Source of the DNA: Limimaricola variabilis
GTDB taxonomy: Bacteria; Pseudomonadota; Alphaproteobacteria; Rhodobacterales; Rhodobacteraceae
DNA: 64,000 bases
Reading direction: 5' to 3'
NCBI RefSeq assembly: GCF_014195545.1
Contig: NZ_JACIBX010000001.1
Coordinates: forward strand, 206,463-270,462
Shown here: piece by piece, positions 1 to 64,000 of the stretch
Numbering within the stretch: the stretch's first letter is position 1
Layout: each line of letters starts with the position of its first letter
Translations under genes and position numbers: made by a program
The notes under the pieces: model-generated
Databases searched by the model: none
Told to the model about the DNA's origin: nothing
The model's input: only the letters and a program-made list of their open reading frames with translations

Positions 1-265
1 CGAGCACCGCCGGCGCGTCGAGCTTCTGGCCGAAGAGGCTCCAGCCGATGGCGGCGATCAGCACGATCCCGAGCCCGGCCCAGACCGCGTAGGCCACGCC
101 CACGGGGATCGCCCTGAGCGCCTGGCTCAGCAGGTAAAAGGACAGGCAATAGCCCAGCACCGCGATGATCGAAGGGCCAGGGCGGGTGAACTGGCGGCTG
201 GCATGCAGCGCGGTGGTGCCGATCGTCTCAGCGAAGATGGCGACCATCAGGATGACCCAGGGCAT
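1..265 (-). CDS. SMR family multidrug transporter, 3' end cut by window edge
   Basis: The reverse strand from the ATG at 265 reads MPWVILMVAIFAETIGTTAL, followed by hydrophobic segments and the motif VGVAYAVWAGLG. This is the pattern of small multidrug resistance (EmrE/QacE/SugE-like) proteins: a membrane Glu in the first helix (AETIGT) and four short helices. About 88 residues are present of the usual 105-110, so the last helix lies outside the window. It sits 11 bp downstream of the YitT-like gene on the same strand, so the two are probably cotranscribed. In the cell it would be an inner-membrane, proton-coupled exporter of cationic compounds. The substrate cannot be told from this fragment. 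Confidence 0.85.
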   Translation of the reverse strand, partial: MPWVILMVAIFAETIGTTALHASRQFTRPGPSIIAVLGYCLSFYLLSQALRAIPVGVAYAVWAGLGIVLIAAIGWSLFGQKLDAPAVL

Positions 266-276
266 GTCGGCTCCCC

Positions 277-897
277 TCAAGTGGCGACGTAGCGGTCCCG
301 CCGGTGGTTGATCGCGATCACCGTGTTGAGGATCACGGCGCCCAGAAGCGACCACAGCACGACCGGCGTGTCGAACAGAAGAAGCGCCGTCGCGAAGATC
401 ACCGCATCGGCACATAGCTGCACATAGCCCGCACGGAAACCGAGGCGATCCTGAACGATCAGCGCGACGATCCCCAGCCCGCCGAGGCTGCCGTTATGGC
501 GGAACATGCCCAGCAGGCCGAGCCCGGTGAAGACGCCGAAGATCAGCGCCCCGAGCCAGGTGTCGAGGCGCGCGATGACGAAATGCCCCGGCAGGAACTC
601 GGTCAGCAGCGACAGCGCCGTCACCGAGATGATCGACTTGAGCGTGAATTCCGAGCCGAGCCGGAACCATGCCAGCACGTAGAAGGGCAAGTTGATGACG
701 AAGAACACCGCCCCGAAGGACCAGTTGGTTAGGTAGGAGATGATCACCGCGACGCCGGCGGTCTGGCCGGTGATCAGCCCGACATGGGTCAGCACCGTCA
801 GGCCGATGGCGCAGGCAAAGACCCCGATGCCCAGCCCCTGGACGTCTTCGATCAGCGAATGGCGGGTCGGGGTGGAGGCGCGGCGCATGGACGCCAT
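277..897 (-). CDS. YitT-like membrane protein (DUF161-type)
   Basis: 206 residues with five to six hydrophobic segments. It has the sequence flavour of the YitT/DUF161 family: an N-terminal helix ending in HVGLITGQTAGVAVIISYL, then FFVINLPFYVLAW, and a Gly-rich LGLLGMFRHNGSLGGLGIVAL stretch. The family is an integral inner-membrane group without a settled biochemical role. Two ATGs nine bases apart (MAS at 897, MRR at 888) could both serve as start. The downstream neighbour on the same strand is an SMR transporter, which suggests a membrane-transport operon. I infer a transport-related role but see nothing that fixes a substrate. Confidence 0.75.
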   Translation of the reverse strand: MASMRRASTPTRHSLIEDVQGLGIGVFACAIGLTVLTHVGLITGQTAGVAVIISYLTNWSFGAVFFVINLPFYVLAWFRLGSEFTLKSIISVTALSLLTEFLPGHFVIARLDTWLGALIFGVFTGLGLLGMFRHNGSLGGLGIVALIVQDRLGFRAGYVQLCADAVIFATALLLFDTPVVLWSLLGAVILNTVIAINHRRDRYVAT

Positions 898-928
898 CTA
901 GGACAGTATTGTTGACCTGTCCAGTGGC

Positions 929-1270
929 TCAATCGCCCCTGAGCCTTGGCGGCAACTCGCACCCCCAGCTGGTCAGCCCCGGCACCCATGCATGCGGCAG
1001 CCGGGCCGGCAGGTTCGGAATCTTGCAGGCGTGGAAGGGCGGCTCGGCGTCGCGCGGCAGCGTCGCGCCCGGTGCCAGCCAGATCCGGCGGTCGAGACCA
1101 CCGACCTGCACGACGAGATCGGCCTCGCAGCGGTTGGTCCGCACGGCCGAGAGGCAGTCATTGGCCAGCGGCAGCCGCTCGGGGCCTAGCTGGTCGCGGG
1201 CCACGGGCAGAAGAACGGCGGCCCCGAGAAGGGCCGCCGCGATCAGCTTGATCTTGCGCATCAGGCGCAT
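929..1270 (-). CDS. small exported protein of unknown function
   Basis: A 113-codon frame starts six bases after the icd stop on the same strand. It opens with MRLMRKIKLIAAALLGAAVL, a good signal peptide or membrane anchor, followed by about 85 polar residues with four cysteines (NDCLSAV, TNRCEAD, HACKIP, SWGCELP). Four spaced Cys after a signal peptide suggest a periplasmic disulfide-bonded protein. The start could be either Met 1 (1270) or Met 4 (1261). The tight spacing to icd favours cotranscription. I do not recognise a family. Confidence 0.6.
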   Translation of the reverse strand: MRLMRKIKLIAAALLGAAVLLPVARDQLGPERLPLANDCLSAVRTNRCEADLVVQVGGLDRRIWLAPGATLPRDAEPPFHACKIPNLPARLPHAWVPGLTSWGCELPPRLRGD

Positions 1271-1275
1271 CGCGC

Positions 1276-2487
1276 TCAGGCGAGCGACTTGTTGAGGTAC
1301 TCGTCGATCTTCTCGAGGAAGCCCATGGTGGTGAGCCACTTCTGATCGGGGCCGACGAGCAGCGCGAGGTCCTTGGTCATGTGGCCGTCCTCGACCGCCT
1401 GCACGGTGACCTTCTCGAGCGTCTCGGCGAAGTTCAGCAGCTGGTCGTTGCCGTCGAGCTTGGCGCGGTGCTTGAGGCCGCCGGTCCAGGCGTAGATCGA
1501 CGCGATCGAGTTGGTCGAGGTCTGTTCGCCACGCTGGTGCTGGCGGAAGTGACGCGTCACGGTGCCGTGCGCGGCCTCGGCCTCGACGATCTTTCCGTCC
1601 GGGGTCATCAGCTGCGAGGTCATCAGGCCCAGCGAGCCGAAGCCCTGCGCCACGGTGTCGGACTGCACGTCGCCATCGTAGTTCTTGCAGGCCCAGACAT
1701 AGCCGCCCGACCACTTCATCGCCGCGGCGACCATGTCGTCGATCAGACGGTGCTCGTAGGTGATGCCCTTCTTCTTGAACTCCTCGGCGAACTCGTTGTC
1801 GAAGACTTCCTGGAACAGGTCCTTGAAGCGGCCGTCATAGGCCTTGAGAATCGTGTTCTTGGTCGACAGGTAGACCGGCCAGCCGCGGGCGAGGCCGTAG
1901 TTCATCGAGGCACGAGCAAAGTCGCGGATCGAATCGTCGAGGTTGTACATCGCCATGGTGACGCCGGCACCGGGGGCCTGGAACACCTCGTGCTCGATGG
2001 TCTCGCCATCCTCGCCGACGAACTTGATCGTCAGCTTGCCCTTGCCGGGGAAGCGGAAGTCGGTGGCGCGGTACTGGTCGCCGAAGGCGTGACGGCCGAC
2101 GACGATCGGCTGGGTCCAGCCCGGCACCAGACGCGGCACGTTGCGGCAGATGATCGGCTCGCGGAAGATCACGCCGCCGAGGATGTTGCGGATCGTGCCG
2201 TTGGGCGAACGGTACATCCGCTTCAGGCCGAACTCCTCGACACGGGCCTCGTCGGGGGTGATCGTCGCGCATTTGACGCCGACGCCGTATTTCTTGATCG
2301 CCTCGGCCGCGTCGACCGTGATCTGGTCGTCGGTCTCGTCGCGCGCCTCGATGCCGAGGTCGTAGTATTTCAGGTCGATGTCGAGATAGGGCAGGATCAG
2401 CTTCTGCTTGATGAAGTCCCAGATGATCCGGGTCATCTCGTCGCCGTCGAGCTCGACGACCGGATTTTCGACTTTGATCTTGGTCAC
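1276..2487 (-). CDS. icd: isocitrate dehydrogenase, NADP-dependent
   Basis: 403 residues from a GTG start at 2487, preceded by a GGAGG ribosome site. The frame stays open further upstream, but [20 protein letters not shown] is where family members begin, and the length matches the eukaryote-like NADP-IDH used by alphaproteobacteria (about 404). Visible features: [10 protein letters not shown] near the N-terminus, ATITPDE, the substrate loop RSPNGTIRN, the arginine-rich [10 protein letters not shown] region and the metal/substrate segment [17 protein letters not shown]. It converts isocitrate to 2-oxoglutarate in the TCA cycle, yielding NADPH. The DUF4112 gene is divergent across a 136-bp gap. 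Confidence 0.97.
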
Positions 2488-2623
2488 GGGGGCCTCCGCG
2501 TTTGTTGCACTGTCTCGCCGCGCGGCATAGCGCGTTCCGAGACGGTTTGGAAGACGGCATACACTGGTATACGACCGAACTTCCGCCGGTCTCGCGGGTT
2601 GGGGCCGCGAAAGGAGCCCGCCC

Positions 2624-3019
2624 ATGCCCAAGGATACCACCGGTGTCACCCGCCACGCCGAGGAACTGGCCCGTCTCGACCGGCTGGCGCATCTGATGGA
2701 TGCGCGGTTCCGGCTGTTCGGCTTCCGCTTCGGCTATGACAGCCTGCTGGGGCTGATCCCCGGGATCGGCGACACGGTCGCGCTTGCGCCCTCGGCCTGG
2801 CTGGTCTGGCGCGCGCATCAGCTCGGCCTGCCCAAGAGCAAGATCGGCCGGATGGCCGTGAATACCGGCATCGACTACGTGGTGGGCTCCATCCCGGTGG
2901 TCGGCGATCTGGTGGATTTCGGCTTCAAGGCGAATTTGCGCAACGCCGCGATCCTGCGCGAGCATCTGGAGCAGGAAGCGGCCACGGGGATTCGCGACGT
3001 CACGCCGCCACGCCGCTGA
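2624..3019 (+). CDS. DUF4112 domain-containing protein
   Basis: 131 residues starting at an ATG preceded by AAAGGAG. The core [20 protein letters not shown] and later [19 protein letters not shown] are the repeated IPGxGD / IPVVGD hairpins characteristic of DUF4112. The first half has a hydrophobic segment suggesting membrane association. Function is unknown in the family. A weak CGAAC-N16-GGTT element lies at 2576-2600, 23 bases before the start, a poor match to the EcfG-type sites seen elsewhere in this window. It is divergent from icd. Confidence 0.85.
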
Positions 3020-3055
3020 GGCACGCCCGCACCGGTCGGGGCTACTGCCACAAAG

Positions 3056-3649
3056 TCAGTTTGCCGCGAACCAGGCGTCGATGCGGGATTTCAGCCCGGC
3101 CCAGAGGGCAGGCGCGCCGCGCGCCACCTTGGTGCCGACGCGGCTTTCGAGCTGCTCCGGCGTGACATTGTATTCGGGCCAGGTGCCGCCGCCGGCCTCG
3201 AGGTTGGACAGCACCGGCTGCACCCGGTCGATCGACTTGGCAAAGACCGCGTCGTCGCTTTCGGCCGCCTCGAACTCTTCCCAGATGGCGCGCAGCGCCG
3301 CCCGTTGATCGACGGGCAAGAGGCCGAAGATCCGGTCAGCGGCGGCCTGCTCCTTGGCTTCCTGCTCGGCCGGGTCGTGATCGCCGTGGATCGGCGCGTC
3401 GCCGGCGTCGATCTCGACTAGGTCGTGCAGCAGCAGCATGGTCAGCACGCGGGAGATGTCGACCGGCCGCGCCGCGTGCTCGGCCAGCACCAGCGCGTGC
3501 AGCATGACGTGCCAGCTGTGCTCGGCCGAATTCTCGCGCCGCGACGCGTCGTGCAGCGTGGTGGCGCGCAGCACCGACTTGAGCCGGTCGGCCTCCGCGA
3601 GGAAGGCCAGCTGCGCGTCGAGCCGGGTCGCGCCGCCCGGCACGGTCAC
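3056..3649 (-). CDS. HD domain phosphohydrolase (YfbR/HDDC2-like)
   Basis: 197 residues. The HD signature is clear: ENSAEHSWHVMLHAL, then LLLHDLVEIDAGD, and later FAKSIDRVQPVL, giving the H...HD...D metal ligands of the HD superfamily, closest in layout to YfbR/HDDC2-type 5'-deoxynucleotidases. I place the start at the GTG at 3649 because it overlaps the TGA of the upstream alpha/beta hydrolase as GTGA, a common coupling in this genome. A second GTG six bases later is possible. The likely role is dephosphorylation of a nucleotide monophosphate; the substrate is inferred from family only. Confidence 0.88.
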   Translation of the reverse strand: MTVPGGATRLDAQLAFLAEADRLKSVLRATTLHDASRRENSAEHSWHVMLHALVLAEHAARPVDISRVLTMLLLHDLVEIDAGDAPIHGDHDPAEQEAKEQAAADRIFGLLPVDQRAALRAIWEEFEAAESDDAVFAKSIDRVQPVLSNLEAGGGTWPEYNVTPEQLESRVGTKVARGAPALWAGLKSRIDAWFAAN

Positions 3650-4299
3650 CGGGTGTTCTCGGTCAGCCTGCGCCCGACATAGCCCTTCACCGAGCCGATC
3701 AGCGTGTCCATGTGCGGGTCTTCGAAGAAGTGCCCGGCGCCATCGACCACTTCGTGGGTGATGGTGATGCCCTTCTGCTCGTGCAGCTTGTTCACCAGCC
3801 CGACCGTGTCGGCGGGCGGCGCGACGCGGTCGGCCGAGCCGTTGATGATCAGACCCGAGGAGGGGCAGGGCGCGAGGAAGGAGAAGTCGTACATGTTGGC
3901 CAGCGGTGCCACCGAAACGAAGCCGGTGATCTCGGGGCGGCGCATCAGCAGCTGCATCCCGATCCAGGCGCCGAAGGAGAAGCCCGCGACCCAGCAATGC
4001 TTGGCGTTGTTGTTCATCGACTGCAGGTAGTCGAGCGCCGACGCGGCGTCGGACAGCTCGCCCACGCCCTGGTCGTATTCGCCCTGGCTGCGGCCGACGC
4101 CCCGGAAGTTGAAGCGCAGCACCGTGAAGCCCATCTCGTAGAAGGCGTAGTGCAGGTTGTAGACCACCCGGTTGTTCATGGTGCCGCCGAATTGCGGGTG
4201 CGGGTGCAACACGATGGCGATCGGGGCGTCGCGGTCCTTTTGCGGGTGGTAGCGGCCTTCGAGCCGGCCCTCGGGGCCGGGGAAGATGACTTCGGGCAT
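3646..4299 (-). CDS. alpha/beta hydrolase (YsgA/CC-type dienelactone-like)
   Basis: 217 residues from the ATG at 4299 (MPEVIFPGPEGRLEGRY). An in-frame ATG at 4350 also exists but has no family-like sequence before the MPEV start. The nucleophile elbow GFSFGAW, the acid-bearing segment NGSADRVAPPAD and the terminal GAGHFFEDP supply a Ser-Asp-His triad. HPHPQFGGTMNN is the oxyanion-side loop seen in this widespread family of small bacterial hydrolases. It is cytoplasmic with no signal peptide. It overlaps the following HD hydrolase by 4 bp, and the two may act on related metabolites. Exact substrate unknown. Confidence 0.88.
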   Translation of the reverse strand: MPEVIFPGPEGRLEGRYHPQKDRDAPIAIVLHPHPQFGGTMNNRVVYNLHYAFYEMGFTVLRFNFRGVGRSQGEYDQGVGELSDAASALDYLQSMNNNAKHCWVAGFSFGAWIGMQLLMRRPEITGFVSVAPLANMYDFSFLAPCPSSGLIINGSADRVAPPADTVGLVNKLHEQKGITITHEVVDGAGHFFEDPHMDTLIGSVKGYVGRRLTENTR

Positions 4300-4336
4300 G
4301 GGCGTCCCTTGCGGCTGTGATGTCCATGACAGTTTC

Positions 4337-4373
4337 TTGACAGAAACCATCGGACACCTTAGAACGGTTCTAA
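4337..4373 (+). promoter_or_regulatory. iscR-suf promoter with palindromic operator over the -10
   Basis: TTGACA at 4337-4342, a 17-bp spacer, then TAGAAC at 4360-4365 form a good housekeeping promoter pointing to iscR. The -10 lies within the perfect 15-bp palindrome TTAGAAC-G-GTTCTAA (4359-4373). Palindromes of this type resemble the iron control element bound by Irr in alphaproteobacteria, and iron-responsive sites before iscR-suf are known there. Binding to the -10 would repress. The predicted 5' leader is about 105 bases. Whether Irr, IscR or another factor binds is inference. Confidence 0.7.
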
Positions 4374-4480
4374 CTCCGCGAGACCGGCTGCGGAGCGGCT
4401 GTCAGGGAGTTAACCAGCCCCCTTTGCGGCGTCAATGAGAATGGCCCCTCGGCTGGGCGCCAAAGCGGAGCAGAAACGCA

Positions 4481-4939
4481 ATGAAGCTGTCGACCAAGGG
4501 GCGCTATGCCATGGTGGCGCTGGCCGATCTGGCCTTGCAGCCCGCCGAGCGGCTGGTGACGCTGGGCGAGATCTCCAAGCGTCAAGACATCTCGCTGCCC
4601 TATCTCGAGCAGCTCTTCGTCAAACTCCGCCGCGACGGCCTGGTCGAAAGCGTGCGCGGTCCGGGCGGCGGCTATCGCCTCGCGCGGCCGGCCTCCGAGA
4701 TCCGCGTGGCCGAGATCCTCGGCGCCGTCGACGAGACGGTGAGCGCGATGCACAAGGGGGCCGGCGTCTCGGGCGGTGCCTCCGGCAGCCGGGCGCAGTC
4801 GCTCACCAATCGGTTGTGGGAGGGGCTGTCGGCGCATGTCTACGTGTTCCTGCACCAGACCCGGCTGTCGGACGTGACCGGCAACGCTCTGGCGCCTTGC
4901 CCGGCGGTGCCCTCGCTGTTCCAGGTGGTGGACGAATGA
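4481..4939 (+). CDS. iscR: Rrf2-family iron-sulfur regulator IscR, one-cysteine type
   Basis: 152 residues. The N-terminal winged helix MKLSTKGRYAMVALADLAL, the recognition region ISLPYLEQLFVKLRRDGLV and the wing GPGGGYRLARP are typical of IscR. The region that carries three cysteines in E. coli IscR has none here. The only cysteine is Cys140, with histidines at 91, 119 and 125. This matches the one-Cys, three-His cluster ligation reported for Rhodobacter sphaeroides IscR. It heads the suf operon and overlaps the next gene as ATGA, so it is expected to control iron-sulfur cluster assembly, including its own operon. Confidence 0.93.
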   Translation: MKLSTKGRYAMVALADLALQPAERLVTLGEISKRQDISLPYLEQLFVKLRRDGLVESVRGPGGGYRLARPASEIRVAEILGAVDETVSAMHKGAGVSGGASGSRAQSLTNRLWEGLSAHVYVFLHQTRLSDVTGNALAPCPAVPSLFQVVDE

Positions 4940-5979
4940 GCCGGATCTATCTCGATCACAACGCGACCGCGCCGCTGCGGCCCGAAGCCCGCGACGCGAT
5001 GATCGCCGCGATGGATGTCACCGGCAACCCGTCCTCGGTCCATGCCGAGGGCCGGGCGGCCAAGGCGATCGTCGAGCGCGCCCGGGCCGATCTGGCCGAA
5101 GCGGTGGGCGCGATGGCCGCCGATATCGTCTTCGTGTCCGGGGCGACCGAAGCGGCGGCGCTGGCGCTTGGCGAGCGCGGCCTCGACGGCGCGGCGATCG
5201 AGCACGACGCCGTGGCGGCCTGGGTGTCGGACACGCTCGCGGTGGACGGGCAGGGCCGGGTGACGGTGCCCGAGCCTGCGCGCGCGACGCTGCAGCTCGC
5301 CAACTCCGAGACCGGCGTGATCCAGTCGCTGCCGCAGGGCCTCGCGGTGTCGGACATCACCCAAGGCTTTGGTCGCATCCCCTTTGCCTTCGACTGGGCG
5401 GGGCTCGACATGGCGATTCTTTCGGCGCACAAGTTTGGCGGCCCCAAGGGGGTCGGCGCGCTGATCGTGAAACGCGGCACCGAGGTCGCGGCACGGATCC
5501 GCGGCGGCGGGCAGGAGATGGGCCGCCGCGCGGGCACCGAGAACGTGATCGGCGTGGCCGGCATGGCGGCCGCTGCCAAGGCGGCGCAGCGCGATCTCGA
5601 CGCCGGGGCCTGGGCGCGGGTGGAAAGCCTGCGTGACATGATGGAGCAGGCGGTGGAAAACGCCGCGCCAGATCTTATCTTCGCGGGCAGGGATGCCGCG
5701 CGGCTGCCCAACACGAGCTGCTTTGCAGCGCGGGGCTGGAAGGGCGAGACGCAGGTGATGGCGATGGACCTCGCCGGCATCGCGATCTCGGCCGGGTCGG
5801 CCTGCTCGAGCGGCAAGGTCCGCGCCAGCCGGGTGCTGACCGCGATGGGACATGACGAGGAGACGGCGCGATCGGCGATCCGCGTGTCGCTCGGACTGGA
5901 GACGACCGAGGAGGAGGTGACGCGCTTCGCGCAAGCTTGGGCCTCGGCTTACGGAAAAATGCGCGCCCGCGCGGCGTGA
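4936..5979 (+). CDS. NifS/IscS-like cysteine desulfurase
   Basis: 347 residues from an ATG overlapping the iscR stop. Class V aminotransferase fold: N-terminal [16 protein letters not shown] lysine in [10 protein letters not shown], substrate loop [11 protein letters not shown], and catalytic cysteine in [10 protein letters not shown]. It releases sulfur from cysteine as an enzyme-bound persulfide for iron-sulfur cluster building. The operon also encodes a second, SufS-type desulfurase at its far end, so this copy may be the IscS-like partner retained in Rhodobacteraceae suf operons. It is somewhat shorter than E. coli IscS (404). Confidence 0.93.
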
Positions 5980-5998
5980 GGTGGAAAAGGAGACCGTC

Positions 5999-7537
5999 AT
6001 GGCGATCCTCGAGCAGGACATGACCAAGGAAGCCAAGGAAGGCGTCGATCAGGAGACTGTCGATGCCGTGGCGAAGCTGTCGGGTGCCTACAAGCACGGC
6101 TGGAACACCGAGATCGAGATGGACTACGCGCCCAAGGGCGTGAACCCCGACATCGTGCGTCTGATCTCGGACAAGAACGAAGAGCCCGAGTGGATGACCG
6201 AATGGCGTCTGCAGGCCTTCGCGCGCTGGGAAAAGCTCGACGAGCCGAACTGGGCGATGGTCAACTACCCCAAGATCGATTTCCAGGACATCTTCTACTA
6301 TGCTCGCCCCAAGAGCATGGAAACGAAGCCGAAATCGCTCGACGAGGTCGACCCCAAGCTGCTGGAGACCTACAAGAAGCTCGGCATTCCGCTGAAAGAG
6401 CAGATGATCCTCGCCGGTGTCGAGGGTGCCGAGAATGCCGCGCCCGCCGATGGCGAGCGCAAGGTCGCCGTGGACGCAGTGTTCGATTCCGTCTCCGTCG
6501 GCACCACCTTCCAGAAGGAGCTGGAGAAGGCGGGCGTGATCTTCTGCTCGATCTCCGAGGCGATCCGCGAGCATCCCGAGCTGGTGAAGAAGTATCTCGG
6601 CACCGTGGTGCCGCAGTCCGACAACTTCTACGCCACGCTGAACTCGGCCGTGTTCTCGGACGGCTCCTTCGTCTACGTGCCGCCGGGCGTGCGCTGCCCG
6701 ATGGAGCTGTCGACCTATTTCCGCATCAACGCCGAGAACACCGGCCAGTTCGAGCGGACGCTGATCATCGCCGACAAGGGCTCTTACGTGAGCTACCTCG
6801 AAGGCTGCACCGCTCCCAAGCGCGACACCGCGCAGCTGCACGCCGCCGTGGTCGAGATCATCGTCGAGGAAGACGCCGAGGTGAAATACTCCACGGTGCA
6901 GAACTGGTATCCGGGCGACGAGAACGGCAAGGGCGGCATCTACAACTTCGTCACCAAGCGCGCCGATTGCCGTGGTGACCGGGCCAAGGTGATGTGGACC
7001 CAGGTCGAGACCGGCTCCGCCGTGACCTGGAAGTACCCGTCCTGCATCCTGCGCGGCGACGACAGCCAAGGCGAATTCTACTCGATCGCCATCGCCAACA
7101 ACCACCAGCAGGCCGACACCGGCACCAAGATGGTCCATCTGGGCAAGCGCACCAAGTCGCGCATCGTCTCTAAGGGCATTTCGGCCGGCCAGGCGCAGAA
7201 CACCTATCGCGGCCTCGTCTCGATGCACCCCAAGGCCAAGGAAAGCCGCAACTACACCCAGTGCGACAGCCTTCTGATCGGCGACAAGTGCGGGGCGCAC
7301 ACCGTCCCCTACATCGAGGTCAAGAACAACTCGTCGCGCGTCGAGCACGAGGCGACCACCTCGAAGGTCGATGACGAGCAGCTGTTCTACTGCCGCCAGC
7401 GCGGCATGGACGAGGAGGAGGCGGTGGCCCTCGTGGTCAACGGCTTCTGCAAGGAGGTGCTGCAGGCGCTGCCGATGGAGTTCGCCATGGAAGCCCAGAG
7501 CCTCGTCGCGATCTCGCTCGAAGGCTCGGTCGGCTGA
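5999..7537 (+). CDS. sufB: Fe-S cluster scaffold protein SufB
   Basis: 512 residues. The start at 5999 (MAILEQDM) is chosen because AAAAGGAG lies just upstream; a GTG at 5981 in frame lacks such a site. Visible SufB features: [20 protein letters not shown] near the N-terminus, [29 protein letters not shown], and the C-terminal [20 protein letters not shown]. SufB joins SufC and SufD into the scaffold complex that assembles [4Fe-4S] clusters in the cytoplasm. It shares one base (TGATG) with the next gene. Confidence 0.97.
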
Positions 7538-8130
7538 TGGATCAGGTCGCGCCCCCGGACTTCGCCTTTCCGGAGGCGGAGGCCCGTGCCCTTGGCACGG
7601 CCTATGAGGGTGCGACCACGATCCTCGAATACGGCGCGGGCGGCTCGACCGCGATGGCGGCACTGCTGCCGGGCCGGACGGTGTTCGCGGTCGAAAGCGA
7701 CCGCGGTTTCATCGCCCGGCTGAACCGCTGGTTCGAGGCCAGCCCGCCCGAGGCCCGGGTGCATCTGCACCACGCCGATATCGGTCCCACCGGAAAGTGG
7801 GGCCAGCCGGCGGACGAGGCCGCGACTTGGCGGCGGTTTCACCGCTATCCGGCCTCGGTCTGGGATCGCGACGATTTCGTCCATCCCGACGTGGTGCTGG
7901 TGGATGGGCGGTTCCGCGCCGGCTGCTTCCTTGCCACGCTGTTCCGGATCACGCGTCCGGTGCGGCTGTTCTTCGACGATTATGCCGGACGTCCGATCTA
8001 TCACGAGGTCGAACGCTACGGCGCCCCGGTGGCGATGCATGGCCGGATGGCCGAATTCGCCCTCGAACCCACACCGATCCCGGCAGGCGACCTGACCTGG
8101 ATCCTCGAGACATTTACCCGCAGGAAGTGA
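7537..8130 (+). CDS. methyltransferase-like protein in the suf operon
   Basis: 197 residues. ILEYGAGGSTAMAALL resembles the glycine-rich SAM-binding loop of class I methyltransferases, followed by an acidic end of strand 2 (VFAVESDRGF) and VVLVDGRFRAGCFLATLF. Such genes recur between sufB and sufC in Rhodobacteraceae but I know of no assigned function. It is coupled to sufB by a one-base overlap, and sufC follows 17 bp later, so it belongs to the operon. It could be a non-catalytic Rossmann protein. No substrate is suggested by the sequence. Confidence 0.7.
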   Translation: MDQVAPPDFAFPEAEARALGTAYEGATTILEYGAGGSTAMAALLPGRTVFAVESDRGFIARLNRWFEASPPEARVHLHHADIGPTGKWGQPADEAATWRRFHRYPASVWDRDDFVHPDVVLVDGRFRAGCFLATLFRITRPVRLFFDDYAGRPIYHEVERYGAPVAMHGRMAEFALEPTPIPAGDLTWILETFTRRK

Positions 8131-8147
8131 TGCGGAAGGAGAAAAAC

Positions 8148-8902
<755 letters not shown>

Positions 8903-8903
<1 letters not shown>

Positions 8904-10186
8904 TGGCGCTGGCAAAAGCGAAATCCGACGCCACCGAGGCGCGGCTCGCCGGGCTGTCGCTGCCTGAGGGCGGCGCCTCATGGGCCCGCGAGGCCCGTCA
9001 GGACGCGCTCAACCGCCTGACCGGCATGGGGCTGCCCCAGCGCCGCGACGAGTACTGGCGCTTCACCAGCCCGGCCGAGTTCCTCGCCCCCGAGACGCCG
9101 CGCGCCGAGATCGCCCTCGACGCGCCGGGCTTCGACGATACCGAGGTGCTGCGCGTCGTCTTCACCGACGGCGTGTTCGATGCCGAGGCCTCCGACGATC
9201 TCGCGCAGGAGAACCTCGAGATCGAGCGCTACGCCGATGCCGTGACCAAGGACATCCATTGGATCAAGGGCTTGCTCGGCGTTCTTGAGACGGCCGGCCA
9301 GAACCGGGTCGACCGTCCCTTCGCGACCTTCAACACCGCCTTCGCCGAGGACGGCATCGTCCTGCGCGCGACCGGCAAGGTGTCGAAGCCGGTCCATCTC
9401 GACTACCGCCGCTCGGACGATCGGGCCGAAGCGGTGCTGCGCCACATGGTGCGGGTCGAGGATGGCGCCGAGCTGACGCTGCTCGAAAGCGGCGTCGGCG
9501 CCGCGCGGCTCAACACCGGCATGGAAGTGGACATCGCGGATCGCGGCACGTTCCACCACGTGCGGATGCAGGGCCGCGATCACGAGCGCCGCGCCGCCAC
9601 CCATGTCTTTGCGCGTCTGGGCGAGGAAAGCGTGTTCAAGAGCTTCACGCTGTCGCTCAACGGCATGATGACCCGCAACGAGGTGATCATCACGCTCAAG
9701 GGCGACGACGCGGTGGCGCATGTCGCCGGGGCCGCGCTCGGCGATGGGCGCGATTTCCACCACGACGACACGGTGTTCATCACCCATGACGCGGTGAACT
9801 GCGAGAGCCGTCAGGTTTTCAAGAAGGTGCTGCGGAACGGCGCCACCGGCGTGTTCCAGGGCAAGATCCTGGTCGAGCCCGACGCCCAGAAGACCGATGG
9901 CTACCAGATCAGCCAGTCGCTGCTCCTGGACGAGGACGCCAACTTCCTCGCCAAGCCGGAGCTGGAGATCTACGCCGACGACGTGCAGTGCAGCCACGGC
10001 TCCACCTCGGGCGCCATCGACGAGACGGCGCTGTTCTATCTGAAGTCGCGCGGCATCCCCGAGGACAAGGCCCAGGATCTGCTGGTGCTGGCCTTCGTCG
10101 CCGAGGCGCTGGCCGAGATCGAGGACGAGGGGCTCGCCGAGACGCTGCGCGGGCAGCTGGCCGGCTGGCTCGAACGGCGCCGCTGA
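8903..10186 (+). CDS. sufD: Fe-S cluster assembly protein SufD
   Basis: 427 residues. The C-terminal half carries the SufB/SufD beta-helix core: GVFQGKILVEPDAQKTDGYQ, LLLDEDANFLAKPELEIYAD, the conserved DVQCSHGSTSGAIDE with the Cys and His used in the SufB-SufD interface, and FYLKSRGIPEDKAQDLL. The N-terminal part is more divergent, as is normal for SufD. It forms the SufBC2D complex and is needed for iron acquisition by the scaffold. Two bases after it begins the first of two membrane protein genes. Confidence 0.96.
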
Positions 10187-10187
10187 G

Positions 10188-10673
10188 ATGGCGGTGTCCT
10201 CGGACATACTGAGGACCTGGCGGCACCCCCGCCAGGTCGTGGCCGACCTGCTGGCGCAGGGGCGGCGCGAGGATCGGGCCATCGCCATCCTGATGGCGGG
10301 CTGTGGCCTTGTCTTCGTGGCGCAGTGGCCGCGGCTGGCGCGGGTGGCGCATGAGACCGGCGACGAGCTGGCGCGGCTCATCGCCTATGAATTGCTCGCC
10401 TGGATCTTCGTCTGGCCGCTCGCCTTCTACGCGCTGGCCGGGCTGAGCTGGCTGGTGCTGCGGATCGTGCAGCGCCCGATCACCGCCTATGCCTCGCGGC
10501 TGGCACTGTTCTGGGCCTTTCTTGCGGCCACCCCGGCAGGTCTGCTCTACGGCCTGCAGACGGGGTTCAACGGCGCGGACGCGGCAAGTCGGCTGGTCGG
10601 CGCGGTCTGGCTCGCGGCATTCTTCCTGTTCTGGGTGCAAGGGCTTCGCGCGGCGCTGGAGCGGCGGGGCTGA
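10188..10673 (+). CDS. YIP1-like four- or five-TM membrane protein
   Basis: 161 residues. A short soluble head (LRTWRHPRQVVADLLAQGRREDR) precedes four to five hydrophobic helices, including IAYELLAWIFVWPLAFYAL and LALFWAFLAATPAGLLYGL. Layout and the W-x-x-P-R head resemble the bacterial YIP1 family. It lies 1 bp after sufD and 1 bp before a second protein of the same type, so it is in the suf transcript. The function is unknown. Membrane proteins are not part of the characterised SufBCD machinery, so the link may be regulatory or historical. Confidence 0.75.
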   Translation: MAVSSDILRTWRHPRQVVADLLAQGRREDRAIAILMAGCGLVFVAQWPRLARVAHETGDELARLIAYELLAWIFVWPLAFYALAGLSWLVLRIVQRPITAYASRLALFWAFLAATPAGLLYGLQTGFNGADAASRLVGAVWLAAFFLFWVQGLRAALERRG

Positions 10674-10674
10674 G

Positions 10675-11271
10675 ATGTGGACCTATCTGACCGATCTGTT
10701 GCGGCTGAGCCTGCGCGCGCCGGGTGACGCCGCCAGCCGTTTGCTGGTGACATGGCCCGGACGCACTGCCACCTGGCAGGCCCTGACCCTCGTCGTCTGC
10801 CTGAGCGTGGTGCTGACCGCGCTGGTGCAGGGCGCCATGCCGATGATGCCGGTCGAGGCGACCGGCGCGGGCTTCGGCCTGACCCCCTTCGGCTATGCGG
10901 GGCTGCTCGGCGTGTCGCTGGTTCTGCTGGCGGCCGGGGTCGCCGGTGCGGGCCGGCTCCTGGGCGGAACTGGGCGCTTCGTGCCAGCGCTGACCCTCGT
11001 CGTCTGGCTGGAAGTGCTGGCGATGGCGCTGCGTCTCGTCCAAGGCGTGCTGATCCTGGTGCTGCCGCCGCTGGGCGGGCTCGTCGGGCTCGCCGGCCTG
11101 TTCTGGCTGTTCTGGTGCCTCACGCGTTTCATCCAGGCGTTGCACGGGTTCAACGGCGTCGGCCGCGCCCTGGTCACGCTCTTCATCGCCTTCATCGCCA
11201 TCGGGGCCGGTCTCGCGATGCTGTTGGCGCTCACCGGGCTCGGCGCCCAGGGAGGAATGACCCATGTATGA
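10675..11271 (+). CDS. second YIP1-like membrane protein
   Basis: 198 residues with a short N-terminal head (MWTYLTDLLRLSLRAPGDAA) then five hydrophobic segments: TLVVCLSVVLTALVQ, YAGLLGVSLVLLAAGVAGA, TLVVWLEVLAMALRL, GGLVGLAGLFWLFWCLTR and LVTLFIAFIAIGAGLAML. It is similar in build to the preceding gene, suggesting a pair that works as a heteromer or arose by duplication. Its last eight bases overlap the sufS start, so translation is coupled to sufS. No catalytic motif is visible. Confidence 0.75.
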   Translation: MWTYLTDLLRLSLRAPGDAASRLLVTWPGRTATWQALTLVVCLSVVLTALVQGAMPMMPVEATGAGFGLTPFGYAGLLGVSLVLLAAGVAGAGRLLGGTGRFVPALTLVVWLEVLAMALRLVQGVLILVLPPLGGLVGLAGLFWLFWCLTRFIQALHGFNGVGRALVTLFIAFIAIGAGLAMLLALTGLGAQGGMTHV

Positions 11272-12484
11272 CATCGATCAGGTCCGGGCGCAGTTCCCGA
11301 TCCTGTCGCGCGAGATCAACGGCAAGCCGCTGGTCTATCTCGACAATGGCGCCTCGGCGCAGAAGCCGCAGGTGGTGATCGACGCGATCACCCGCGGCTA
11401 TGCCGAGGAATACTCCAACGTCCATCGCGGCCTGCACACGCTCTCGACCATCGCCACCGAGAAATACGAGGGCGTGCGCGAGGTGGTCCGCCGCTTCCTG
11501 AACGCGCCCAGCCAGGACGAGATCGTCTTCAACACCGGCACCACCGAGGGGATCAACATGATCGCCTATGGCTGGGCCATGCCGCGCATGGAGGCCGGCG
11601 ACGAGATCGTGCTGTCGATCATGGAGCATCACGCCAACATCGTGCCGTGGCACTTCCTGCGCGAGCGGCAGGGCGTGGTGATCAAGTGGGTGGAGACCGA
11701 CGCCAATGGCGATCTCGACCCGCAGGCGGTGATCGACGCGATCGGGCCCAAGACCAAGCTCGTCGCGGTCACCCACATGTCGAACGTGCTCGGCACGGTG
11801 GTCGACGTGAAGGCGATCTGCGATGGCGCACGTGCAAAGGGCGTGCCGGTGCTGGTCGATGGCAGCCAGGCGGCGGTGCACCAGCCGGTCGACGTGCAGG
11901 AGATCGGCTGCGACTTCTATGCGATCACCGGGCACAAGCTCTACGGCCCCTCGGGCTCGGGCGCGATCTTCGTGAAGCGCGAGCGCATGGCCGAAATGCG
12001 CCCCTTCATGGGTGGCGGCGACATGATCGACCAGGTGACCCGCGACGAGATCACCTACAACGTGCCGCCGATGAAGTTCGAGGCGGGCACGCCCTCGATC
12101 GTCTCGACCATCGGCATGGGCGTGGCGATCGACTGGATGATGGATCTCGGCATGGAGGCCATCGCCGCGCATGAGCGCTCCTTGCGCGATCACGCGGTCG
12201 CGCGGCTCGGCGGGTTGAACTGGCTGAACCTGCAGGGTCGCTCGGCGGGCAAGGGGGCGATCTTCTCCTTCACCATCGAGGGCGGCGCGCATGCGCACGA
12301 CATCTCGACTGTGCTCGACAAGAAGGGGATCGCCGTGCGCGCCGGCACGCATTGCGCGATGCCGCTGATGCAGCATCTGGGCGTGGGCGCCACCTGCCGC
12401 GCGTCGTTCGGGCTCTACAACACTCCGGCGGAGGTCGACCGGCTGGTCGAGGCGCTGGAGCTGTGCCACGATCTGTTCGGCTGA
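11264..12484 (+). CDS. sufS: cysteine desulfurase SufS
   Basis: 406 residues, the usual SufS length. Motifs: [42 protein letters not shown] lysine in [14 protein letters not shown] and the catalytic cysteine in RAGTHCAMP. These define a group II (SufS/CsdA) desulfurase, distinct from the NifS-like copy at the operon start. It provides persulfide sulfur to the SufBCD scaffold. It closes the operon and a strong hairpin follows. Confidence 0.97.
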
Positions 12485-12495
12485 GATTGACGCGG

Positions 12496-12530
12496 GGGCG
12501 GGCGCGAAAAGCCGTTGCGCCCGCCCGATC
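12496..12530 (+). terminator. hairpin after sufS
   Basis: GGGCGGGCGC (12496-12505) pairs perfectly with GCGCCCGCCC (12517-12526) around an 11-base loop and is followed by GATCTTT. It lies 12 bases after the sufS stop and before the tRNA, so it probably ends the suf transcript, though the T-run is short. Confidence 0.65.
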
Positions 12531-12552
12531 TTTCGCCTATCCCGGCGCTCAG

Positions 12553-12629
<77 letters not shown>

Positions 12630-12791
12630 ATAATATTGGCATTTCCTCACATCGCAGCATTCGAGCCTCCCCGGTTTCGCCGGTGGTTTCGCTCCTTCGC
12701 GTCCGGAACGGACTGCAGATGAAAGGGGGCTCGGATTCCGATACAGCCGCTTGAGCGCCTCGATGTTTGAGGCCTGCTTTGCCCCTTTGGG

Positions 12792-12813
12792 GGAGGCCGG
12801 TACATCGGCCTCC
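12792..12813. repeat. inverted repeat between tRNA-Arg and cytochrome gene
   Basis: GGAGGCCG (12792-12799) and CGGCCTCC (12806-12813) form a perfect 8-bp stem with a 6-base loop. It lies 86 bases beyond the stop of the reverse-strand cytochrome c gene, so it could terminate that operon. The rest of 12630-12898 holds no gene that I can support. Confidence 0.45.
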
Positions 12814-12898
12814 GTTGATCGCTCCTGCCATGGGCGACCGGGTCCTGAGGCTTCCAACAGGTATCAGCTTCGACGGGCAATAGACGACGACGTCGTCC

Positions 12899-13399
12899 TT
12901 ACTCCTTACCCGCGGCCCCGGCCGAGACTTCGGCCTGGAAGGCGCGCTCGCGCTCGGGCCAGCTGGACTTGATGAAGGCCAGCACCGCCTTGATGTCCGC
13001 GTCGCTCAGCACCTCCGCGAAGGCAGGCATGTCGCTTTCATAGCCGGGCACGACCGCGCCGAGGCCGTGCTTGGTGATGGTGAAGAGGTCGCGGTCGGCA
13101 TGGTGCCAGGTGTGGCCGCTCTCGTCATGCGGCGGGGCGGGCATGCGCCCGTCCTCGGTCCGGCGACGCCAGTCGGGCTGACCCTCGAGCTGCGCGCCAT
13201 GGCAGGCGGCGCAACTCTCAGCATAGACCGCGTCCCCTCGCTCGACCATCTCCGGCGTGACGGGCTCTCCGAGAATGGAGAGCCCTGCGATGTCTGCAGT
13301 CGGGGTCGTGGCATCGTCGATCAGGCCCTGCGCCACCGCCGCGATCGCCGCGGCGCCGAGCAGGCCCGCGCCGGCGGTGATGGCCAGCTTCTGTCTCAT
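12899..13399 (-). CDS. class I c-type cytochrome
   Basis: 166 residues: an N-terminal signal or anchor ([25 protein letters not shown]), one haem site CAACH in [15 protein letters not shown], and a probable axial Met in [14 protein letters not shown]. This is a mono-haem, cytochrome c551/c552-like periplasmic electron carrier. It overlaps the Met-rich small gene upstream as ATGA and belongs to the set BNR protein - DUF411 - Met-rich protein - cytochrome. That context suggests periplasmic copper handling or copper-linked electron transfer, which is inference. Confidence 0.9.
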
Positions 13400-13563
13400 C
13401 GCGCGCTCCTCAGGAACTTGATCAGTGCCGCCGCGCCCAGCACGAGCAGCACGAGTACCAGTACCATCACGAGGCCGCCTCCGGCCATCATGGCGCCCAT
13501 CATCGGTCCGTTCATCATCGATCCGTCCATCATCGACATCATTCCTTCCATGCAGTCATTCAT
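13396..13563 (-). CDS. Met-rich single-TM small protein
   Basis: A 55-codon frame running from the ATG at 13563 (overlapping the DUF411 stop) to a TGA that overlaps the cytochrome ATG. The N-terminal half holds ten or more Met, mostly as MM pairs (MMSMMDGSMMNGPMMGAMM), followed by the helix GLVMVLVLVLLVLGAAALI and a basic tail FLRSAR. An internal ATG at 13551 would give 51 residues. Met pairs at this density are typical of periplasmic Cu(I)-binding segments. Overlaps on both ends argue for real translation. Function is inferred only. Confidence 0.72.
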   Translation of the reverse strand: MNDCMEGMMSMMDGSMMNGPMMGAMMAGGGLVMVLVLVLLVLGAAALIKFLRSAR

Positions 13564-14047
13564 CGGAGAACACCGTGATTTCGTCGCCCGAGAAGGCGTA
13601 GGCCTTGAGAGTGCCGCTCTTGCCGCCCATGCCGGGGGCGTTCATCGGCATGCCGGGCAGGGTGATGCCGGTGATCTCGGGGCGCTCAGTGGTCAGGCGC
13701 TCAACGATCTCGGCTGGGACCAGCCCGCTGACATAATAGCCGTCGACCTCCGCGAGATGGCAGCCAAGGCCTTGCTCGGGCACGCCGGCCTCGATCGAGC
13801 GCTTGTCGAAATCGCGGTCGTCGATCCGTGTCACGTGATAGCCGTTTTCCTCCATGTAGTCGGCATAGGCGTCGCAACAGCCGCAGCCCGGGTCGCGCCA
13901 GATCGTCATCTGTCGATCGGCGGGGATGGTGGCCTCGTCAGGCGCGGGTGCCGCGCTGTCTGGCTCGGCGGTGGTGATGTTCGCGACCCCGATGATGGCG
14001 GCGGCAGCGAGGGCCAGGGCGGTACCGGTGAATAGCTTGTGGTTCAT
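13556..14047 (-). CDS. DUF411 periplasmic metal-binding protein
   Basis: 163 residues from the ATG at 14047. A signal peptide (MNHKLFTGTALALAAAAIIG) is followed by the DUF411 domain: thioredoxin-like start MTIWRDPGCGCCDAYADYM with Cys55, Cys57 and Cys58, then LGCHLAEVDGYYVSGLVPAE with Cys96-His97, and the conserved TLPGMPMNAPGM region rich in Met. DUF411 proteins are small periplasmic proteins tied to copper resistance. The set of Cys, His and Met ligands here is intact. It sits one base from the BNR-type gene and overlaps the Met-rich gene. Confidence 0.9.
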   Translation of the reverse strand: MNHKLFTGTALALAAAAIIGVANITTAEPDSAAPAPDEATIPADRQMTIWRDPGCGCCDAYADYMEENGYHVTRIDDRDFDKRSIEAGVPEQGLGCHLAEVDGYYVSGLVPAEIVERLTTERPEITGITLPGMPMNAPGMGGKSGTLKAYAFSGDEITVFSDE

Positions 14048-14048
14048 C

Positions 14049-14984
14049 TCAGTTGTCCTTGAAATTTTCGTAAGAGGTCCAGCTGCTTCCGCCGTCACGC
14101 GAGACGCACAGCCCGGTGGAGCCTGCGGCCAGCACGTGCAGCGGATCGGAGGGATCGACGGTGAGCGCGGTGAGAGGCTCGCGCGTGGCCTGCGCCCAGT
14201 TCACGCCCGCATCCTCCGACAGCCACAGCCCCGAGGGCAGCGCCGCATAAAGGCGCTCCGGCGCTTTGGCCGCCAAGGCAAGGATCTCGACCGGTTCTCC
14301 CTCGGGCAGCGAGGCGGCGGCCACGGGGGTATCGCCTGCGACGAGGGCATCCATCGCGTCGCCCGCAACCACGTCCTGCCAGCGGCAGAAGCAGTCGGGC
14401 ACCCGTGTCAGCCCGGCCCGCGTCCCGGCATAGAGCCAGATGCCGCCCATGCCGGTCTCGTGGGCCACGGAGACGAGGCTCAGCACGTCATGCTCCGCGC
14501 CGCCGAGATAGGGGCGATCCATGACGAATTCCCACGTCGCGCCGCCGTTTTCGCTGCGCCACAGCCCGTCGCCTTCGAGCGCGGCATAGACGGTATCGGG
14601 TGCCTTTGCGGCCAATGTGAGCGAGAGGATCGCGGCGCCTGGCAGCCCGTTATCGGCTGCGCTCCAGCTTTTCCCGCCATTCTGGCTGCGACGGAGGCTG
14701 CCATCCTTCCAGCCCGCGAGGATCAGGCTCGGGCGGTCCGGATGCGTGGCGAGCGAGACGGGGCCCGGCGGAACGTCCAGCCGGGTCCAACGATCGGCCC
14801 CCCGGCGCAGCAGCCCGTCAGGCGTCGCGGCGAGAAGGGCAGCCCCGTCGAAGGCGAGAGCTGTGACGGTATCCGGAGGAGACGACCGGGCAAGGCCCGG
14901 GGCAAGCATCGTCATGCCCATCGCGGCAAGGCCGGAGGACAGGACGCGACGGCGCGACAGCGCGCCTGCGACGAAAATGGTCAT
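14049..14984 (-). CDS. BNR/YCF48-like beta-propeller protein, exported
   Basis: 311 residues. The N-terminus SRRRVLSSGLAAMGMTMLA has a twin arginine followed by a hydrophobic stretch, which fits a Tat signal. The body has repeated Asp-box-like units: SQNGGKSWSAADNGLP, SENGGATWEFVMD, SEDAGVNWAQATREP and SRDGGSSWTSYENF. Such S-x-[DN]-G-G-x-[ST]-W blades define BNR/YCF48-type propellers, often mislabelled sialidases. It leads the copper-flavoured cluster and probably acts in the periplasm as an assembly or sensing factor. No catalytic residues can be assigned. Confidence 0.85.
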   Translation of the reverse strand: MTIFVAGALSRRRVLSSGLAAMGMTMLAPGLARSSPPDTVTALAFDGAALLAATPDGLLRRGADRWTRLDVPPGPVSLATHPDRPSLILAGWKDGSLRRSQNGGKSWSAADNGLPGAAILSLTLAAKAPDTVYAALEGDGLWRSENGGATWEFVMDRPYLGGAEHDVLSLVSVAHETGMGGIWLYAGTRAGLTRVPDCFCRWQDVVAGDAMDALVAGDTPVAAASLPEGEPVEILALAAKAPERLYAALPSGLWLSEDAGVNWAQATREPLTALTVDPSDPLHVLAAGSTGLCVSRDGGSSWTSYENFKDN

Positions 14985-15074
14985 GAGGGGTATCCCGAGA
15001 AGGAGAAGGTCGGTTCGACGCCCGCCTGCGGGCAGACAGGGCGATACCGGGCCGTCACCTCGCGGTGCGGCCGG

Positions 15075-15416
15075 TCAGCTCAGGATGGTGGTTCGTGGGG
15101 GTGCGGGATCGAAGCCGGGCTGGCGCGCCCGCGCAGTCGCATCGCCGGGCCACGAGAGAATGGTCCCGGCGACCGCCTGCGGCACTGCCTCGGGCGATGT
15201 CTCTGTCGACATCAGAGGCGCGGTACAGTCGAAGTCGCAGACCATCTGCTCCTCCGCATCCTGCGCGCAGGCGGGGCAGGTGTCGTCCTGCTGCTCGGCC
15301 ATGGCCGTCGCCGTCATGTCAAGCGACATCCGCGCCCCGGCAACGTCGTGCAACAGCACCCCTCCCAGAAGGGCGAGCGAGAGGCAGAACGTGGCGAGGC
15401 GGACCCAGAGGCGCAT
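15075..15416 (-). CDS. small exported Cys-rich protein, possibly metal-related
   Basis: 113 residues: signal peptide MRLWVRLATFCLSLALLGGV, then a short domain with DDTCPACAQDAEEQMVCDFDC, giving CxxC and CxxxC pairs that could bind a metal or form disulfides. It is 90 bp upstream of the BNR gene on the same strand. Small proteins of this kind often sit near copper genes (the DUF2946 type is comparable), but I cannot assign the family with confidence. Confidence 0.62.
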   Translation of the reverse strand: MRLWVRLATFCLSLALLGGVLLHDVAGARMSLDMTATAMAEQQDDTCPACAQDAEEQMVCDFDCTAPLMSTETSPEAVPQAVAGTILSWPGDATARARQPGFDPAPPRTTILS

Positions 15417-15520
15417 GATGCCGATCTAGGAAGGCGCGCGGTTCCTGTCCACTGGGCGACGCCGAAAGCCGCTCACGAAGCCGTCAGTATCGGGGGCGCC
15501 GTCGAAAGGCGCCCGTCGCC

Positions 15521-15545
15521 GGAACGTGGGACGGTCTCACCCGTT
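15521..15545 (+). promoter_or_regulatory. EcfG-type general stress promoter before the CBS gene
   Basis: GGAAC (15521-15525), 16 bases, CGTT (15542-15545). This matches the GGAAC-N16/17-CGTT consensus of promoters read by EcfG-family sigma factors in alphaproteobacteria. The -10 core lies 30 bases from the ATG at 15575, the right distance for a short leader. Confidence 0.65.
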
Positions 15546-15574
15546 CTTCCTGACATGCAACACAGGAGCGGATC

Positions 15575-15988
15575 ATGCAGGTTCAGGACATCATGACGCG
15601 CGACCCCGCCTGCTGCGCACAGGACAGCACCATACAGGAGGCGGCCAAGCTGATGGCGCAGCATTCGATCGGCGCCGTGCCGGTGCTCGACGATACGGGC
15701 ACGCCCATCGGCATCGTCACGGATCGCGACATCTGCTGCGGCTCGGTTGCCGAGGGCAAATCGGGGGAGATCGCGGTCTCGGAGATCATGACCAGGGACG
15801 TTCTCACCACCTCTCCCGAGGAAGATGTCTCGTCGTGCTGCAACAAGATGGAGCAGCGCCAGGTGCGCCGCGCCGTCGTGACGGATGGCGACGGCAAATG
15901 CTGCGGGATCGTGGCGCAGGCCGACGTGGCGCGAAAGGCGCAGGGCGCGGAAACCGCCGACCTCGTCCAAAAGGTCTCGCAGCCCTGA
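15575..15988 (+). CDS. CBS-pair protein with four Cys-Cys dipeptides
   Basis: 137 residues forming two CBS domains: MQVQDIMTRDPACCAQDSTI to GIVTDRDICCGS, then VSEIMTRDVLTTSPEEDVSSCC to GIVAQADVAR. CBS pairs bind adenosine nucleotides and act as energy or stress sensors. What is odd is four vicinal cysteine pairs at 13-14, 54-55, 88-89 and 109-110, at equivalent places in the two repeats (after the IMTRD element and near the end of each domain). These could form a redox or metal-sensing set. A good AGGAGCG site precedes the ATG, and an EcfG-type promoter lies upstream. Confidence 0.88.
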   Translation: MQVQDIMTRDPACCAQDSTIQEAAKLMAQHSIGAVPVLDDTGTPIGIVTDRDICCGSVAEGKSGEIAVSEIMTRDVLTTSPEEDVSSCCNKMEQRQVRRAVVTDGDGKCCGIVAQADVARKAQGAETADLVQKVSQP

Positions 15989-16017
15989 GGTGGCCTCGGC
16001 GTCGCGACGAATGACCG

Positions 16018-16046
16018 GCAGCCGCCCCCGTTTCTAGGGCGGCTGC
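16018..16046. terminator. hairpin between convergent CBS and kinase genes
   Basis: GCAGCCGCCC (16018-16027) and GGGCGGCTGC (16037-16046) form a perfect 10-bp stem. It lies between the convergent ends of the CBS gene and the histidine kinase and may stop transcription from both sides. There is no T-run, so termination efficiency is uncertain. Confidence 0.5.
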
Positions 16047-16102
16047 GCCGAGGGGCCATGCCGGGTCGCAAGGCGTTCAGGGCAGGGCGGTCTGAGCCCC
16101 GC

Positions 16103-17347
16103 TCAGGCGGCCGCAGCTTCCAGAAGCGGCAGCTTGAAGGCGAAGGTCGTGACCCCGTCCTCGCAGTCGAGGTCGATCCGGCCGTTATGGGCGGTGGCGA
16201 TGGAGGACGCGATATAAAGCCCCAGCCCTAGCCCTTCGCCATCAGCATGGACGCCCCGCTGAAACGGGTGGAACAGCTGCTGGCGCAAACCCTCGGGGAC
16301 GGCCTCGCCGCGGTTGGCAACGGTGATCGCAACCTCGCAGCTGCCGATCGAGCCATGGACCGCGACCGGATGCCCGGGCGTGCCGTAACGGACCGCGTTC
16401 GACAGCAGGTTGGAGATCGCCTGCGCGACACGGGGCGCATCGCAGCTCACCGCCCGGTCGAAGGCGAGGTCGAGCGTGATCTCCTGATGGGGAGAGGCAG
16501 CGCGGATTTCCTCGACCACCTGTGTCACCGCCTCGGCCAGCGGCGCATCGGGCGAGGCAGAGATCCGGATGCCGCCGCCCAAACGCGCCCGGGCGTGCAG
16601 CATGATGTTCTCGATCAGGTCGTTCATCCTGTGCAGCGACGACCGCATCAGGGGCAGGATTTTTCGCGCCCGGTCGCCCAGCGGCTCCCGGTCGAGTTGC
16701 CGGAACCCCGCTTCGAGGGCGGCCACCGGATTGCGCAGATCGTGCCCGAGCACGGCCACGAACTCTTCCTGGATGCGGGCCATCTCGCGCTCCTGCTCGA
16801 CGAGGCGTTCCTGCGCTTCGAGCCGCTCCTCAGTTTCGAGGCTTTGGCCGATGATGTCGGCGAACATCTCCAGCATCGCGACGGCACGCGGGTGTTTGAC
16901 GTCGCGCGGCTCGGTGTCGATCGCGCAGAGCGTGCCGAAGAAGCTGCCATCGCTGCGGCGGATCGGGATCGAGGCGTAGCTGACGATGCCGAATTGGGCG
17001 GCGAGCGGGTGATCGCCGTAATCCTCATCGGTCGCGGCATCGTTGAAGATGACCTTTCGCGCCGTCTCGCGCACCGTCTGGCAGAAGGTGGACTCGATCT
17101 GGATCTCGTCACCCGGGGCCAGGCCAAAATCGATCTCGTCCACGGTGCGGCAGGCGACCCAGCGATCCGCCGTGACCCGGGCCACACCGGCGAAACGCAT
17201 GTTGGTGGCGAGCATGACGGTTTCGAGGATGGTACCCACCAGATCGCTCTGCGTGAGCGTCGCAATGTCATCCTGGAAGTCGTGTCCACCTGCAAGAAAT
17301 GCGGCATGATCCTGGATGGTCGCTTGCCGCAGCATCTCGTCGCTCAT
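16103..17347 (-). CDS. GAF-domain sensor histidine kinase
   Basis: 414 residues with no transmembrane segment. A GAF domain covers roughly residues 35-170 (FAGVARVTADRWVACRTVDEI ... GSFFGTLCAIDTEPR), followed by a coiled-coil (ETEERLEAQERLVEQEREMARIQ). Next is a HisKA domain with the H-box VLGHDLRNPVAALEAGF, then an HATPase_c domain with N-box ISNLLSNAVRYG and G-box GEGLGLGLYIASSI. It is a cytoplasmic sensor of a small ligand, redox state or light, and there is no adjacent response regulator. It is divergent from ku, so it may belong to the same stress module. Confidence 0.9.
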   Translation of the reverse strand: MSDEMLRQATIQDHAAFLAGGHDFQDDIATLTQSDLVGTILETVMLATNMRFAGVARVTADRWVACRTVDEIDFGLAPGDEIQIESTFCQTVRETARKVIFNDAATDEDYGDHPLAAQFGIVSYASIPIRRSDGSFFGTLCAIDTEPRDVKHPRAVAMLEMFADIIGQSLETEERLEAQERLVEQEREMARIQEEFVAVLGHDLRNPVAALEAGFRQLDREPLGDRARKILPLMRSSLHRMNDLIENIMLHARARLGGGIRISASPDAPLAEAVTQVVEEIRAASPHQEITLDLAFDRAVSCDAPRVAQAISNLLSNAVRYGTPGHPVAVHGSIGSCEVAITVANRGEAVPEGLRQQLFHPFQRGVHADGEGLGLGLYIASSIATAHNGRIDLDCEDGVTTFAFKLPLLEAAAA

Positions 17348-17500
17348 TCCGCACCCCTGTCAAAAGACATGAGGGGCAACCTCTCACGATCACAGGGGAA
17401 CGACAATGGCAGCCCGTGCCGAACCGCAATAGGCTAAGGTACAGGTCACCTTGTGTCTTCGGACGCGAGCTGCGCAACGACGCCCTCGCTGGGCCCTCCG

Positions 17501-17526
17501 GGAACCCCGCCACCGGCGATCCCGTT
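17501..17526 (+). promoter_or_regulatory. EcfG-type general stress promoter before ku
   Basis: GGAAC (17501-17505), 17 bases, CGTT (17523-17526), ending 33 bases before the ku ATG. It is the second good match to the EcfG promoter consensus in 2 kb, which would place Ku-LigD under general stress control. EcfG-dependent ku genes have been described in rhizobia. Confidence 0.62.
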
Positions 17527-17558
17527 TAGGTCGAAACATCCCTATGCGGAGAACCGAC

Positions 17559-18404
17559 ATGGCATCGCGTCCCGTTTGGAAGGGCCAGCTGCGCCTGTCG
17601 CTGGTCGCGATCCCGATCGAGCTGCATTCAGCCCGTGAGAGCGGGTCGAAGACCTCATTCCGGCAGATCCACAAGCCCTCGGGCAAGCCGGTGAGCTACC
17701 AGAAGGTGGTGGCGGGGCTCGGCCCCATCGACACGGACGAGATCGTGAAGGGCTTTCAGACCGCCAAGAACGAATACGTTCTGATCGAGCCCGAAGAGAT
17801 CGAGGAGATCCGGCTCGAAACCAAGAAGACGTTGGAAATGGTGCAGTTCGTCGAGCAGGGCGAGATCGCGCCGCTCTACTACGATGCGCCGTACTACGTC
17901 GTGCCCGCCGACGAGCTGGCGCAGGACGCCTATCGCGTCGTCCGCGACGCGCTGCGCCAGACGGGCAGGGTGGGTCTGGGTCAGTTGACCATGCGCGGGC
18001 GCGAATACCTCTGCGCGATCCGGCCTTGCGGCGACGGGCTGCTGCTTGAGACGCTGCGCTACGAGGACGAGATCCGCAAGGCCGACCCGCTCTTCAGCCA
18101 GATCGAGGACGACCCGGCCGACAAGGAGCTTCTGAAGGTCGCGACCCAGCTGATCGAGAGCAAGTCGGCGCCGTTCGACGCCTCGATCTTCGAGGATCAC
18201 TACGCGCGGGCGCTCAGGGAGCTGGTGGCCCGCAAGTCCCGTTCCAAGAAGGCGCCGCGCGCCAAGCCGGGCGAAGACAAACCCGAGGTCGAGACCGACG
18301 CCAAGGGCAACGTGGTCGACCTGATGGCGGCGCTGAAGAAGAGCCTCGCGGCCGACAAGGCATCAGGCGGCAAGAAGTCTGCGCCGCGCAAGAAGGCCTC
18401 GTAG
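17559..18404 (+). CDS. ku: non-homologous end joining protein Ku
   Basis: 281 residues from the ATG at 17559, preceded by GCGGAG. An upstream in-frame ATG at 17544 lacks a ribosome site. The start RPVWKGQLRLSLVAIPIEL and the following KTSFRQIHK... and PLYYDAPYYVVPADELAQDAY are the classical bacterial Ku core. The C-terminus is a lysine-rich tail (KSRSKKAPRAKPGED, KKSAPRKKAS) of the kind that binds DNA and recruits LigD. Ku forms a ring on double-strand breaks. LigD follows after 10 bp, so they form an operon. Confidence 0.97.
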   Translation: MASRPVWKGQLRLSLVAIPIELHSARESGSKTSFRQIHKPSGKPVSYQKVVAGLGPIDTDEIVKGFQTAKNEYVLIEPEEIEEIRLETKKTLEMVQFVEQGEIAPLYYDAPYYVVPADELAQDAYRVVRDALRQTGRVGLGQLTMRGREYLCAIRPCGDGLLLETLRYEDEIRKADPLFSQIEDDPADKELLKVATQLIESKSAPFDASIFEDHYARALRELVARKSRSKKAPRAKPGEDKPEVETDAKGNVVDLMAALKKSLAADKASGGKKSAPRKKAS

Positions 18405-18414
18405 GAGCCGCGCC

Positions 18415-20913
18415 GTGGACCGGCTGAAGGATTACGAGGCCAAGCGCGATTTCCGGGCAACCCCGGAGCCGCGCGGCAAGGGCCGGCGCGGCGACGATCG
18501 CCTGAGCTTCGTGGTGCAGAAGCATGACGCGACCCGCCTGCATTACGATTTCAGGCTCGAGCATGACGGCGCGCTGTGGTCCTGGGCCGTGACCCGGGGC
18601 CCGTCCGACGACCCGCGGGAGAAGCGCCTTGCAGTCCGTACCGAGGACCATCCGCTCGACTATGCCGGCTTCGAAGGCGTGATCCCCGAGGGGCAATACG
18701 GCGCGGGCACCGTCATGCTTCGGGATCGCGGCCATTGGGAGCCGCAGGACGGCGATCCGGCAGCGGCGCTCGCCGCCGGCAAGCTCAAGATCCGGTTGCA
18801 TGGCGAGAGGATGCGGGGCGGCTGGACACTCGTCCGGATGAAGGGGGGGCGAAAGGGCGACAAGGGCCGCGAGAACTGGCTTCTGATCAAGGAGCGCGAC
18901 GAGACGGCGACCGATCAGCCCGACGCGCTGACCGAACGCCATGACACCTCTGTCGAGAGCGGCCGGCGCATGGAGGAGATCGCCGCCGAGAAAGGGTCGA
19001 AACGCCGCAAGAAGGTCGAGAAGAAATCCGGCAAGGGGGCAGGGCGCGGCTACCCTACGCCCGCACCGTTAACGCCGCAGCTCGCCACGCTGCGCGAGAC
19101 GGCCCCAGAGGGCGGGGAGTGGTGGCAGGAGCCGAAGTTCGACGGTTATCGCTGCCTGCTCGCCATCGGGGCCGACGGCGTGAAGGCCTGGAGCCGCAAT
19201 GGCCATGACTGGAGCGACCGCTTCGCGCCGCTGATCGGCCCGGCCGAAGCCTTGCCCTGCGAGGCGGCCTTGATCGATGGCGAGGTAACCGCCGGGGAGG
19301 GCGGCGGTGATTTTTCCACCCTTCAGAAGGCGCTGTCGAACGGCGATCCGCTGACCTTCTATGCCTTCGACCTGCTGCATCTCGACGGCGAGGAACTGGT
19401 CAGGAAACCGCTGCGCGCGCGTCGCGCGGCGCTCGACGAGCTGCTGGGTGACATGCCCGAGGACGGGGCGATCCGGCTTTCGCCCTATATCGAGGGCACG
19501 GCGGAGAAGGTGCTGACCCATCTTTGCGGCGCGGGCGCGGAGGGCATCATCTGCAAGCGCGCCGACGCGCCGTATCGCTCCGGCCGCTCGACCGACTGGA
19601 TCAAGGTGAAATGCATCAAGGGCGCGGAGTTCGTGATCGGGGGCTGGTCGCCCTCGGACAAGCGGGGCCGTCCGTTCGCCTCGCTGCTGATGGGCAGCTT
19701 CGAGGGCGACCGTCTGATCTATCACGGACGGGTCGGCACCGGCTTCGACGCCGAGACGATGCGCGATCTGGCGGACAGGATCGAGACTCTCGCGCGCAAG
19801 ACATCGCCCTTCGACGACGTACCGCGCGAGGTGGCGAAGGACGCGCGCTGGATCACGCCCGAGCTGGTCGCCCAGGTGCGCTACGCCGAGCTGACCGCCG
19901 ATGGCCAGATCCGCCACGGCGTGTTTCAGGGGCTCCGCGAGGACAAGGGCGTGAAGGAGGTCAGCGCCGCGCAGGAGCTCGCCGTAGATCGCGCCGTTGG
20001 GGCAGGCGAGGCGGAGCATCGCGGCATCCGCATCTCCAGTGCCGACCGCGTGATCTATCCCGGCCCGGCGCTCAGCAAGGGCGGAGTCGCGCGCTATTAC
20101 GATCGCGTGGCCGAGCGAATGATGGAGCATGCCGCCGGGCGGCCCGTGGCGCTGGTGCGGATGCCCTCGGGCCTCGACGGACAACGCTTCTTCCAGCGCC
20201 ATCCCGGCAAGGGGTTTCCCGAGGCGGTGAGGTCGGTGCGGCTGACCGAGGCCGACGGCAGCAGCGCAGATTACATAACACTTCCCGATCCCGCGGCGCT
20301 CCTCGGCGCGGTGCAGATGGGGACGCTCGAAGTGCATATCCATGGGGCGCGCAACGACCGGCTCGATCGGCCGGATCGGCTGGTCTTCGACCTCGATCCC
20401 GATGAAGATCTGGGCTTCCCCGCAGTGCGGAAGGCGGCTCGGGAAATCGGTGATCTGATGGCGCGGTTCGGCTTAGCCTCGGCGCCGATGGTCACCGGCG
20501 GCAAGGGCGTGCATATCATCGTCCCGCTGCGCCGTACCGCCGGTTGGGAAACGGTGCGCGGTTTTGCCGAGGCCGTGGCGCGTGGGTTCGAGCGGCGTGC
20601 GCCCGAACGCTTTACCGCGACGGCATCCAAGTCCGGCCGCAAGGGACGGATCTTCATCGACTGGCTGCGCAATGGCGCGGCGGCCACGGCCGTGTCGCCG
20701 TATTCGCTGCGGGCGCGTCCCGGTGCACCGGTCGCGGTGCCCGCGGATTGGGACGAACTCGCGCGACTGGATCGAGCAGACGGCTTCGACATCGAGGCGG
20801 CCGTCGCGAGAGCGCAACGAGATTGTCCGCTGCTCGACGCCAGCCGGGGCGCGCAGGGGCTGTCGCAATCGGTGCTCGACGCGATGGAGGATTGGCTCGA
20901 AGAGGCCGACTAG
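18415..20913 (+). CDS. ligD: multifunctional DNA ligase D
   Basis: 832 residues from a GTG start with GGAG upstream. Three domains in the order phosphoesterase - ligase - polymerase. The 3'-phosphoesterase (about 30-160) includes HDATRLHYDFRLEHDG and GVIPEGQYGAGTVM. The ATP-dependent ligase (about 215-520) has its nucleotidyl lysine Lys241 in EPKFDGYRC, DGEVTA and EGIICKRADAPYRSGRS. The archaeo-eukaryotic primase-like polymerase (about 545-830) has catalytic aspartates 659 and 661 in FDLDPDEDLGF and SGRKGRIFIDWLRN. With Ku it carries out end joining. It is complete. Confidence 0.97.
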   Translation: MDRLKDYEAKRDFRATPEPRGKGRRGDDRLSFVVQKHDATRLHYDFRLEHDGALWSWAVTRGPSDDPREKRLAVRTEDHPLDYAGFEGVIPEGQYGAGTVMLRDRGHWEPQDGDPAAALAAGKLKIRLHGERMRGGWTLVRMKGGRKGDKGRENWLLIKERDETATDQPDALTERHDTSVESGRRMEEIAAEKGSKRRKKVEKKSGKGAGRGYPTPAPLTPQLATLRETAPEGGEWWQEPKFDGYRCLLAIGADGVKAWSRNGHDWSDRFAPLIGPAEALPCEAALIDGEVTAGEGGGDFSTLQKALSNGDPLTFYAFDLLHLDGEELVRKPLRARRAALDELLGDMPEDGAIRLSPYIEGTAEKVLTHLCGAGAEGIICKRADAPYRSGRSTDWIKVKCIKGAEFVIGGWSPSDKRGRPFASLLMGSFEGDRLIYHGRVGTGFDAETMRDLADRIETLARKTSPFDDVPREVAKDARWITPELVAQVRYAELTADGQIRHGVFQGLREDKGVKEVSAAQELAVDRAVGAGEAEHRGIRISSADRVIYPGPALSKGGVARYYDRVAERMMEHAAGRPVALVRMPSGLDGQRFFQRHPGKGFPEAVRSVRLTEADGSSADYITLPDPAALLGAVQMGTLEVHIHGARNDRLDRPDRLVFDLDPDEDLGFPAVRKAAREIGDLMARFGLASAPMVTGGKGVHIIVPLRRTAGWETVRGFAEAVARGFERRAPERFTATASKSGRKGRIFIDWLRNGAAATAVSPYSLRARPGAPVAVPADWDELARLDRADGFDIEAAVARAQRDCPLLDASRGAQGLSQSVLDAMEDWLEEAD

Positions 20914-21018
20914 GCGGCTGTCCGAGCCCGGTGCTCGAGATTAGACACTCTCAGCGAGAGCGGATGGAGCACAGCCGTCCGTAGAAACCGCCACTCGCAG
21001 CACCTTGCGCTCATAAGA

Positions 21019-21050
21019 ATGTCTGGCGCGAACGAAGGCACGCCAGACAT
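21019..21050. repeat. perfect 10-bp inverted repeat near IS30
   Basis: ATGTCTGGCG (21019-21028) and CGCCAGACAT (21041-21050) around a 12-base loop, followed by TTGATTT. It lies about 105 bases after ligD, before the IS30 left end. It may be the Ku-LigD terminator or a mark of an older insertion. The rest of 20914-21110 holds no gene. Confidence 0.55.
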
Positions 21051-21110
21051 TTGATTTCAAGCTGAGAAGGAGGAGGCATCGACAGGTCACGACGCCTCAA
21101 CTGTGGTGAG

Positions 21111-22218
21111 CGATACTTGAACCGCGACTCCTTGGTGGGTTTAGGGTAGGGCGCTCACGTCCTCTTCTCCAGCATCTTGGCCCGGAACACCTCGGCGGGG
21201 GTTCTCCATCCGAGGCATTTGCGCGGCGTAGCGTTCAGCCGGTCGCAGATCTCGCGGATGTCGTGGTCGGAGAGTTGGCCGATGTCGCGTTCCCGGGGCA
21301 GCCAGCGGCGGGCACGGCGATTAGTGTTCTCGACCGTGCCTTTCTGCCATGGCGCGGAAGGGTCGCAGAACCAGCTGCTCGTGCCGATCTCGGCCTGGAG
21401 ATGCGGCCACGAGACGAACTCGGTGCCACGGTCGAAAGTGATCGATCTGCGCGCCGGCTGGGGCAGGGCACGGATCGCCGCGATGACCTTGTCCATGACG
21501 GGTCGGGTCCGCTTGTCGGCGTTCTTCAGCAGTACAGTGAACCGGCTGACTCGCTCGACGAGCGAGGTCACGTTTGCGGAGCCGAACCGTTGCCGGAACA
21601 GCATCAAGTCTGCCTCCCAGTGCCCGAACTGGGAGCGCTGTGCCACAGCCTCGGGCCGGAACAGGATGCTGACATCGCGGTGAAATTTCGGCGCGCGACG
21701 CTTGCGGGCGCGTCTCGGGCGGCGGGCCTTGCGGTGGGTCGGCAGATACCACCACAGCTCGTCACGCATGCCTTCCTTGGCGTAGATGTAGCGATAGATG
21801 GTTTCCTGGCAGACCCGTAGCGGCGCGCGCTCCATGCGCATCCGGCCAGCGATCTGCTCCGGGGTCCAGCCATCCTTTATCCGATCGACGACCTGGTCAC
21901 GCAGCTGCGGATGCCGGATCAGCTTGCGCTGCCGGGCGCGACGGTCACTGGTTCTCAACTGCGCGGCCATCGCGAAGTAGCCCACGACCTTCGGCATGCA
22001 GGGATCCTGAAAATGATTGCGCCTGAGTTCGCGGAAAATGGTCGAGCGGTGACGCTGCAATACCCGCGCCATCTCGTTCACGGACACCCTGGCATGGCGC
22101 CAGCGTTCGATCCTGCGCCGTTCCTCGAGCGTCAACTGCGCGTAGACACGTCCCATACTGGAAAACTCCTGCTTGATAGGGCATTGTTTTCAAACAAGAG
22201 TCGCAGTTGGAAGTAGCG
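21111..22218 (-). mobile_element. IS30-family insertion sequence
   Basis: A single transposase gene framed by imperfect inverted ends. Right end, 22198-22215, reads AGTCGCAGTTGGAAGTA. Left end, reverse complement of about 21114-21130, reads AGTCGCGGTTCAAGTA. These match except for a G/A change and a GG-to-C change. The total is about 1.1 kb, normal for IS30. Exact tips and target duplication cannot be set by eye. The element separates the end-joining genes from the secretion locus. Confidence 0.85.
21155..22156 (-). CDS. IS30-family transposase
   Basis: 333 residues, complete. N-terminal HTH for end recognition: QLTLEERRRIERWRHARVSVNEMARVLQRHRSTIFRELRRN. The DDE catalytic core carries the first Asp in GHWEADLM, the second in SITFDRGTEF and the Glu in GTVENTNRRARRWLPRE, with the IS30 family's DYxxxE-like spacing. 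The frame is intact and the start (MGRVYAQLTLEERRRIE) is standard, so the element could still be active. Confidence 0.96.
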   Translation of the reverse strand: MGRVYAQLTLEERRRIERWRHARVSVNEMARVLQRHRSTIFRELRRNHFQDPCMPKVVGYFAMAAQLRTSDRRARQRKLIRHPQLRDQVVDRIKDGWTPEQIAGRMRMERAPLRVCQETIYRYIYAKEGMRDELWWYLPTHRKARRPRRARKRRAPKFHRDVSILFRPEAVAQRSQFGHWEADLMLFRQRFGSANVTSLVERVSRFTVLLKNADKRTRPVMDKVIAAIRALPQPARRSITFDRGTEFVSWPHLQAEIGTSSWFCDPSAPWQKGTVENTNRRARRWLPRERDIGQLSDHDIREICDRLNATPRKCLGWRTPAEVFRAKMLEKRT

Positions 22219-22308
22219 CGCGCCGTCGTCATAACAGATTACTCATAACTGGTATTATGTAAGATTACTGAGTTACCGAGCGTATCTATCCATTACTCTA
22301 TATACGGT

Positions 22309-23652
22309 TTACCTCTCACGGAACGCGCGCGTCATGCTGTCCTTGATCGGTTTCGTGATGTACTGGGCAAAGGTCCGCGACGCCGTCTGGATCATGATCT
22401 GCGCCGGCATGCCCGGCGTCGGCGAAAAGCCCGGCACCCGCTCCAGCTGCTCCGGCTCGAGCGAGATCCGTGCGAGATACACCTCCCGCATCTCCGGCCC
22501 CAGCCCTTCGGAAATCGCGTCGGCCGAGACGTAGAACACCTCTCCGTCCAGAACCGGCGTCGTCCTTTGGTTGAGCGCGGTCAACTGCACCGTCGCCGGC
22601 TGGCCGCGCCGCACGCTGTCGATCTCGACGCGCGGGATCTGAACCTCGATGATCAGCGGCTCGTCCACCGGCAGGATTTCGAGGATCGGCCGACCGCTCT
22701 CGATCACGCCGCCGGCCGTATGGAAGTACAGCCGAACCACAGTGCCAGAGACCGGCGCCACGACATCGGCCCGAGCACGGACCGATTGCGCCGCGCGCGA
22801 CTGCTCGCGAATGCTCTCGAGTTCAGCCTCGACGGCCTGAAGCTCGTCGAGAGCCTTTTCGCGGTAACGGTCGACTTCCTGGGCGATCTGGTCCTGGTGC
22901 TTCAGGATCACTTCCTCGATCTCGGCGATCTCCGCCTCGAGCCGGCCGATCTGGCCTTGCGCCTCGAGCTTCGCGCGCTCGATCGCCATCAGTTCCGGCC
23001 GACGCAGCAATCCGCGCTCGAACAGCTTGGCCTTGTCAGCGAGTTCAGCCGAGAGCAGTTCGAGCTGGCCACCATGGGTGATCAGCTGCGCCGCGTAGCC
23101 GCTGGCACGGATCTTGAGGGCCTGCACGTTGCGCTCCAGGAGCGACAGATCGTTTTCGAGCGCAGCGCGCGACACCCGGAAGGTCAGCTCCTGCCCGTCG
23201 AGGATGTCGGCCACGGCCAGATCGGCGCGCGCCGCTTCGAGGTGGCGCGGGAAAGTCAGCTCCTCGCGCCGCTCTTCCTCGGCCAGCAGCCGGGCTTGCG
23301 TCGCCTCGAGGCGTAGCTGCCGCAACTGCAATTCTCGCTCAGTGGCCACCGCCTGCGTGCTGTCGAGCCGCAGCAGCAGATCGCCTGCCTCGACCCTGTC
23401 GCCCTCGGCCACGAGGATCTCGTCGATGATCCCGCCTTCGAGGTGCTGGACGATCTTGTTCTGGCCAGTGGCCACGAAGCTGCCCTGGGCGATTACCGCC
23501 GCGGCCAGCGGCGCGCCGAAGGCCCAAGCGCCAAAGCCACCGAAGGTCACCACCAGCAGGACCAGCGCGATGACGGTATGCCGACGCACCGAACGCGGCA
23601 CCTCAACGAACCACTCACCTGCATCGGCTGTCGTCGTTTGCGGCAGGTTCAT
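22309..23652 (-). CDS. type I secretion membrane fusion protein (HlyD family)
   Basis: 447 residues. A short cytoplasmic head and one TM helix (TVIALVLLVVTFGGFGAWAF, about 26-46) are followed by a lipoyl half (GGIIDEILVAEGDRVEAGDLLLRLD). A long alpha-helical hairpin of about 180 residues follows, then the second lipoyl half (RADVVAPVSGTVVRLYFHTAGGVIESG) and a C-terminal beta domain (IEVQIPRVEIDSVRRGQPATVQLTAL). It links the inner-membrane ABC exporter to an outer-membrane TolC-like channel. The ATG overlaps the upstream ABC transporter stop. No TolC gene lies in this window. Confidence 0.95.
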   Translation of the reverse strand: MNLPQTTTADAGEWFVEVPRSVRRHTVIALVLLVVTFGGFGAWAFGAPLAAAVIAQGSFVATGQNKIVQHLEGGIIDEILVAEGDRVEAGDLLLRLDSTQAVATERELQLRQLRLEATQARLLAEEERREELTFPRHLEAARADLAVADILDGQELTFRVSRAALENDLSLLERNVQALKIRASGYAAQLITHGGQLELLSAELADKAKLFERGLLRRPELMAIERAKLEAQGQIGRLEAEIAEIEEVILKHQDQIAQEVDRYREKALDELQAVEAELESIREQSRAAQSVRARADVVAPVSGTVVRLYFHTAGGVIESGRPILEILPVDEPLIIEVQIPRVEIDSVRRGQPATVQLTALNQRTTPVLDGEVFYVSADAISEGLGPEMREVYLARISLEPEQLERVPGFSPTPGMPAQIMIQTASRTFAQYITKPIKDSMTRAFRER

Positions 23653-26009
23653 TTCCCGGCTCCCCCATTCGGGCCCGGCATGCGGGGTGCACCGCCCTGC
23701 CCTGGCATACGCGGCGTGCCGCCCGGCGCCTTGTCACCGGCCAGCCGCTTGAGCACCTCCATCCGCTCACCGAACATCTGGATGGTGCCGTCGCCGAGCA
23801 GCATGATTTTGTCGACCGCGGTGAGAAGCGACGGCTTCTGTGTCACCACGATCACCGTGATCTTGTTCTTCTTCGCGTGCTGGATCGCGCGCGCCAGCGC
23901 CTTGTCGCCGGCGCTGTCGAGGTTGGAGTTCGGCTCGTCGAGCACCACGAAGCGCGGGTCGCCGAAGAAGGCCCGCGCCAGCGCGATGCGCTGCTTCTGC
24001 CCGCCCGAGAGCGGCGATCCGTCGGCAGCCACCACGGTCTCGTAGCCCTGCGGCAGGTTGGCAATCATCTCGTGGACGTCGGCCAGCGCTGCGGCGTGGT
24101 AGATCTGCGCGTCGGTCGCGTCCTCGCGCATCCGGCCGATATTGTCCTTGATGGAGCCCGGGAAGAGCTGCACGTCCTGCGGCAGGTAGCCGATATTCTC
24201 GCCGAGCTGGCGCGGGTCCCAGTTGCGCAGATCCATCAGGTCGAGACGAACATTGCCCGATGTCGGCAGGATCGATCCCACCAGCATCTTGCCCAGCGTG
24301 GTCTTGCCGGCGCCGGAATTGCCGATGATGGCGAGAGTGTCGCCCGGGCTGAGCGAGAAGCTGATGCCGTTCAGAACGACCTGCTTGGTACCGCCCGGCA
24401 CGTAGAGCAGCCGCTCCACGTCCAGCCGCCCTTCCGGTCGCGGCAGGTTCAGCCGCTCGAACTGCAGGCGCGAATTGCGCAGCAGCGCCGTGATCCGGCC
24501 ATAGGAGGAGCGCGACATCGCATAGGCGCTCCAGCCGTCGATTGCGCCCTCGATCGGTGACAGCGCGCGGCCTGCGATGATCGAGGCGGCGATCACCATG
24601 CCGCCGGTGATCTCGCCCTGGATCGCCAGATAGGCGCCCCAGCCGAGCATCGCGATCTGGGTGAGCAGCCGCACCGCCCGGGAGATCGCCGAAGCCGCGA
24701 TGTTGCGGTCCTGCGCCTTCACCTGCGCGGTCAGCGAGGTGGCCGTGTCACGGCCCCAGATCCGCACCGCTTCGGGGATCATCGCCAGGGCGTTGATGAT
24801 TTGGCTGTTGCGGGCCATCGACTCGAGATGCAGGTTGGCCCGGCTCTGCGCGGCGTTGGCCTCGGCAAAGGAGCGCGCCGTGCATCTCTGGTTGATGAGC
24901 GTCACCACCAGCAGCGCCAGCGAGGTGCCGACCACGATCATGCCGAGATGCGGGTGCACGAGGAAGATCGCGAGGATGAAGAGCGGCGCGAAGGGCACGT
25001 CGAGGAAGGACAGAAGCGTCCCCGACACCAGGAAGCCCCGCAGCTGCTGCAGGTCGCCCAGCGTCTGGTACTCGCGGCCCGAACCGTGCAGCGCGGCCGC
25101 CGAGGCGGCGCTCAGGATCGGCGCGCCCAAGCGGGCGGCGACCTCGACCGCGGTACGCATCAGCATGAAGCGCCGGATCGCGTCGAACACCGCCTGCAGG
25201 ATCACCGCGCCGACGATGACGATGGTGAGCATGATGAGCGTGTCGACCGAACGGCTGGTCAGCACCCGGTCCGAGATCTGGAAGAGGTAGATCGGGATGG
25301 CGAGGATCAGCAGGTTGGTGGCGCAGGTCAGCACCAAGACCATCACCATGTTGCGCCGCACGGCACGGATGCCGAGCCGCAGCGCGCGGCCGTAATCCTC
25401 GGGCCCGACCCGCTTGTGGAAGCGCGGCGGCGCAGCGCCGCCATTTCCGCCGCCACCGCCGCCGCCGTCATCGCCGCTGCCGCGACCACCGGTGTCGCCG
25501 CCATCGAGGCCCGGCGTCTTGCGGCGCAGAGGTCCACGATCGGCCTCGATGATCGGCCCCGGCAAGGTCGGATCCTCAGGCCCGCGCGCGACGGTTTCCT
25601 CCGGATCCGGGGTGGCACGGGCGGTCACCGGATCGGCGGCCCCTGCCCCTTTGGCCGTGGCATCGCCCGGTGCCTCGGGCGCCGCGGCCGGTGGGTCGGT
25701 CGGCACCACCTTCTGGGCCGGCGCCTCCGCCGTCGGTTGGGATGCGGCCTGCGGCCTTGCCACCTGCTGCGGCGCCGCCTGCACCGGGGTGACCTTGGCC
25801 GTTGTCGCCGGCGCTCTATTGGCCTGCTCCGGGACCGCCTGCACTGGCGCTGCCGTCGCCTTGGGGGCCTCGGCCTGCGGTGCTTCCGCCGTTCCGCCCT
25901 CGGCCATCCGGGCCGGGCGAACCAGGAAACCAGGCAAGCCGGTCGGGTCCGTGGGGCGCCGCAAAGGCGGATCGACCCGGGTCGGACTGACGAACTCTGT
26001 CACGCGCAT
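23649..26009 (-). CDS. type I secretion ABC transporter with long N-terminal extension and altered H-loop
   Basis: 786 residues. Residues 1-205 are an Ala/Pro/Gly-rich disordered extension with no C39 peptidase motif. A six-TM exporter domain follows (MVLVLTCATNLLILAIPIYLFQISDRVL onward), then the ATPase with Walker A IIGNSGAGKTT, Q-loop GYLPQDVQLFPG, signature PLSGGQKQR and Walker B RFVVLDEPNSNLD. At the H-loop, where exporters have T-H-R-P, this protein has TQKPSLL, so Gln724 replaces the switch histidine. It is of the PrtD-like type and probably exports the large Cys-free proteins encoded upstream. Adjacent genes are in one transcription unit. Confidence 0.93.
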   Translation of the reverse strand: MRVTEFVSPTRVDPPLRRPTDPTGLPGFLVRPARMAEGGTAEAPQAEAPKATAAPVQAVPEQANRAPATTAKVTPVQAAPQQVARPQAASQPTAEAPAQKVVPTDPPAAAPEAPGDATAKGAGAADPVTARATPDPEETVARGPEDPTLPGPIIEADRGPLRRKTPGLDGGDTGGRGSGDDGGGGGGGNGGAAPPRFHKRVGPEDYGRALRLGIRAVRRNMVMVLVLTCATNLLILAIPIYLFQISDRVLTSRSVDTLIMLTIVIVGAVILQAVFDAIRRFMLMRTAVEVAARLGAPILSAASAAALHGSGREYQTLGDLQQLRGFLVSGTLLSFLDVPFAPLFILAIFLVHPHLGMIVVGTSLALLVVTLINQRCTARSFAEANAAQSRANLHLESMARNSQIINALAMIPEAVRIWGRDTATSLTAQVKAQDRNIAASAISRAVRLLTQIAMLGWGAYLAIQGEITGGMVIAASIIAGRALSPIEGAIDGWSAYAMSRSSYGRITALLRNSRLQFERLNLPRPEGRLDVERLLYVPGGTKQVVLNGISFSLSPGDTLAIIGNSGAGKTTLGKMLVGSILPTSGNVRLDLMDLRNWDPRQLGENIGYLPQDVQLFPGSIKDNIGRMREDATDAQIYHAAALADVHEMIANLPQGYETVVAADGSPLSGGQKQRIALARAFFGDPRFVVLDEPNSNLDSAGDKALARAIQHAKKNKITVIVVTQKPSLLTAVDKIMLLGDGTIQMFGERMEVLKRLAGDKAPGGTPRMPGQGGAPRMPGPNGGAGK

Positions 26010-26022
26010 ATCATAAACCCCG

Positions 26023-28317
26023 TCAACTCAGCATTGTTTGCATCAGATCGGCCTGGCCCGCCTGGGCCCCCGCCAATCCAGCCTGCGTCGCGGCATCTCC
26101 GGCCGCGATCGCGTCTTCCATCGTCCCGGCCGCGAGGCCCTCGGCGCCGTCGACCATCCCCTCTGCGAGGAAGGCCACCGCCTCGTTGGCCAGGGCCGCC
26201 ATGCCGACGCCCTGCGGCGCGGCGGTCTCGTCGATCAGCCCCGCCTGGTGCAACAGGGCGTCGTCATAGGTGCCGCCCTTGGCCATGATCTGGCTGTCGA
26301 CGCCCTGATCGTTGATCGAGGCGAGGTTGGCCAACAGGTTGGAATCGGTGATGATCTGCGCGCCGTCCTTCGCGGCGAGCTCGCCCTGCAAGGCGTCGAC
26401 CATGTCGGAATCGCCCATCACGTTGATCTGGTCGATCCAGTTCAGTGTGATGAAGTCGCCCTCGATGACCAGCACCTTCAGAAACTCGACGCCGTCGAAG
26501 AAATCGAGACCGAGCACGTCCTGGCCGATCTGCTGGGCGCCGCCGGTCAGGGCCTTGCTGGCATTGGACAGCGCGTTCGGCATCTCGGCCGCCGTGTCGA
26601 CACCCTTGGTCTCGATCCGCGCCTCGTTGTAGAGGAGGTTCGCCGGCGCCGGCTCAGCGGCCGGGGCTTTCGCCACCTCGGTCGTCTTCGGAGCTGTCTT
26701 GTCGCTGCCGTTGCCTTTCGGCCCTTCGACGCCCTTGAGGTCGGCGGCGCTCTTGCTGCTGCCATCCACGGCCTTGCTGCTGCCGCCCGCCTTATCGCCA
26801 CCGATCTCCAGCGTCTTCTTGCTGCTGTGCACGCTGTCGCTGCCGGCATCGAGCTTCTTGCCGCCGACCGCTGGCGCGGCGCCCGCTCCGCCGGGGCCCG
26901 TGGCCCCGACCGTGCCGGTGATCTGATCGTCATCGAGCAACAGGTTGGCCTGCCGCACGATGTTCATGTCGATCATGTTGCCACCGACAAAGATCACGTC
27001 GAAGTTCCAGCCGAACTGGTTCAGCGTCGCGATGTTGGCGAGCGAGTTGTCACCGGTGCCGAGCCGCAGCTCGTAGCCGCCGAAGCTGATCCGGACGTGG
27101 TCGGTGTCGTTGACGAAGTTGTATTGCTGGACCGTGTTGATCTGCACCAGATCGCCCTCGATCCGGGCGATCGCATAGCCCATCGGGCCACCCATCCAGC
27201 CGCCAGTGGAAGCCACGTTCGACACGGTGGTGATCTGCGCCGCGTTGTGGGCGAGCGAAGGTCCGGACTCCATCGAAGCGCTGGGCCCGTTGTCGCGGTT
27301 GAACAGCAGGTTGACCTGCGAGATGGCGTCGAAGTTGCGGGCGTAGCCCTCCACGACGATCACCGGCGCGTCGAGCCAGTCAGAATTGATCGAGGCGGAG
27401 TTGATCGCCGTGTTGCCGCCGGTGACCAGCTGATGGGTCGGAAGATCCTCCCTGTAGGAGACCGGCCCGGCCTCGCCGCCGGGACCGCGCATCGCCTCGG
27501 CAAAGCGCGCCTCGAAGCTGTCGGCCGGGGCGTTGCCCGGCTCGCGCCCGTCCTCGTCCGGGTCCTTGAGGCGCTGATAGATCGGCCGCAGCGTCATCCA
27601 GTCGGGCAGTTCCTCGACGCTGACCCCGTCAAGATGCAGCCCCTGCGCCGCCTCGCCGCGCAGCACCACCGCCCCGAGCGCGCCGCCTTCGAGGCTCGCG
27701 GCCTTGACCATGATCTCTTCGGTCATGCCGGCCCAGTCGAACCCGGCGCCCGCCTTGGCCAGGATCCCGGCCAGGGGCGCTGCAAAGGGCGCGAGCTCGT
27801 CGAGCTGATCGGCAAGGGTCCGCAGCGCGCCGTCCATCTGCATCGCGTTCTGCAGCGCGCGGGCGAGGTCGGCCGGGTTCAGGATGCCGAACAGGTCGCT
27901 ATCGTCGAGCCAGATTTCAGAAATCGTGACCGTCGCGACGCTCGAGGGCGGCGGCATCTCGGGGGTCACGCCCTCGGATCCCGTCTGCTCGAGCTTGACC
28001 TCGTCCTGCTGCCTGACCGGCGTCGGGGGAAGCAGGTCGATCTTCTCGTCCGGCGGCAGGCGCAGCGGCGGCAACTCGGCTTCGCGCGGCGCATAGGGCG
28101 GCGGAAGCGGCGTGTACTTCACCTTCGGGTCGAGGTCCTCGATCTTGTACTTCTGGATCAGCCGCAACCCCTCGAAGACAAGCGGCCCGAGCTCCTGATC
28201 CTGGAGCTGGGCCGCTCTGAAACTGTCGTAATCGGCCCTGAGCCGTGCTGCCTCTTCGGCCAGCTCAAAGGTGCCTATGAAATGGGCAATGCTGTCGGTG
28301 ACGCGTTCTCGGATCAT
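26023..28317 (-). CDS. type I secretion-linked Q-x-N repeat protein
   Basis: 764 residues with no signal peptide and no cysteine that I can see. Residues 1-110 are charged and Pro-rich (LPPPYAPREAELPPLRLPPDEK). From about 300 on there are degenerate repeats built from a hydrophobic strand and a Q-x-N turn: AISQVNLLFNRDNG, LVQINTVQQYNFVNDTDHV, MIDMNIVRQANLLLDDDQ and FITLNWIDQINVMGDSDMV. A low-complexity Ser/Lys/Gly linker separates the last two. The C-terminus is Ala-rich. It lies directly upstream of the ABC transporter gene, so it is a likely substrate or dedicated partner. No enzyme motif is visible. Confidence 0.8.
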   Translation of the reverse strand: MIRERVTDSIAHFIGTFELAEEAARLRADYDSFRAAQLQDQELGPLVFEGLRLIQKYKIEDLDPKVKYTPLPPPYAPREAELPPLRLPPDEKIDLLPPTPVRQQDEVKLEQTGSEGVTPEMPPPSSVATVTISEIWLDDSDLFGILNPADLARALQNAMQMDGALRTLADQLDELAPFAAPLAGILAKAGAGFDWAGMTEEIMVKAASLEGGALGAVVLRGEAAQGLHLDGVSVEELPDWMTLRPIYQRLKDPDEDGREPGNAPADSFEARFAEAMRGPGGEAGPVSYREDLPTHQLVTGGNTAINSASINSDWLDAPVIVVEGYARNFDAISQVNLLFNRDNGPSASMESGPSLAHNAAQITTVSNVASTGGWMGGPMGYAIARIEGDLVQINTVQQYNFVNDTDHVRISFGGYELRLGTGDNSLANIATLNQFGWNFDVIFVGGNMIDMNIVRQANLLLDDDQITGTVGATGPGGAGAAPAVGGKKLDAGSDSVHSSKKTLEIGGDKAGGSSKAVDGSSKSAADLKGVEGPKGNGSDKTAPKTTEVAKAPAAEPAPANLLYNEARIETKGVDTAAEMPNALSNASKALTGGAQQIGQDVLGLDFFDGVEFLKVLVIEGDFITLNWIDQINVMGDSDMVDALQGELAAKDGAQIITDSNLLANLASINDQGVDSQIMAKGGTYDDALLHQAGLIDETAAPQGVGMAALANEAVAFLAEGMVDGAEGLAAGTMEDAIAAGDAATQAGLAGAQAGQADLMQTMLS

Positions 28318-28429
28318 GATGCTGCTGCTGACCCCGCCTTTCCCGAGCCGGGCCTGGACCCGTGGCTGCCAAGTGGAATTCGGATTGGCGGAGATTGACG
28401 ATGCCGGTCCGCCACCGGCCGAATGGTGA

Positions 28430-28457
28430 CCGGGGCCGGTCGCAAGACCGGCCCCGG
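28430..28457. terminator. strong hairpin after the low-complexity gene
   Basis: CCGGGGCCGGTC (28430-28441) pairs perfectly with GACCGGCCCCGG (28446-28457) around GCAA. It lies 13 bases past the stop of the 1108-residue gene on the reverse strand and ahead of the 764-residue gene. With no T-run, it may act as a partial terminator or mRNA stabiliser that sets a higher dose of the first gene. Confidence 0.6.
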
Positions 28458-28470
28458 ATCGTCTCGCGGC

Positions 28471-31400
28471 TTACATGCCGTCCTGGTCGTCGCCGACATA
28501 GGTGGAGCTGAAGGAGCCGCCGACCACGTTCATGTCCACCGTGTTGCCGAGGACGTTGGCCCCCATCACGATGTCCTGGTTGAACGCGCTCTGCTCGACC
28601 TGCGCTGCCGCCGAGGCGAAGGATTCGCCGGTGACGTAGCCGGAGTCGCCGTTGCCCGAGCCCCAGCTTCCGCCGTTGCCGCCGCCGCCGCCGTCGCCGT
28701 TCATGGCGTTGCCGGCATTGCCGCCCATCGCGTCACCGCCCCAGGCCATGCCGCCATCGGCCATGCCGCCATTGGCGCTGCCGCTGGCTCCGCCCATGGC
28801 GCTCGCTGCGCCGGCGTTGCCGCCATCGGCGGTTGATGCCACCGCGCCAGCCGCGGAGGTCGCCGCGTTGGTGGTCATGGAGCCGTCGGCCGCCCCGCCG
28901 TAGCCGGTGTCGATGTCGGAGTCGTTGTCGGCTTCCGCCATCGCCATCGCTTCGAGGGCCATCTCCGACAGACCGCCGTAACCACCATCGCCATCGGCCG
29001 TGCCGGTGGTTGTGCTGGTCGAGGTCGAGTCGTTGTCGGAACTGTTCGCACCGCCGACGCCGCCGGTGCCATCGGCCATCGCATCACCCGAGATGGTGTT
29101 GGTATGGGTACCAGCTTCCAGCTGTCCGCCTCCGGCGGCGCCGGTGGTATGGCCGTTGGAGTTCGCATTAACGGCGTTGGTGGCGTCGTTGTCGGTGCCT
29201 GCGGCACCGCCATCGCCGGTGTGAACCTTGTTGCCATTGTCGGTATCGACAGTAGCATCATTGTCCGCGCCGGCCCCACCGCCGTTCACGCCACCCACTT
29301 CGGCCTTGTTGTGCAAGTCGCTGTGGGTCTTGTTGTCGGCCGTACCGCCGTCACCCGAAGCGGCGCCTCCTGCTCCGCCGTCATTGTCGGCCGAGGCGTC
29401 GGTATGCGCCTTGGACTTGTTGGTCGAGTTCGCAGCGCCACCGTCACCACTGTCAGAGTCGGTCGTACCGTTGCTCTGGGACTGCGCCGTATCAGCATGA
29501 ACAGCTTGACCGCCGGTCCCTGCACCGCCGTTGCCGTTGCTATCGGCATGGGCCTTGGAGGTATTGTCGGCGTCCCCAGCCTTGGCTTTTGTTTCGGCCT
29601 CGCCGTAGGACTTCGCGTGAGAGTCGTTGTTGGCCGCGGCGCCCTCGCCGCCATCGCCGTCGGCGTATGCCTTGGCCTTGGCATGTGCGTCGTTGTTGGC
29701 GTCGCCAGCAGCACCGCCATTGCCGGACGCATCGGAGGTCGAGGTAGCGTCGTTGTTAGTGTCGCCTCGGCCGCCGTTACCTGCTTGCCCACCTGTATCG
29801 GCGTGGATCTTGGTGTGAGCGTCGCCGTCACCGGCTTCATTGCCGTTGTCGTCGTGCTTTTTGTTGTCCTTCTTCCAGTTGTGGGGCTTGTCGCCACCGC
29901 CGCCGCCGCCGACATCGCCACCATCGCCATCGGTCTCATTCTTGACATAGATGTCGTTGTCGGTGTTGCCGCCTTTGCCACCATCAGCCCAACCATCGGC
30001 GTGAGACTTGGAGGTAGAGGCATTGTTGGTATCGCCACCTTCGCCGCCACTACCATCGCTATGAGCCTTGGACTTTGAGTAGGCGTCGTTATTGGTGTTT
30101 CCACCATTACCGCCGTCTCCCTTGGACTTGGCATAAGCGTCGGAAGTGTTAGTTGCGTTGCCTGAATCGGCATCCGTGGCGGCCTTGCCAAGAGACACCG
30201 ACACCGCGTCGTTGTCGGGGCTACCGCCCGTGCCATCACCGGCAGCAGCGTTGCCGGTTGTGCCTGCGGAGTTGGTGCCGGTCACATCGCCATCGGCCTT
30301 GCCGGATTCGCCTCCATCCGCATGGCCCTGCGCATTCGAACCAGCGTTCCCGCTAGTCGCGCCGCTTCCATTACCACCGTTGCCGCCGTCATGCTTGGCA
30401 TCCGCGTCGGCCTCGGTATCGGCGTAGATTTTGCCCTTTTGCTCGCCGACCATGCCGCCGTTGCCAGCTGTGCTATTAGCATTGCCGTCAGCGCTGTTCG
30501 TCGTGCCAGTCGTGGCGGTCGGATCCGAGTTGCCACCATTGCCGCCATCGGCATCGCCCTTGGCCTTGGCCTTCACGTCGACGTCGTTCTTGCTCTTGAT
30601 GTCGCCCGAATTGCCGCCTCCAGCCCAAGTATGAGCATGCAACGCAGCCCCACTAGCATCACCGTTGGCATTGGTCGTGACGTTGCCGCCGTCGCCGCCC
30701 TTATCGTCCGAGTATGCCTTGGACTTAGTTTCCGAAGTGGTGTTGTTGTCGTTGTCGGTGTTGCCACCGGCTCCACCGGCCGATGTATTGCCGCCCTGGT
30801 TGGTTGTAGGAGCTTGGGTGGTGTCATTGGTCGAGTTGTTGTTACCGCCGTTGCCTCCATCGGCATTCGTGGTGCCGTTGGTAGTTGCACCCGCCGCGGT
30901 ATGCCCCGTCGCACCCGAGCTGCCGCCATTTCCACCGGTTCCACCGGTCGTGTTGGCGTTGCCGCCAGCGCCGCTCGCGCCGCCATTGGCGGTGCCGTTG
31001 GCCGTGCCGCCTTGGCCAGCATCAGGATCGCCGCCCGTGGAATGGGCGCCGCTGCCGCCCTGGCCACCGTCACCGCCGGCATTGATGCCGTCACCCGACT
31101 TGGCATGGCCGCCGTTAGCCGTACCATTTTGGGTAAACATCCCGGTATTCGAGACGGATGCGGTCCCGAGGGTGTCGGTGTCGTCCAGGTTGATCTGCTG
31201 GAGGTTGACGATGCCGGCGTCATTGCCGCCGCCGCCCAGCGAGTCGCTCAGCACGTCATCCATGCCGACGTCATCGCCCGGGTTGTAATCGTAATCGATC
31301 GAACCCTTGGCGTTGAAGAACGTGTTGCCGTCGGAGTTCTTCAGGTCGAAATCGCCGATGTCGTTGTCGTTATGGGCGCCGATGTCATCGAGATCCATGC

Positions 31401-31797
31401 CGATATCGATGTCGACGTCGACGTCTGTCTTGCTGTGATTGTAGTTGTCGTTCGTGTTGACGTTGTCGCTGCCGCTCCAGGCCTTGGCGTGGGCGTCGCC
31501 CTTGGAGTGGCTGTGGCTGTGGCTGTCAGCGTCGCTCTCGGCGTCGCTCTTGGCTTTGCTCTTGTTCAGGTTCTTGTTGAAGTTCCCGTTGTGATTGTCG
31601 TTGTTATTTCCGTTGTCATTGTCGTTATTATTGTCGTTATCGTTGTCGTTATCGTTGTTGTTCCCTTCGCCCATCTCGTCATCAGGAAGCGGATCGGGAT
31701 CCGGATCCGGGATGTAGGGGTCGTCAGGCGTGTAGTTCTCGCCTTGTGTACCGAAGCTGAACAGGCCGTTTCCGCCGTTACCGTTGCGCGTGCTCAT
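28471..31797 (-). CDS. 1108-residue Gly/Asn/Asp-rich secreted matrix-type protein
   Basis: Start at the ATG at 31797 (MSTRNGNGGNGLFSFGTQ), preceded by GGAGA. No signal peptide and no cysteine. Residues about 50-85 are Asn/Asp alternations. They are followed by Ser/Asp/His pairs, then about 750 residues of irregular units that pair a GGxGG turn with NTNND or Ser/Lys/Ala/Asp stretches (such as GDGGNGGNTNNDAYSKSK). The last 45 residues are ordered: QSAFNQDIVMGANVLGNTVD, MNVVGG, VGDDQDGM. That end repeats the signature of the neighbouring 764-residue protein. It is probably a calcium-loving, disordered or beta-roll exported polymer; no known RTX nonapeptide run is seen. Confidence 0.78.
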   Translation of the reverse strand: MSTRNGNGGNGLFSFGTQGENYTPDDPYIPDPDPDPLPDDEMGEGNNNDNDNDNDNNNDNDNGNNNDNHNGNFNKNLNKSKAKSDAESDADSHSHSHSKGDAHAKAWSGSDNVNTNDNYNHSKTDVDVDIDIGMDLDDIGAHNDNDIGDFDLKNSDGNTFFNAKGSIDYDYNPGDDVGMDDVLSDSLGGGGNDAGIVNLQQINLDDTDTLGTASVSNTGMFTQNGTANGGHAKSGDGINAGGDGGQGGSGAHSTGGDPDAGQGGTANGTANGGASGAGGNANTTGGTGGNGGSSGATGHTAAGATTNGTTNADGGNGGNNNSTNDTTQAPTTNQGGNTSAGGAGGNTDNDNNTTSETKSKAYSDDKGGDGGNVTTNANGDASGAALHAHTWAGGGNSGDIKSKNDVDVKAKAKGDADGGNGGNSDPTATTGTTNSADGNANSTAGNGGMVGEQKGKIYADTEADADAKHDGGNGGNGSGATSGNAGSNAQGHADGGESGKADGDVTGTNSAGTTGNAAAGDGTGGSPDNDAVSVSLGKAATDADSGNATNTSDAYAKSKGDGGNGGNTNNDAYSKSKAHSDGSGGEGGDTNNASTSKSHADGWADGGKGGNTDNDIYVKNETDGDGGDVGGGGGGDKPHNWKKDNKKHDDNGNEAGDGDAHTKIHADTGGQAGNGGRGDTNNDATSTSDASGNGGAAGDANNDAHAKAKAYADGDGGEGAAANNDSHAKSYGEAETKAKAGDADNTSKAHADSNGNGGAGTGGQAVHADTAQSQSNGTTDSDSGDGGAANSTNKSKAHTDASADNDGGAGGAASGDGGTADNKTHSDLHNKAEVGGVNGGGAGADNDATVDTDNGNKVHTGDGGAAGTDNDATNAVNANSNGHTTGAAGGGQLEAGTHTNTISGDAMADGTGGVGGANSSDNDSTSTSTTTGTADGDGGYGGLSEMALEAMAMAEADNDSDIDTGYGGAADGSMTTNAATSAAGAVASTADGGNAGAASAMGGASGSANGGMADGGMAWGGDAMGGNAGNAMNGDGGGGGNGGSWGSGNGDSGYVTGESFASAAAQVEQSAFNQDIVMGANVLGNTVDMNVVGGSFSSTYVGDDQDGM
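31575..31668. repeat. Asn/Asp codon microrepeat
   Basis: Runs of GTCGTT/GTTATT on the plus strand (AAC/GAC/AAT on the coding strand) encode alternating Asn and Asp in the secreted protein. The short-period DNA repeat is prone to slippage, so length may vary among strains without breaking the frame when changes come in multiples of six bases. Confidence 0.7.
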
Positions 31798-32430
31798 TTC
31801 AAAGTCTCCAGAGATGCCGCCACCGTGCACCGCCAGTCTGTCCAAAGCGGTGGTCGCGATCGCGTATGGTTGGAAGATTTGGTAGTTGCGTCCTGTCGGA
31901 CAGGCGCCTCGAGGCCGATGGCCTCATGGGCGTCGTTCGTTCCCTATGGGTAAAACCTCCCCGACTGGTCCGCTAAAGCACCGACCCGAGGACAAACGCG
32001 GCGATCAATCAAAGGACGATCATCCGGCCAGTCCCGACCCGATGGAGAAAGGGTGCCGCGAAGCCATGAATCGAGCAGCCCGGAAATAGCGACTAGACCG
32101 ATTCAGCGGCAAGACCGCCTGAAATCAGGGCAGTTCCCGTTTCGTGCCAACCGAACCGGACGATCACACTAACGTGAAGTTGCAGGGGGGTGGCATGATC
32201 TTGCCGACTTGAGGCGACCCTACGTCAACAAAGCGGCATCTTAACGGCTTGTTTTTGATGTCGAGTTGCAGCTCTGGCGCGAGAAAACCAAAGGACAAGC
32301 TGTGGAGTGCAAGATACTGTCAATTTACCAAGTTTAATCTTTGGATATATGTGCCGTGCGTGGCCTCGTGGATACACTTCTTTTTGCCAGCATTGTGGCA
32401 AAATAGACGTCTCATTTTTCGAGGTGATCC
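31798..32430. other. 633-bp gene-free divergent control region
   Basis: No convincing coding frame in either direction; the short frames here have no ribosome site or family character. The base composition becomes more AT-rich towards 32240-32430, in contrast to the flanking genes. It separates the reverse-strand secreted-protein operon from the forward luxR gene, so it should hold both promoters. The one clear structure is the palindrome at 32382-32403. Confidence 0.7.
32382..32403. promoter_or_regulatory. palindrome upstream of luxR-type gene
   Basis: TTTTGCCA (32382-32389), 6 bases, TGGCAAAA (32396-32403): a perfect 8-bp inverted repeat ending 27 bases before the regulator start. Position and symmetry fit an operator for a dimeric LuxR/FixJ-type protein, possibly autoregulation. 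A transcription attenuator is the alternative. Confidence 0.5.
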
Positions 32431-33213
32431 ATGTTTTCCCGCGACAGAGCCCTCGGGCTTCGCAAGGTTTCGGACCAGCACATTGCGCATAGTCCCTATG
32501 TTTCCATGGTCGGTGACGAGTTTTGTTTCCCAGACGGCCTCATTGACCTTCTTTCCAAAGGATTTCCCACGATTTCGTTCCGGCGGGCCGCCCTTCACGA
32601 TGAGGGCGAACCGCAGGCATGGGCGGAAGCCGAGGCGCATCACCGCCTGATCATCATGGACGCCACCTATGTCGCCGATCTGGTCGACGCCGCGCGCTTC
32701 CTGAAAATGAGCGGTGCCGAGAGACTGGTTCTCGCCTACCAGCATCAGCTGCCCGACCAGGCTTTATTGCTGCATGCGCTGCAGCAGGATGCCACGCCGC
32801 GCTTGGGTCTCCTGCCGCTGAACGTGCAGATCGACGTGCTCATCTCCATGGTACGGCTGTTGCTTCACGGGCAGCTCGTCTTTCCGATCGAAGCCCTGCA
32901 CGCGCTGAGTATCAGCAATGGACAGGTGGCGACTCCCGAGGGCGAGCAAGCCGTGCAACTCACCCCTGCTGCATTACCGGCCGAGGACGACCACGCGGGC
33001 GAGCTGACGCCGCGCGAATGGGAGGTGCTCACGCTTCTCGCACAAGGCAAGCAGAACAAGATCCTCGCCGCCGAGCTCGGTCTGTCCGAGCACACGGTAA
33101 AGCTCCACATTCACCACGTGATCCGCAAGCTGAACGTCTCAAACCGAACCGGCGCGGTGGTCTGGTATCTGGGGCATGTCGAGGCCGCCCAGGCGGCGGC
33201 CGCGCGCAGATGA
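32431..33213 (+). CDS. LuxR-type transcriptional regulator
   Basis: 260 residues with GAGGTG before the ATG. The C-terminus is a full LuxR/FixJ HTH (GELTPREWEVLTLLAQGKQNKILAAELGLSEHTVKLHIHHVIRKLNVSNR). The N-terminal 180 residues have a receiver-like alternation (HRLIIMDATYVADLV, GLLPLNVQIDVLISMVRLLL) but lack the acidic pocket and phospho-Asp/Lys set of a canonical receiver. They show no acyl-homoserine-lactone domain. It sits divergently to the secreted-protein operon and is the obvious candidate regulator. It is coupled by ATGA to the HEPN-like gene. Confidence 0.85.
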   Translation: MFSRDRALGLRKVSDQHIAHSPYVSMVGDEFCFPDGLIDLLSKGFPTISFRRAALHDEGEPQAWAEAEAHHRLIIMDATYVADLVDAARFLKMSGAERLVLAYQHQLPDQALLLHALQQDATPRLGLLPLNVQIDVLISMVRLLLHGQLVFPIEALHALSISNGQVATPEGEQAVQLTPAALPAEDDHAGELTPREWEVLTLLAQGKQNKILAAELGLSEHTVKLHIHHVIRKLNVSNRTGAVVWYLGHVEAAQAAAARR

Positions 33214-33740
33214 CGCCCGGAGCGGCCACCCAGCCGCTCCCCCCCGGCGCGGCGGAGCTGAGCGAGTTCGATCGGCTCCTGCTGCTCGTCGGGCACATGA
33301 ATTACAGCTGGAGCAACACCGAAAGCCTGCTGATCCACCTGATCGCCGGGCTCGCGGGCACCGACAAGACCAGCGCCGTCATCATCTTTCTCACCCTGAA
33401 CACCACCCGGGCCCGACTCGATCTGGTCGAGCGCCTTGCCAAGTCGGGCCGGAGCGCGCCGGAGCTGCGCGACCGCATCCTCGAACTGACCGGCCGGATC
33501 CGCCGGCATCAAGCGCTGCGCAACCATTACAGCCATTCGCTCTACAGCTTCGATGCCGAAAGCGGCGCGGCGCGGACCATCACCATGCGGATCGCGGATC
33601 GCAAGACCGGCTTGAAGATGGGCCAAAGTGACGCGGTCGACGCCGAGGCCATCGAGCGGGTCGTCGAAACCATCGACGCGCTGCGCCAACTGAACCACGA
33701 TATCTGGACATTGATCATCGCCGAGAAATTCCCGGTCTGA
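33210..33740 (+). CDS. small helical protein with HEPN-like RNxxxH motif
   Basis: 176 residues, mostly helical. Arg104-Asn105 and His109 in ALRNHYSHSLYSF make an RNxxxH motif, the active-site pattern of HEPN RNases. An acidic helix (ELSEFDRLLLLVGHMNYSWSN) precedes it, as in many HEPN folds. It overlaps luxR by ATGA and is followed 28 bp later by a second LuxR-type gene, so it is in a regulatory operon. It might be an RNA-binding or RNA-cleaving partner, or a fold relative without activity. No partner antitoxin is visible. The family call is tentative. Confidence 0.6.
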   Translation: MTPGAATQPLPPGAAELSEFDRLLLLVGHMNYSWSNTESLLIHLIAGLAGTDKTSAVIIFLTLNTTRARLDLVERLAKSGRSAPELRDRILELTGRIRRHQALRNHYSHSLYSFDAESGAARTITMRIADRKTGLKMGQSDAVDAEAIERVVETIDALRQLNHDIWTLIIAEKFPV

Positions 33741-33768
33741 CTGAAGGGGCCGCGACCGACGACAGGAC

Positions 33769-34443
33769 ATGGAGATGCCGCCGACCGATATGCCGCCGAG
33801 GGACGACACCGCCGATTACATCCTCTCCCTCACCGCCATGACCGATCCCGAGCGGTTGTGGCGCGGCCATCACGCGCGCATGGCGGCCCATGGGATCGAC
33901 CGGATCTGCTATGCCGCGCTGCCCGATCTCGATCCGGATACATTGACACCGCGCGAGGGCATGCTGCTTTGCGCCGATCCTTGCGGCTGCAGCCTTCGTC
34001 CCCTCGGGATCGACGATACCGAGATCGCCCGTTGGGTAATCGGCGAGATGCCCGCGCCCCCTTGCCAGCCGGGGCCGGCGCATACCCTGCGCTTCGGCGA
34101 CGCGGGCGCGCGCTGGCGCGGCGCCATCGCGCTCGGCCGCGGCGACGGGACGGCCGCGTCGCCGCCGCATGCCGCCGTTCAGGCCGAGAACGCCGTCTTC
34201 CACCTCCGTCTGACTTCCCTGCCCGGCCGCTGCATCCAGCTGACCCCTCGGCAGGTCGAGGTGCTCGATCTGGTCGCGCTCGGTTACACGACACGAGAGG
34301 TGGCCGAACGGCTCAATCTGACGCCGACCACGGTCGAGAAGCATCTTCGCCTGGCGCGCGAGGCGCTGGGCGCGCGCAACACCACGCATGCGGTGTTCCG
34401 GGCCGCTCAACTGGGCGGCGTACTGGACCAAAAGGACAGGTGA
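33769..34443 (+). CDS. second LuxR-type transcriptional regulator
   Basis: 224 residues. C-terminal HTH: CIQLTPRQVEVLDLVALGYTTREVAERLNLTPTTVEKHLRLAREALGARNTTHAV. The N-terminal part (GHHARMAAHGIDRICYAALPD, MLLCADPCGCSLRPLG) recalls the alpha/beta/alpha sandwich of autoinducer-binding LuxR domains, but shortened and without the conserved Trp/Tyr/Asp ligand residues, so the ligand is unknown. The start could be 33769 or the second Met at 33775. It is convergent with tsf. Confidence 0.82.
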   Translation: MEMPPTDMPPRDDTADYILSLTAMTDPERLWRGHHARMAAHGIDRICYAALPDLDPDTLTPREGMLLCADPCGCSLRPLGIDDTEIARWVIGEMPAPPCQPGPAHTLRFGDAGARWRGAIALGRGDGTAASPPHAAVQAENAVFHLRLTSLPGRCIQLTPRQVEVLDLVALGYTTREVAERLNLTPTTVEKHLRLAREALGARNTTHAVFRAAQLGGVLDQKDR

Positions 34444-34674
34444 CGGCAAAAACTGAGGAATACCCCACTTACGCCGAATCCCGATCCGTGACAGATTCGA
34501 GAAGTATTCAACCAGTGACGGTGTTTTGACCACTCGACATCAGGCCTGACCGGTCTGGTGACGATACCGACAGCAGCAGGTCGGTTAGTCCAGCATGAAG
34601 CAGTCGCGTCCGTCACCGCCGACGGGCGCGACGCTTTCGTTTGGGGCCCGCGTCGCGACACCGGACACGAAAAT

Positions 34675-34712
34675 GGACGCCGCCCGAACCGGGCGGCGTC
34701 CTCTTTTCTCGT
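34675..34712. terminator. bidirectional intrinsic terminator
   Basis: GGACGCCGCCCG (34675-34686) pairs perfectly with CGGGCGGCGTCC (34690-34701) around AAC. On the minus strand it is followed by ATTTTCG, and on the plus strand by TCTTTTCTCG. It lies 27 bases past the tsf stop and between convergent units, so it can end rpsB-tsf and, from the other side, the regulator operon. Confidence 0.85.
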
Positions 34713-34727
34713 ACCGATCGCGATGGA

Positions 34728-35603
34728 TCAGCCCTTGGCGACCTTGGCGACCTCGGCGGCGAAGTCCTCTTCGACCTTCTCGATGCCTTCGCCCACGGCC
34801 ATCCGGACGAAACCGGTGATGGTCGCGCCGGCGTCCTTGGCAGCCTGCTCGACGGTCAGGTCGGGGTTCACCACGAAGGCCTGACCCAGCAGGGTCGACT
34901 CGGCCATGAACTTCTTCATCCGGCCTTCGATCATCTTCTCGATGACCTGCTCCGGCTTGCCGCTTTCGCGGGCGATGTCCATCTGGACCTGCTTTTCCTT
35001 CTCGACGATCGCGGGGTCGAGATCGGCCTCGCCGAGGGCAGCGGGGTTGGCGGCGGCGATGTGCATCGCGACCTGACGGCCGAAGGCTTCGTCACCACCG
35101 GTCAGCGCGACCAGCACGCCGATGTTGCCCATGTCGGTCGCGGCGGCGTTGTGGACGTAGGTCACGACCTTCTCGCCCTCGATCGCGGCCATCCGGCGCA
35201 GGGTCATGTTTTCGCCGATCTTGGCGATCGCGTCGGTGACCAGCGTGTCGACCGGCTTGCCGTCGACCTCGGTGGTCTTCAGCTCTTCGAGGCTCGACGC
35301 CTTGAGGCCGGCTTGGGCGATCTTCGAGACCAGCGACTGGAAGTCGGCGTTCTTGGCGACGAAGTCGGTTTCCGAGTTCAGCTCGATCGCCACGCCGCGG
35401 CCACCCTCGACCGCGACGGCCACGAGGCCCTCGGCGGCGGTGCGGCCGGATTTCTTGGCGGCCTTGGCCAGACCTTTGGTGCGCAGCCAGTCGACCGCGG
35501 CTTCCATGTCGCCGTCGGTTTCGGTCAGCGCCTTCTTGGCGTCCATCATGCCTGCGCCGGTGCTCTCGCGCAGTTCCTTGACCATGCTCGCGGTGATCGC
35601 CAT
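34728..35603 (-). CDS. tsf: elongation factor Ts
   Basis: 291 residues from the ATG at 35603 with AGGAGAG upstream. The frame stays open further upstream, but [26 protein letters not shown] is the standard N-terminus. It contains the UBA-like start, the TDFVAKN motif ([12 protein letters not shown]) and two dimer-like core halves. It exchanges GDP for GTP on EF-Tu. It is cotranscribed after rpsB, 77 bp apart, the usual bacterial arrangement. Confidence 0.98.
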
Positions 35604-35680
35604 CGCGTCTCTCCTAGAATTTGAATGGACTCCGGGCGCGGCATATCCGCGCCCGGCAACCGTGATGTGACGGATCGCCC

Positions 35681-36457
35681 TTACTGGGCAGCGGCTTCTT
35701 CGGCCTCGGCGGCGAGCTGCTCTTCGGTGTACTGCTCCATCGCACCCATGTCGACGCCGGCGGCGCCGAGCTGCGCGCTCATGCCGTCGAGAGCGGCACG
35801 GGCGGCGAGGTCGCAATACAGGGCGATCGCACGGGCGGCGTCGTCATTGCCCGGGATCACGTAGTCCACGCCCTCGGGCGAGCAGTTGGTGTCGACGACG
35901 GCGACGACCGGGATGCCGAGCTTCTTGGCTTCGGAGATCGCCAGGTCTTCCTTGTTGACGTCGATGACGAACAGCAGGTCCGGCACGCCGCCCATTTCGC
36001 GGATGCCGCCCAGCGACGCCTGCAGCTTGACCTGCTCGCGCTCCATGCCGAGGCGCTCTTTCTTGGTCAGGCCCGCAAAGCCCTGCTCGGCGGCTTCGTC
36101 GATGGCGCGCAGACGGTTGATCGACTGCGACACGGTCTGCCAGTTGGTCAGCGTGCCACCGAGCCAGCGGTGGTTCATGTAGAACTGCGCCGACTTCTCG
36201 GCGGCGTCGGCGATCGGCTGCGCGGCCTGGCGCTTGGTGCCTACGAACAGGACGCGGCCGCCCTTGGCGACGGTGTCACGGATGACCTGCAGAGCCTTGT
36301 CCAGCATCGGGACGGTCTGGGTCAGGTCCATGATGTGGATGCCGTTGCGGGCGCCGTAGATGTACTCGGACATCCGCGGGTTCCAACGGGCGGTCTGGTG
36401 GCCGAAGTGGACGCCGGCCTCAAGCAGCTGGCGCATGGAGAACTCGGGAAGAGCCAT
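35681..36457 (-). CDS. rpsB: 30S ribosomal protein S2
   Basis: 258 residues. Recognised by [54 protein letters not shown] and [26 protein letters not shown]. The C-terminus has an alphaproteobacterial acidic tail ([14 protein letters not shown]). It is a head-body junction protein of the small subunit. It forms an operon with tsf. The leader (36458-36656) is GC-rich and may hold the autoregulatory region, but I see no defined element. Confidence 0.99.
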
Positions 36458-36656
36458 GTCTCTATACCTTTCCGGTTTAGCCTCGGCGGAGGATCAGGGC
36501 AGATGCCCCAACCGGTGGACCTTGGGGGATGTCTCCCCCCGTAGGCCCGCCCCCGCCTGCGGGATTGATCGTGCGCCGCCCTTAGCGCCGCCCGCCGGAA
36601 AAGGCAAGCCCGGCCCTGCCCCGTTTCGCTCCGGTTCGCCCCGGGTCAGCTCCGGG

Positions 36657-37526
36657 TCAGTTCCGGCGCAGCCGCTTGATCAGCGACGAGGTATCCCAAC
36701 GGCCGCCGCCCATCTGCTGCACCTCCTTGTAGAACTGGTCGACCAGCGCCGTCACCGGCAGGCTGACCGACAGCTCGTCCGCCGCGTCGAGGCAGATGCC
36801 GAGATCCTTGCGCATCCAGTCGACCGCGAAGCCATGCTCGAAATGATCGTCGAGCATCGTGCCGTGCCGGTTGACCATCTGCCAGCTGCCGGCGGCGCCC
36901 TGGCTGATCACCTCCACCAGCGCCCGCCCGTCGAGACCGGCCTTCTCGGCGAAAGCCAGCGATTCCGACAGGCCCTGCACCAGCCCCGCGATGGCGATCT
37001 GGTTGGCCATCTTGGCGAGCTGGCCCGCGCCGCTCTCGCCCAGCCGGCGGCAAATCTTGGCATAGGCGTCGATCACCGGTTCGGCCCGGTCGAAATGCTC
37101 CTGCGCCCCACCGCACATCACCGAGAGCTGGCCGTTCTCGGCCCCTGCCTGACCGCCCGAAACCGGCGCATCGACGAAGCCCAGCCCCTTCGCATCCGCC
37201 TCGGCCGCCAGTTCGCGGGTGACGGCGGCGCTGACCGTGGTGTGATCGACGAAGAGCGCGCCGGACGCCATGCCCGCGAATGCGCCGTCCTCGCCGAGGC
37301 AGACGCCGCGCAGATCGTCGTCATTGCCGACGCAGGCAAAGACGATCTCGGCATCCTGCGCCGCCTCGCGCGGCGTGGCAGCGTGGCGACCGCCATGTTC
37401 GGCGGCCCATTTCTCGGCCTTGGACGTGGTACGGTTATAGACCGTCACCTCATGTCCGGCCCGCGCCAGATGCCCCGCCATGGGATACCCCATCACGCCC
37501 AGTCCCAAAAACGTCACTCTTGCCAT
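36657..37526 (-). CDS. beta-hydroxyacid dehydrogenase (HIBADH/GLYR family)
   Basis: 289 residues. Rossmann start VTFLGLGVMGYPMAGHLARAG, substrate motif FVDAPVSGGQAGAENGQLS and the catalytic lysine region GQLAKMANQIAIAGL show a 3-hydroxyisobutyrate dehydrogenase-like enzyme. NAD(P) preference is unresolved: the strand-2 end is VTVYNRTTSKAEKW, an Asn-Arg-Thr that favours NADPH, as in glyoxylate/succinic semialdehyde reductases. It could reduce a short semialdehyde or tartronate semialdehyde. It is divergent from the acylase gene. Confidence 0.92.
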   Translation of the reverse strand: MARVTFLGLGVMGYPMAGHLARAGHEVTVYNRTTSKAEKWAAEHGGRHAATPREAAQDAEIVFACVGNDDDLRGVCLGEDGAFAGMASGALFVDHTTVSAAVTRELAAEADAKGLGFVDAPVSGGQAGAENGQLSVMCGGAQEHFDRAEPVIDAYAKICRRLGESGAGQLAKMANQIAIAGLVQGLSESLAFAEKAGLDGRALVEVISQGAAGSWQMVNRHGTMLDDHFEHGFAVDWMRKDLGICLDAADELSVSLPVTALVDQFYKEVQQMGGGRWDTSSLIKRLRRN

Positions 37527-37629
37527 GGCGGCCTCCCTGCCTCGGGGCTTTCGCTCGCCCCCGAGGCGCGATACTCAGCATCCCCAACCGGCCCGTCAAG
37601 CGCGGGTGCCCAAGCCCCCCGGAGGATCG

Positions 37630-40092
37630 ATGGCCACCCTGTTCCGCTGGCTCATGCGCCTGACCGTCGGCGCGATCCTGTTCGGCCTTCTGGCCTTCGT
37701 GCTGACCTACTGGTTCTTCGCCCGTTCGCTGCCCGATTACGACGCCCGCACCCGCGTCGCCGGGCTGGCGGCGCCGGTCGAGATCGTGCGCGACCACGCC
37801 AACGTGCCGCATATCTTCGGCAGCACCGATCGCGACAGCTTCTTCGCGCTGGGATACGCCCATGCTCAGGACCGGCTGTGGCAGATGACGATCCTGCGCC
37901 GCACCGTGCAGGGTCGGCTGTCGGAGCTGTTCGGCCGCCGCACCGCCGACAGCGACATCCTGATGCGCCGCCTCGATCTCTACCGTGCCGCCACCGCCTC
38001 GGTCGACGACCAGGACGGCCAGACCCGCGCGGCGCTCGAGGCCTATGCGGCGGGCGTCAATGCCTGGCTGGCCGAGGTCAATGCCGGGGCCCGCGGCCGC
38101 GGCGCGCCGGAAATGTGGCTTTTCAACCAGCCGGTCGCACCCTGGCAACCGGCCGACAGCATCGCCATCCTCAAGCTGATGGCCTGGCAGCAGACCGACC
38201 ACCTGCAGGCCGAGGTCTTGCGCGCCCGCGCGTCGCTGGTGCTGGAGCCGGAGCGGCTGCGCGACATCCTGCCCGACGTGCCCGGCCCCGGCCTGACCGC
38301 GCTGCCGCGCTATGCCGATCTGGTGCCCGACATCCCCGAACGCCATGCCGCCGTGGCGACGCCGATCGATCCGCTGGCCGCCAGCCTGCCGGCCGGCTTC
38401 CCGGGCGCTTCCAACGCCTGGGCGGCCGGGCCCTCGCGATCCGCCAGCGGCGCGACGCTGCTGGCCAACGACCCGCACCGGCTGCTCACCGCGCCGTCGA
38501 TCTGGTACCTGGCCCGACTGGAGCTGGCCTCGGGCGGTGTGATCGGCGCGACGGTGCCGGGCATTCCGCTGATCCTCGCCGGGCGCAGCGCCGATCTGGG
38601 CTGGGGCATCACCGCCGCCTTCGCCGACGATCTCGACCTCTATGCCGAGGAGGTGAACCCCAAGAACGCCGCCGAGTACCGCACCCCCGACGGCTGGGCG
38701 CGGTTCGAAGCGCGCGACAGCATCGTTGAGATCAAGGACGCCCCGGCGGTGACCCTGCGGCTGCAGCGCACCGCCAACGGCCCGGTCCTGCCGCCCGAGC
38801 AGTTCGCGCTCGACACGATCCGGCCGCGCGGCCACGTGATGACCCTCGCCTGGTCGGGCCTGTCGGACAGCGACACCACCATGACCGCCGGGATGCGGCT
38901 GATGCGATCCCGCTCGATCGAGGAAGGCATCCGCGCCGGACGGCTGCAGGTCGCGCCGAACCAGAACCTGATCCTCGCCGACCGCAACCGCGTGGCGCTC
39001 AAGACCGTGGGCGCCGTACCCCTGCGCGACCCGGAACATCAGAGTCAGGGCCGCCTGCCGACGCTGGGCCATGTCGCCGAGAACCGCTGGCGCGGCTGGA
39101 TGGCCTATTCCGCCCTGCCCGAGACGACCGAACCGGCCGGTGGCCTCGTCGGCAACACCAACAACAAGACCATCGACCGGCCTTTCCCCGACCACGTCTC
39201 CTTCCACTGGGGCGACACCCAGCGCATCGCGCGCTGGCGCGGGCTGATGCAATCGCGCGAGGTGCATACCCGCGACAGCTTCATCGAGGCGCAGCTCGAC
39301 ACCGTGAGTCCCACCGCCCGCGCGCTGCTGCCGATCGTCGGCGCCGATCTGTGGTTCACCGGCGCGCCGGCCGCCGAGGGCACGCCCGAGCGGCGCCGCC
39401 AGCGCGCGCTCGAGCTCCTTGGCGAATGGAACGGCGAGATGAACGAGCATCTGCCCGAGCCGCTGATCTACGCCGCCTGGATGCGGGCGCTGCAGGAGCG
39501 GCTGATCCGCGACGAGCTCGGCCCACTCACCTCGGCCTTCGTCCATCCCGAACCGCTCTTCATCGACCGGGTGTTCCGCGACATCGACGGTGCGAGCGCG
39601 TGGTGCGACATCCGCCCCTCGGCCGCCGAAGAGAGCTGCGCCGACATCGCGCGGCTGGCGCTCGACGACGCGCTGATCTGGATCGGCGAGACCTATGGCA
39701 GCAATCTCGATGCGCTGCGCTGGGGCGATGCGCACGAGGCACGCCAGGATCACCCGGTGCTGGGCCAGGCCCCGCTGCTGGGCTGGTTCGTCAACATCCG
39801 TCAGAGCACCTCTGGCGGCGACCATACGCTGATGCGCGGGCTGACCGACGGGCGCGCGCCTAATCCGTTCCACAACATCCATGCCGCCGGCTATCGCGGG
39901 GTCTATGACTTCGCCGATCCCGACAGCTCGGTCTTCATCATCTCGACAGGTCAGTCGGGCCATCCGCTGTCGCGCCATTACGACGATCTGGGCGAGCTGT
40001 GGCGGCGCGGTGAATACATCCCGATGTCGCTCGATCCCACCCTCGCGCGCGGTGCCGCCGTCGGCGTGACCCAGCTCTTGCCGGCGCGCTGA
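37630..40092 (+). CDS. penicillin acylase family Ntn-hydrolase
   Basis: 820 residues from the ATG at 37630 preceded by GGAGG. N-terminal TM helix LTVGAILFGLLAFVLTYWFF anchors or exports it. The alpha chain carries EIVRDHANVPHIFGSTDRDSFFALGYAHAQDRLWQM. Autoprocessing gives Ser261 in FPGASNAWAAGPSRS as the N-terminal nucleophile. The beta chain has ANDPHRLL, PGIPLILAGRSADLGWGIT and later SFHWGDTQRIARWR. Family members deacylate beta-lactams or acyl-homoserine lactones. The substrate here cannot be told, and a quorum-quenching role is only one option. Confidence 0.94.
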   Translation: MATLFRWLMRLTVGAILFGLLAFVLTYWFFARSLPDYDARTRVAGLAAPVEIVRDHANVPHIFGSTDRDSFFALGYAHAQDRLWQMTILRRTVQGRLSELFGRRTADSDILMRRLDLYRAATASVDDQDGQTRAALEAYAAGVNAWLAEVNAGARGRGAPEMWLFNQPVAPWQPADSIAILKLMAWQQTDHLQAEVLRARASLVLEPERLRDILPDVPGPGLTALPRYADLVPDIPERHAAVATPIDPLAASLPAGFPGASNAWAAGPSRSASGATLLANDPHRLLTAPSIWYLARLELASGGVIGATVPGIPLILAGRSADLGWGITAAFADDLDLYAEEVNPKNAAEYRTPDGWARFEARDSIVEIKDAPAVTLRLQRTANGPVLPPEQFALDTIRPRGHVMTLAWSGLSDSDTTMTAGMRLMRSRSIEEGIRAGRLQVAPNQNLILADRNRVALKTVGAVPLRDPEHQSQGRLPTLGHVAENRWRGWMAYSALPETTEPAGGLVGNTNNKTIDRPFPDHVSFHWGDTQRIARWRGLMQSREVHTRDSFIEAQLDTVSPTARALLPIVGADLWFTGAPAAEGTPERRRQRALELLGEWNGEMNEHLPEPLIYAAWMRALQERLIRDELGPLTSAFVHPEPLFIDRVFRDIDGASAWCDIRPSAAEESCADIARLALDDALIWIGETYGSNLDALRWGDAHEARQDHPVLGQAPLLGWFVNIRQSTSGGDHTLMRGLTDGRAPNPFHNIHAAGYRGVYDFADPDSSVFIISTGQSGHPLSRHYDDLGELWRRGEYIPMSLDPTLARGAAVGVTQLLPAR

Positions 40093-40095
40093 GGC

Positions 40096-40120
40096 GGAAC
40101 CGCGCCGGTCCGCGCCGGTT
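40096..40120 (+). promoter_or_regulatory. possible EcfG-type promoter before DUF3140 gene
   Basis: GGAAC (40096-40100), 16 bases, GGTT (40117-40120), 29 bases before the ATG at 40149. The -10 has GGTT in place of CGTT, so it is a weaker match than the two sites near 15.5 and 17.5 kb, but distance and spacing agree. Confidence 0.42.
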
Positions 40121-40148
40121 TGGCCCCCGACATCTGATGGAGGCCGGC

Positions 40149-40484
40149 ATGAGCGGCAAATCGCATGACGAGATCTGGGACGAGTTCCGCGAGCTGGTGA
40201 ACATGGCACCCAAGGAGATCGAGGATTTCCTCGAGACCAAGGAGAGCAAGTCGGTGGGCGACACCGGTGGCGATGGCGAGAGCACCGGTCACAAGTCCGG
40301 CAAGCGGATCGTCGAGATCAAGCGCACCGACAAGTCGGATCTGAGCGACGACCAGTGGGACCACATGGCCAAGGTGGTGGGCTACATCAAGCGTCACAAG
40401 GCGCAGGGCGGTCCCGAGGACGACATCGAACACTCCAAGTGGCGCTACAGCCTGATGAACTGGGGCCACGATCCTCTGAAGTAG
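40149..40484 (+). CDS. DUF3140 domain protein
   Basis: 111 residues. The start at 40149 follows TGGAGG; an earlier ATG at 40137 lacks one. The protein is small, charged and soluble: HDEIWDEFRELVNMAPKEIEDFLETKESKSVG, then SGKRIVEIKRTDKSDLSDDQWDHMAKVVGYIKRHKAQ and a W-containing end SLMNWGHDPLK. This matches the DUF3140 group, thought to bind DNA and often stress-linked. The Lys-rich VGYIKRHKAQ block is the clearest family mark. Confidence 0.83.
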   Translation: MSGKSHDEIWDEFRELVNMAPKEIEDFLETKESKSVGDTGGDGESTGHKSGKRIVEIKRTDKSDLSDDQWDHMAKVVGYIKRHKAQGGPEDDIEHSKWRYSLMNWGHDPLK

Positions 40485-40487
40485 GGT

Positions 40488-40847
40488 TCAGATCGTCTGG
40501 CAGATCTCGATCCGGTTACCGAAAGGATCGGCGACGTAGAGCCGCCGCAGACCCGGCAGGTCGATATCGGGACGCGCCTCGATCCCATGGGCCTCGAGAT
40601 GACGGCGCATGGCGTCGAGATTCGCGACCCGCAGCGCCGGATGCGCCTTGCGCGCCGGGGCGAAGGGCGTCTCGACGCCCAGATGCAGCGACAGCCCCGG
40701 CCCGTCGAACCAGACACCGCCCCGCCCCGCAAGCGCCCCGGGCTTGGCAACCTCGGCGAGACCGAGGATTTCGCCATAAAAGCCGCGCGCCGCTTCCTCC
40801 TCGCCCTCGGGCATGGCGAGCTGGACGTGGTGAAGGTCGATGATCAT
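40488..40847 (-). CDS. VOC family (glyoxalase-like) protein
   Basis: 119 residues with a single VOC module pair: MIIDLHHVQLAMPEGEEEAARGFYGEILGL, VWFDGPGLSLHLGVE, HPALRVANLDAMRRHLEAHG, and the closing YVADPFGNRIEICQ. His7 or nearby, Glu and the final Glu supply the metal set of the family. These enzymes range over glyoxalase, dioxygenase and antibiotic-binding roles; nothing here narrows it. It is convergent with the DUF3140 gene. Confidence 0.9.
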   Translation of the reverse strand: MIIDLHHVQLAMPEGEEEAARGFYGEILGLAEVAKPGALAGRGGVWFDGPGLSLHLGVETPFAPARKAHPALRVANLDAMRRHLEAHGIEARPDIDLPGLRRLYVADPFGNRIEICQTI

Positions 40848-40883
40848 GGGTCTGCTCCGGTCTCGTGCCGTCCCGGAGTAGCG

Positions 40884-41459
40884 TCATCGGCTGGGGCCGT
40901 CATCCCCTTGCGCGTGCATGACATCCACGACATGCAGCCCTCCGCGCGCGCGCAGCGGCGCCAGCAGGTCCTCGAGGAAGAACCCGGTGAGCTGCGACCG
41001 GCTGGTCAGTCCGGACTTGCGATAGACGGCGGTGGCGTGCTGGCGGACCGTGGCGCTGGAACAGTCGCGCAGCGTCGCAATTTCCTTGTGGCTCAGACCC
41101 TTGAGCATCAAAAGCGCGACCTCGCTCTCGGTCTCGGTCAGCTCCCATTGCGCGAACTGCGCGGCGATCGCGCGGCTCAGCCCGTCGACATGGGCGCGAC
41201 TGGCCTGCCGCCACTGCTCGCCCTCGCGGCGCGCCCGGTCGAGATCGCCCAACAGACGCGCCCTCTCGCGCCGCATCTCGCGGCTGGCTTGCGAGCCGAA
41301 GGCGGTGAAGACGACCGCCCCGGCGAGGAGCGCGGTCTCGAACAGGTCGATGGCGAAACCTGCCCAAGTGAAGGGCTCGTCGGCCTGAAGCGCCTCGAGC
41401 ACCACCAGCAGACCGAAGAGGCCTGTAGCGGCTGCGGCGAAGATGAGGATGCGGGACAT
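40884..41459 (-). CDS. membrane-anchored LuxR-HTH regulator
   Basis: 191 residues. Two hydrophobic helices at the N-terminus (ILIFAAAATGLFGLLVVLEAL and AIDLFETALLAGAVVFTAF) are followed by a coiled-coil (REMRRERARLLGDLDRARREGEQWRQ) and a LuxR-type HTH (WELTETESEVALLMLKGLSHKEIATLRDCSSATVRQHATAVYRKSGLTSR). This is the architecture of a small membrane-bound transcription factor that reads a membrane signal. The start ATG at 41459 gives the full helix pair; longer frames add unrelated residues. Confidence 0.8.
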   Translation of the reverse strand: MSRILIFAAAATGLFGLLVVLEALQADEPFTWAGFAIDLFETALLAGAVVFTAFGSQASREMRRERARLLGDLDRARREGEQWRQASRAHVDGLSRAIAAQFAQWELTETESEVALLMLKGLSHKEIATLRDCSSATVRQHATAVYRKSGLTSRSQLTGFFLEDLLAPLRARGGLHVVDVMHAQGDDGPSR

Positions 41460-41519
41460 GGCCGCCCTCCATGACAACGGAAGGATGCCACGGTTTTCGT
41501 TCCGTAGCACCCCGCGGCT

Positions 41520-42281
41520 TCAGTTTTCGGTGACAAAGAAGCCGAGCGCGATGGTCTGGTTGCCCGAGCGCTCCAGTGCCAGCACCTCGATCTCGTAAAG
41601 CGTGCCAGGCCGCAGGAAGGTGGCCGGCACGGTGAAGCTCGTGGCGTCGGGTCCCAGATGCACGTCGAGTTCCGGCTGCGAAAAGCCGTGCGGATCCTCG
41701 TGCTCGTCATCGGTGACGATCAGCTCGTAGCCGGTGATCTCCGGTGTCCGCTCGTCGAGCGAGGTCGTCACCGGCTCCCACGTCACCTGCAGGTCGGCGA
41801 CGGGCATGACCGGCGCGTCCTCCTCGTCCTCCGACAGCGCGGGCGCGGTGATGACGGGCGGCTGCGGCACCAGCGTCGTGAACCGCGCGACGCCTTCGCG
41901 CCCGGTGCCGTCATAGAGCGTGGCACGGATCAGGTAATCGCCTTCGGGAAAGGCGGCCGACAGCGCCGCGTAGTCCCAGACCTCCTCGGGCGGCTCGCGG
42001 CTTTCGAAGAAGAAGGAGCCGAGGCCCAGTTCGCCGAGTTGCGCCTGCGGGTCGATATGCAGCACCAGCGCCCCCGTGGGGTCGAGGATGCACAGCGCGT
42101 TCCAGCCATCGTCATCGCCATAGCCATGCACGCCGATATCGCCGTCGGTGTGGTTGTATTCGATGATCAACCGGGCGGCTGCGATCGGCTCGGTCTCGGC
42201 GGGCATGTCGCCGCAGGGCTCCTGCGCCATCGCCGGCAGGGCGATGAGCGCGAGGGCGGGAATCGGGATCAGGTGTTTCAT
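41520..42281 (-). CDS. secreted protein with Ig/FnIII-like C-terminal domain
   Basis: 253 residues. A signal peptide ends at LALIALPAMAQ. The middle reads like a beta-sandwich (ARLIIEYNHTDGDIGVHGYGDDDGWNALCILDPTGALVLHIDP), then a fibronectin-type half with PQPPVITAPA, LQVTWEPVTTSLDERTPEITGYELIV and FLRPGTLYEIEVLALERSGNQT. The FnIII half is clear from the W, Y and NQT positions. Likely a periplasmic or exported surface protein; no enzymatic motif. Confidence 0.75.
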   Translation of the reverse strand: MKHLIPIPALALIALPAMAQEPCGDMPAETEPIAAARLIIEYNHTDGDIGVHGYGDDDGWNALCILDPTGALVLHIDPQAQLGELGLGSFFFESREPPEEVWDYAALSAAFPEGDYLIRATLYDGTGREGVARFTTLVPQPPVITAPALSEDEEDAPVMPVADLQVTWEPVTTSLDERTPEITGYELIVTDDEHEDPHGFSQPELDVHLGPDATSFTVPATFLRPGTLYEIEVLALERSGNQTIALGFFVTEN

Positions 42282-42373
42282 GGCGTCTCTCCCCTTGATG
42301 ATCAGGGAAAGCCTGCGCCGGTTGCGTGGCCGCGCCCATCCGACAGGGCGCGGCCACGGCATTTGTCAGTGGC

Positions 42374-43657
42374 TCAGAGCCGTTCGTAACGGGCCTTTTG
42401 CGCCGCCGACCAGCGGACCTGCATCTTGTGCCCGTCCTCGGTCGGCGTGTCGGCCTCGACCAGGCCCTGCTCGAAGAGCCAGGCCCGCTTGCGGCCCGCG
42501 GCGAAGGGCACCATCAGCTCCTCGACATGCTTCACGCCGCCGAGCGCCTCGGAGATCTCGGCCAGAAGCGCGTCCATCCCCTCGCCGGTGATCGCCGAGA
42601 CGGCCGAGACGTTCTCGGTCCGCGCCGCCCGCTCCAGCGCCGCCTCGCGGCTATCCTCGGGCAGCGTGTCGATTTTGTTCCAGACCTCGATCTTCGGCGT
42701 GTCGTCCGACAGACCGAGGCTCGACAGGATGCTCTCGACCTCGCGCGCCTGTTCCACCGTCTGGGCGTGCCCGATGTCGCGCACATGCAGCACCAGATCG
42801 GCGTCGAGCACCTCTTCGAGGGTGGCGCGGAAGGCCGCGACCAGCTCGGTCGGCAGATCCGAGATGAAGCCCACCGTGTCCGACAGGATCACCTCGTCGC
42901 CGGTCGGCAGCACGACGCGCCGCATGGTCGGGTCGAGGGTGGCGAAGAGCATGTCCTTGGCCATGACCTCGGCGCCGGTGAGCCGGTTGAACAGCGTCGA
43001 CTTGCCGGCGTTGGTATAGCCGACCAGCGCCACGATCGGGAACGGCACCTTGGCGCGCGAGGCACGGTGCAGCGCGCGGGTCTTCACCACCTTGTCGAGC
43101 TGACGGCGCAGCCGCACCAGCTGTTCGTCGATGGCGCGACGGTCCGCCTCAATCTGGGTTTCGCCGGGGCCGCCGACGAAACCGAGACCGCCGCGCTGCC
43201 GCTCGAGGTGGGTCCAAGCGCGGACCAGCCGCGTGCGCTGATACGACAGCGCCGCCATCTCGACCTGCAGCACGCCCTCTCGGGTGGCGGCGCGGTCGCC
43301 GAAGATCTCGAGGATGAGGCCGGTCCGATCGAGGATCTTGACCTTCCACTCCTTCTCGAGATTGCGCTGCTGCACCGGGCCGACATGGCCGTCGATCAGC
43401 ACCAGCTCGATCTCGTTCTGCTTGAGACGGGTGCCGAGCTCCTCGATCTTGCCGGTGCCGAACAGCATGCCGGGATGGCGCTTGGGCAGGCGGACGATCT
43501 CGGAGCCCTTGATCTCGAGCCCAGGCAACGCATGGGCCAGCGCCACGGCCTCGGCCAGCGCGGCCACGGGCTCACGCCGGTTCTGGTCGTTCTTCACCTC
43601 GGGGTGGATCACCCATGTGCGGGTGTCCGGCCGTTCGGGAATATAGTAATCGGTCAA
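42374..43657 (-). CDS. hflX: ribosome-associated GTPase HflX
   Basis: 427 residues. HflX domain: [18 protein letters not shown] and [35 protein letters not shown]. The Gly-rich segment [19 protein letters not shown] precedes the GTPase domain: G1 [13 protein letters not shown]3 [11 protein letters not shown]4 VWNKIDTL. The start is TTG at 43657, overlapping the hfq stop; no better start lies within the next 30 codons. It splits stalled or heat-damaged ribosomes. It is the partner of hfq in a stress-response pair. Confidence 0.95.
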
Positions 43658-43887
43658 TCTTCACCGTCATAGAGGTTCACGGGCTGCGACGGCATGATGG
43701 TCGAGATCGCGCTCTTGTAGACGAGCTGGCTCTGACCGTCGCGACGCAGCAGCACGCAGAAATTGTCGAACCAAGTGATCACGCCCTGAAGCTTCACGCC
43801 ATTGATCAGGAAGATCGTCACCGGCACCTTGATCTTGCGGACGTGGTTCAGGAAGGCGTCCTGAAGGTTCTGCTTGTCACCGGCCAT
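43654..43887 (-). CDS. hfq: RNA chaperone Hfq
   Basis: 77 residues from the ATG at 43887. The Sm1 motif [41 protein letters not shown] and the Sm2 motif [12 protein letters not shown] with the YKxA variant mark Hfq; Gln8 is in place for U-binding. The C-terminus is short (PVNLYDGED), as in alphaproteobacteria. It pairs small RNAs with mRNAs. It is translationally coupled to hflX (TTGA overlap). Confidence 0.99.
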
Positions 43888-44013
43888 CACTGTCCCTTTG
43901 TTCTTGCGGCCGCGTATCGGCCTTTTCCCTCGTTGGAAAGGAGTATGTCGCGCCCCCTGCGGAGTTTCCAGCCCGGAAATCAGCCCCTTTCGCGCAGGCA
44001 GGCCCTGCGTGGC

Positions 44014-45534
44014 CTAGCTGCGCCAGCCCGCAGGGTTGAGCAGCGCGATGATCGCAAGCGTTTCCAGCCGGCCCAGCACCATCGCGAAGGCCAGCACCAC
44101 CTTGGCCGCATCGGGGATGCCGGCATAGGAAATCGGGTACTGCGCGCCGATCTCCGCGAGCGGCCCGGTGGTCGACAGCGCCGCGACGGTGAGCGTCATC
44201 GCCACCTCGAACTGCACCCCGGTGAGCGACAGCGCCAGCATCACGCCCGTTACCGACAGCGCGAAAAGCATGAAGAAGATCCAGGAGATGAAGGCACCTT
44301 CGCGGCGGATGCGACGTGCCTCGATGCCGTCGCCGCCGACCGAATGCGGGTGCACCAGCCGCTCCAGCTCGCGCTTGCCATGCATCCAGAGCGCATAGAC
44401 CCGCAGCAGCTTCACCCCGCCCGCCGTCGTTGCCACCCCGCCGCCGATCAGCGCCACGCCGACCAGGATCAGGCCGGGCGTCTCCAGCCCCGACCAGTCG
44501 GCGGCGCCGAGCCAGTAGCGGCTCTCGAAGCCGGTGGTGGTGAGAAACGAGCCGACCGTGAACAGCGCGCCCCACAGCGCGGCGGCGGCCTGCGGCAGAT
44601 CGGCGGTCACCCGGTCCTCGACCGCGCCGAAGAAGTGGCGCATGAACAAGAGCCCCGGCACGATCAGCACCAGCGCGAGCCCCATGCGCAGCTCCGGGTC
44701 GCGCAGCAGCCGTCCGCCCTGATCGCCGAACATGTTGCGCGCGAAAGTCAGCCGCGACAGCGCGAATACCGAGAACAGCAGGATCAGCGCCTCGCCCAGA
44801 AAACCCGAGCTGTCGTAGCCCAAGCCCCCCAACGGGCTGATGCCGCTGGTCGCGAGCGTCGACATCGCGTGGCAGAAGGCCACGAAGGGCCGGTCGCCCG
44901 CTGCCACCAGCCCCAACCAGAGCAGCCCCGTCAGACCGACATAGACCGGCAGCAGCCGCTCGGTGTAGCGCACCAGCCGCTCGGAGGGATCGGCGACGCG
45001 GGTGATCTGGCTCAGCCGCATGCCGCCCGGACCGATGCTCGACGGCGCACGCACTTCGAAGCCGCCGAGATTCATCGGCGCCAGGATCGAGACCGCCGTC
45101 ACCCAGACCAGCAACCCGCCGAGCCAGCCGACCAGCGCCCGCCACAGATGCAGGCTGTCATTGAGCCGGACCACGTTGTCATAGACCGTGGCCCCGGTGG
45201 TGGTGAAGCTCGACACCATCTCGAACCAGGCGTTGAGAAACGACGTCGTGCCGAGCGCCTCGTGGAACGGCACCGCGAACATCACCGGCAACACGGTGAA
45301 GGCCGCCAGCAGCGCCGAGAGCTGACTGCGCGGCACGCTGGCCGGCCGGTAATTGGCGGTGGCCAGACCGATCAGCAGCGACAGCATCAGCCCGAGGATC
45401 GCGGCGTAGAGGAAGGTACGCGAAGTCAGCCAGTCCTCGCGGACCAGCGCATGGATCGCCGGCAGCATCATCGACGCCGCGCCGATCGCCATCAGCAGGA
45501 CAAAGAAGGGGACGCGGGTGAGACGGCGTTCCAT
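44014..45534 (-). CDS. trkH: potassium uptake protein TrkH
   Basis: 506 residues with ten or more TM helices of the MPM type. Selectivity segments: SFTTTGATVYDN, STLATSGISPLGG, FLTTTGFESRYW and ALSTTGPLAEIG give the four P-loops with TTG-x-type filters. FLVD-like loops are seen at the ends. It is the K+-translocating subunit in the inner membrane and works with TrkA, which precedes it by 4 bp on the same strand. Confidence 0.96.
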   Translation of the reverse strand: MERRLTRVPFFVLLMAIGAASMMLPAIHALVREDWLTSRTFLYAAILGLMLSLLIGLATANYRPASVPRSQLSALLAAFTVLPVMFAVPFHEALGTTSFLNAWFEMVSSFTTTGATVYDNVVRLNDSLHLWRALVGWLGGLLVWVTAVSILAPMNLGGFEVRAPSSIGPGGMRLSQITRVADPSERLVRYTERLLPVYVGLTGLLWLGLVAAGDRPFVAFCHAMSTLATSGISPLGGLGYDSSGFLGEALILLFSVFALSRLTFARNMFGDQGGRLLRDPELRMGLALVLIVPGLLFMRHFFGAVEDRVTADLPQAAAALWGALFTVGSFLTTTGFESRYWLGAADWSGLETPGLILVGVALIGGGVATTAGGVKLLRVYALWMHGKRELERLVHPHSVGGDGIEARRIRREGAFISWIFFMLFALSVTGVMLALSLTGVQFEVAMTLTVAALSTTGPLAEIGAQYPISYAGIPDAAKVVLAFAMVLGRLETLAIIALLNPAGWRS

Positions 45535-45538
45535 CGCT

Positions 45539-46915
45539 TCAGAAGAAGTCGATCGAGACCTGCAGCAGGCGCTCGACCTCCGGCACGTCCGAGGCCATGG
45601 CGAAGAGCGCGACGACGTCGCCCTCCTCGATCCGGAGCGCGCCGTGGATCTTCATCATCCGGCCGTCCTTGAGCACGCCGCCGACCAGCACGCCTTCGGG
45701 GAAGGCGATGTCGCGGATCCGCTGCCCGGCGATCGGCGAGGTGCCGAGCACTTGCGCCTCGATCATCTCGGCCTCGGCGTCGCCGATCGAATATACGCCC
45801 CGCACCCGGCCATGGCGGATATGGCGCAGGATCGAGCTCACGGTGGTGGCACGCGGGTTGATGTAGGCGTCGATATCCATCGCCTGCATCAACGGCACCA
45901 GCGTGGGATCGTTGACCAGACAGATCGCCAGCGGGCAGCCGAGCGCCTTGGCGCGCACGCTGGCCAGCAGGTTGGTCTTGTCGTCGTCGGTGACCACGAG
46001 CACGGCGTCGGCGGTACCGATCTGCGCCTCCTCAAGGAGCGCCGCGTCGAGACCGTCGCCGTTGAGCACGATGGTCCGGTCGAGCTGATCGGCGGCGCGC
46101 TCGGCGGCGCCGCGATCCCTCTCGATCATCTTGACGCGCATCCGTTCGACCCGGCTTTCGAGCGCACGGGCGACGCCGAGGCCGACATTGCCGCCGCCGA
46201 TCACCACGACGCGCTCCTGTTTGGCGTGGCGCTTGCCGAAGATCTCCAGCGTGCGCAGCATGTCGTCGGTATCGGTGAAGACATAGATCGAATCGCCGGG
46301 GAAGATCTGGTCCTCGGGGCTCGGCGCGAACAGCCGCCCGCGGCGGCGGATACCGACCACGATGGCGCGCAGCGTCGAGAACAGGTCGGTAAGCTGCCGC
46401 AGCGGCGTGTTGATCACCGGGCAGTCCTCGTCGATCGAGATGCCCAAAAGCTGGGCCCGGCCGTCGAGGAAGCTTTCGGCATCGAAGGCCTGGGGCGCGG
46501 CGAGCCGCTGCAGCGCCGCCTCCGCGACCTCCTTCTCGGGCGAGATCACCACGTCGATCGGCATGTGGTCGCGCCGGTAGAGGTCGGAATAGATCGCGTC
46601 GAGATAGGACTGCGCCCTGAGCCGCGCGATCTTGCGCTGGATCGAGAACACCGAATGGGCCACCTGGCAGGTGACCATGTTGACCTCGTCGCTATGGGTG
46701 GCGGCGATGATCATGTCGGCGTCGCGCGCGCCGGCGCGGTCGAGCACGTCGGGATAGCTCGCGAAGCCGGTGATCCCCTGCACGTCGAGCGTGTCGGTGG
46801 CCCGGCGCACGAGATCGGGGTTGCTGTCGACGACAGTGACGTCGTTGCGCTCGCCAGACAGGTGGCGGGCGATCTGCCAGCCGACCTGGCCCGCGCCGCA
46901 GATGATGACCTTCAT
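45539..46915 (-). CDS. trkA: Trk system regulatory subunit TrkA
   Basis: 458 residues in two tandem RCK units. First Rossmann: IICGAGQVGWQIARHLSGERNDVTVVDSN, then a TrkA-C. Second: VVIGGGNVGLGVARALES and a second TrkA-C ending VGGVLKDGRMMKIHGALRIEEGDVVALF. It binds NAD(H)/ATP and gates TrkH. It follows ntrX after 80 bp on the same strand, as in other Rhodobacterales. Confidence 0.97.
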   Translation of the reverse strand: MKVIICGAGQVGWQIARHLSGERNDVTVVDSNPDLVRRATDTLDVQGITGFASYPDVLDRAGARDADMIIAATHSDEVNMVTCQVAHSVFSIQRKIARLRAQSYLDAIYSDLYRRDHMPIDVVISPEKEVAEAALQRLAAPQAFDAESFLDGRAQLLGISIDEDCPVINTPLRQLTDLFSTLRAIVVGIRRRGRLFAPSPEDQIFPGDSIYVFTDTDDMLRTLEIFGKRHAKQERVVVIGGGNVGLGVARALESRVERMRVKMIERDRGAAERAADQLDRTIVLNGDGLDAALLEEAQIGTADAVLVVTDDDKTNLLASVRAKALGCPLAICLVNDPTLVPLMQAMDIDAYINPRATTVSSILRHIRHGRVRGVYSIGDAEAEMIEAQVLGTSPIAGQRIRDIAFPEGVLVGGVLKDGRMMKIHGALRIEEGDVVALFAMASDVPEVERLLQVSIDFF

Positions 46916-46995
46916 CCCTGATCCCGGTCCTTTGGGGCGCGCCCGTGGCGGCGCTCATGCCGCCACGAAGTGCCAGAGCCGGAGGGGCCGGTCAA

Positions 46996-48390
46996 TCAGT
47001 CCTCGACATGCGCGACTCGCGCGCCGGCCTTGGACGAGGTCACCACGCCCAAGCTCTTGAGCTTGCGGTGCAGCGCCGAGCGCTCCATGCCGACGAAAGC
47101 CGCGGTGCGGGAGATGTTGCCGCCGAAGCGGTTGATCTGGGTCAGCAGGTATTCCCGCTCGAACAGCTCGCGCGCCTCGCGGAGCGGCAGCGTCGCCAGC
47201 CCGCCCGACAGCACGACCCGGCCGTCATCCTTGTTCGGATCGTCTAGGCCCGGCAGCTCTCGTGCGGTGATCTCACCCGAGGAATCTCCAAGGATAAGAA
47301 CGCGTTCGATGACGTTCTTCAACTGCCGCACATTGCCCGGCCAGAGCATGGTCTGCAGCAGCGCGCGGGCATCCTCGCCCAGCGGGCGCAGCGGCAGGCC
47401 CTGGCTCTTGTTCAGCTCGGCGATGAAGTGCTCGGCCAGGACCGGGATGTCCTCGCGCCGCTCCTCGAGGCCGGGCACGTGGATCGGCACGACGTTCAGG
47501 CGGTGGTACAGTTCTTGGCGGAAGGAGCCGGCGCGGATCGCCGCTTGCAGGTCGCGATTGGTCGAGGAGATCACACGAAGATCGACCTGCACCTTGCTGG
47601 AGCCGCCGACGCGCTGGAACGACTGGTCGACCAGCACGCGCAGGATCTTGGACTGGGTGCCGAGCGGCATGTCGGCCACTTCGTCGAAATAGATCACGCC
47701 GCCATTGGCCTGCTCGAGGAGGCCCGGCTCGATCCCCTTTTCGGCGCTCTCGCGGCCGAACAGCACCTCTTCCATCCGCTCCGGCTCGATGGTGATCGAG
47801 TTGACGGTGACGAAGGGGGCGTCGGCCCGGTTGGAATTCGCGTGGATGTAGCGCGCCGCGATCTCCTTGCCCGACCCCGGCGAGCCGGTCAGCATCACCC
47901 GCCCGTTCGAACGCGTCACCTTGTCGAGCTGGCTGCGCAGCGAGCGGAAGGCCGCGCTCTCGCCCAGCATCTCGGCCGGCGGCGCGTCGCCGCGCTTGAG
48001 CTCGCTGTTCTCGCGCCGCAGCCGCGAGGTCTCCATCGCCCGCTTGATCACCACCAGGAGCTGGTCGATGTTGAACGGCTTCTCGATGAAGTCGTAGGCG
48101 CCCTGCTTGATCGCCGCGACCGCGATCTCGATGTTGCCGTGGCCCGAGATGATCACGATCGGGATGCCGGGATGGTCGCGCTTGACCGCCTTGAGGATGT
48201 CGATCCCGTCCATCTGGCTGTCCTTGAGCCAGATATCGAGGATCATCAGCGCCGGCGGCTGGTCTTCGATCGCGCTCATGCATTCATCGGAGGTGCCGGC
48301 GAGCCGGGTGGAATAGCCCTCGTCGCGCAGGATGTCCGAGATCAGTTCCCGGATGTCGCGTTCGTCGTCGGTAATCAGGATGTCGGTCAT
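46996..48390 (-). CDS. ntrX: nitrogen-related response regulator NtrX, no GAFTGA loop
   Basis: 464 residues from MTDILITDDERD (48390). Receiver with phospho-acceptor Asp52 in LMILDIWL and Lys in FIEKPFN. AAA+ domain: Walker A TGSPGSGKEIAAR, Walker B GGVIYFDEVADMP, sensor region STNRDLQ and arginine finger FRQELYHRLNV. Where sigma-54 activators have GAFTGA after ELFGHE, this protein has VLFGRESAEKGIEPG. C-terminal Fis-type HTH GGNISRTAAFVGMERSALHRKLKSL. It probably regulates respiration or nitrogen genes without classical sigma-54 remodelling. The ntrY stop overlaps the in-frame codons before its start. Confidence 0.94.
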   Translation of the reverse strand: MTDILITDDERDIRELISDILRDEGYSTRLAGTSDECMSAIEDQPPALMILDIWLKDSQMDGIDILKAVKRDHPGIPIVIISGHGNIEIAVAAIKQGAYDFIEKPFNIDQLLVVIKRAMETSRLRRENSELKRGDAPPAEMLGESAAFRSLRSQLDKVTRSNGRVMLTGSPGSGKEIAARYIHANSNRADAPFVTVNSITIEPERMEEVLFGRESAEKGIEPGLLEQANGGVIYFDEVADMPLGTQSKILRVLVDQSFQRVGGSSKVQVDLRVISSTNRDLQAAIRAGSFRQELYHRLNVVPIHVPGLEERREDIPVLAEHFIAELNKSQGLPLRPLGEDARALLQTMLWPGNVRQLKNVIERVLILGDSSGEITARELPGLDDPNKDDGRVVLSGGLATLPLREARELFEREYLLTQINRFGGNISRTAAFVGMERSALHRKLKSLGVVTSSKAGARVAHVED

Positions 48391-48398
48391 CTCTCGCC

Positions 48399-50681
48399 TC
48401 ATGCTGTTGCCTGCAATGCCGGTTTCCCGGTCTTCTCGATGTCCCCCGATTCGCCATGACCCATGCGCAGCACCGGCAGGGTGATGACCGCCATGGCGCC
48501 CTTGTGGGCGCCCTCCTCGAAGGCTGGCGCGTCGACGAGGACAAGGCTTCCGCCATGCTCCTCGATGATCTTCTTGACGATGGGCAGGCCGAGGCCGGTG
48601 CCCTTGTCGCGCGTCGTCACGTAGGGTTCGAACAGTTTGGCCCGGTCCTCGGGCAGACCGATGCCGTTGTCGGCGATGGTGATGCGCGCATCGTTCTCCG
48701 ACGCCTCGAGCCGGACCCGGATCGTCGGAACCAGCCCCTCGGGCGCGCCGCGCTCGACCAGCGACTCGATCGCCTCGCCGGCGTTCTTCATCAGGTTGGT
48801 CAGCGCCTGGGTGATCATCGTCGCGTCGATATCGGCCGGCAGGCTGCCATGCGACAGCTCGACCTCGAAGCGCACATCGGGCTGGCCCACCTCCTGCAAC
48901 GTCACCGCGTCGCGCAGCAGCGCCACCAGATCGTTGGGGCTCCGGTCGGGCTCGGGCATGCGGGCGAACTTGGAAAACTCGTCGACGATTCGCCGCAGGT
49001 CGCCGGTCTGGCGCACGATCACCTCGGTCATCGAGCTCAGCGCCTGCGCGTCGGCCTCGCCGAGCTGGCGGCCGAATTTGCGCTGGATGCGCTCGGCCGA
49101 GAGCCGGATCGGCGTCAGCGGGTTCTTGATCTCGTGCGCGATGCGCCGCGCCACGTCGCCCCAGGCCGCCATGCGCTGCGCGCTCACCAGGTCGCTGACG
49201 TCATCGAAGGCCACCACGTAGCCTTCGAGCGCGCCGTCATCGGCGCGGCGCGGCGCCATCCGCACCAGAAGGGTCTCCTGCGCGCCGCCCCGGAGCAGCC
49301 GGACCTGCTCCTGCACGCTGTCGCGCTCCTCGCCGCACAGCGCTTCGAAGAGCGGCTCGAACTCGGGCACCAGCTGCGCCAGCGTCGTGCCCTCGGACAG
49401 CGTCTCGATCCCCAGCAGACGCAGCGCCGAGCGGTTGGCGAAATCGACCCGCCCGCTGGCGTCGAGGCCGACCACGCCGGAGGTCACCGAGCCCAGCACG
49501 CTGTCGAACAGCCGCCGCCGCGCCTCGATCTGGCGGGTGTTGTCGAGCAGCCGGTCGCGCTGGACCTTCAGCTCGGTGGTCATCTGGTTGAAATAGGTGC
49601 CGAGCTGGGCGATCTCGTCGTCGCCCTCCTCCTCGATCACCCGCACGTCGAGATCGCCGGATCCGACCCGCTGGGAGGCTGCGACCAGCCGACCGACCGG
49701 CTTGGACAAACGCTCGGCGAACCACAGGCCGAGCCAGATCGCAGCGAGGATCAGGATCACCGCGAAGCCCAGATAGAGCAGCCCGAACTCGAACAGAAGG
49801 CGGCCGCGCTCGGCCTCGAGCTGCTTGTAGAGCTCGACCGTTTCCTGGGTGTCGTCGAGCAGCGCGAGAATGCCGCCATCGACCTCGCGGGTGACATAGA
49901 GGAACCGGTCGGTGAAGGCCGAGAGCGGGATCAGGGCCCGGAACTCGTTGTTGGTCCAGTCCTCGATGATGGCGATGCCGCGGGAGTTGGCGCGGCGGAA
50001 GGTCTCGGCCGCCGGCCGCTCGTAGTCGAACTCGTAGCTGCGGGCGCCACGGGCGCGGATCTCGCCCGCGCCGTCGATCACATAGGCCTCGGTCAGCCCG
50101 CGCTCGATCTGGCCCTGCACCCGACCGAGCGCCTGACGCACCTCGCCATCGGACAGGAAGGGCTGGGCCTGCCGCTCCGAATTGAGAAACGCCGCCAGCT
50201 CGAGCCCGTCGCGCGACAGGTCCTGGCGATGCTCTTCCTCATAGGCCTGCGCGGCCGTGAGCGAGGCGCCCAGAACGGTGCGCACCCGCTCCGAGAACCA
50301 GCCTTCGAGGCCGACATTGATGGTCAGGACCGAGAACACCGCAACCAGAACGGTCGGGATCAGCGCGATCAGCGCGAACACCCCGGTCAGCCGCAGGTGC
50401 AGCCGCGAGCCGGCCGAGCGCGCGCGCCGGTCCGAGATCATCCGCGCCACGCGGAACGACACCAGTGCCGCGACCAGCAGCGTGTAGACGAGGTCGGCCA
50501 ACAGGACGAGGCGCAGCAGCGGCGAACTCGCGCCCTGGTCGAGCGGACCCAGCACCCAGAAGGTCGCCACCGCCAGCAACGGGCCGAGCACCACCAGCGA
50601 CAAGGTCGCAGCGTTCTGCACCCGCCGCTGGCGCCGCCAGCGCGCTACACGCGAGAATCGGGAGGTCGATAGCCGCCTCAA
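48399..50681 (-). CDS. ntrY: sensor histidine kinase NtrY
   Basis: 760 residues. N-terminal membrane part with three helices (SLVVLGPLLAVATFWVLG, LVLLADLVYTLLVAALVSF, VFALIALIPTVLVAVFSVL), a periplasmic sensory region of about 160 residues, a fourth helix (LLYLGFAVILILAAIWLGL), then HAMP, PAS (GVVGLDASGRVDFANRSALRLLG), HisKA ([22 protein letters not shown]) and HATPase_c (ADNGIGLPEDRAKLFEPYVTTRDKGTGLGLPI). The start is TTG at 50681, with only a weak SD. It is the NtrX partner. Confidence 0.95.
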   Translation of the reverse strand: MRRLSTSRFSRVARWRRQRRVQNAATLSLVVLGPLLAVATFWVLGPLDQGASSPLLRLVLLADLVYTLLVAALVSFRVARMISDRRARSAGSRLHLRLTGVFALIALIPTVLVAVFSVLTINVGLEGWFSERVRTVLGASLTAAQAYEEEHRQDLSRDGLELAAFLNSERQAQPFLSDGEVRQALGRVQGQIERGLTEAYVIDGAGEIRARGARSYEFDYERPAAETFRRANSRGIAIIEDWTNNEFRALIPLSAFTDRFLYVTREVDGGILALLDDTQETVELYKQLEAERGRLLFEFGLLYLGFAVILILAAIWLGLWFAERLSKPVGRLVAASQRVGSGDLDVRVIEEEGDDEIAQLGTYFNQMTTELKVQRDRLLDNTRQIEARRRLFDSVLGSVTSGVVGLDASGRVDFANRSALRLLGIETLSEGTTLAQLVPEFEPLFEALCGEERDSVQEQVRLLRGGAQETLLVRMAPRRADDGALEGYVVAFDDVSDLVSAQRMAAWGDVARRIAHEIKNPLTPIRLSAERIQRKFGRQLGEADAQALSSMTEVIVRQTGDLRRIVDEFSKFARMPEPDRSPNDLVALLRDAVTLQEVGQPDVRFEVELSHGSLPADIDATMITQALTNLMKNAGEAIESLVERGAPEGLVPTIRVRLEASENDARITIADNGIGLPEDRAKLFEPYVTTRDKGTGLGLPIVKKIIEEHGGSLVLVDAPAFEEGAHKGAMAVITLPVLRMGHGESGDIEKTGKPALQATA

Positions 50682-50737
50682 ACGCCCTGCCCCATTGATG
50701 GGAACGCAAGTTCCGCAACCTCATTGCCGTGATCTCG

Positions 50738-50757
50738 CCCCGGTGCTGAGACCGGGG
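50738..50757. terminator. small hairpin between ntrC and ntrY
   Basis: CCCCGGT (50738-50744) and ACCGGGG (50751-50757) with a 6-base loop sit in the 97-bp gap after ntrC and before ntrY on the minus strand. It may reduce readthrough between the two-component pairs, since no T-run follows. Confidence 0.4.
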
Positions 50758-50778
50758 GGTCACGGTTCTGTTGCGGTT

Positions 50779-52149
50779 TTACATCAACTTGCGGCGTCGT
50801 GTCACGCGAATATCGAGGTCCGTGATTTTCTTGCGGAGCGTGTTCCGGTTGATGCCCAGAAGATCAGCACATTTCGCCTGGTTACCGCCGGTCGCGTCGA
50901 GCGCGATCTCGATCAGTGGCGTCTCAATCTCCTTGAGAATCCGCTGGTAGAGGCCCACCGGCGGAAGCTGGCCGCCATGCAGGTCGAAATAGCGGCGCAG
51001 ATGCCGCTCGACGCTGGCCGAAAGCTTCTCGCCCTCGCCGCCGCCGCGCAGCGGCTCGGCCGCGGGCTGACCGCCGAGGACCGATTCCACGTCGGTTCGG
51101 GTGATCTCCTCCTCGGAGGAGGTCACCACCAGCCGCCGCATCGCGTTCTCGAGCTGACGCACATTGCCGGGCCAGGAATAGGCGCGGATCATTTCCGTGG
51201 CCTGCGTCGACAGCCGACGCGGGCCGAGCCCGTCCCGCTCGGCCCGGACGAGGAAGTGCTCGGCCAGAAGCGGGATGTCGTCGACCCGCTCCCGCAGGCT
51301 CGGCACCTCGATGGTGACGCCGGCGAGGCGGTAGTAGAGATCCTCGCGGAAATCTCCCGCCTCGATCCGCTGGGCCAGATCGCCCTGCGAGCTGGCCATG
51401 ATCCGCGGCGCGCTGTCGCCCATCGCGTCGAGCATCCGCACGATCCGGGCTTGCGCCTCGCCGTTCAGATCGCCGACCTCGTCGAACAGGATCGAGCCGC
51501 CGCGCGCCCGGCTCAGCACCGCGCCGGGGCCGTCCATGCCGGTCAGGTCGCTGGCCGAAACGGTGACGAAGGGCAGCGACCGGCGGTCGGAAAAATCGTG
51601 GATCGCCCGCGCGATGAGGGATTTTCCGGTGCCGCTCTCGCCGGTGATCAGCACCGGCAACGCGGTGTTCATCACCCGCGCCACCAGCCGGTAGAGTGCC
51701 TGCATCGCCTGCGTGCGCCCGACCAACGGCAGATCGCCGCCAGCCGCGCTGTCGGGCGTGGTTTCGCGCGGTGCCGGGGCGCGCCGCTTGGTCTCGAGCG
51801 CGCGACCGGCCCGCTTCATCAGGTCCGGCAGGTCGAAGGGTTTGGGGAGATAGTCATAGGCCTCGGCCTCGGCCGCTTGGATCGCCGTCATGATCGTGTT
51901 CTGCGCCGAGATCACGATCACCGGCAGTCCCGGCCGGGCCTCGGCGATCTTGGGCAGCTGCTCGATGCCGTTGCCGTCGGGCATGACGACGTCGGAGATG
52001 ACGAGGTCGCCCTTTCCTTCCTCTACCCAACGCATCAGCGTCACCAGCGACGAGGTGGCATGTACCTTGCAGCCCGCGCGCGTCAGCGCCTGGGTCAGCA
52101 CGGTGCGGATGGTGCGGTCGTCATCGGCGACCAGGATCGTTCCGTCCAT
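50779..52149 (-). CDS. ntrC: nitrogen regulator NtrC, R. capsulatus type
   Basis: 456 residues. Receiver with Asp53 in [11 protein letters not shown] and Lys in [14 protein letters not shown]+ core: Walker [15 protein letters not shown], Walker [18 protein letters not shown], and arginine finger [12 protein letters not shown]. The sigma-54 contact loop GAFTGA is absent ([21 protein letters not shown] runs straight to Walker B). Rhodobacter capsulatus NtrC has the same deletion and activates sigma-70 polymerase. C-terminal Fis [24 protein letters not shown]. Overlaps ntrB by one base. Confidence 0.96.
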
Positions 52150-53225
52150 CAGTTCTCTCCGCTCGGGGGGTCGTCATTGGCGCGCGGCAGCGAGATCCGG
52201 AACACGGTGCGGCCCGGATCGGAATCGACCGAGATCCAGCCGCCATTCTCGGCCACCAGCTTGGAGACAAGCGCGAGGCCGAGACCGGTGCCGTTCTCGC
52301 GGCCCGACACGAAAGGCTCGAACACCTCGGCCGCGATTTCCGGCGGCAGGCCGGGGCCGTCATCCTGGATCTCGATCTGCAGCGGGAGCCGCGCGTGGCT
52401 GCCATCGGGCTGGCGGACCCGCAGCGACGGCTCGTAGAAGCTGCGCAGCCGGATCGTGCCGCCGGGGCGGCCGGCCTCGCAGGCGTTCTTGACGAGGTTC
52501 AGCACCACCTGCAGCAGCTGGTCGCTATCGACCTGGGCGCGCGGCAGCGAGGGGTCGTAGTCCTCGACGAACTGCATATGCGCGCCGAAGCCCACCGTGG
52601 CCGATTGCCGGGCGCGGTCGAGCACGTCGTGCACGTTGACCGGGCGCCGCGCGGGCGGGCGCAGATTTCCGAACTGCTCGACCTGTTCGAGCAGCTTCAC
52701 GATGCGGCGGCTTTCCTCGACGATCAGGTCGGTCAGCTCGCGATCCTCGGCCGAGAGCCCCATCGACAGCAGCTGCGCCGCGCCGGTGATGCCCGCCAGC
52801 GGGTTCTTGATCTCGTGGGCCAGCATCTCGGCCATGCCGATCGCCGATTTCGCGGCCTTGCCGGTGGCCTGATGCTGGGTCAGCCGATGCGCCATCTCGC
52901 GCGGCGAGATCATCATCAGCATCTTCGACTCGCTGCCCATCAGCGGTGCGAACAGAAGCGAGCACTGGACCGGCCCGCGATCGCCCGAGCCAACATCGAC
53001 GTCGTTGACGAAGAGCGAACTGCGCTGCGCCCGGGCCCGCGCGAAGGCCTCTTCGAGCTGGGCATCGGTCTTGACCCGGTCCCAGACCCAAGCGCCCTGC
53101 AGCGCACGCTGCGAGAAGTTGAGGAACAGCTCGGCGGCGGAGTTTGCATCCGCGATGCTGTCATCCCCCGCCAGCAGCAGCGCCGGCACCGGCAGCGAGT
53201 TCCACAGGGCGGTGTCGAGGATCAT
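52149..53225 (-). CDS. ntrB: nitrogen sensor kinase NtrB
   Basis: 358 residues, soluble. PAS domain ([22 protein letters not shown]), H-box [22 protein letters not shown]-box [11 protein letters not shown], and G-boxes [19 protein letters not shown] and [21 protein letters not shown] protein normally controls its phosphatase/kinase balance. It lies between dusB and ntrC with overlaps on both sides (ATGA with dusB, TGATG with ntrC), so the three are in one unit. Confidence 0.96.
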
Positions 53226-54220
53226 GCCGCCCGCCTTTCGCCGTCGAGCGCCAGCGGCAGCGTCGTGAGAACCCGCTCCGGCTCGGCGGTCAGGACTTCG
53301 CGTCGCAACGCCTCGGGCGTGCCGGCCTCGTCCATGTACCAGCCCAGATGCTTGCGCCCGACGCGACCACCGAGCGCCTTGCCATAAAACCTCAGCACCG
53401 CCTCGTAATGAGTTGAAACCATGTCGATAAATTCGGAATCATTCGGCACGTTCGGCGGCCGGGTTCCGGTCAGGTCGGCGCGGATCACGGCCGGCATCCA
53501 AGGCCGCCCCTGCGCGCCGCGCCCGATCATCACCCCCGCCGCGCCCGAACGGTCGAGCGCCAGCCGCGCGCTGGCGGGATCTGTGATGTCGCCATTCGCG
53601 ATCACCGGGATCGACACCGCCTCGCGCACCCGTGCGATCGCTGCCCAATCGGCCGATCCCTTGTAGAACTGGCACCTCGTGCGGCCATGGATCGTCACCA
53701 TCCGCACCCCCGCCGCCTCGGCCCGCCGCGCGATCTCGGGCGCGTTGAGCAGATCGTCGTCCCAGCCCAGCCGGGTCTTGAGCGTGACCGGAACCGACAC
53801 CGCGCCGACCACCGCCTCGATCAGGCGCAGCGCGTGGTCGGGGGTCTTCATCAGCGCCGAACCAGACAGCCCGCCGGTCACCTTCTTGGCCGGGCAACCC
53901 ATGTTGATGTCGATGATCTTCGCGCCGTTGGCCTCGACCATGCGCGCGGCCTCGGCGATCCAGTAGGGATCGCGGCCCGCGAGCTGCACCGCCGTATCGG
54001 CGCGGCCATAACCCAGCTCGGCGCGCTCCCGCACGCCCGGCTTGGCCTGCACCATCTCCTGGCTGGCCACCATCTCGGACACCACCCACCCCGCGCCGAA
54101 GGAGGCGACGAGTTCGCGGAACGGCAGGTCGGTGATCCCCGCCAACGGCGCCAGCGCCACGGGGGCGTCGATGATCGTGCCGGAGCCGAGATCGATGGGG
54201 GTAAGGGGGGCGGGTGTCAT
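53222..54220 (-). CDS. dusB: tRNA-dihydrouridine synthase (DusB/NifR3)
   Basis: 332 residues. FMN-dependent TIM barrel: [39 protein letters not shown] with catalytic cysteine in [37 protein letters not shown] and [17 protein letters not shown]. It reduces uridine in the D-loop of tRNAs. As nifR3 it heads the ntr operon in Rhodobacteraceae, seen here. A complete gene. Confidence 0.97.
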
Positions 54221-54410
54221 TTGCCTAAAACCTGTGCGTCTGGGTCCGATCTACGGAGCGGCGCCATGCGTCACAATCGCCAGGCGTGTGCAACTGCCAC
54301 AGCATATCGCGTTTGCATAAAAAATGTGCAGCAATCTGCTGGAAAGGATGGAATTGCGCCGTCCCGAGGCAGCCCCTACACAAGCCCGAGCGCCGCGTGA
54401 AGGAGACGAT

Positions 54411-55568
54411 GTGAGCGATAGCCCTGCCCCTGCCAATGCCGGCGCCGCCGTGATCATCGTCGCCGCCGGTCGCGGCCGCCGGGCCGGTGGCGAGTTGCCC
54501 AAGCAATGGCGCGATCTCGGCGGCCGCAAGGTTCTGGCGCGTACACTCGATGCGTTTGCCGGGCTGGGACCGATCTGCCTCGTGCTGCACCCGGATGAAA
54601 TCGGCCGCTATCCCGAGATCGAGGCCGCGGCCGATCTGGTGGTGCCGGGCGGCGCCGAGCGGGCGCTGTCGGTCCGCGCCGGGCTCGAGGCGCTCGCCGA
54701 TCGCCCTCCCGCTAGGGTGCTGATCCACGACGCCGCGCGCCCGCTGGTGCCGCGGGGCGTGATCGAGGCGGTGATCACCGCTCTCGACCACAACCTGGCC
54801 GCCGCGCCGGGCCTCGCGGTGACCGACGCGCTGTGGCGCGTCGCCGACGGCGCCGTGGTCGACGCCCCGTCGCGCGAGGGGCTGGCGCGGGCGCAGACGC
54901 CGCAGGGCTTCGATTTCGCCGCGATCCTCGCCGCGCACCGTGCTCATGACGGCCCGCCCGCCGCCGACGACGTCGCGGTCGCCCGCGCCGCGGGGCTTGC
55001 GGTCGCGGTCGTCGCGGGCCACGAGAACAACGTGAAGATCACCGGGCCGGAGGATTTCTCCCGCGCCGAGAGGATATTGGGGTGCGACATGGATGTGAGA
55101 ACGGGCAACGGCTTCGACGTGCACGCCTTCGAGCCGGGCGAGAGCCTGTGGCTCTGCGGCGTGGAGATCGCGCATGACCGCGGCCTCAAGGGCCATTCGG
55201 ATGCCGATGTCGGCATGCACGCGCTGACCGACGCCATCTACGGCGCCATGGCGCATGGCGATATCGGCCAGCACTTCCCGCCGTCGGACCCGCAGTGGAA
55301 GGGCGCCCGTTCGGAGGTGTTCCTGTCGCATGCCGCCGACCTCGCCCGGGTCGAGGGTTTCGCCATAACCCATTGCGACGTCACCCTGATCTGCGAGCGT
55401 CCCAAGATCGGCCCGCATGCCGAGAAGATGCGCGCGGAACTCGCGCGGATCATGCAGATCGAGCCGGGCCGGGTCAGCGTCAAGGCGACCACATCCGAGC
55501 GTCTGGGCTTTCCGGGCCGCGAGGAGGGCATCGCCGCCATCGCCACGGCCACGCTGGTGAAGGCATGA
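54411..55568 (+). CDS. ispDF: bifunctional IspD/IspF isoprenoid enzyme
   Basis: 385 residues from a GTG at 54411 with AAGGAG upstream. Residues about 1-225 are the IspD cytidylyltransferase ([49 protein letters not shown]). From [20 protein letters not shown] onward it is IspF with its DxH metal site (GFDVHAF), [30 protein letters not shown], and [17 protein letters not shown]. It makes CDP-ME and then MEcPP in the MEP pathway. Fusion is usual in alphaproteobacteria. Confidence 0.97.
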
Positions 55569-56062
55569 GCCGGCTGATCGCCACGTTCTTCTACAGCGGC
55601 CTGATCCGCCCGGCCCCCGGGACTTGGGGCTCGCTTGCCGCCCTCGTCGCGGCGCTGCCGATCTACTGGATCGGCGGGCCGTGGCTGATGCTGGCGATGA
55701 TCGCCCTCGCGCTGGCGGCGGGCTTCCCGGCCGCGCGGGCGGAGGCGGCCCGGTCGGGCGATCACGATCCAAGCCACGTTGTCATCGACGAGGTTGTGGG
55801 CCAGTGGATCGCGCTATGGCCGGTGCTGTTCGGTGCCGCCCATGTCGGCGCGCCGGTGCTCGACCTCTGGCCCGGCTGGATCGCGGCCTTCGGGCTGTTC
55901 CGCCTGTTCGACATCCTCAAGCCGGGCCTCGTCGGCCGGATGGACCGACGCGGCGACGTGACGGGCCTCATGATGGACGACGTGGTCGCCGGGATCTTCG
56001 CCGCCATCGGCGTCGTTATCCTCGCGGTGCTGGCGCATGGCGTGATGTTCCTCGGAGGCTGA
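55565..56062 (+). CDS. pgpA: phosphatidylglycerophosphatase A
   Basis: 165 residues with four hydrophobic segments. The PgpA signatures are [12 protein letters not shown] and [13 protein letters not shown], plus [11 protein letters not shown] and [10 protein letters not shown]. It removes the phosphate of phosphatidylglycerol phosphate in the inner membrane. It overlaps ispDF by ATGA and precedes the pncC gene by 2 bp. Confidence 0.95.
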
Positions 56063-56064
56063 GC

Positions 56065-56547
56065 ATGGGCGACACGGCGAGACTGGTGAACGGGGCCCGC
56101 GAGGCCGGGCTCCGCGTGGCCACGGCCGAGAGCTGCACCGGCGGCATGGTCGCCGCCGCCATCACCGAAACGCCCGGCGCCTCAAACGTCTTCGACTGGG
56201 GCGTGGTCACCTATTCCAACGAGGCCAAGATGGCGCTGCTGGGCGTCTCCGCCGCCACGCTCGAGGCGCATGGCGCGGTCAGCGTCGAGGTTGCGCAGGA
56301 GATGGCGGAAGGTGCGCGCGAGCGCTCCGGCGCCGACATCGCCGTCTCGATCACCGGCATCGCCGGCCCCGGCGCCTCGGAGCACAAGCCCGAGGGGCGC
56401 GTCTGCTTTGGCGTCGCGACCGCCGCGGGCTGCGAGACCGAGTTGGTTGAGTTCGGGGCGCGCGGCCGCGACACGGTGCGCAGCCTCGCGCGCGATCACG
56501 CCGTCGCGTTGGTGATCGGCGCGATCAAGGCTCAGGGCCGGTCGTAA
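56065..56547 (+). CDS. pncC: nicotinamide-nucleotide amidase (CinA C-terminal domain)
   Basis: 160 residues: only the C-terminal CinA/PncC domain, complete in itself. [35 protein letters not shown] is the active-site loop, and [23 protein letters not shown] the second motif. It recycles NMN to NaMN. It is convergent with the COQ10-like gene; coding ends overlap by 16 bp. Confidence 0.93.
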
Positions 56548-56981
56548 AGCTCGTGCGCGCGGCGCTCGAAGGCGCGCACCACACGCTGCATCGCCTCGTT
56601 GAAGAACAGCCCCGCCGCGCCCTGCAGCAGCCGGTTGCGGAACTCGAAATCGACGTCGAAATGCACCTCGGCCCCGCCCTCGACATCGCGGAAGCTCCAA
56701 TTGCTGACGAGGTGATGGAACGGCCCGTCGATGTATTCGGTGTGAATCTTCTTCTGCTCCGGCCAGAGCGTCACCCGGCTGGTGAAGCGTTCGCGGAACA
56801 CCTTGAAGGAGATCACCAGATCCGCGAGCATCACCTCCTGATCGCCCTGCGGCGTCACCGACTTCACCCGCGCCGCCGCCGTCCAGGGCAGGAACTCGGG
56901 GTAATTCCCGACATCGGCCACGAGGTCGTACATCTGCTGCGCCGAATAGGGCAGCGTTCGGGTCTCGGAATGTGTCGGCAT
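56532..56981 (-). CDS. COQ10/RatA-like START-fold protein
   Basis: 149 residues from the ATG at 56981 ([21 protein letters not shown]). The SRPBCC pattern [21 protein letters not shown], a central [21 protein letters not shown] and the end [32 protein letters not shown] mark the Coq10/RatA family, which binds ubiquinone or affects respiration. A toxin role (RatA) is annotation inherited from E. coli and not supported here. Confidence 0.92.
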
Positions 56982-57094
56982 CTGGACTCCCTGATCTGCG
57001 CGACCATCTCGCCGCTGGCGGGGGCGAACGCAACCCCGCCGGCGCGCGGTCTGGGCACCGATCTGGAGCGCGGCCGGCCTGAGGAAAGGGCGAG

Positions 57095-57277
57095 ATGAAT
57101 ATCCATTGGTTGCTCCGGCTGGCGCATTGGGCGCGTCACCCGCCATCGCCCGGCCGCGTCGCGCTGATCCTCGCCGTCATCCTCGCCTGTCTCGTTCTCC
57201 TCGGGATGGAGCGGATCTGGGGCTGGCCCGAGGCGCTCTCCGTCGCTCCGTCCGGGCGTGGCCCTCTGCTGCGCTGA
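57095..57277 (+). CDS. 60-residue single-TM protein, conserved-looking
   Basis: Starts at an ATG with AAAGGGCGAG upstream. It has an amphipathic N-terminus (MNIHWLLRLAHWARHPPSPG), one TM helix (VALILAVILACLVLLGMERI) and a short W-containing end (WGWPEALS). Proteins of this shape recur in Rhodobacteraceae, to my recollection as unannotated ORFs. The frame is well formed, and the region lies between the COQ10-like and cytochrome genes. Function unknown. Confidence 0.7.
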   Translation: MNIHWLLRLAHWARHPPSPGRVALILAVILACLVLLGMERIWGWPEALSVAPSGRGPLLR

Positions 57278-57366
57278 ACGCCTATGTGGCCACGACGAAA
57301 TTTCTTTACCAATGCCTGCTTGCCGTTAGGGTAGTCGTGACGAGTTCAACCACAAGGAACGACATC

Positions 57367-57837
57367 ATGATTCACCTTCGCCGCCCCGCAATCGCCGCCG
57401 CCGCGCTCGCGCTGCTGGCCGCTCCGCTCTCCGCCGAGGTCTTCGAGCCGAAAAAGGCGCAGGAACTGCGCGAAAGCCACATGAAGCTGATGGGCGCGCA
57501 TCTTGGGGTGCTCGGCACCATGGCCAAAGGCGAGATGGAGTATGACGCCAATGTTGCCTCCGCCGCGGCCGAGGCGCTGGCCGGACTCGCGCAGGGCACG
57601 AACGGCAACTACTGGGTCGAGGGTTCCTCCACCGAGGATCTCGAGGACAGCCGCGCCCTGCCCGAGCTGTGGCAGGACATGGAAGATGTCGGCCAGAAGG
57701 CCGCGGCGCTGCGCGACGCCACGCAGGCGATGCAGGAGGCAGCCGGCACCGATCTCGCCGCGCTGCAAGGTGCGATGAAGTCGGTGGGCGACGCCTGCGG
57801 CGATTGCCACAAGGCCTATCGCAAACCCGAGGAATGA
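57367..57837 (+). CDS. class II cytochrome c (cytochrome c')
   Basis: 156 residues: signal peptide ending PLSAEV, a four-helix-bundle region of amphipathic helices (KAQELRESHMKLMGAHLGVLG), and a C-terminal haem site VGDACGDCHKAYRKPEE (CGDCH). This matches cytochrome c' and related class II cytochromes, which bind haem near the C-terminus. They bind NO or CO or carry electrons. It overlaps the next cytochrome gene by ATGA. Confidence 0.93.
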   Translation: MIHLRRPAIAAAALALLAAPLSAEVFEPKKAQELRESHMKLMGAHLGVLGTMAKGEMEYDANVASAAAEALAGLAQGTNGNYWVEGSSTEDLEDSRALPELWQDMEDVGQKAAALRDATQAMQEAAGTDLAALQGAMKSVGDACGDCHKAYRKPEE

Positions 57838-58724
57838 TTGCTCGCGCCCTCGGCGCGGGGGCCGCGATCATCCTGCTCGGGGCGGCCGGGGTCTGGGTGA
57901 TCACCGCCCCCGAGCCGCTGCCCGCCGCGATGATCGAAGGCCCGCCGGGTGACGCCCAGCGCGGCGCGGCGATCTTTGCGGCGGCCGGCTGCGCCGCCTG
58001 TCACATCGCGCCCGAGGCCGAGATCGACGATGCGCCGGTTCTGTCGGGCGGGCGCGCCTTCGCCTCACCCTTCGGCACCTTTCACGCGCCCAACATCTCG
58101 CCCTCGCCGCAAGGCGTGGGCGACTGGTCCGATGCCGAGATCATGGATGCGGTGATGCGCGGCGTGGCGCCCTCCGGGGCGCATTACTATCCCGCCCTGC
58201 CCTATACCGCCTACGCGCTGGTCGAGCCGCAGGACATGCGCGACCTGATCGCCCATCTCCGGACCCTGCCGCCTTCGGAGGCCGAGAGCCTGCCCCACGA
58301 GTTGCCCTTCCCGTTCTCGATCCGTCGCATGGTCGGCATCTGGAAGCGGCTGAACATGTCCGAGGACTGGACGTTGGAGGGCGAGATCTCGCCGCAGGCG
58401 ACGCGCGGGCGCTACATCGCCGAGGCGCTGGCCCATTGCGGCGAATGCCACACGCCGCGCGGGCCCTTGGGCGGGCTCGACCGGAGCCGCTGGCTCGCAG
58501 GCGCCGAGAACCCCTCGGGCGACGGGCGCATCCCGAACATCACCCCGGCCGGTCTCGACTGGTCGGAGGAGGACATCGCCTATTACCTTGAGAGCGGCTT
58601 CACCCCGGATTTCGACACCGCCGGTGGCGAGATGGCGCTGGTGGTCGAGGAGATGGGCCGGCTGACCGCCGAGGATCGCGCCGCTGTGGCCGCCTATCTC
58701 AAATCGGTGCCGCCGGTCGAGTGA
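57834..58724 (+). CDS. diheme cytochrome c
   Basis: 296 residues with an N-terminal TM anchor (ALGAGAAIILLGAAGVWVI) and two haem sites, CAACH at 53-57 and CGECH at 202-206, each followed by a Met-containing axial loop region. It resembles the cytochrome c subunits of membrane dehydrogenases or the cytochrome partner of class II cytochromes. It is the second gene of a two-gene operon with cytochrome c'. Confidence 0.92.
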   Translation: MIARALGAGAAIILLGAAGVWVITAPEPLPAAMIEGPPGDAQRGAAIFAAAGCAACHIAPEAEIDDAPVLSGGRAFASPFGTFHAPNISPSPQGVGDWSDAEIMDAVMRGVAPSGAHYYPALPYTAYALVEPQDMRDLIAHLRTLPPSEAESLPHELPFPFSIRRMVGIWKRLNMSEDWTLEGEISPQATRGRYIAEALAHCGECHTPRGPLGGLDRSRWLAGAENPSGDGRIPNITPAGLDWSEEDIAYYLESGFTPDFDTAGGEMALVVEEMGRLTAEDRAAVAAYLKSVPPVE

Positions 58725-58745
58725 CCGGCGGGCACGTTGACGGCG

Positions 58746-59702
58746 TCAGGCGCCCAGACGGGCCAGCCGCGCCGCGCGCAGCTGCGCGAAGTCATCGCCT
58801 GCGTGGTAGGACGACCGCGTGAGCGGCGTGGCGGAAACCATCAGGAATCCCTTGCCCCGCGCCGCCTTCTCGTAACTCGCGAACTCCTCGGGCGTGACGA
58901 AGCGATCCACGGCGTGATGCTTGGGCGTCGGCTGCAGGTACTGGCCGATGGTGAGGAAATCGATGTCGGCGGCGCGCATGTCGTCCATCACCTGATGCAC
59001 GGACTGCTTGTTCTCGCCCAGCCCCACCATGATGCCCGACTTGGTGAACATCGACGGGTCGAGCTCCTTCACCCGCTGCAGCAGTCGCAGGGAATGGAAA
59101 TAGCGCGCGCCTGGGCGCACCTCCGGGTAAAGGCCCGGCACGGTCTCGAGGTTGTGGTTGAACACGTCCGGCTTGGCCTCGACCACCACCTCGAGCGCGC
59201 CCGGCTTCGCCTTCAGGAAATCCGGCGTCAGGATCTCGATCGTGGTGCCGGGCGACTGGCGCCGCACGGCGCGGATCGTCTGGGCGAAATGCGCGGCGCC
59301 GCCATCATCGACATCGTCGCGATCGACCGAGGTGATGACGACGTGGTTGAGGCCGAGCTTCTTGACCGCATCCGCCACGCGGCCCGGCTCGAACACGTCG
59401 AGCGCGTCGGGGCGTCCGGTGGCGACGTTGCAGAAGGTGCAACCCCGGGTACAGATCTCGCCCATGATCATCATGGTGGCGTGACCCTGGCTCCAGCATT
59501 CGCCGACATTGGGGCAGCCCGCCTCCTCGCAGACCGTCACCAGCTTGTGCTCGCGCATGATGTCGCGGGTCTGCTTGTAGCCCTCGGATGTCGGCGCCTT
59601 GACCCGGATCCATTCCGGCTTCTTGGGCTGCGGCGCGCTGTCGGCGCGGCGCGCCTTTTCGGGGTGGCGGTCGCCGGGGATCTTCAGGTCGCGCACGGTC
59701 AT
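58746..59702 (-). CDS. lipA: lipoyl synthase
   Basis: 318 residues from the ATG at 59702 ([20 protein letters not shown]) with GAGGAAAGG upstream. Both Fe-S cluster sites are seen: the auxiliary [12 protein letters not shown] and the radical-SAM [15 protein letters not shown]. The closing [17 protein letters not shown] is typical. It inserts sulfur into octanoyl lipoyl domains. It depends on the Suf machinery encoded earlier in the window for its clusters. Confidence 0.98.
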
Positions 59703-59904
59703 GCCTTTCCTCTTGGCCTGACCGATACATATGCCCCTCGCGGCGTCCACGCAACGCAGCTTGGGCCCCGCGCATCCCGATTGCCGCAACCCTGCCATGC
59801 AGCGGCCGTTCAACGGCTTTGCGCCGCAACGCAGCATTGCGCCCCCCGGCATGATTTCCTAGACCCGGGCCGAACCTTCGAACCGACCAAGACAGGAGCA
59901 TCCC

Positions 59905-60453
59905 ATGCAGCCCGGCGCCCGTATCCCCGACGTGACCTTCCGCACCCGCGTGCGTGACGAGAGCCTCGGCGGCCCCAACCCCTTCCGCTGGGAAGAGCGC
60001 GACACGGCGTCCTATTTCGCGGGCAAGCGCGTGGTGCTGTTCTCGCTGCCCGGCGCCTTCACACCGACCTGCTCGACCTACCAGCTGCCCGGCTTCGAGA
60101 AGAACATCGAGGCGTTCCGCGCCCATGGCATCGACGCGATCTACTGCATGTCCGTCAACGACGCCTTCGTGATGAACCAGTGGGCCCGCGCGCAGGAGCT
60201 CGAGCATGTCGAGGTGATCCCCGACGGCTCCGGCGAGTTCACCCGCCGTGCCGGGATGCTGGTCCGCAAGGACAATCTCGGCTTCGGCCTGCGCTCCTGG
60301 CGCTATGCGGCGGTCATCAATGACGGCCGGGTCGAGGCGTGGTTCGAGGAGCCAGGCCTGTGCGACAACCACCCCGAGGATCCCTATGGCGTGTCGTCGC
60401 CCGAGAACCTGCTGAAGTACCTTGACGAGGCGTCGCGCGAAGCCGCCGCCTGA
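59905..60453 (+). CDS. Prx5-type peroxiredoxin
   Basis: 182 residues. The peroxidatic Cys56 sits in LPGAFTPTCSTYQLPGFEKN, the classic (A/G)FTP(T)C motif of the Prx5 / AhpC-TSA family, with VNDAFVMNQWAR after it. A second Cys in YCMSVND and one near the end (GLCDNH) may resolve the disulfide. It detoxifies peroxides. The neighbours oxyR and katA make this an oxidative-stress cluster. Confidence 0.93.
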   Translation: MQPGARIPDVTFRTRVRDESLGGPNPFRWEERDTASYFAGKRVVLFSLPGAFTPTCSTYQLPGFEKNIEAFRAHGIDAIYCMSVNDAFVMNQWARAQELEHVEVIPDGSGEFTRRAGMLVRKDNLGFGLRSWRYAAVINDGRVEAWFEEPGLCDNHPEDPYGVSSPENLLKYLDEASREAAA

Positions 60454-60457
60454 TCCG

Positions 60458-61384
60458 TCACGCGCAGACGGCGCGGGCCGAGTCCAGAAGCTCGGCCCCC
60501 GCCTCCCCCAAAAGCGCCGCCAGCGGCGCGACCCAGCCGTCGTCGCCCCCCGCGCGCCGGATCAGCGCCAGTTCCCGGGCGGGCTCCGGATCGGCGAAGC
60601 GGCGCAGTGCCAGCCCCGGCGCGGCCGCCGTCTCGGCCCTCAGCGCGATCTCGGGCAGCAGCGTCAGCCCGAACCCCTCGGCCACCAGCCCGGTCAACGT
60701 CGCCAGCGACGAGGCGCCCAGATCGACGCGTCCCCGCCCCCTGAGCCCGCAGACCTCCAGCGCCTGATCGGCAAGGCAGTGCCCCTCGTCGAGCAGCAGC
60801 AGCTGGTCCGGCGCCAGCGCGTCCGGCCGCAGCGCCGAGCGCCCCTCCGCCCAGCGCGCCAGCCGCCCCGGGGTCCCGGCCAGAACGAAGCGATCGGTGA
60901 TCAGCGGCGTCACCGCGAGGTTCGGCTCGGCCACCGGCAGCGCCGCGACCATCGCGTCGATCCGCCCGGCCTCGAGATCGGCCAGCAGCGCCTCGGTCTG
61001 GGCCTCGCGCACCCGGATATCGAGCGTGAGGTCTCGCGCCCTGAGCCGGGTCAGCGCCAATGGCAGCAGGTAGGGCGCCACCGTCGGGATCACCCCGAGT
61101 CTGAGACGCCCCGACAGGCCCCGCGTCATCCGGGCCGCGCGTTCGAGATCCGCGACCTCGGCCATGATCCGGCGCGACCTCTCCAGCACCTCGCGCCCAG
61201 CGCGGGTGAGCCGGACCCCGCGCGGCAACCGCTCGACCAGCTCGACGCCGAGGATCGTCTCCAGCTCCTTGATCTGCTGGCTCAGCGCCGGCTGGGTGAC
61301 ATGCACGATCTCGGCGGCGCGGCCGAAACCGCCGGTCTCGGCCAGCGCCACGAAGTAGCGCAATTGTTTGAGTGATGGATTCAT
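60458..61384 (-). CDS. oxyR: LysR-type peroxide sensor OxyR
   Basis: 308 residues. LysR HTH start [42 protein letters not shown]. The sensor domain contains [14 protein letters not shown], giving Cys203 and Cys212 in the exact spacing of the OxyR disulfide pair (C-x8-C). It is divergent from katA across 105 bp. It should activate the catalase gene when oxidised. Confidence 0.93.
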
Positions 61385-61393
61385 GGCGAACCG

Positions 61394-61408
61394 ATAACGT
61401 CAGCTTAT
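61394..61408. promoter_or_regulatory. OxyR-type half-site pair between oxyR and katA
   Basis: ATAA (61394-61397), 7 bases, TTAT (61405-61408). This is the ATAG-N7-CTAT spacing of half of an OxyR operator. It starts 10 bases from the oxyR ATG and about 82 from katA, so it can autoregulate oxyR and activate katA. A second pair is not obvious. Confidence 0.5.
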
Positions 61409-61489
61409 GGCAAAGGCCAGAAAATCCGATTTTGCCTTTGCCTCCCCCCGGGCCATATTCCGCCCCGAAGCCAATCCCGGAGGACAGCC

Positions 61490-62980
61490 ATGACCGATCG
61501 CCCCCGCCTCACGACATCCGCAGGCGCGCCCGTCGCCGACAACCAGAACGCCAAGACCGTCGGACCCCGCGGCCCCGTCCTGCTCGAGGACTACCAGCTG
61601 ATCGAGAAGCTCGCGCACCAGAACCGCGAGCGCATCCCCGAGCGCGTCGTCCACGCCAAGGGTTGGGGCGCCTATGGCACCCTGCGCGTCACCGAGGACA
61701 TCACCAAGTACTCCCGCGCCGCGGTGTTCAAGCCGGGCACCGAGACCGAGATGCTGGCCCGCTTCTCCACCGTGGCCGGTGAACAGGGCGCGGCCGATGC
61801 CGAGCGCGACGTGCGCGGCTTCGCGCTGAAGTTCTATACCGAGGAAGGCAACTGGGACCTCGTGGGCAACAACACGCCCGTGTTCTTCGTGGCCGACCCC
61901 TACAAGTTCCCGGACTTCATCCACACCCAGAAGCGGCACCCCAAGACCAACCTGCGTTCCGCCACCGCGATGTGGGACTTCTGGTCGCTCTGCCCCGAAA
62001 GCCTGCACCAGGTGACCATCCTGATGTCGGATCGCGGCCTGCCGCAGACGCCGATGCACATGAACGGCTACGGCTCGCACACCTTCTCGCTGTGGAACGA
62101 CCAGGGCGAGCGGTTCTGGGTGAAGTTCCACTTCAAGACCCAGCAGGGCCACAAGCACTTCACCAATGACGAGGCGGTGCAGGTCATCGGCAAGAGCCGC
62201 GAGACCTACCAGGAGGCGCTGTTCGGCACGATCGCCAATGGGCATTTCCCGAAATGGGACATGTTCATCCAGGTGATGCCCGAGATGGAAGCGATCGAGT
62301 TCGAGAAGAAGACCGGCTGGTCGGCTTTCGACCTCACCAAGGTCTGGCCGCATGGTGACTACCCGCTGATCAAGGTCGGCGAGATGGAACTTAACAGGAA
62401 CGCCGAGAACTACTTCACGGAAATCGAGCAGTCGGCCTTCAACCCGTCCAACGTGGTGCCGGGCATCGGCTTCTCGCCGGACAAGATGCTGCAGGGCCGT
62501 CTGTTCTCCTACCCGGACGCGCATCGCTACCGGATCGGCACGCATTACGAGAGCCTCGAGGTCAACAAGCCGAAATGCCCGGTGCATCACTACCACCGCG
62601 ACGGCACCATGCCGTTTGGCCTGCGCACCAACCCCGACGCCTATTACGAGCCGAACTCCTTCGGCGGGCCGGTCGAGGATCCGTCGGTGGCCGAGCCGCC
62701 GCACCGCTACGAGGGTGAGGTCGGCCGCTACGACTTCCGTTCGGAGGCGGACCACTACAGCCAGCCGCGCGCGCTGTTCAACCTGTTCGACGACGGCCAG
62801 AAGAGCCGCCTGTTCTCGAACATCGCCACCGCGATGACCGGCGTGCCGAAGGAGATCATCGATCGCCAGCTGGCGCATTTCGACAAGGTCGACCAGGCCT
62901 ATGGCGACGGCATCCGCGCGGCGCTCAAGCAGCAGCACACCGAGAACGTCGGCGTCGACACCAGCCACGCCGCCGAGTGA
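61490..62980 (+). CDS. katA: monofunctional haem catalase
   Basis: 496 residues, a small-subunit (clade 3) catalase. Active His in [16 protein letters not shown], Asn in [17 protein letters not shown], and the proximal haem Tyr in [20 protein letters not shown]-type residues RSATAMWDF follow. A strong terminator lies after the stop. It is divergent from oxyR. Confidence 0.98.
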
Positions 62981-63006
62981 ACGGCTGACATCACCGGACT
63001 TGCAGA

Positions 63007-63034
63007 CGGCGGCGGGGAAACCCGCCGCCGTTTT
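63007..63034 (+). terminator. intrinsic terminator after katA
   Basis: CGGCGGCGGG (63007-63016) pairs with CCCGCCGCCG (63021-63030) around GAAA, then TTTT. It lies 27 bases after the katA stop and is a textbook rho-independent terminator. Confidence 0.93.
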
Positions 63035-63105
63035 AATTCCATTGCCAGTTGCACGGGGCGCGCGCAGCATCCGCCACGTGTCATCAGCGATCGGAATCAC
63101 CCGAA

Positions 63106-63816
63106 ATGACTCCTGCAACGATCTACGGCTTTGCCCCGGCCTTCGGCCTGCCGACCTCGGGGCCCTTCACCCTAAAGCTTTTGGCCTGGTGCCGGCTCAA
63201 CGGGGTGCCCTTCGAGTTCAAGGTCGAGAACAACCCCGGCAAGGGTCCGCTGAAGAAGAGTCCCTGGGCCGAGATCGACGGCGAAACGGTGGCCGACAGC
63301 GACGTGATCATCGCGCGCCTCGCCGCGCGCCACGACGTGCCGCCTCCCGCCATCGACACCGCTCCGGCGGCTGCCGGGCGCGCCTGGAAGATGGCCGCCG
63401 AGGAGGGGCTGCACCAGATCTACGAGCACGAGCTGATCATGCTGCCGGAGGGGTCGGCCTGGTTCCGCGACTTCCTGCGCGCCGACATGCCGGCGCCGAT
63501 CGCGGCGCTGGCCCATGCCGCCTTTCGCCGCTCGCTGGGCCGGCAGCTCCACGCGCGCGGCATGACCCGGCTGGGGCCCGAGGGGATCACGGCGCGCGGC
63601 CGCGACCTGCTCGACGCGCTCGACCTGTGGCTCGGCGTGCACGACTTCATCGAAGGACCGGCGCCCGGCATCGCCGACGCTACGCTCTACGGGATGCTGG
63701 CGCCGATGCGGCGCTGGTCGATGCAAACCCCGGTCGCCCGTCACGCGCGCGGCCTCCCGGCGATCGCCGCATGGGACGAGGAGCTGACACGCCGCTGCGG
63801 CTTTGCCGCCGGCTAG
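63106..63816 (+). CDS. glutathione S-transferase family protein
   Basis: 236 residues, GST fold with thioredoxin-like half (ATIYGFAPAFGLPTSGPFTLKLLAWCRLNGVPFEFKVEN, then GPLKKSPWAEIDGETVADSDVI) and an all-helical half. The active-site Ser/Cys is not clear: Cys29 in LAWCRLNG is placed in the helix. It looks like the metaxin/FAX-like subgroup. The start at 63106 follows a poor SD. The stop TAG shares the CTAG with the convergent gene. Confidence 0.85.
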   Translation: MTPATIYGFAPAFGLPTSGPFTLKLLAWCRLNGVPFEFKVENNPGKGPLKKSPWAEIDGETVADSDVIIARLAARHDVPPPAIDTAPAAAGRAWKMAAEEGLHQIYEHELIMLPEGSAWFRDFLRADMPAPIAALAHAAFRRSLGRQLHARGMTRLGPEGITARGRDLLDALDLWLGVHDFIEGPAPGIADATLYGMLAPMRRWSMQTPVARHARGLPAIAAWDEELTRRCGFAAG

Positions 63817-64000
63817 CCGATCATCTCGCCGCCCCCCGTGGCGTCGTAATGGCGCCTGAGCCGCTGCAGGGCGATGCGGAGCACGATCTTGCCCGAGCGC
63901 GCCGACCAGCCCATGCGCCGCTCGAGGCTCTCCATCCCCTCGAGGTGACAGCAGCAGCTCAGCGCCACGTCCCCCAGCCCCGGGCCGAGATCGTCGAGCG
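63813..64000 (-). CDS. DUF6456 protein, C-terminal end, 5' cut by window
   Basis: About 62 residues ending in the TAG at 63815-63813. The segment LGPGLGDVALSCCCHLEGMESLERRMGWSARSGKIVLRIALQRLRRHYD matches the C-terminal DUF6456 domain found in alphaproteobacterial helix-turn-helix proteins. The upstream part lies beyond the window. Its stop is a palindromic CTAG shared with the GST stop. Confidence 0.8.
   Translation of the reverse strand, partial: LDDLGPGLGDVALSCCCHLEGMESLERRMGWSARSGKIVLRIALQRLRRHYDATGGGEMIG

Follow-up and report, generated by a model that had tools for sequence, protein, structure and literature searches.

A CBS-pair protein with four vicinal cysteine pairs on an accessory stretch of Limimaricola variabilis and its candidate link to copper and thiol handling

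The locus and its accessory character

The 64,000-nucleotide stretch of Limimaricola variabilis DNA analyzed here (the window) contains a gene for a CBS-pair protein, which is flanked by genes for a cytochrome c and a DUF411 protein on one side and by Ku and LigD genes on the other (Table 1). The cassette also encodes a BNR/sortilin-like repeat protein and a small protein with a CPAC..C..C arrangement, and a homologue of the latter was found in 8 of 33 loci that encode a relative with all eight cysteines described below. An IS30-like transposase gene lies near Ku/LigD at 21155-22156; it has an HTH_38 domain, and its integrase core scores slightly under the cut-off.

Table 1. Positions of the genes, cysteine codons, and promoter-like sites of the locus, numbered within the window.
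Feature	Position	Strand	Basis or remark
tRNA-Arg(ccg)	12553..12629	+	Long match to genus-mate G107 ends at last base
Cytochrome c	12899..13399	-	
DUF411 protein	13556..14098	-	
BNR/sortilin-like repeat protein	14049..14984	-	'exo-alpha-sialidase' in Limimaricola plasmid annotation
Small protein, CPAC..C..C	15075..15416	-	Signal-like N-terminus (by eye); no Pfam or NCBIfam match
EcfG-type general-stress promoter-like site GGAAC-N16-CGTT, GGAACGTGGGACGGTCTCACCCGTT	15521..15545	+	Motif match; starts 54 bases before start codon
CBS-pair (Bateman module) protein, 137 aa, eight Cys as four vicinal pairs	15575..15988	+	ORF, Pfam, alignment
C13-C14 codons, loop / start of beta-1, CBS1	15611..15616	+	Sequence, DSSP of model
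C54-C55 codons, helix alpha-2, CBS1, within TDRDICC	15734..15739	+	Sequence, DSSP of model
C88-C89 codons, helix alpha-1, CBS2	15836..15841	+	Sequence, DSSP of model
C109-C110 codons, start of beta-3, CBS2	15899..15904	+	Sequence, DSSP of model
Second EcfG-like site	17501-17526		Before Ku gene (17559-18404), then LigD

The CBS gene is located on an accessory stretch that starts at the 3' end of the tRNA gene, an island-type junction, because the long DNA match to the genome of G107, a genus-mate, extends through the final base of tRNA-Arg(ccg) and no further. The next 2.7 kb in G107 are without a DNA match. This genome has no match to the profile of the CBS family at E 1e-20; elsewhere it contains diverged sequences that resemble the region of the cytochrome c and DUF411 genes (C11 301947-302909, 72% and 67%). 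A Limimaricola plasmid carries the block of the window in the same order, with 77% DNA identity over 91% of positions 12700-16100, and has DsbE, SCO, and CcdA genes beyond the cytochrome c gene. The cassette does not stand out in GC content (0.679 versus 0.67). A second integration end was sought, and no copy of the tRNA 3' end was found besides the gene itself; a pair of attachment sites is not supported. DNA matches to positions 12700-16100 are present in 239 plasmid records; in the 12 of these that were listed, the matched region is that of the cytochrome c, DUF411, and BNR genes, and the CBS gene is reached in a single record.

Fold, cysteine set, and C-terminal tail

The protein matches PF00571 (CBS) in two stretches with 108.9 bits (cut-off, 24; E 1.5e-31). 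This is its sole Pfam match at E <= 0.001; an HMA or metallothionein domain is absent, and a signal peptide is not evident. Five other CBS matches in the same genome are weaker (best, 47 bits versus 285). The protein has exactly eight cysteines (positions 13, 14, 54, 55, 88, 89, 109, and 110), and all of them are paired, as the earlier note had described for this CBS-pair ORF. Given eight cysteines in 137 residues, four vicinal pairs would arise by chance with a probability of 5e-6. The same note had also placed the pairs at matching positions of the two CBS repeats, and here it was mistaken. When the repeats are aligned (residues 3-53 with 68-118; offset, 65), each pair faces non-cysteine residues: C13-C14 corresponds to T78-T79, C88-C89 to A23-A24, C109-C110 to P44-I45, and C54-C55, by extrapolation past the end of the repeat alignment, to A119-R120.

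A structure was modeled with AlphaFold2 from an alignment of relatives (A1), with a mean pLDDT of 88.9. In the DSSP assignment of the model, C14 opens beta-1, C54-C55 lie in helix 50-58, C88-C89 lie in helix 85-95, and C109-C110 open strand 109-114. The four internal pairs are placed on four different structural elements, and a joint metal site built from them is putative. The top fold matches in the PDB are tied. Hrp1 (1xkf/1y5h; Z 19.6 for 1xkf) has the same fold over 119 residues at 1.3 A with 32% identity, and the CBS pair of MJ0100 (3kpc; Z 19.5) has it over 122 residues at 1.5 A with 33% identity. We know of no report of four CC pairs, a Gly-Cys-Cys (GCC) tail, or a link to copper islands for either protein. 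CBS pairs occur widely in bacteria as orphan regulators, and for many of them no signal is known. Binding of an adenine nucleotide or SAM is predicted for the present CBS pair from the retained TDRD stretch, in which T49 and D52 are invariant in the 21 rows of A1 (rows chosen by hand).

Some of the eight cysteines could also provide an iron-sulfur cluster or a structural zinc site in a dimer, as might be expected from their conservation and from the closest solved fold, 1xkf, which is titled with two zinc ions. The suf genes that adjoin the cassette in the window would also fit. However, they belong to the chromosomal side of the tRNA-Arg junction, which is common to the genus-mate without the CBS protein. 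Neither a CxxC nor a CxxxC spacing is present in the window copy. We regard such a site as very unlikely.

A scan of genome contigs gave 183 relatives, of which the best 80 loci were retained, and 163 distinct relatives were aligned by a profile built from A1. The 21 rows of A1 were hand-picked from rows with all CC pairs; therefore, cysteine invariance within A1 is by choice. The counts per identity class were not hand-picked, yet the profile behind them stems from A1: all eight cysteines are present in 29 of the 30 distinct rows with at least 50% identity to the window protein (itself included), in 2 of 17 rows with 40-50% identity (mean of 3.6 cysteines at the eight sites), and in none of the 116 distinct rows below 40% identity. 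Down to about 50% identity, the eight cysteines are conserved together. The statement that ordinary CBS pairs are without these cysteines is thus borne out, and the CC pairs do not vary at random among homologues, a point on which the earlier note had made its proposal depend.

Plasmid copies are less uniform: all four pairs are present in 6 of 12 (46-75% identity). Across the whole survey, many loci are near-copies, so that the counts do not represent independent events (L041 is the record of L187; L184/L195 and L185/L192 encode identical proteins). C54 is the site most often lost among the plasmid copies read (5/12). Ala occupies this position in four of them (five in the tally by site); the Deinococcus copy L188 is without Cys54 and Cys55 and keeps six of the eight cysteines. 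The plasmid copy L194 has an internal deletion spanning the third pair. In a tree computed from 137 columns (24 open forks), the eight-cysteine rows require four changes. Thirteen alphaproteobacterial eight-cysteine rows form one well-supported group (100/97), and the remaining ones interleave with partly cysteine-bearing rows. The partial states seen, such as CC.CCCCC and.CC..C.C, would be compatible with either stepwise filling or loss. A search for viral relatives gave 12 stretches that fit a pattern, none of which encodes a relative. One assembly of Devosia subaequoris has the CBS gene twice in nearly identical form, along with a piece of a further copy (L020, L022, and L051); all are close to or at the ends of contigs, as would be seen with a repeated mobile element. 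In the Acidobacteria loci L033 (4502-5014) and L039 (3578-4042), a second CBS protein is encoded just upstream, with single cysteines at the pair places (by eye).

In 40 of the 48 copies read to the stop codon (L007-L023, L025-L032, L034-L036, L041, and 11 plasmid loci), a C-terminal extension ends in Gly-Cys-Cys and adds a fifth pair. The tail is absent from L037, from the copies of Acidobacteria (L033 and L039), Chloroflexota (L038), and Deinococcus (L188), from the partial relatives L040 and L042, and from the window copy, which ends with SQP and stops at 15986-15988, seven residues short of its nearest relatives. Because several copies, including that of the window, are without it, the tail is not taken as defining for the eight-cysteine group. 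A C-terminal CC was found in 0 of 319 neighboring ORFs and in 0 of 37 control CBS proteins read in frame, which were the usable ones of 42 control reads (L051 is a fragment of the eight-cysteine kind, and L058, L061, L077, and L079 were read off the gene). In the accessible text of two papers on mercuric reductase (MerA), a cysteine pair on a flexible C-terminal segment is described to hand Hg(II) to the active site (PMC10587081, PMC3466566). A vicinal pair thus stands at the extreme C-terminus of both kinds of protein, and the GCC arm of the CBS relatives may be seen as an analogue of the MerA arm. However, MerA is a flavoprotein without homology to the present family, in which the pair ends a CBS-pair protein and is missing from the window copy.

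The protein might still be a nucleotide sensor of the ordinary CBS-pair kind that is carried along by metal islands, with its cysteines serving as packing or lineage-specific residues without chemistry. Its fold is that of an ordinary Bateman module, T49 and D52 of the TDRD stretch do not vary in the hand-chosen rows of A1, and the five plasmid copies mentioned above manage without C54. However, the eight cysteines are kept while most other residues change, and the island context and the C-terminal GCC arm also speak against this explanation, which we consider distinctly unlikely.

Gene neighborhood and promoters

Metal or thiol-redox genes were found in all 12 plasmid regions opened (from the 16 best plasmid matches). 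The metal genes comprise those for copper P-type ATPase, multicopper oxidase, CusB/A-type efflux, DUF411, SCO, cation efflux, metal-sensing regulators, and cupredoxins. Pfam families were tallied among mechanically picked ORFs, and 25 families were listed for each tally. For 145 neighboring ORFs at 15 eight-cysteine loci, the list (of 146 families) is headed by AhpC-TSA (12), Redoxin (8), VKOR, SPW, and Epimerase (7 each), SCO1 (6), and Cation_efflux, DSBA, and Pyr_redox_2 (5 each), and it also contains Cu-oxidase, DUF411, and MerR (4 each). None of these families is among the 25 listed of 250 for the control set, which comprised 131 ORFs from 15 loci of ordinary CBS pairs in mixed phyla; cobW (2) and Peripla_BP_2 (2) come closest to metal there. 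At 16 loci whose CBS proteins have one to seven of the cysteines (142 ORFs), the metal or thiol kind is represented among the 25 listed of 246 by Pyr_redox_2 (2) and ACR_tran (2) only, a contrast that is confounded because 13 of the 16 loci come from the phylum of L039. The tallied ORFs represent 145 of 168 picked (minus L009 and ten small ORFs), 131 of 151 (minus L082 and ten others), and 142 of 153 (minus L238), respectively.

A tblastn context test with copper and thiol queries, which is biased by queries that came from such islands, gave a match in 28 of 33 eight-cysteine loci versus 3 of 42 controls. No match was obtained at L007, L012, L031, L033, and L039. The last two are the Acidobacteria copies, each of which has a DsbA-like gene downstream, and the Deinococcus copy with six of the eight cysteines sits in a clear copper island. 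Because of these three cases, the metal context is not general to eight-cysteine copies; it is a trait of the Alphaproteobacteria and Deinococcus copies. The P-type ATPase at L037 has cation-ATPase N/C domains and is not of the copper type. Arsenic and zinc received no specific support, and mercury is represented by one locus, L025, where a MerA above the NCBIfam cut-off with a MerF-like segment is encoded near the CBS gene (3624-5345). The earlier note had located the CBS gene among copper and stress genes. The flanking cytochrome c, DUF411, and Ku/LigD genes agree with this description in part; the link to copper is much plainer in the relatives than in the window. Neighborhood shows shared transfer, not function. 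A glutamine cyclotransferase-like gene was observed at L033, downstream of the eight-cysteine gene, and at L224. A GAF-histidine kinase next door was considered as a conserved partner and rejected, as weak matches were found only in L037 and the controls L076 and L058.

The promoter-like site before the CBS gene of the window has the form of the EcfG motif published for Rhizobium etli (PMC3892343, accessible text). In a scan of 20 loci (that of the window plus the 19 full-length ones closest to it, L007-L023, L025, and L026), a strict site was found in 10 loci versus 0.006 expected, and a relaxed site, whose pattern was set after an earlier result had been seen, was found in 19 loci (the window and 18 of the 19 relatives) versus 0.048 expected; the expected numbers come from first-order resamplings rather than exact shuffles. 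The sites lie 53-59 bases before the start codon in 17 of the 19 loci and 74 bases before it in two. Thirteen other loci have one strict and one relaxed site. The whole window contains two strict sites versus 0.73 expected, which is not remarkable; therefore, the support for an EcfG-type promoter rests on recurrence across loci. The relaxed pattern resembles the motif GGAAC-N17-20-GTT of Sphingomonas melonis, for which Ku is listed with a putative EcfG-binding motif; 'CBS' was not found in the main text of this paper (PMC6599016, in its accessible part). NepR (PF18557) is above the cut-off in the window genome. A GGAAC-N16/17-CGTT-like promoter before the CBS gene suggests membership in the EcfG regulon of Alphaproteobacteria, a prediction made from sequence only.

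A second type of control is suggested for other relatives. When upstream regions were scored against what we take to be the CueR-type operator form, a TTGACCTTCC-N7-GGAA-type dyad with a spacer of 19 bases (our own count) and at most three mismatches was found in 10 of 34 loci (L027-L032, L034-L036, and L194), which are nearly all sphingomonad and represent few independent lineages. The ten operators are located 109-137 bases before the CBS gene. An equally good match occurred in 0 of 100 first-order resampled sequences for nine loci and in 1 of 100 for L031. The other 24 loci, including the sphingomonad plasmids L185, L192, and L193 with copper genes, have 5-7 mismatches; the best match in the window has 7, and no such operator was found in the Rhodobacterales/Hyphomicrobiales loci tested. 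The dyad also precedes genes divergent from a cueR-like gene (L028 and L032) and a multicopper oxidase gene (L036 and L194). In 43 control loci, it was absent from the 350 bases before position 6001 and occurred 6 times in 494,777 bases; these controls include the eight-cysteine-kind fragment L051, and in a few of them the match begins elsewhere than at 6001.

The MerR-family protein encoded beside this dyad in L028 has CueR as its best match (E 3.8e-42; 143.4 bits, slightly under the curated cut-off of 147.4) and a C-x7-C loop (CTNDDRPDC), and the regulator in L194 is 'Cu(I)-responsive' in the public annotation. The arrangement resembles the CueR regulon (copA, cueO, cus) in the operator type before the CBS gene and in the CueR-like gene near it in L028 and L194, whereas the window copy is without such an operator. 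We know of no CBS protein among the members of the CueR regulon, and the literature searched names none. Taken from the sequences, a copper or thiol link of the protein is supported by the gene neighborhood and by the CueR-type operators in most sphingomonad loci read.

Candidate mechanism and a co-traveling fusion protein

Copper or thiol handling is the probable role of the eight-cysteine CBS protein, which seems to be undescribed. No description of an eight-cysteine CBS family, or of a GCC tail on a CBS pair, was found in the literature searched, in which few subscription journals were covered. The fold and the regulons are of already known kinds; their combination and the GCC tail on a CBS pair are new to this literature. 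For this definable group of CBS proteins, conservation, neighborhood, and promoter agree in indicating a single signal, namely copper or thiol stress.

A copper- or stress-induced cytosolic Bateman module, with dithiols that bind a thiophilic metal, likeliest Cu(I), or form disulfides, has in our judgment about an even chance of being the correct description. The protein would be a stand-alone CBS pair of the cytosol that travels with copper and heavy-metal resistance cassettes in Alphaproteobacteria. In most sphingomonad copies, rising cytosolic Cu(I) would switch it on through the CueR-type promoter, and in the window and its closest relatives, the general stress sigma factor EcfG would induce it. 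Metal binding or disulfide formation at the dithiols (the four CC pairs of the fold, to which most relatives add another on the GCC arm) may then alter the dimer or nucleotide state, and the metal would be buffered, handed on, or reported to a partner. A more specific version is tentative and somewhat unlikely: a nucleotide-gated buffer or relay for Cu(I) (or Hg(II)), with four dithiols and a mobile MerA-like GCC arm, induced by CueR or stress, which would link the energy state to copper detoxification. If the CC pairs bind Cu(I), the protein would be a cytosolic copper component, perhaps coupling adenine nucleotides to copper handling; to our knowledge, such a component is absent from models of resistance islands.

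The abundance of thiol-disulfide genes in the islands brings in a metal-free redox switch, in which the CC pairs would be reversible disulfides served by these genes (TlpA/DsbE, CcdA, DsbA, and SDR-SPW-VKOR) and would report cytosolic disulfide stress caused by copper. The AhpC-TSA, Redoxin, VKOR, and DSBA families are the commonest neighbors in the tally of eight-cysteine loci, and the SDR-SPW-VKOR protein co-occurs with the eight-cysteine protein, as detailed below. However, most enzymes of this kind work outside the cytosol, vicinal disulfides within helices are strained, and the CueR-type control points to Cu(I). We consider a metal-free switch unlikely.

The co-occurring protein, of 850 residues, joins an SDR epimerase to SPW repeats and VKOR; the gene for this fusion recurs near the eight-cysteine CBS gene (e.g., L009 6692-9241). 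Among 295 genomes of the family to which the window belongs, the fusion is present in 11 and the eight-cysteine protein (E below 1e-60) in 2, both of which have the fusion; the chance of this coincidence is about 0.0013 (hypergeometric, our own arithmetic). In a set of 16 genomes searched, the fusion is present in 8 of 11 with the eight-cysteine protein versus 0 of 5 whose relative is partial. The CBS protein is absent from nine of the 11 family genomes with the fusion, and the copy of the window genome is on another contig (G000:C14:13623-16067); therefore, the fusion is a co-traveler and not an obligate partner of the CBS protein. At L038, a Chloroflexota locus, separate ORFs encode the SDR portion and the VKOR-SPW portion.
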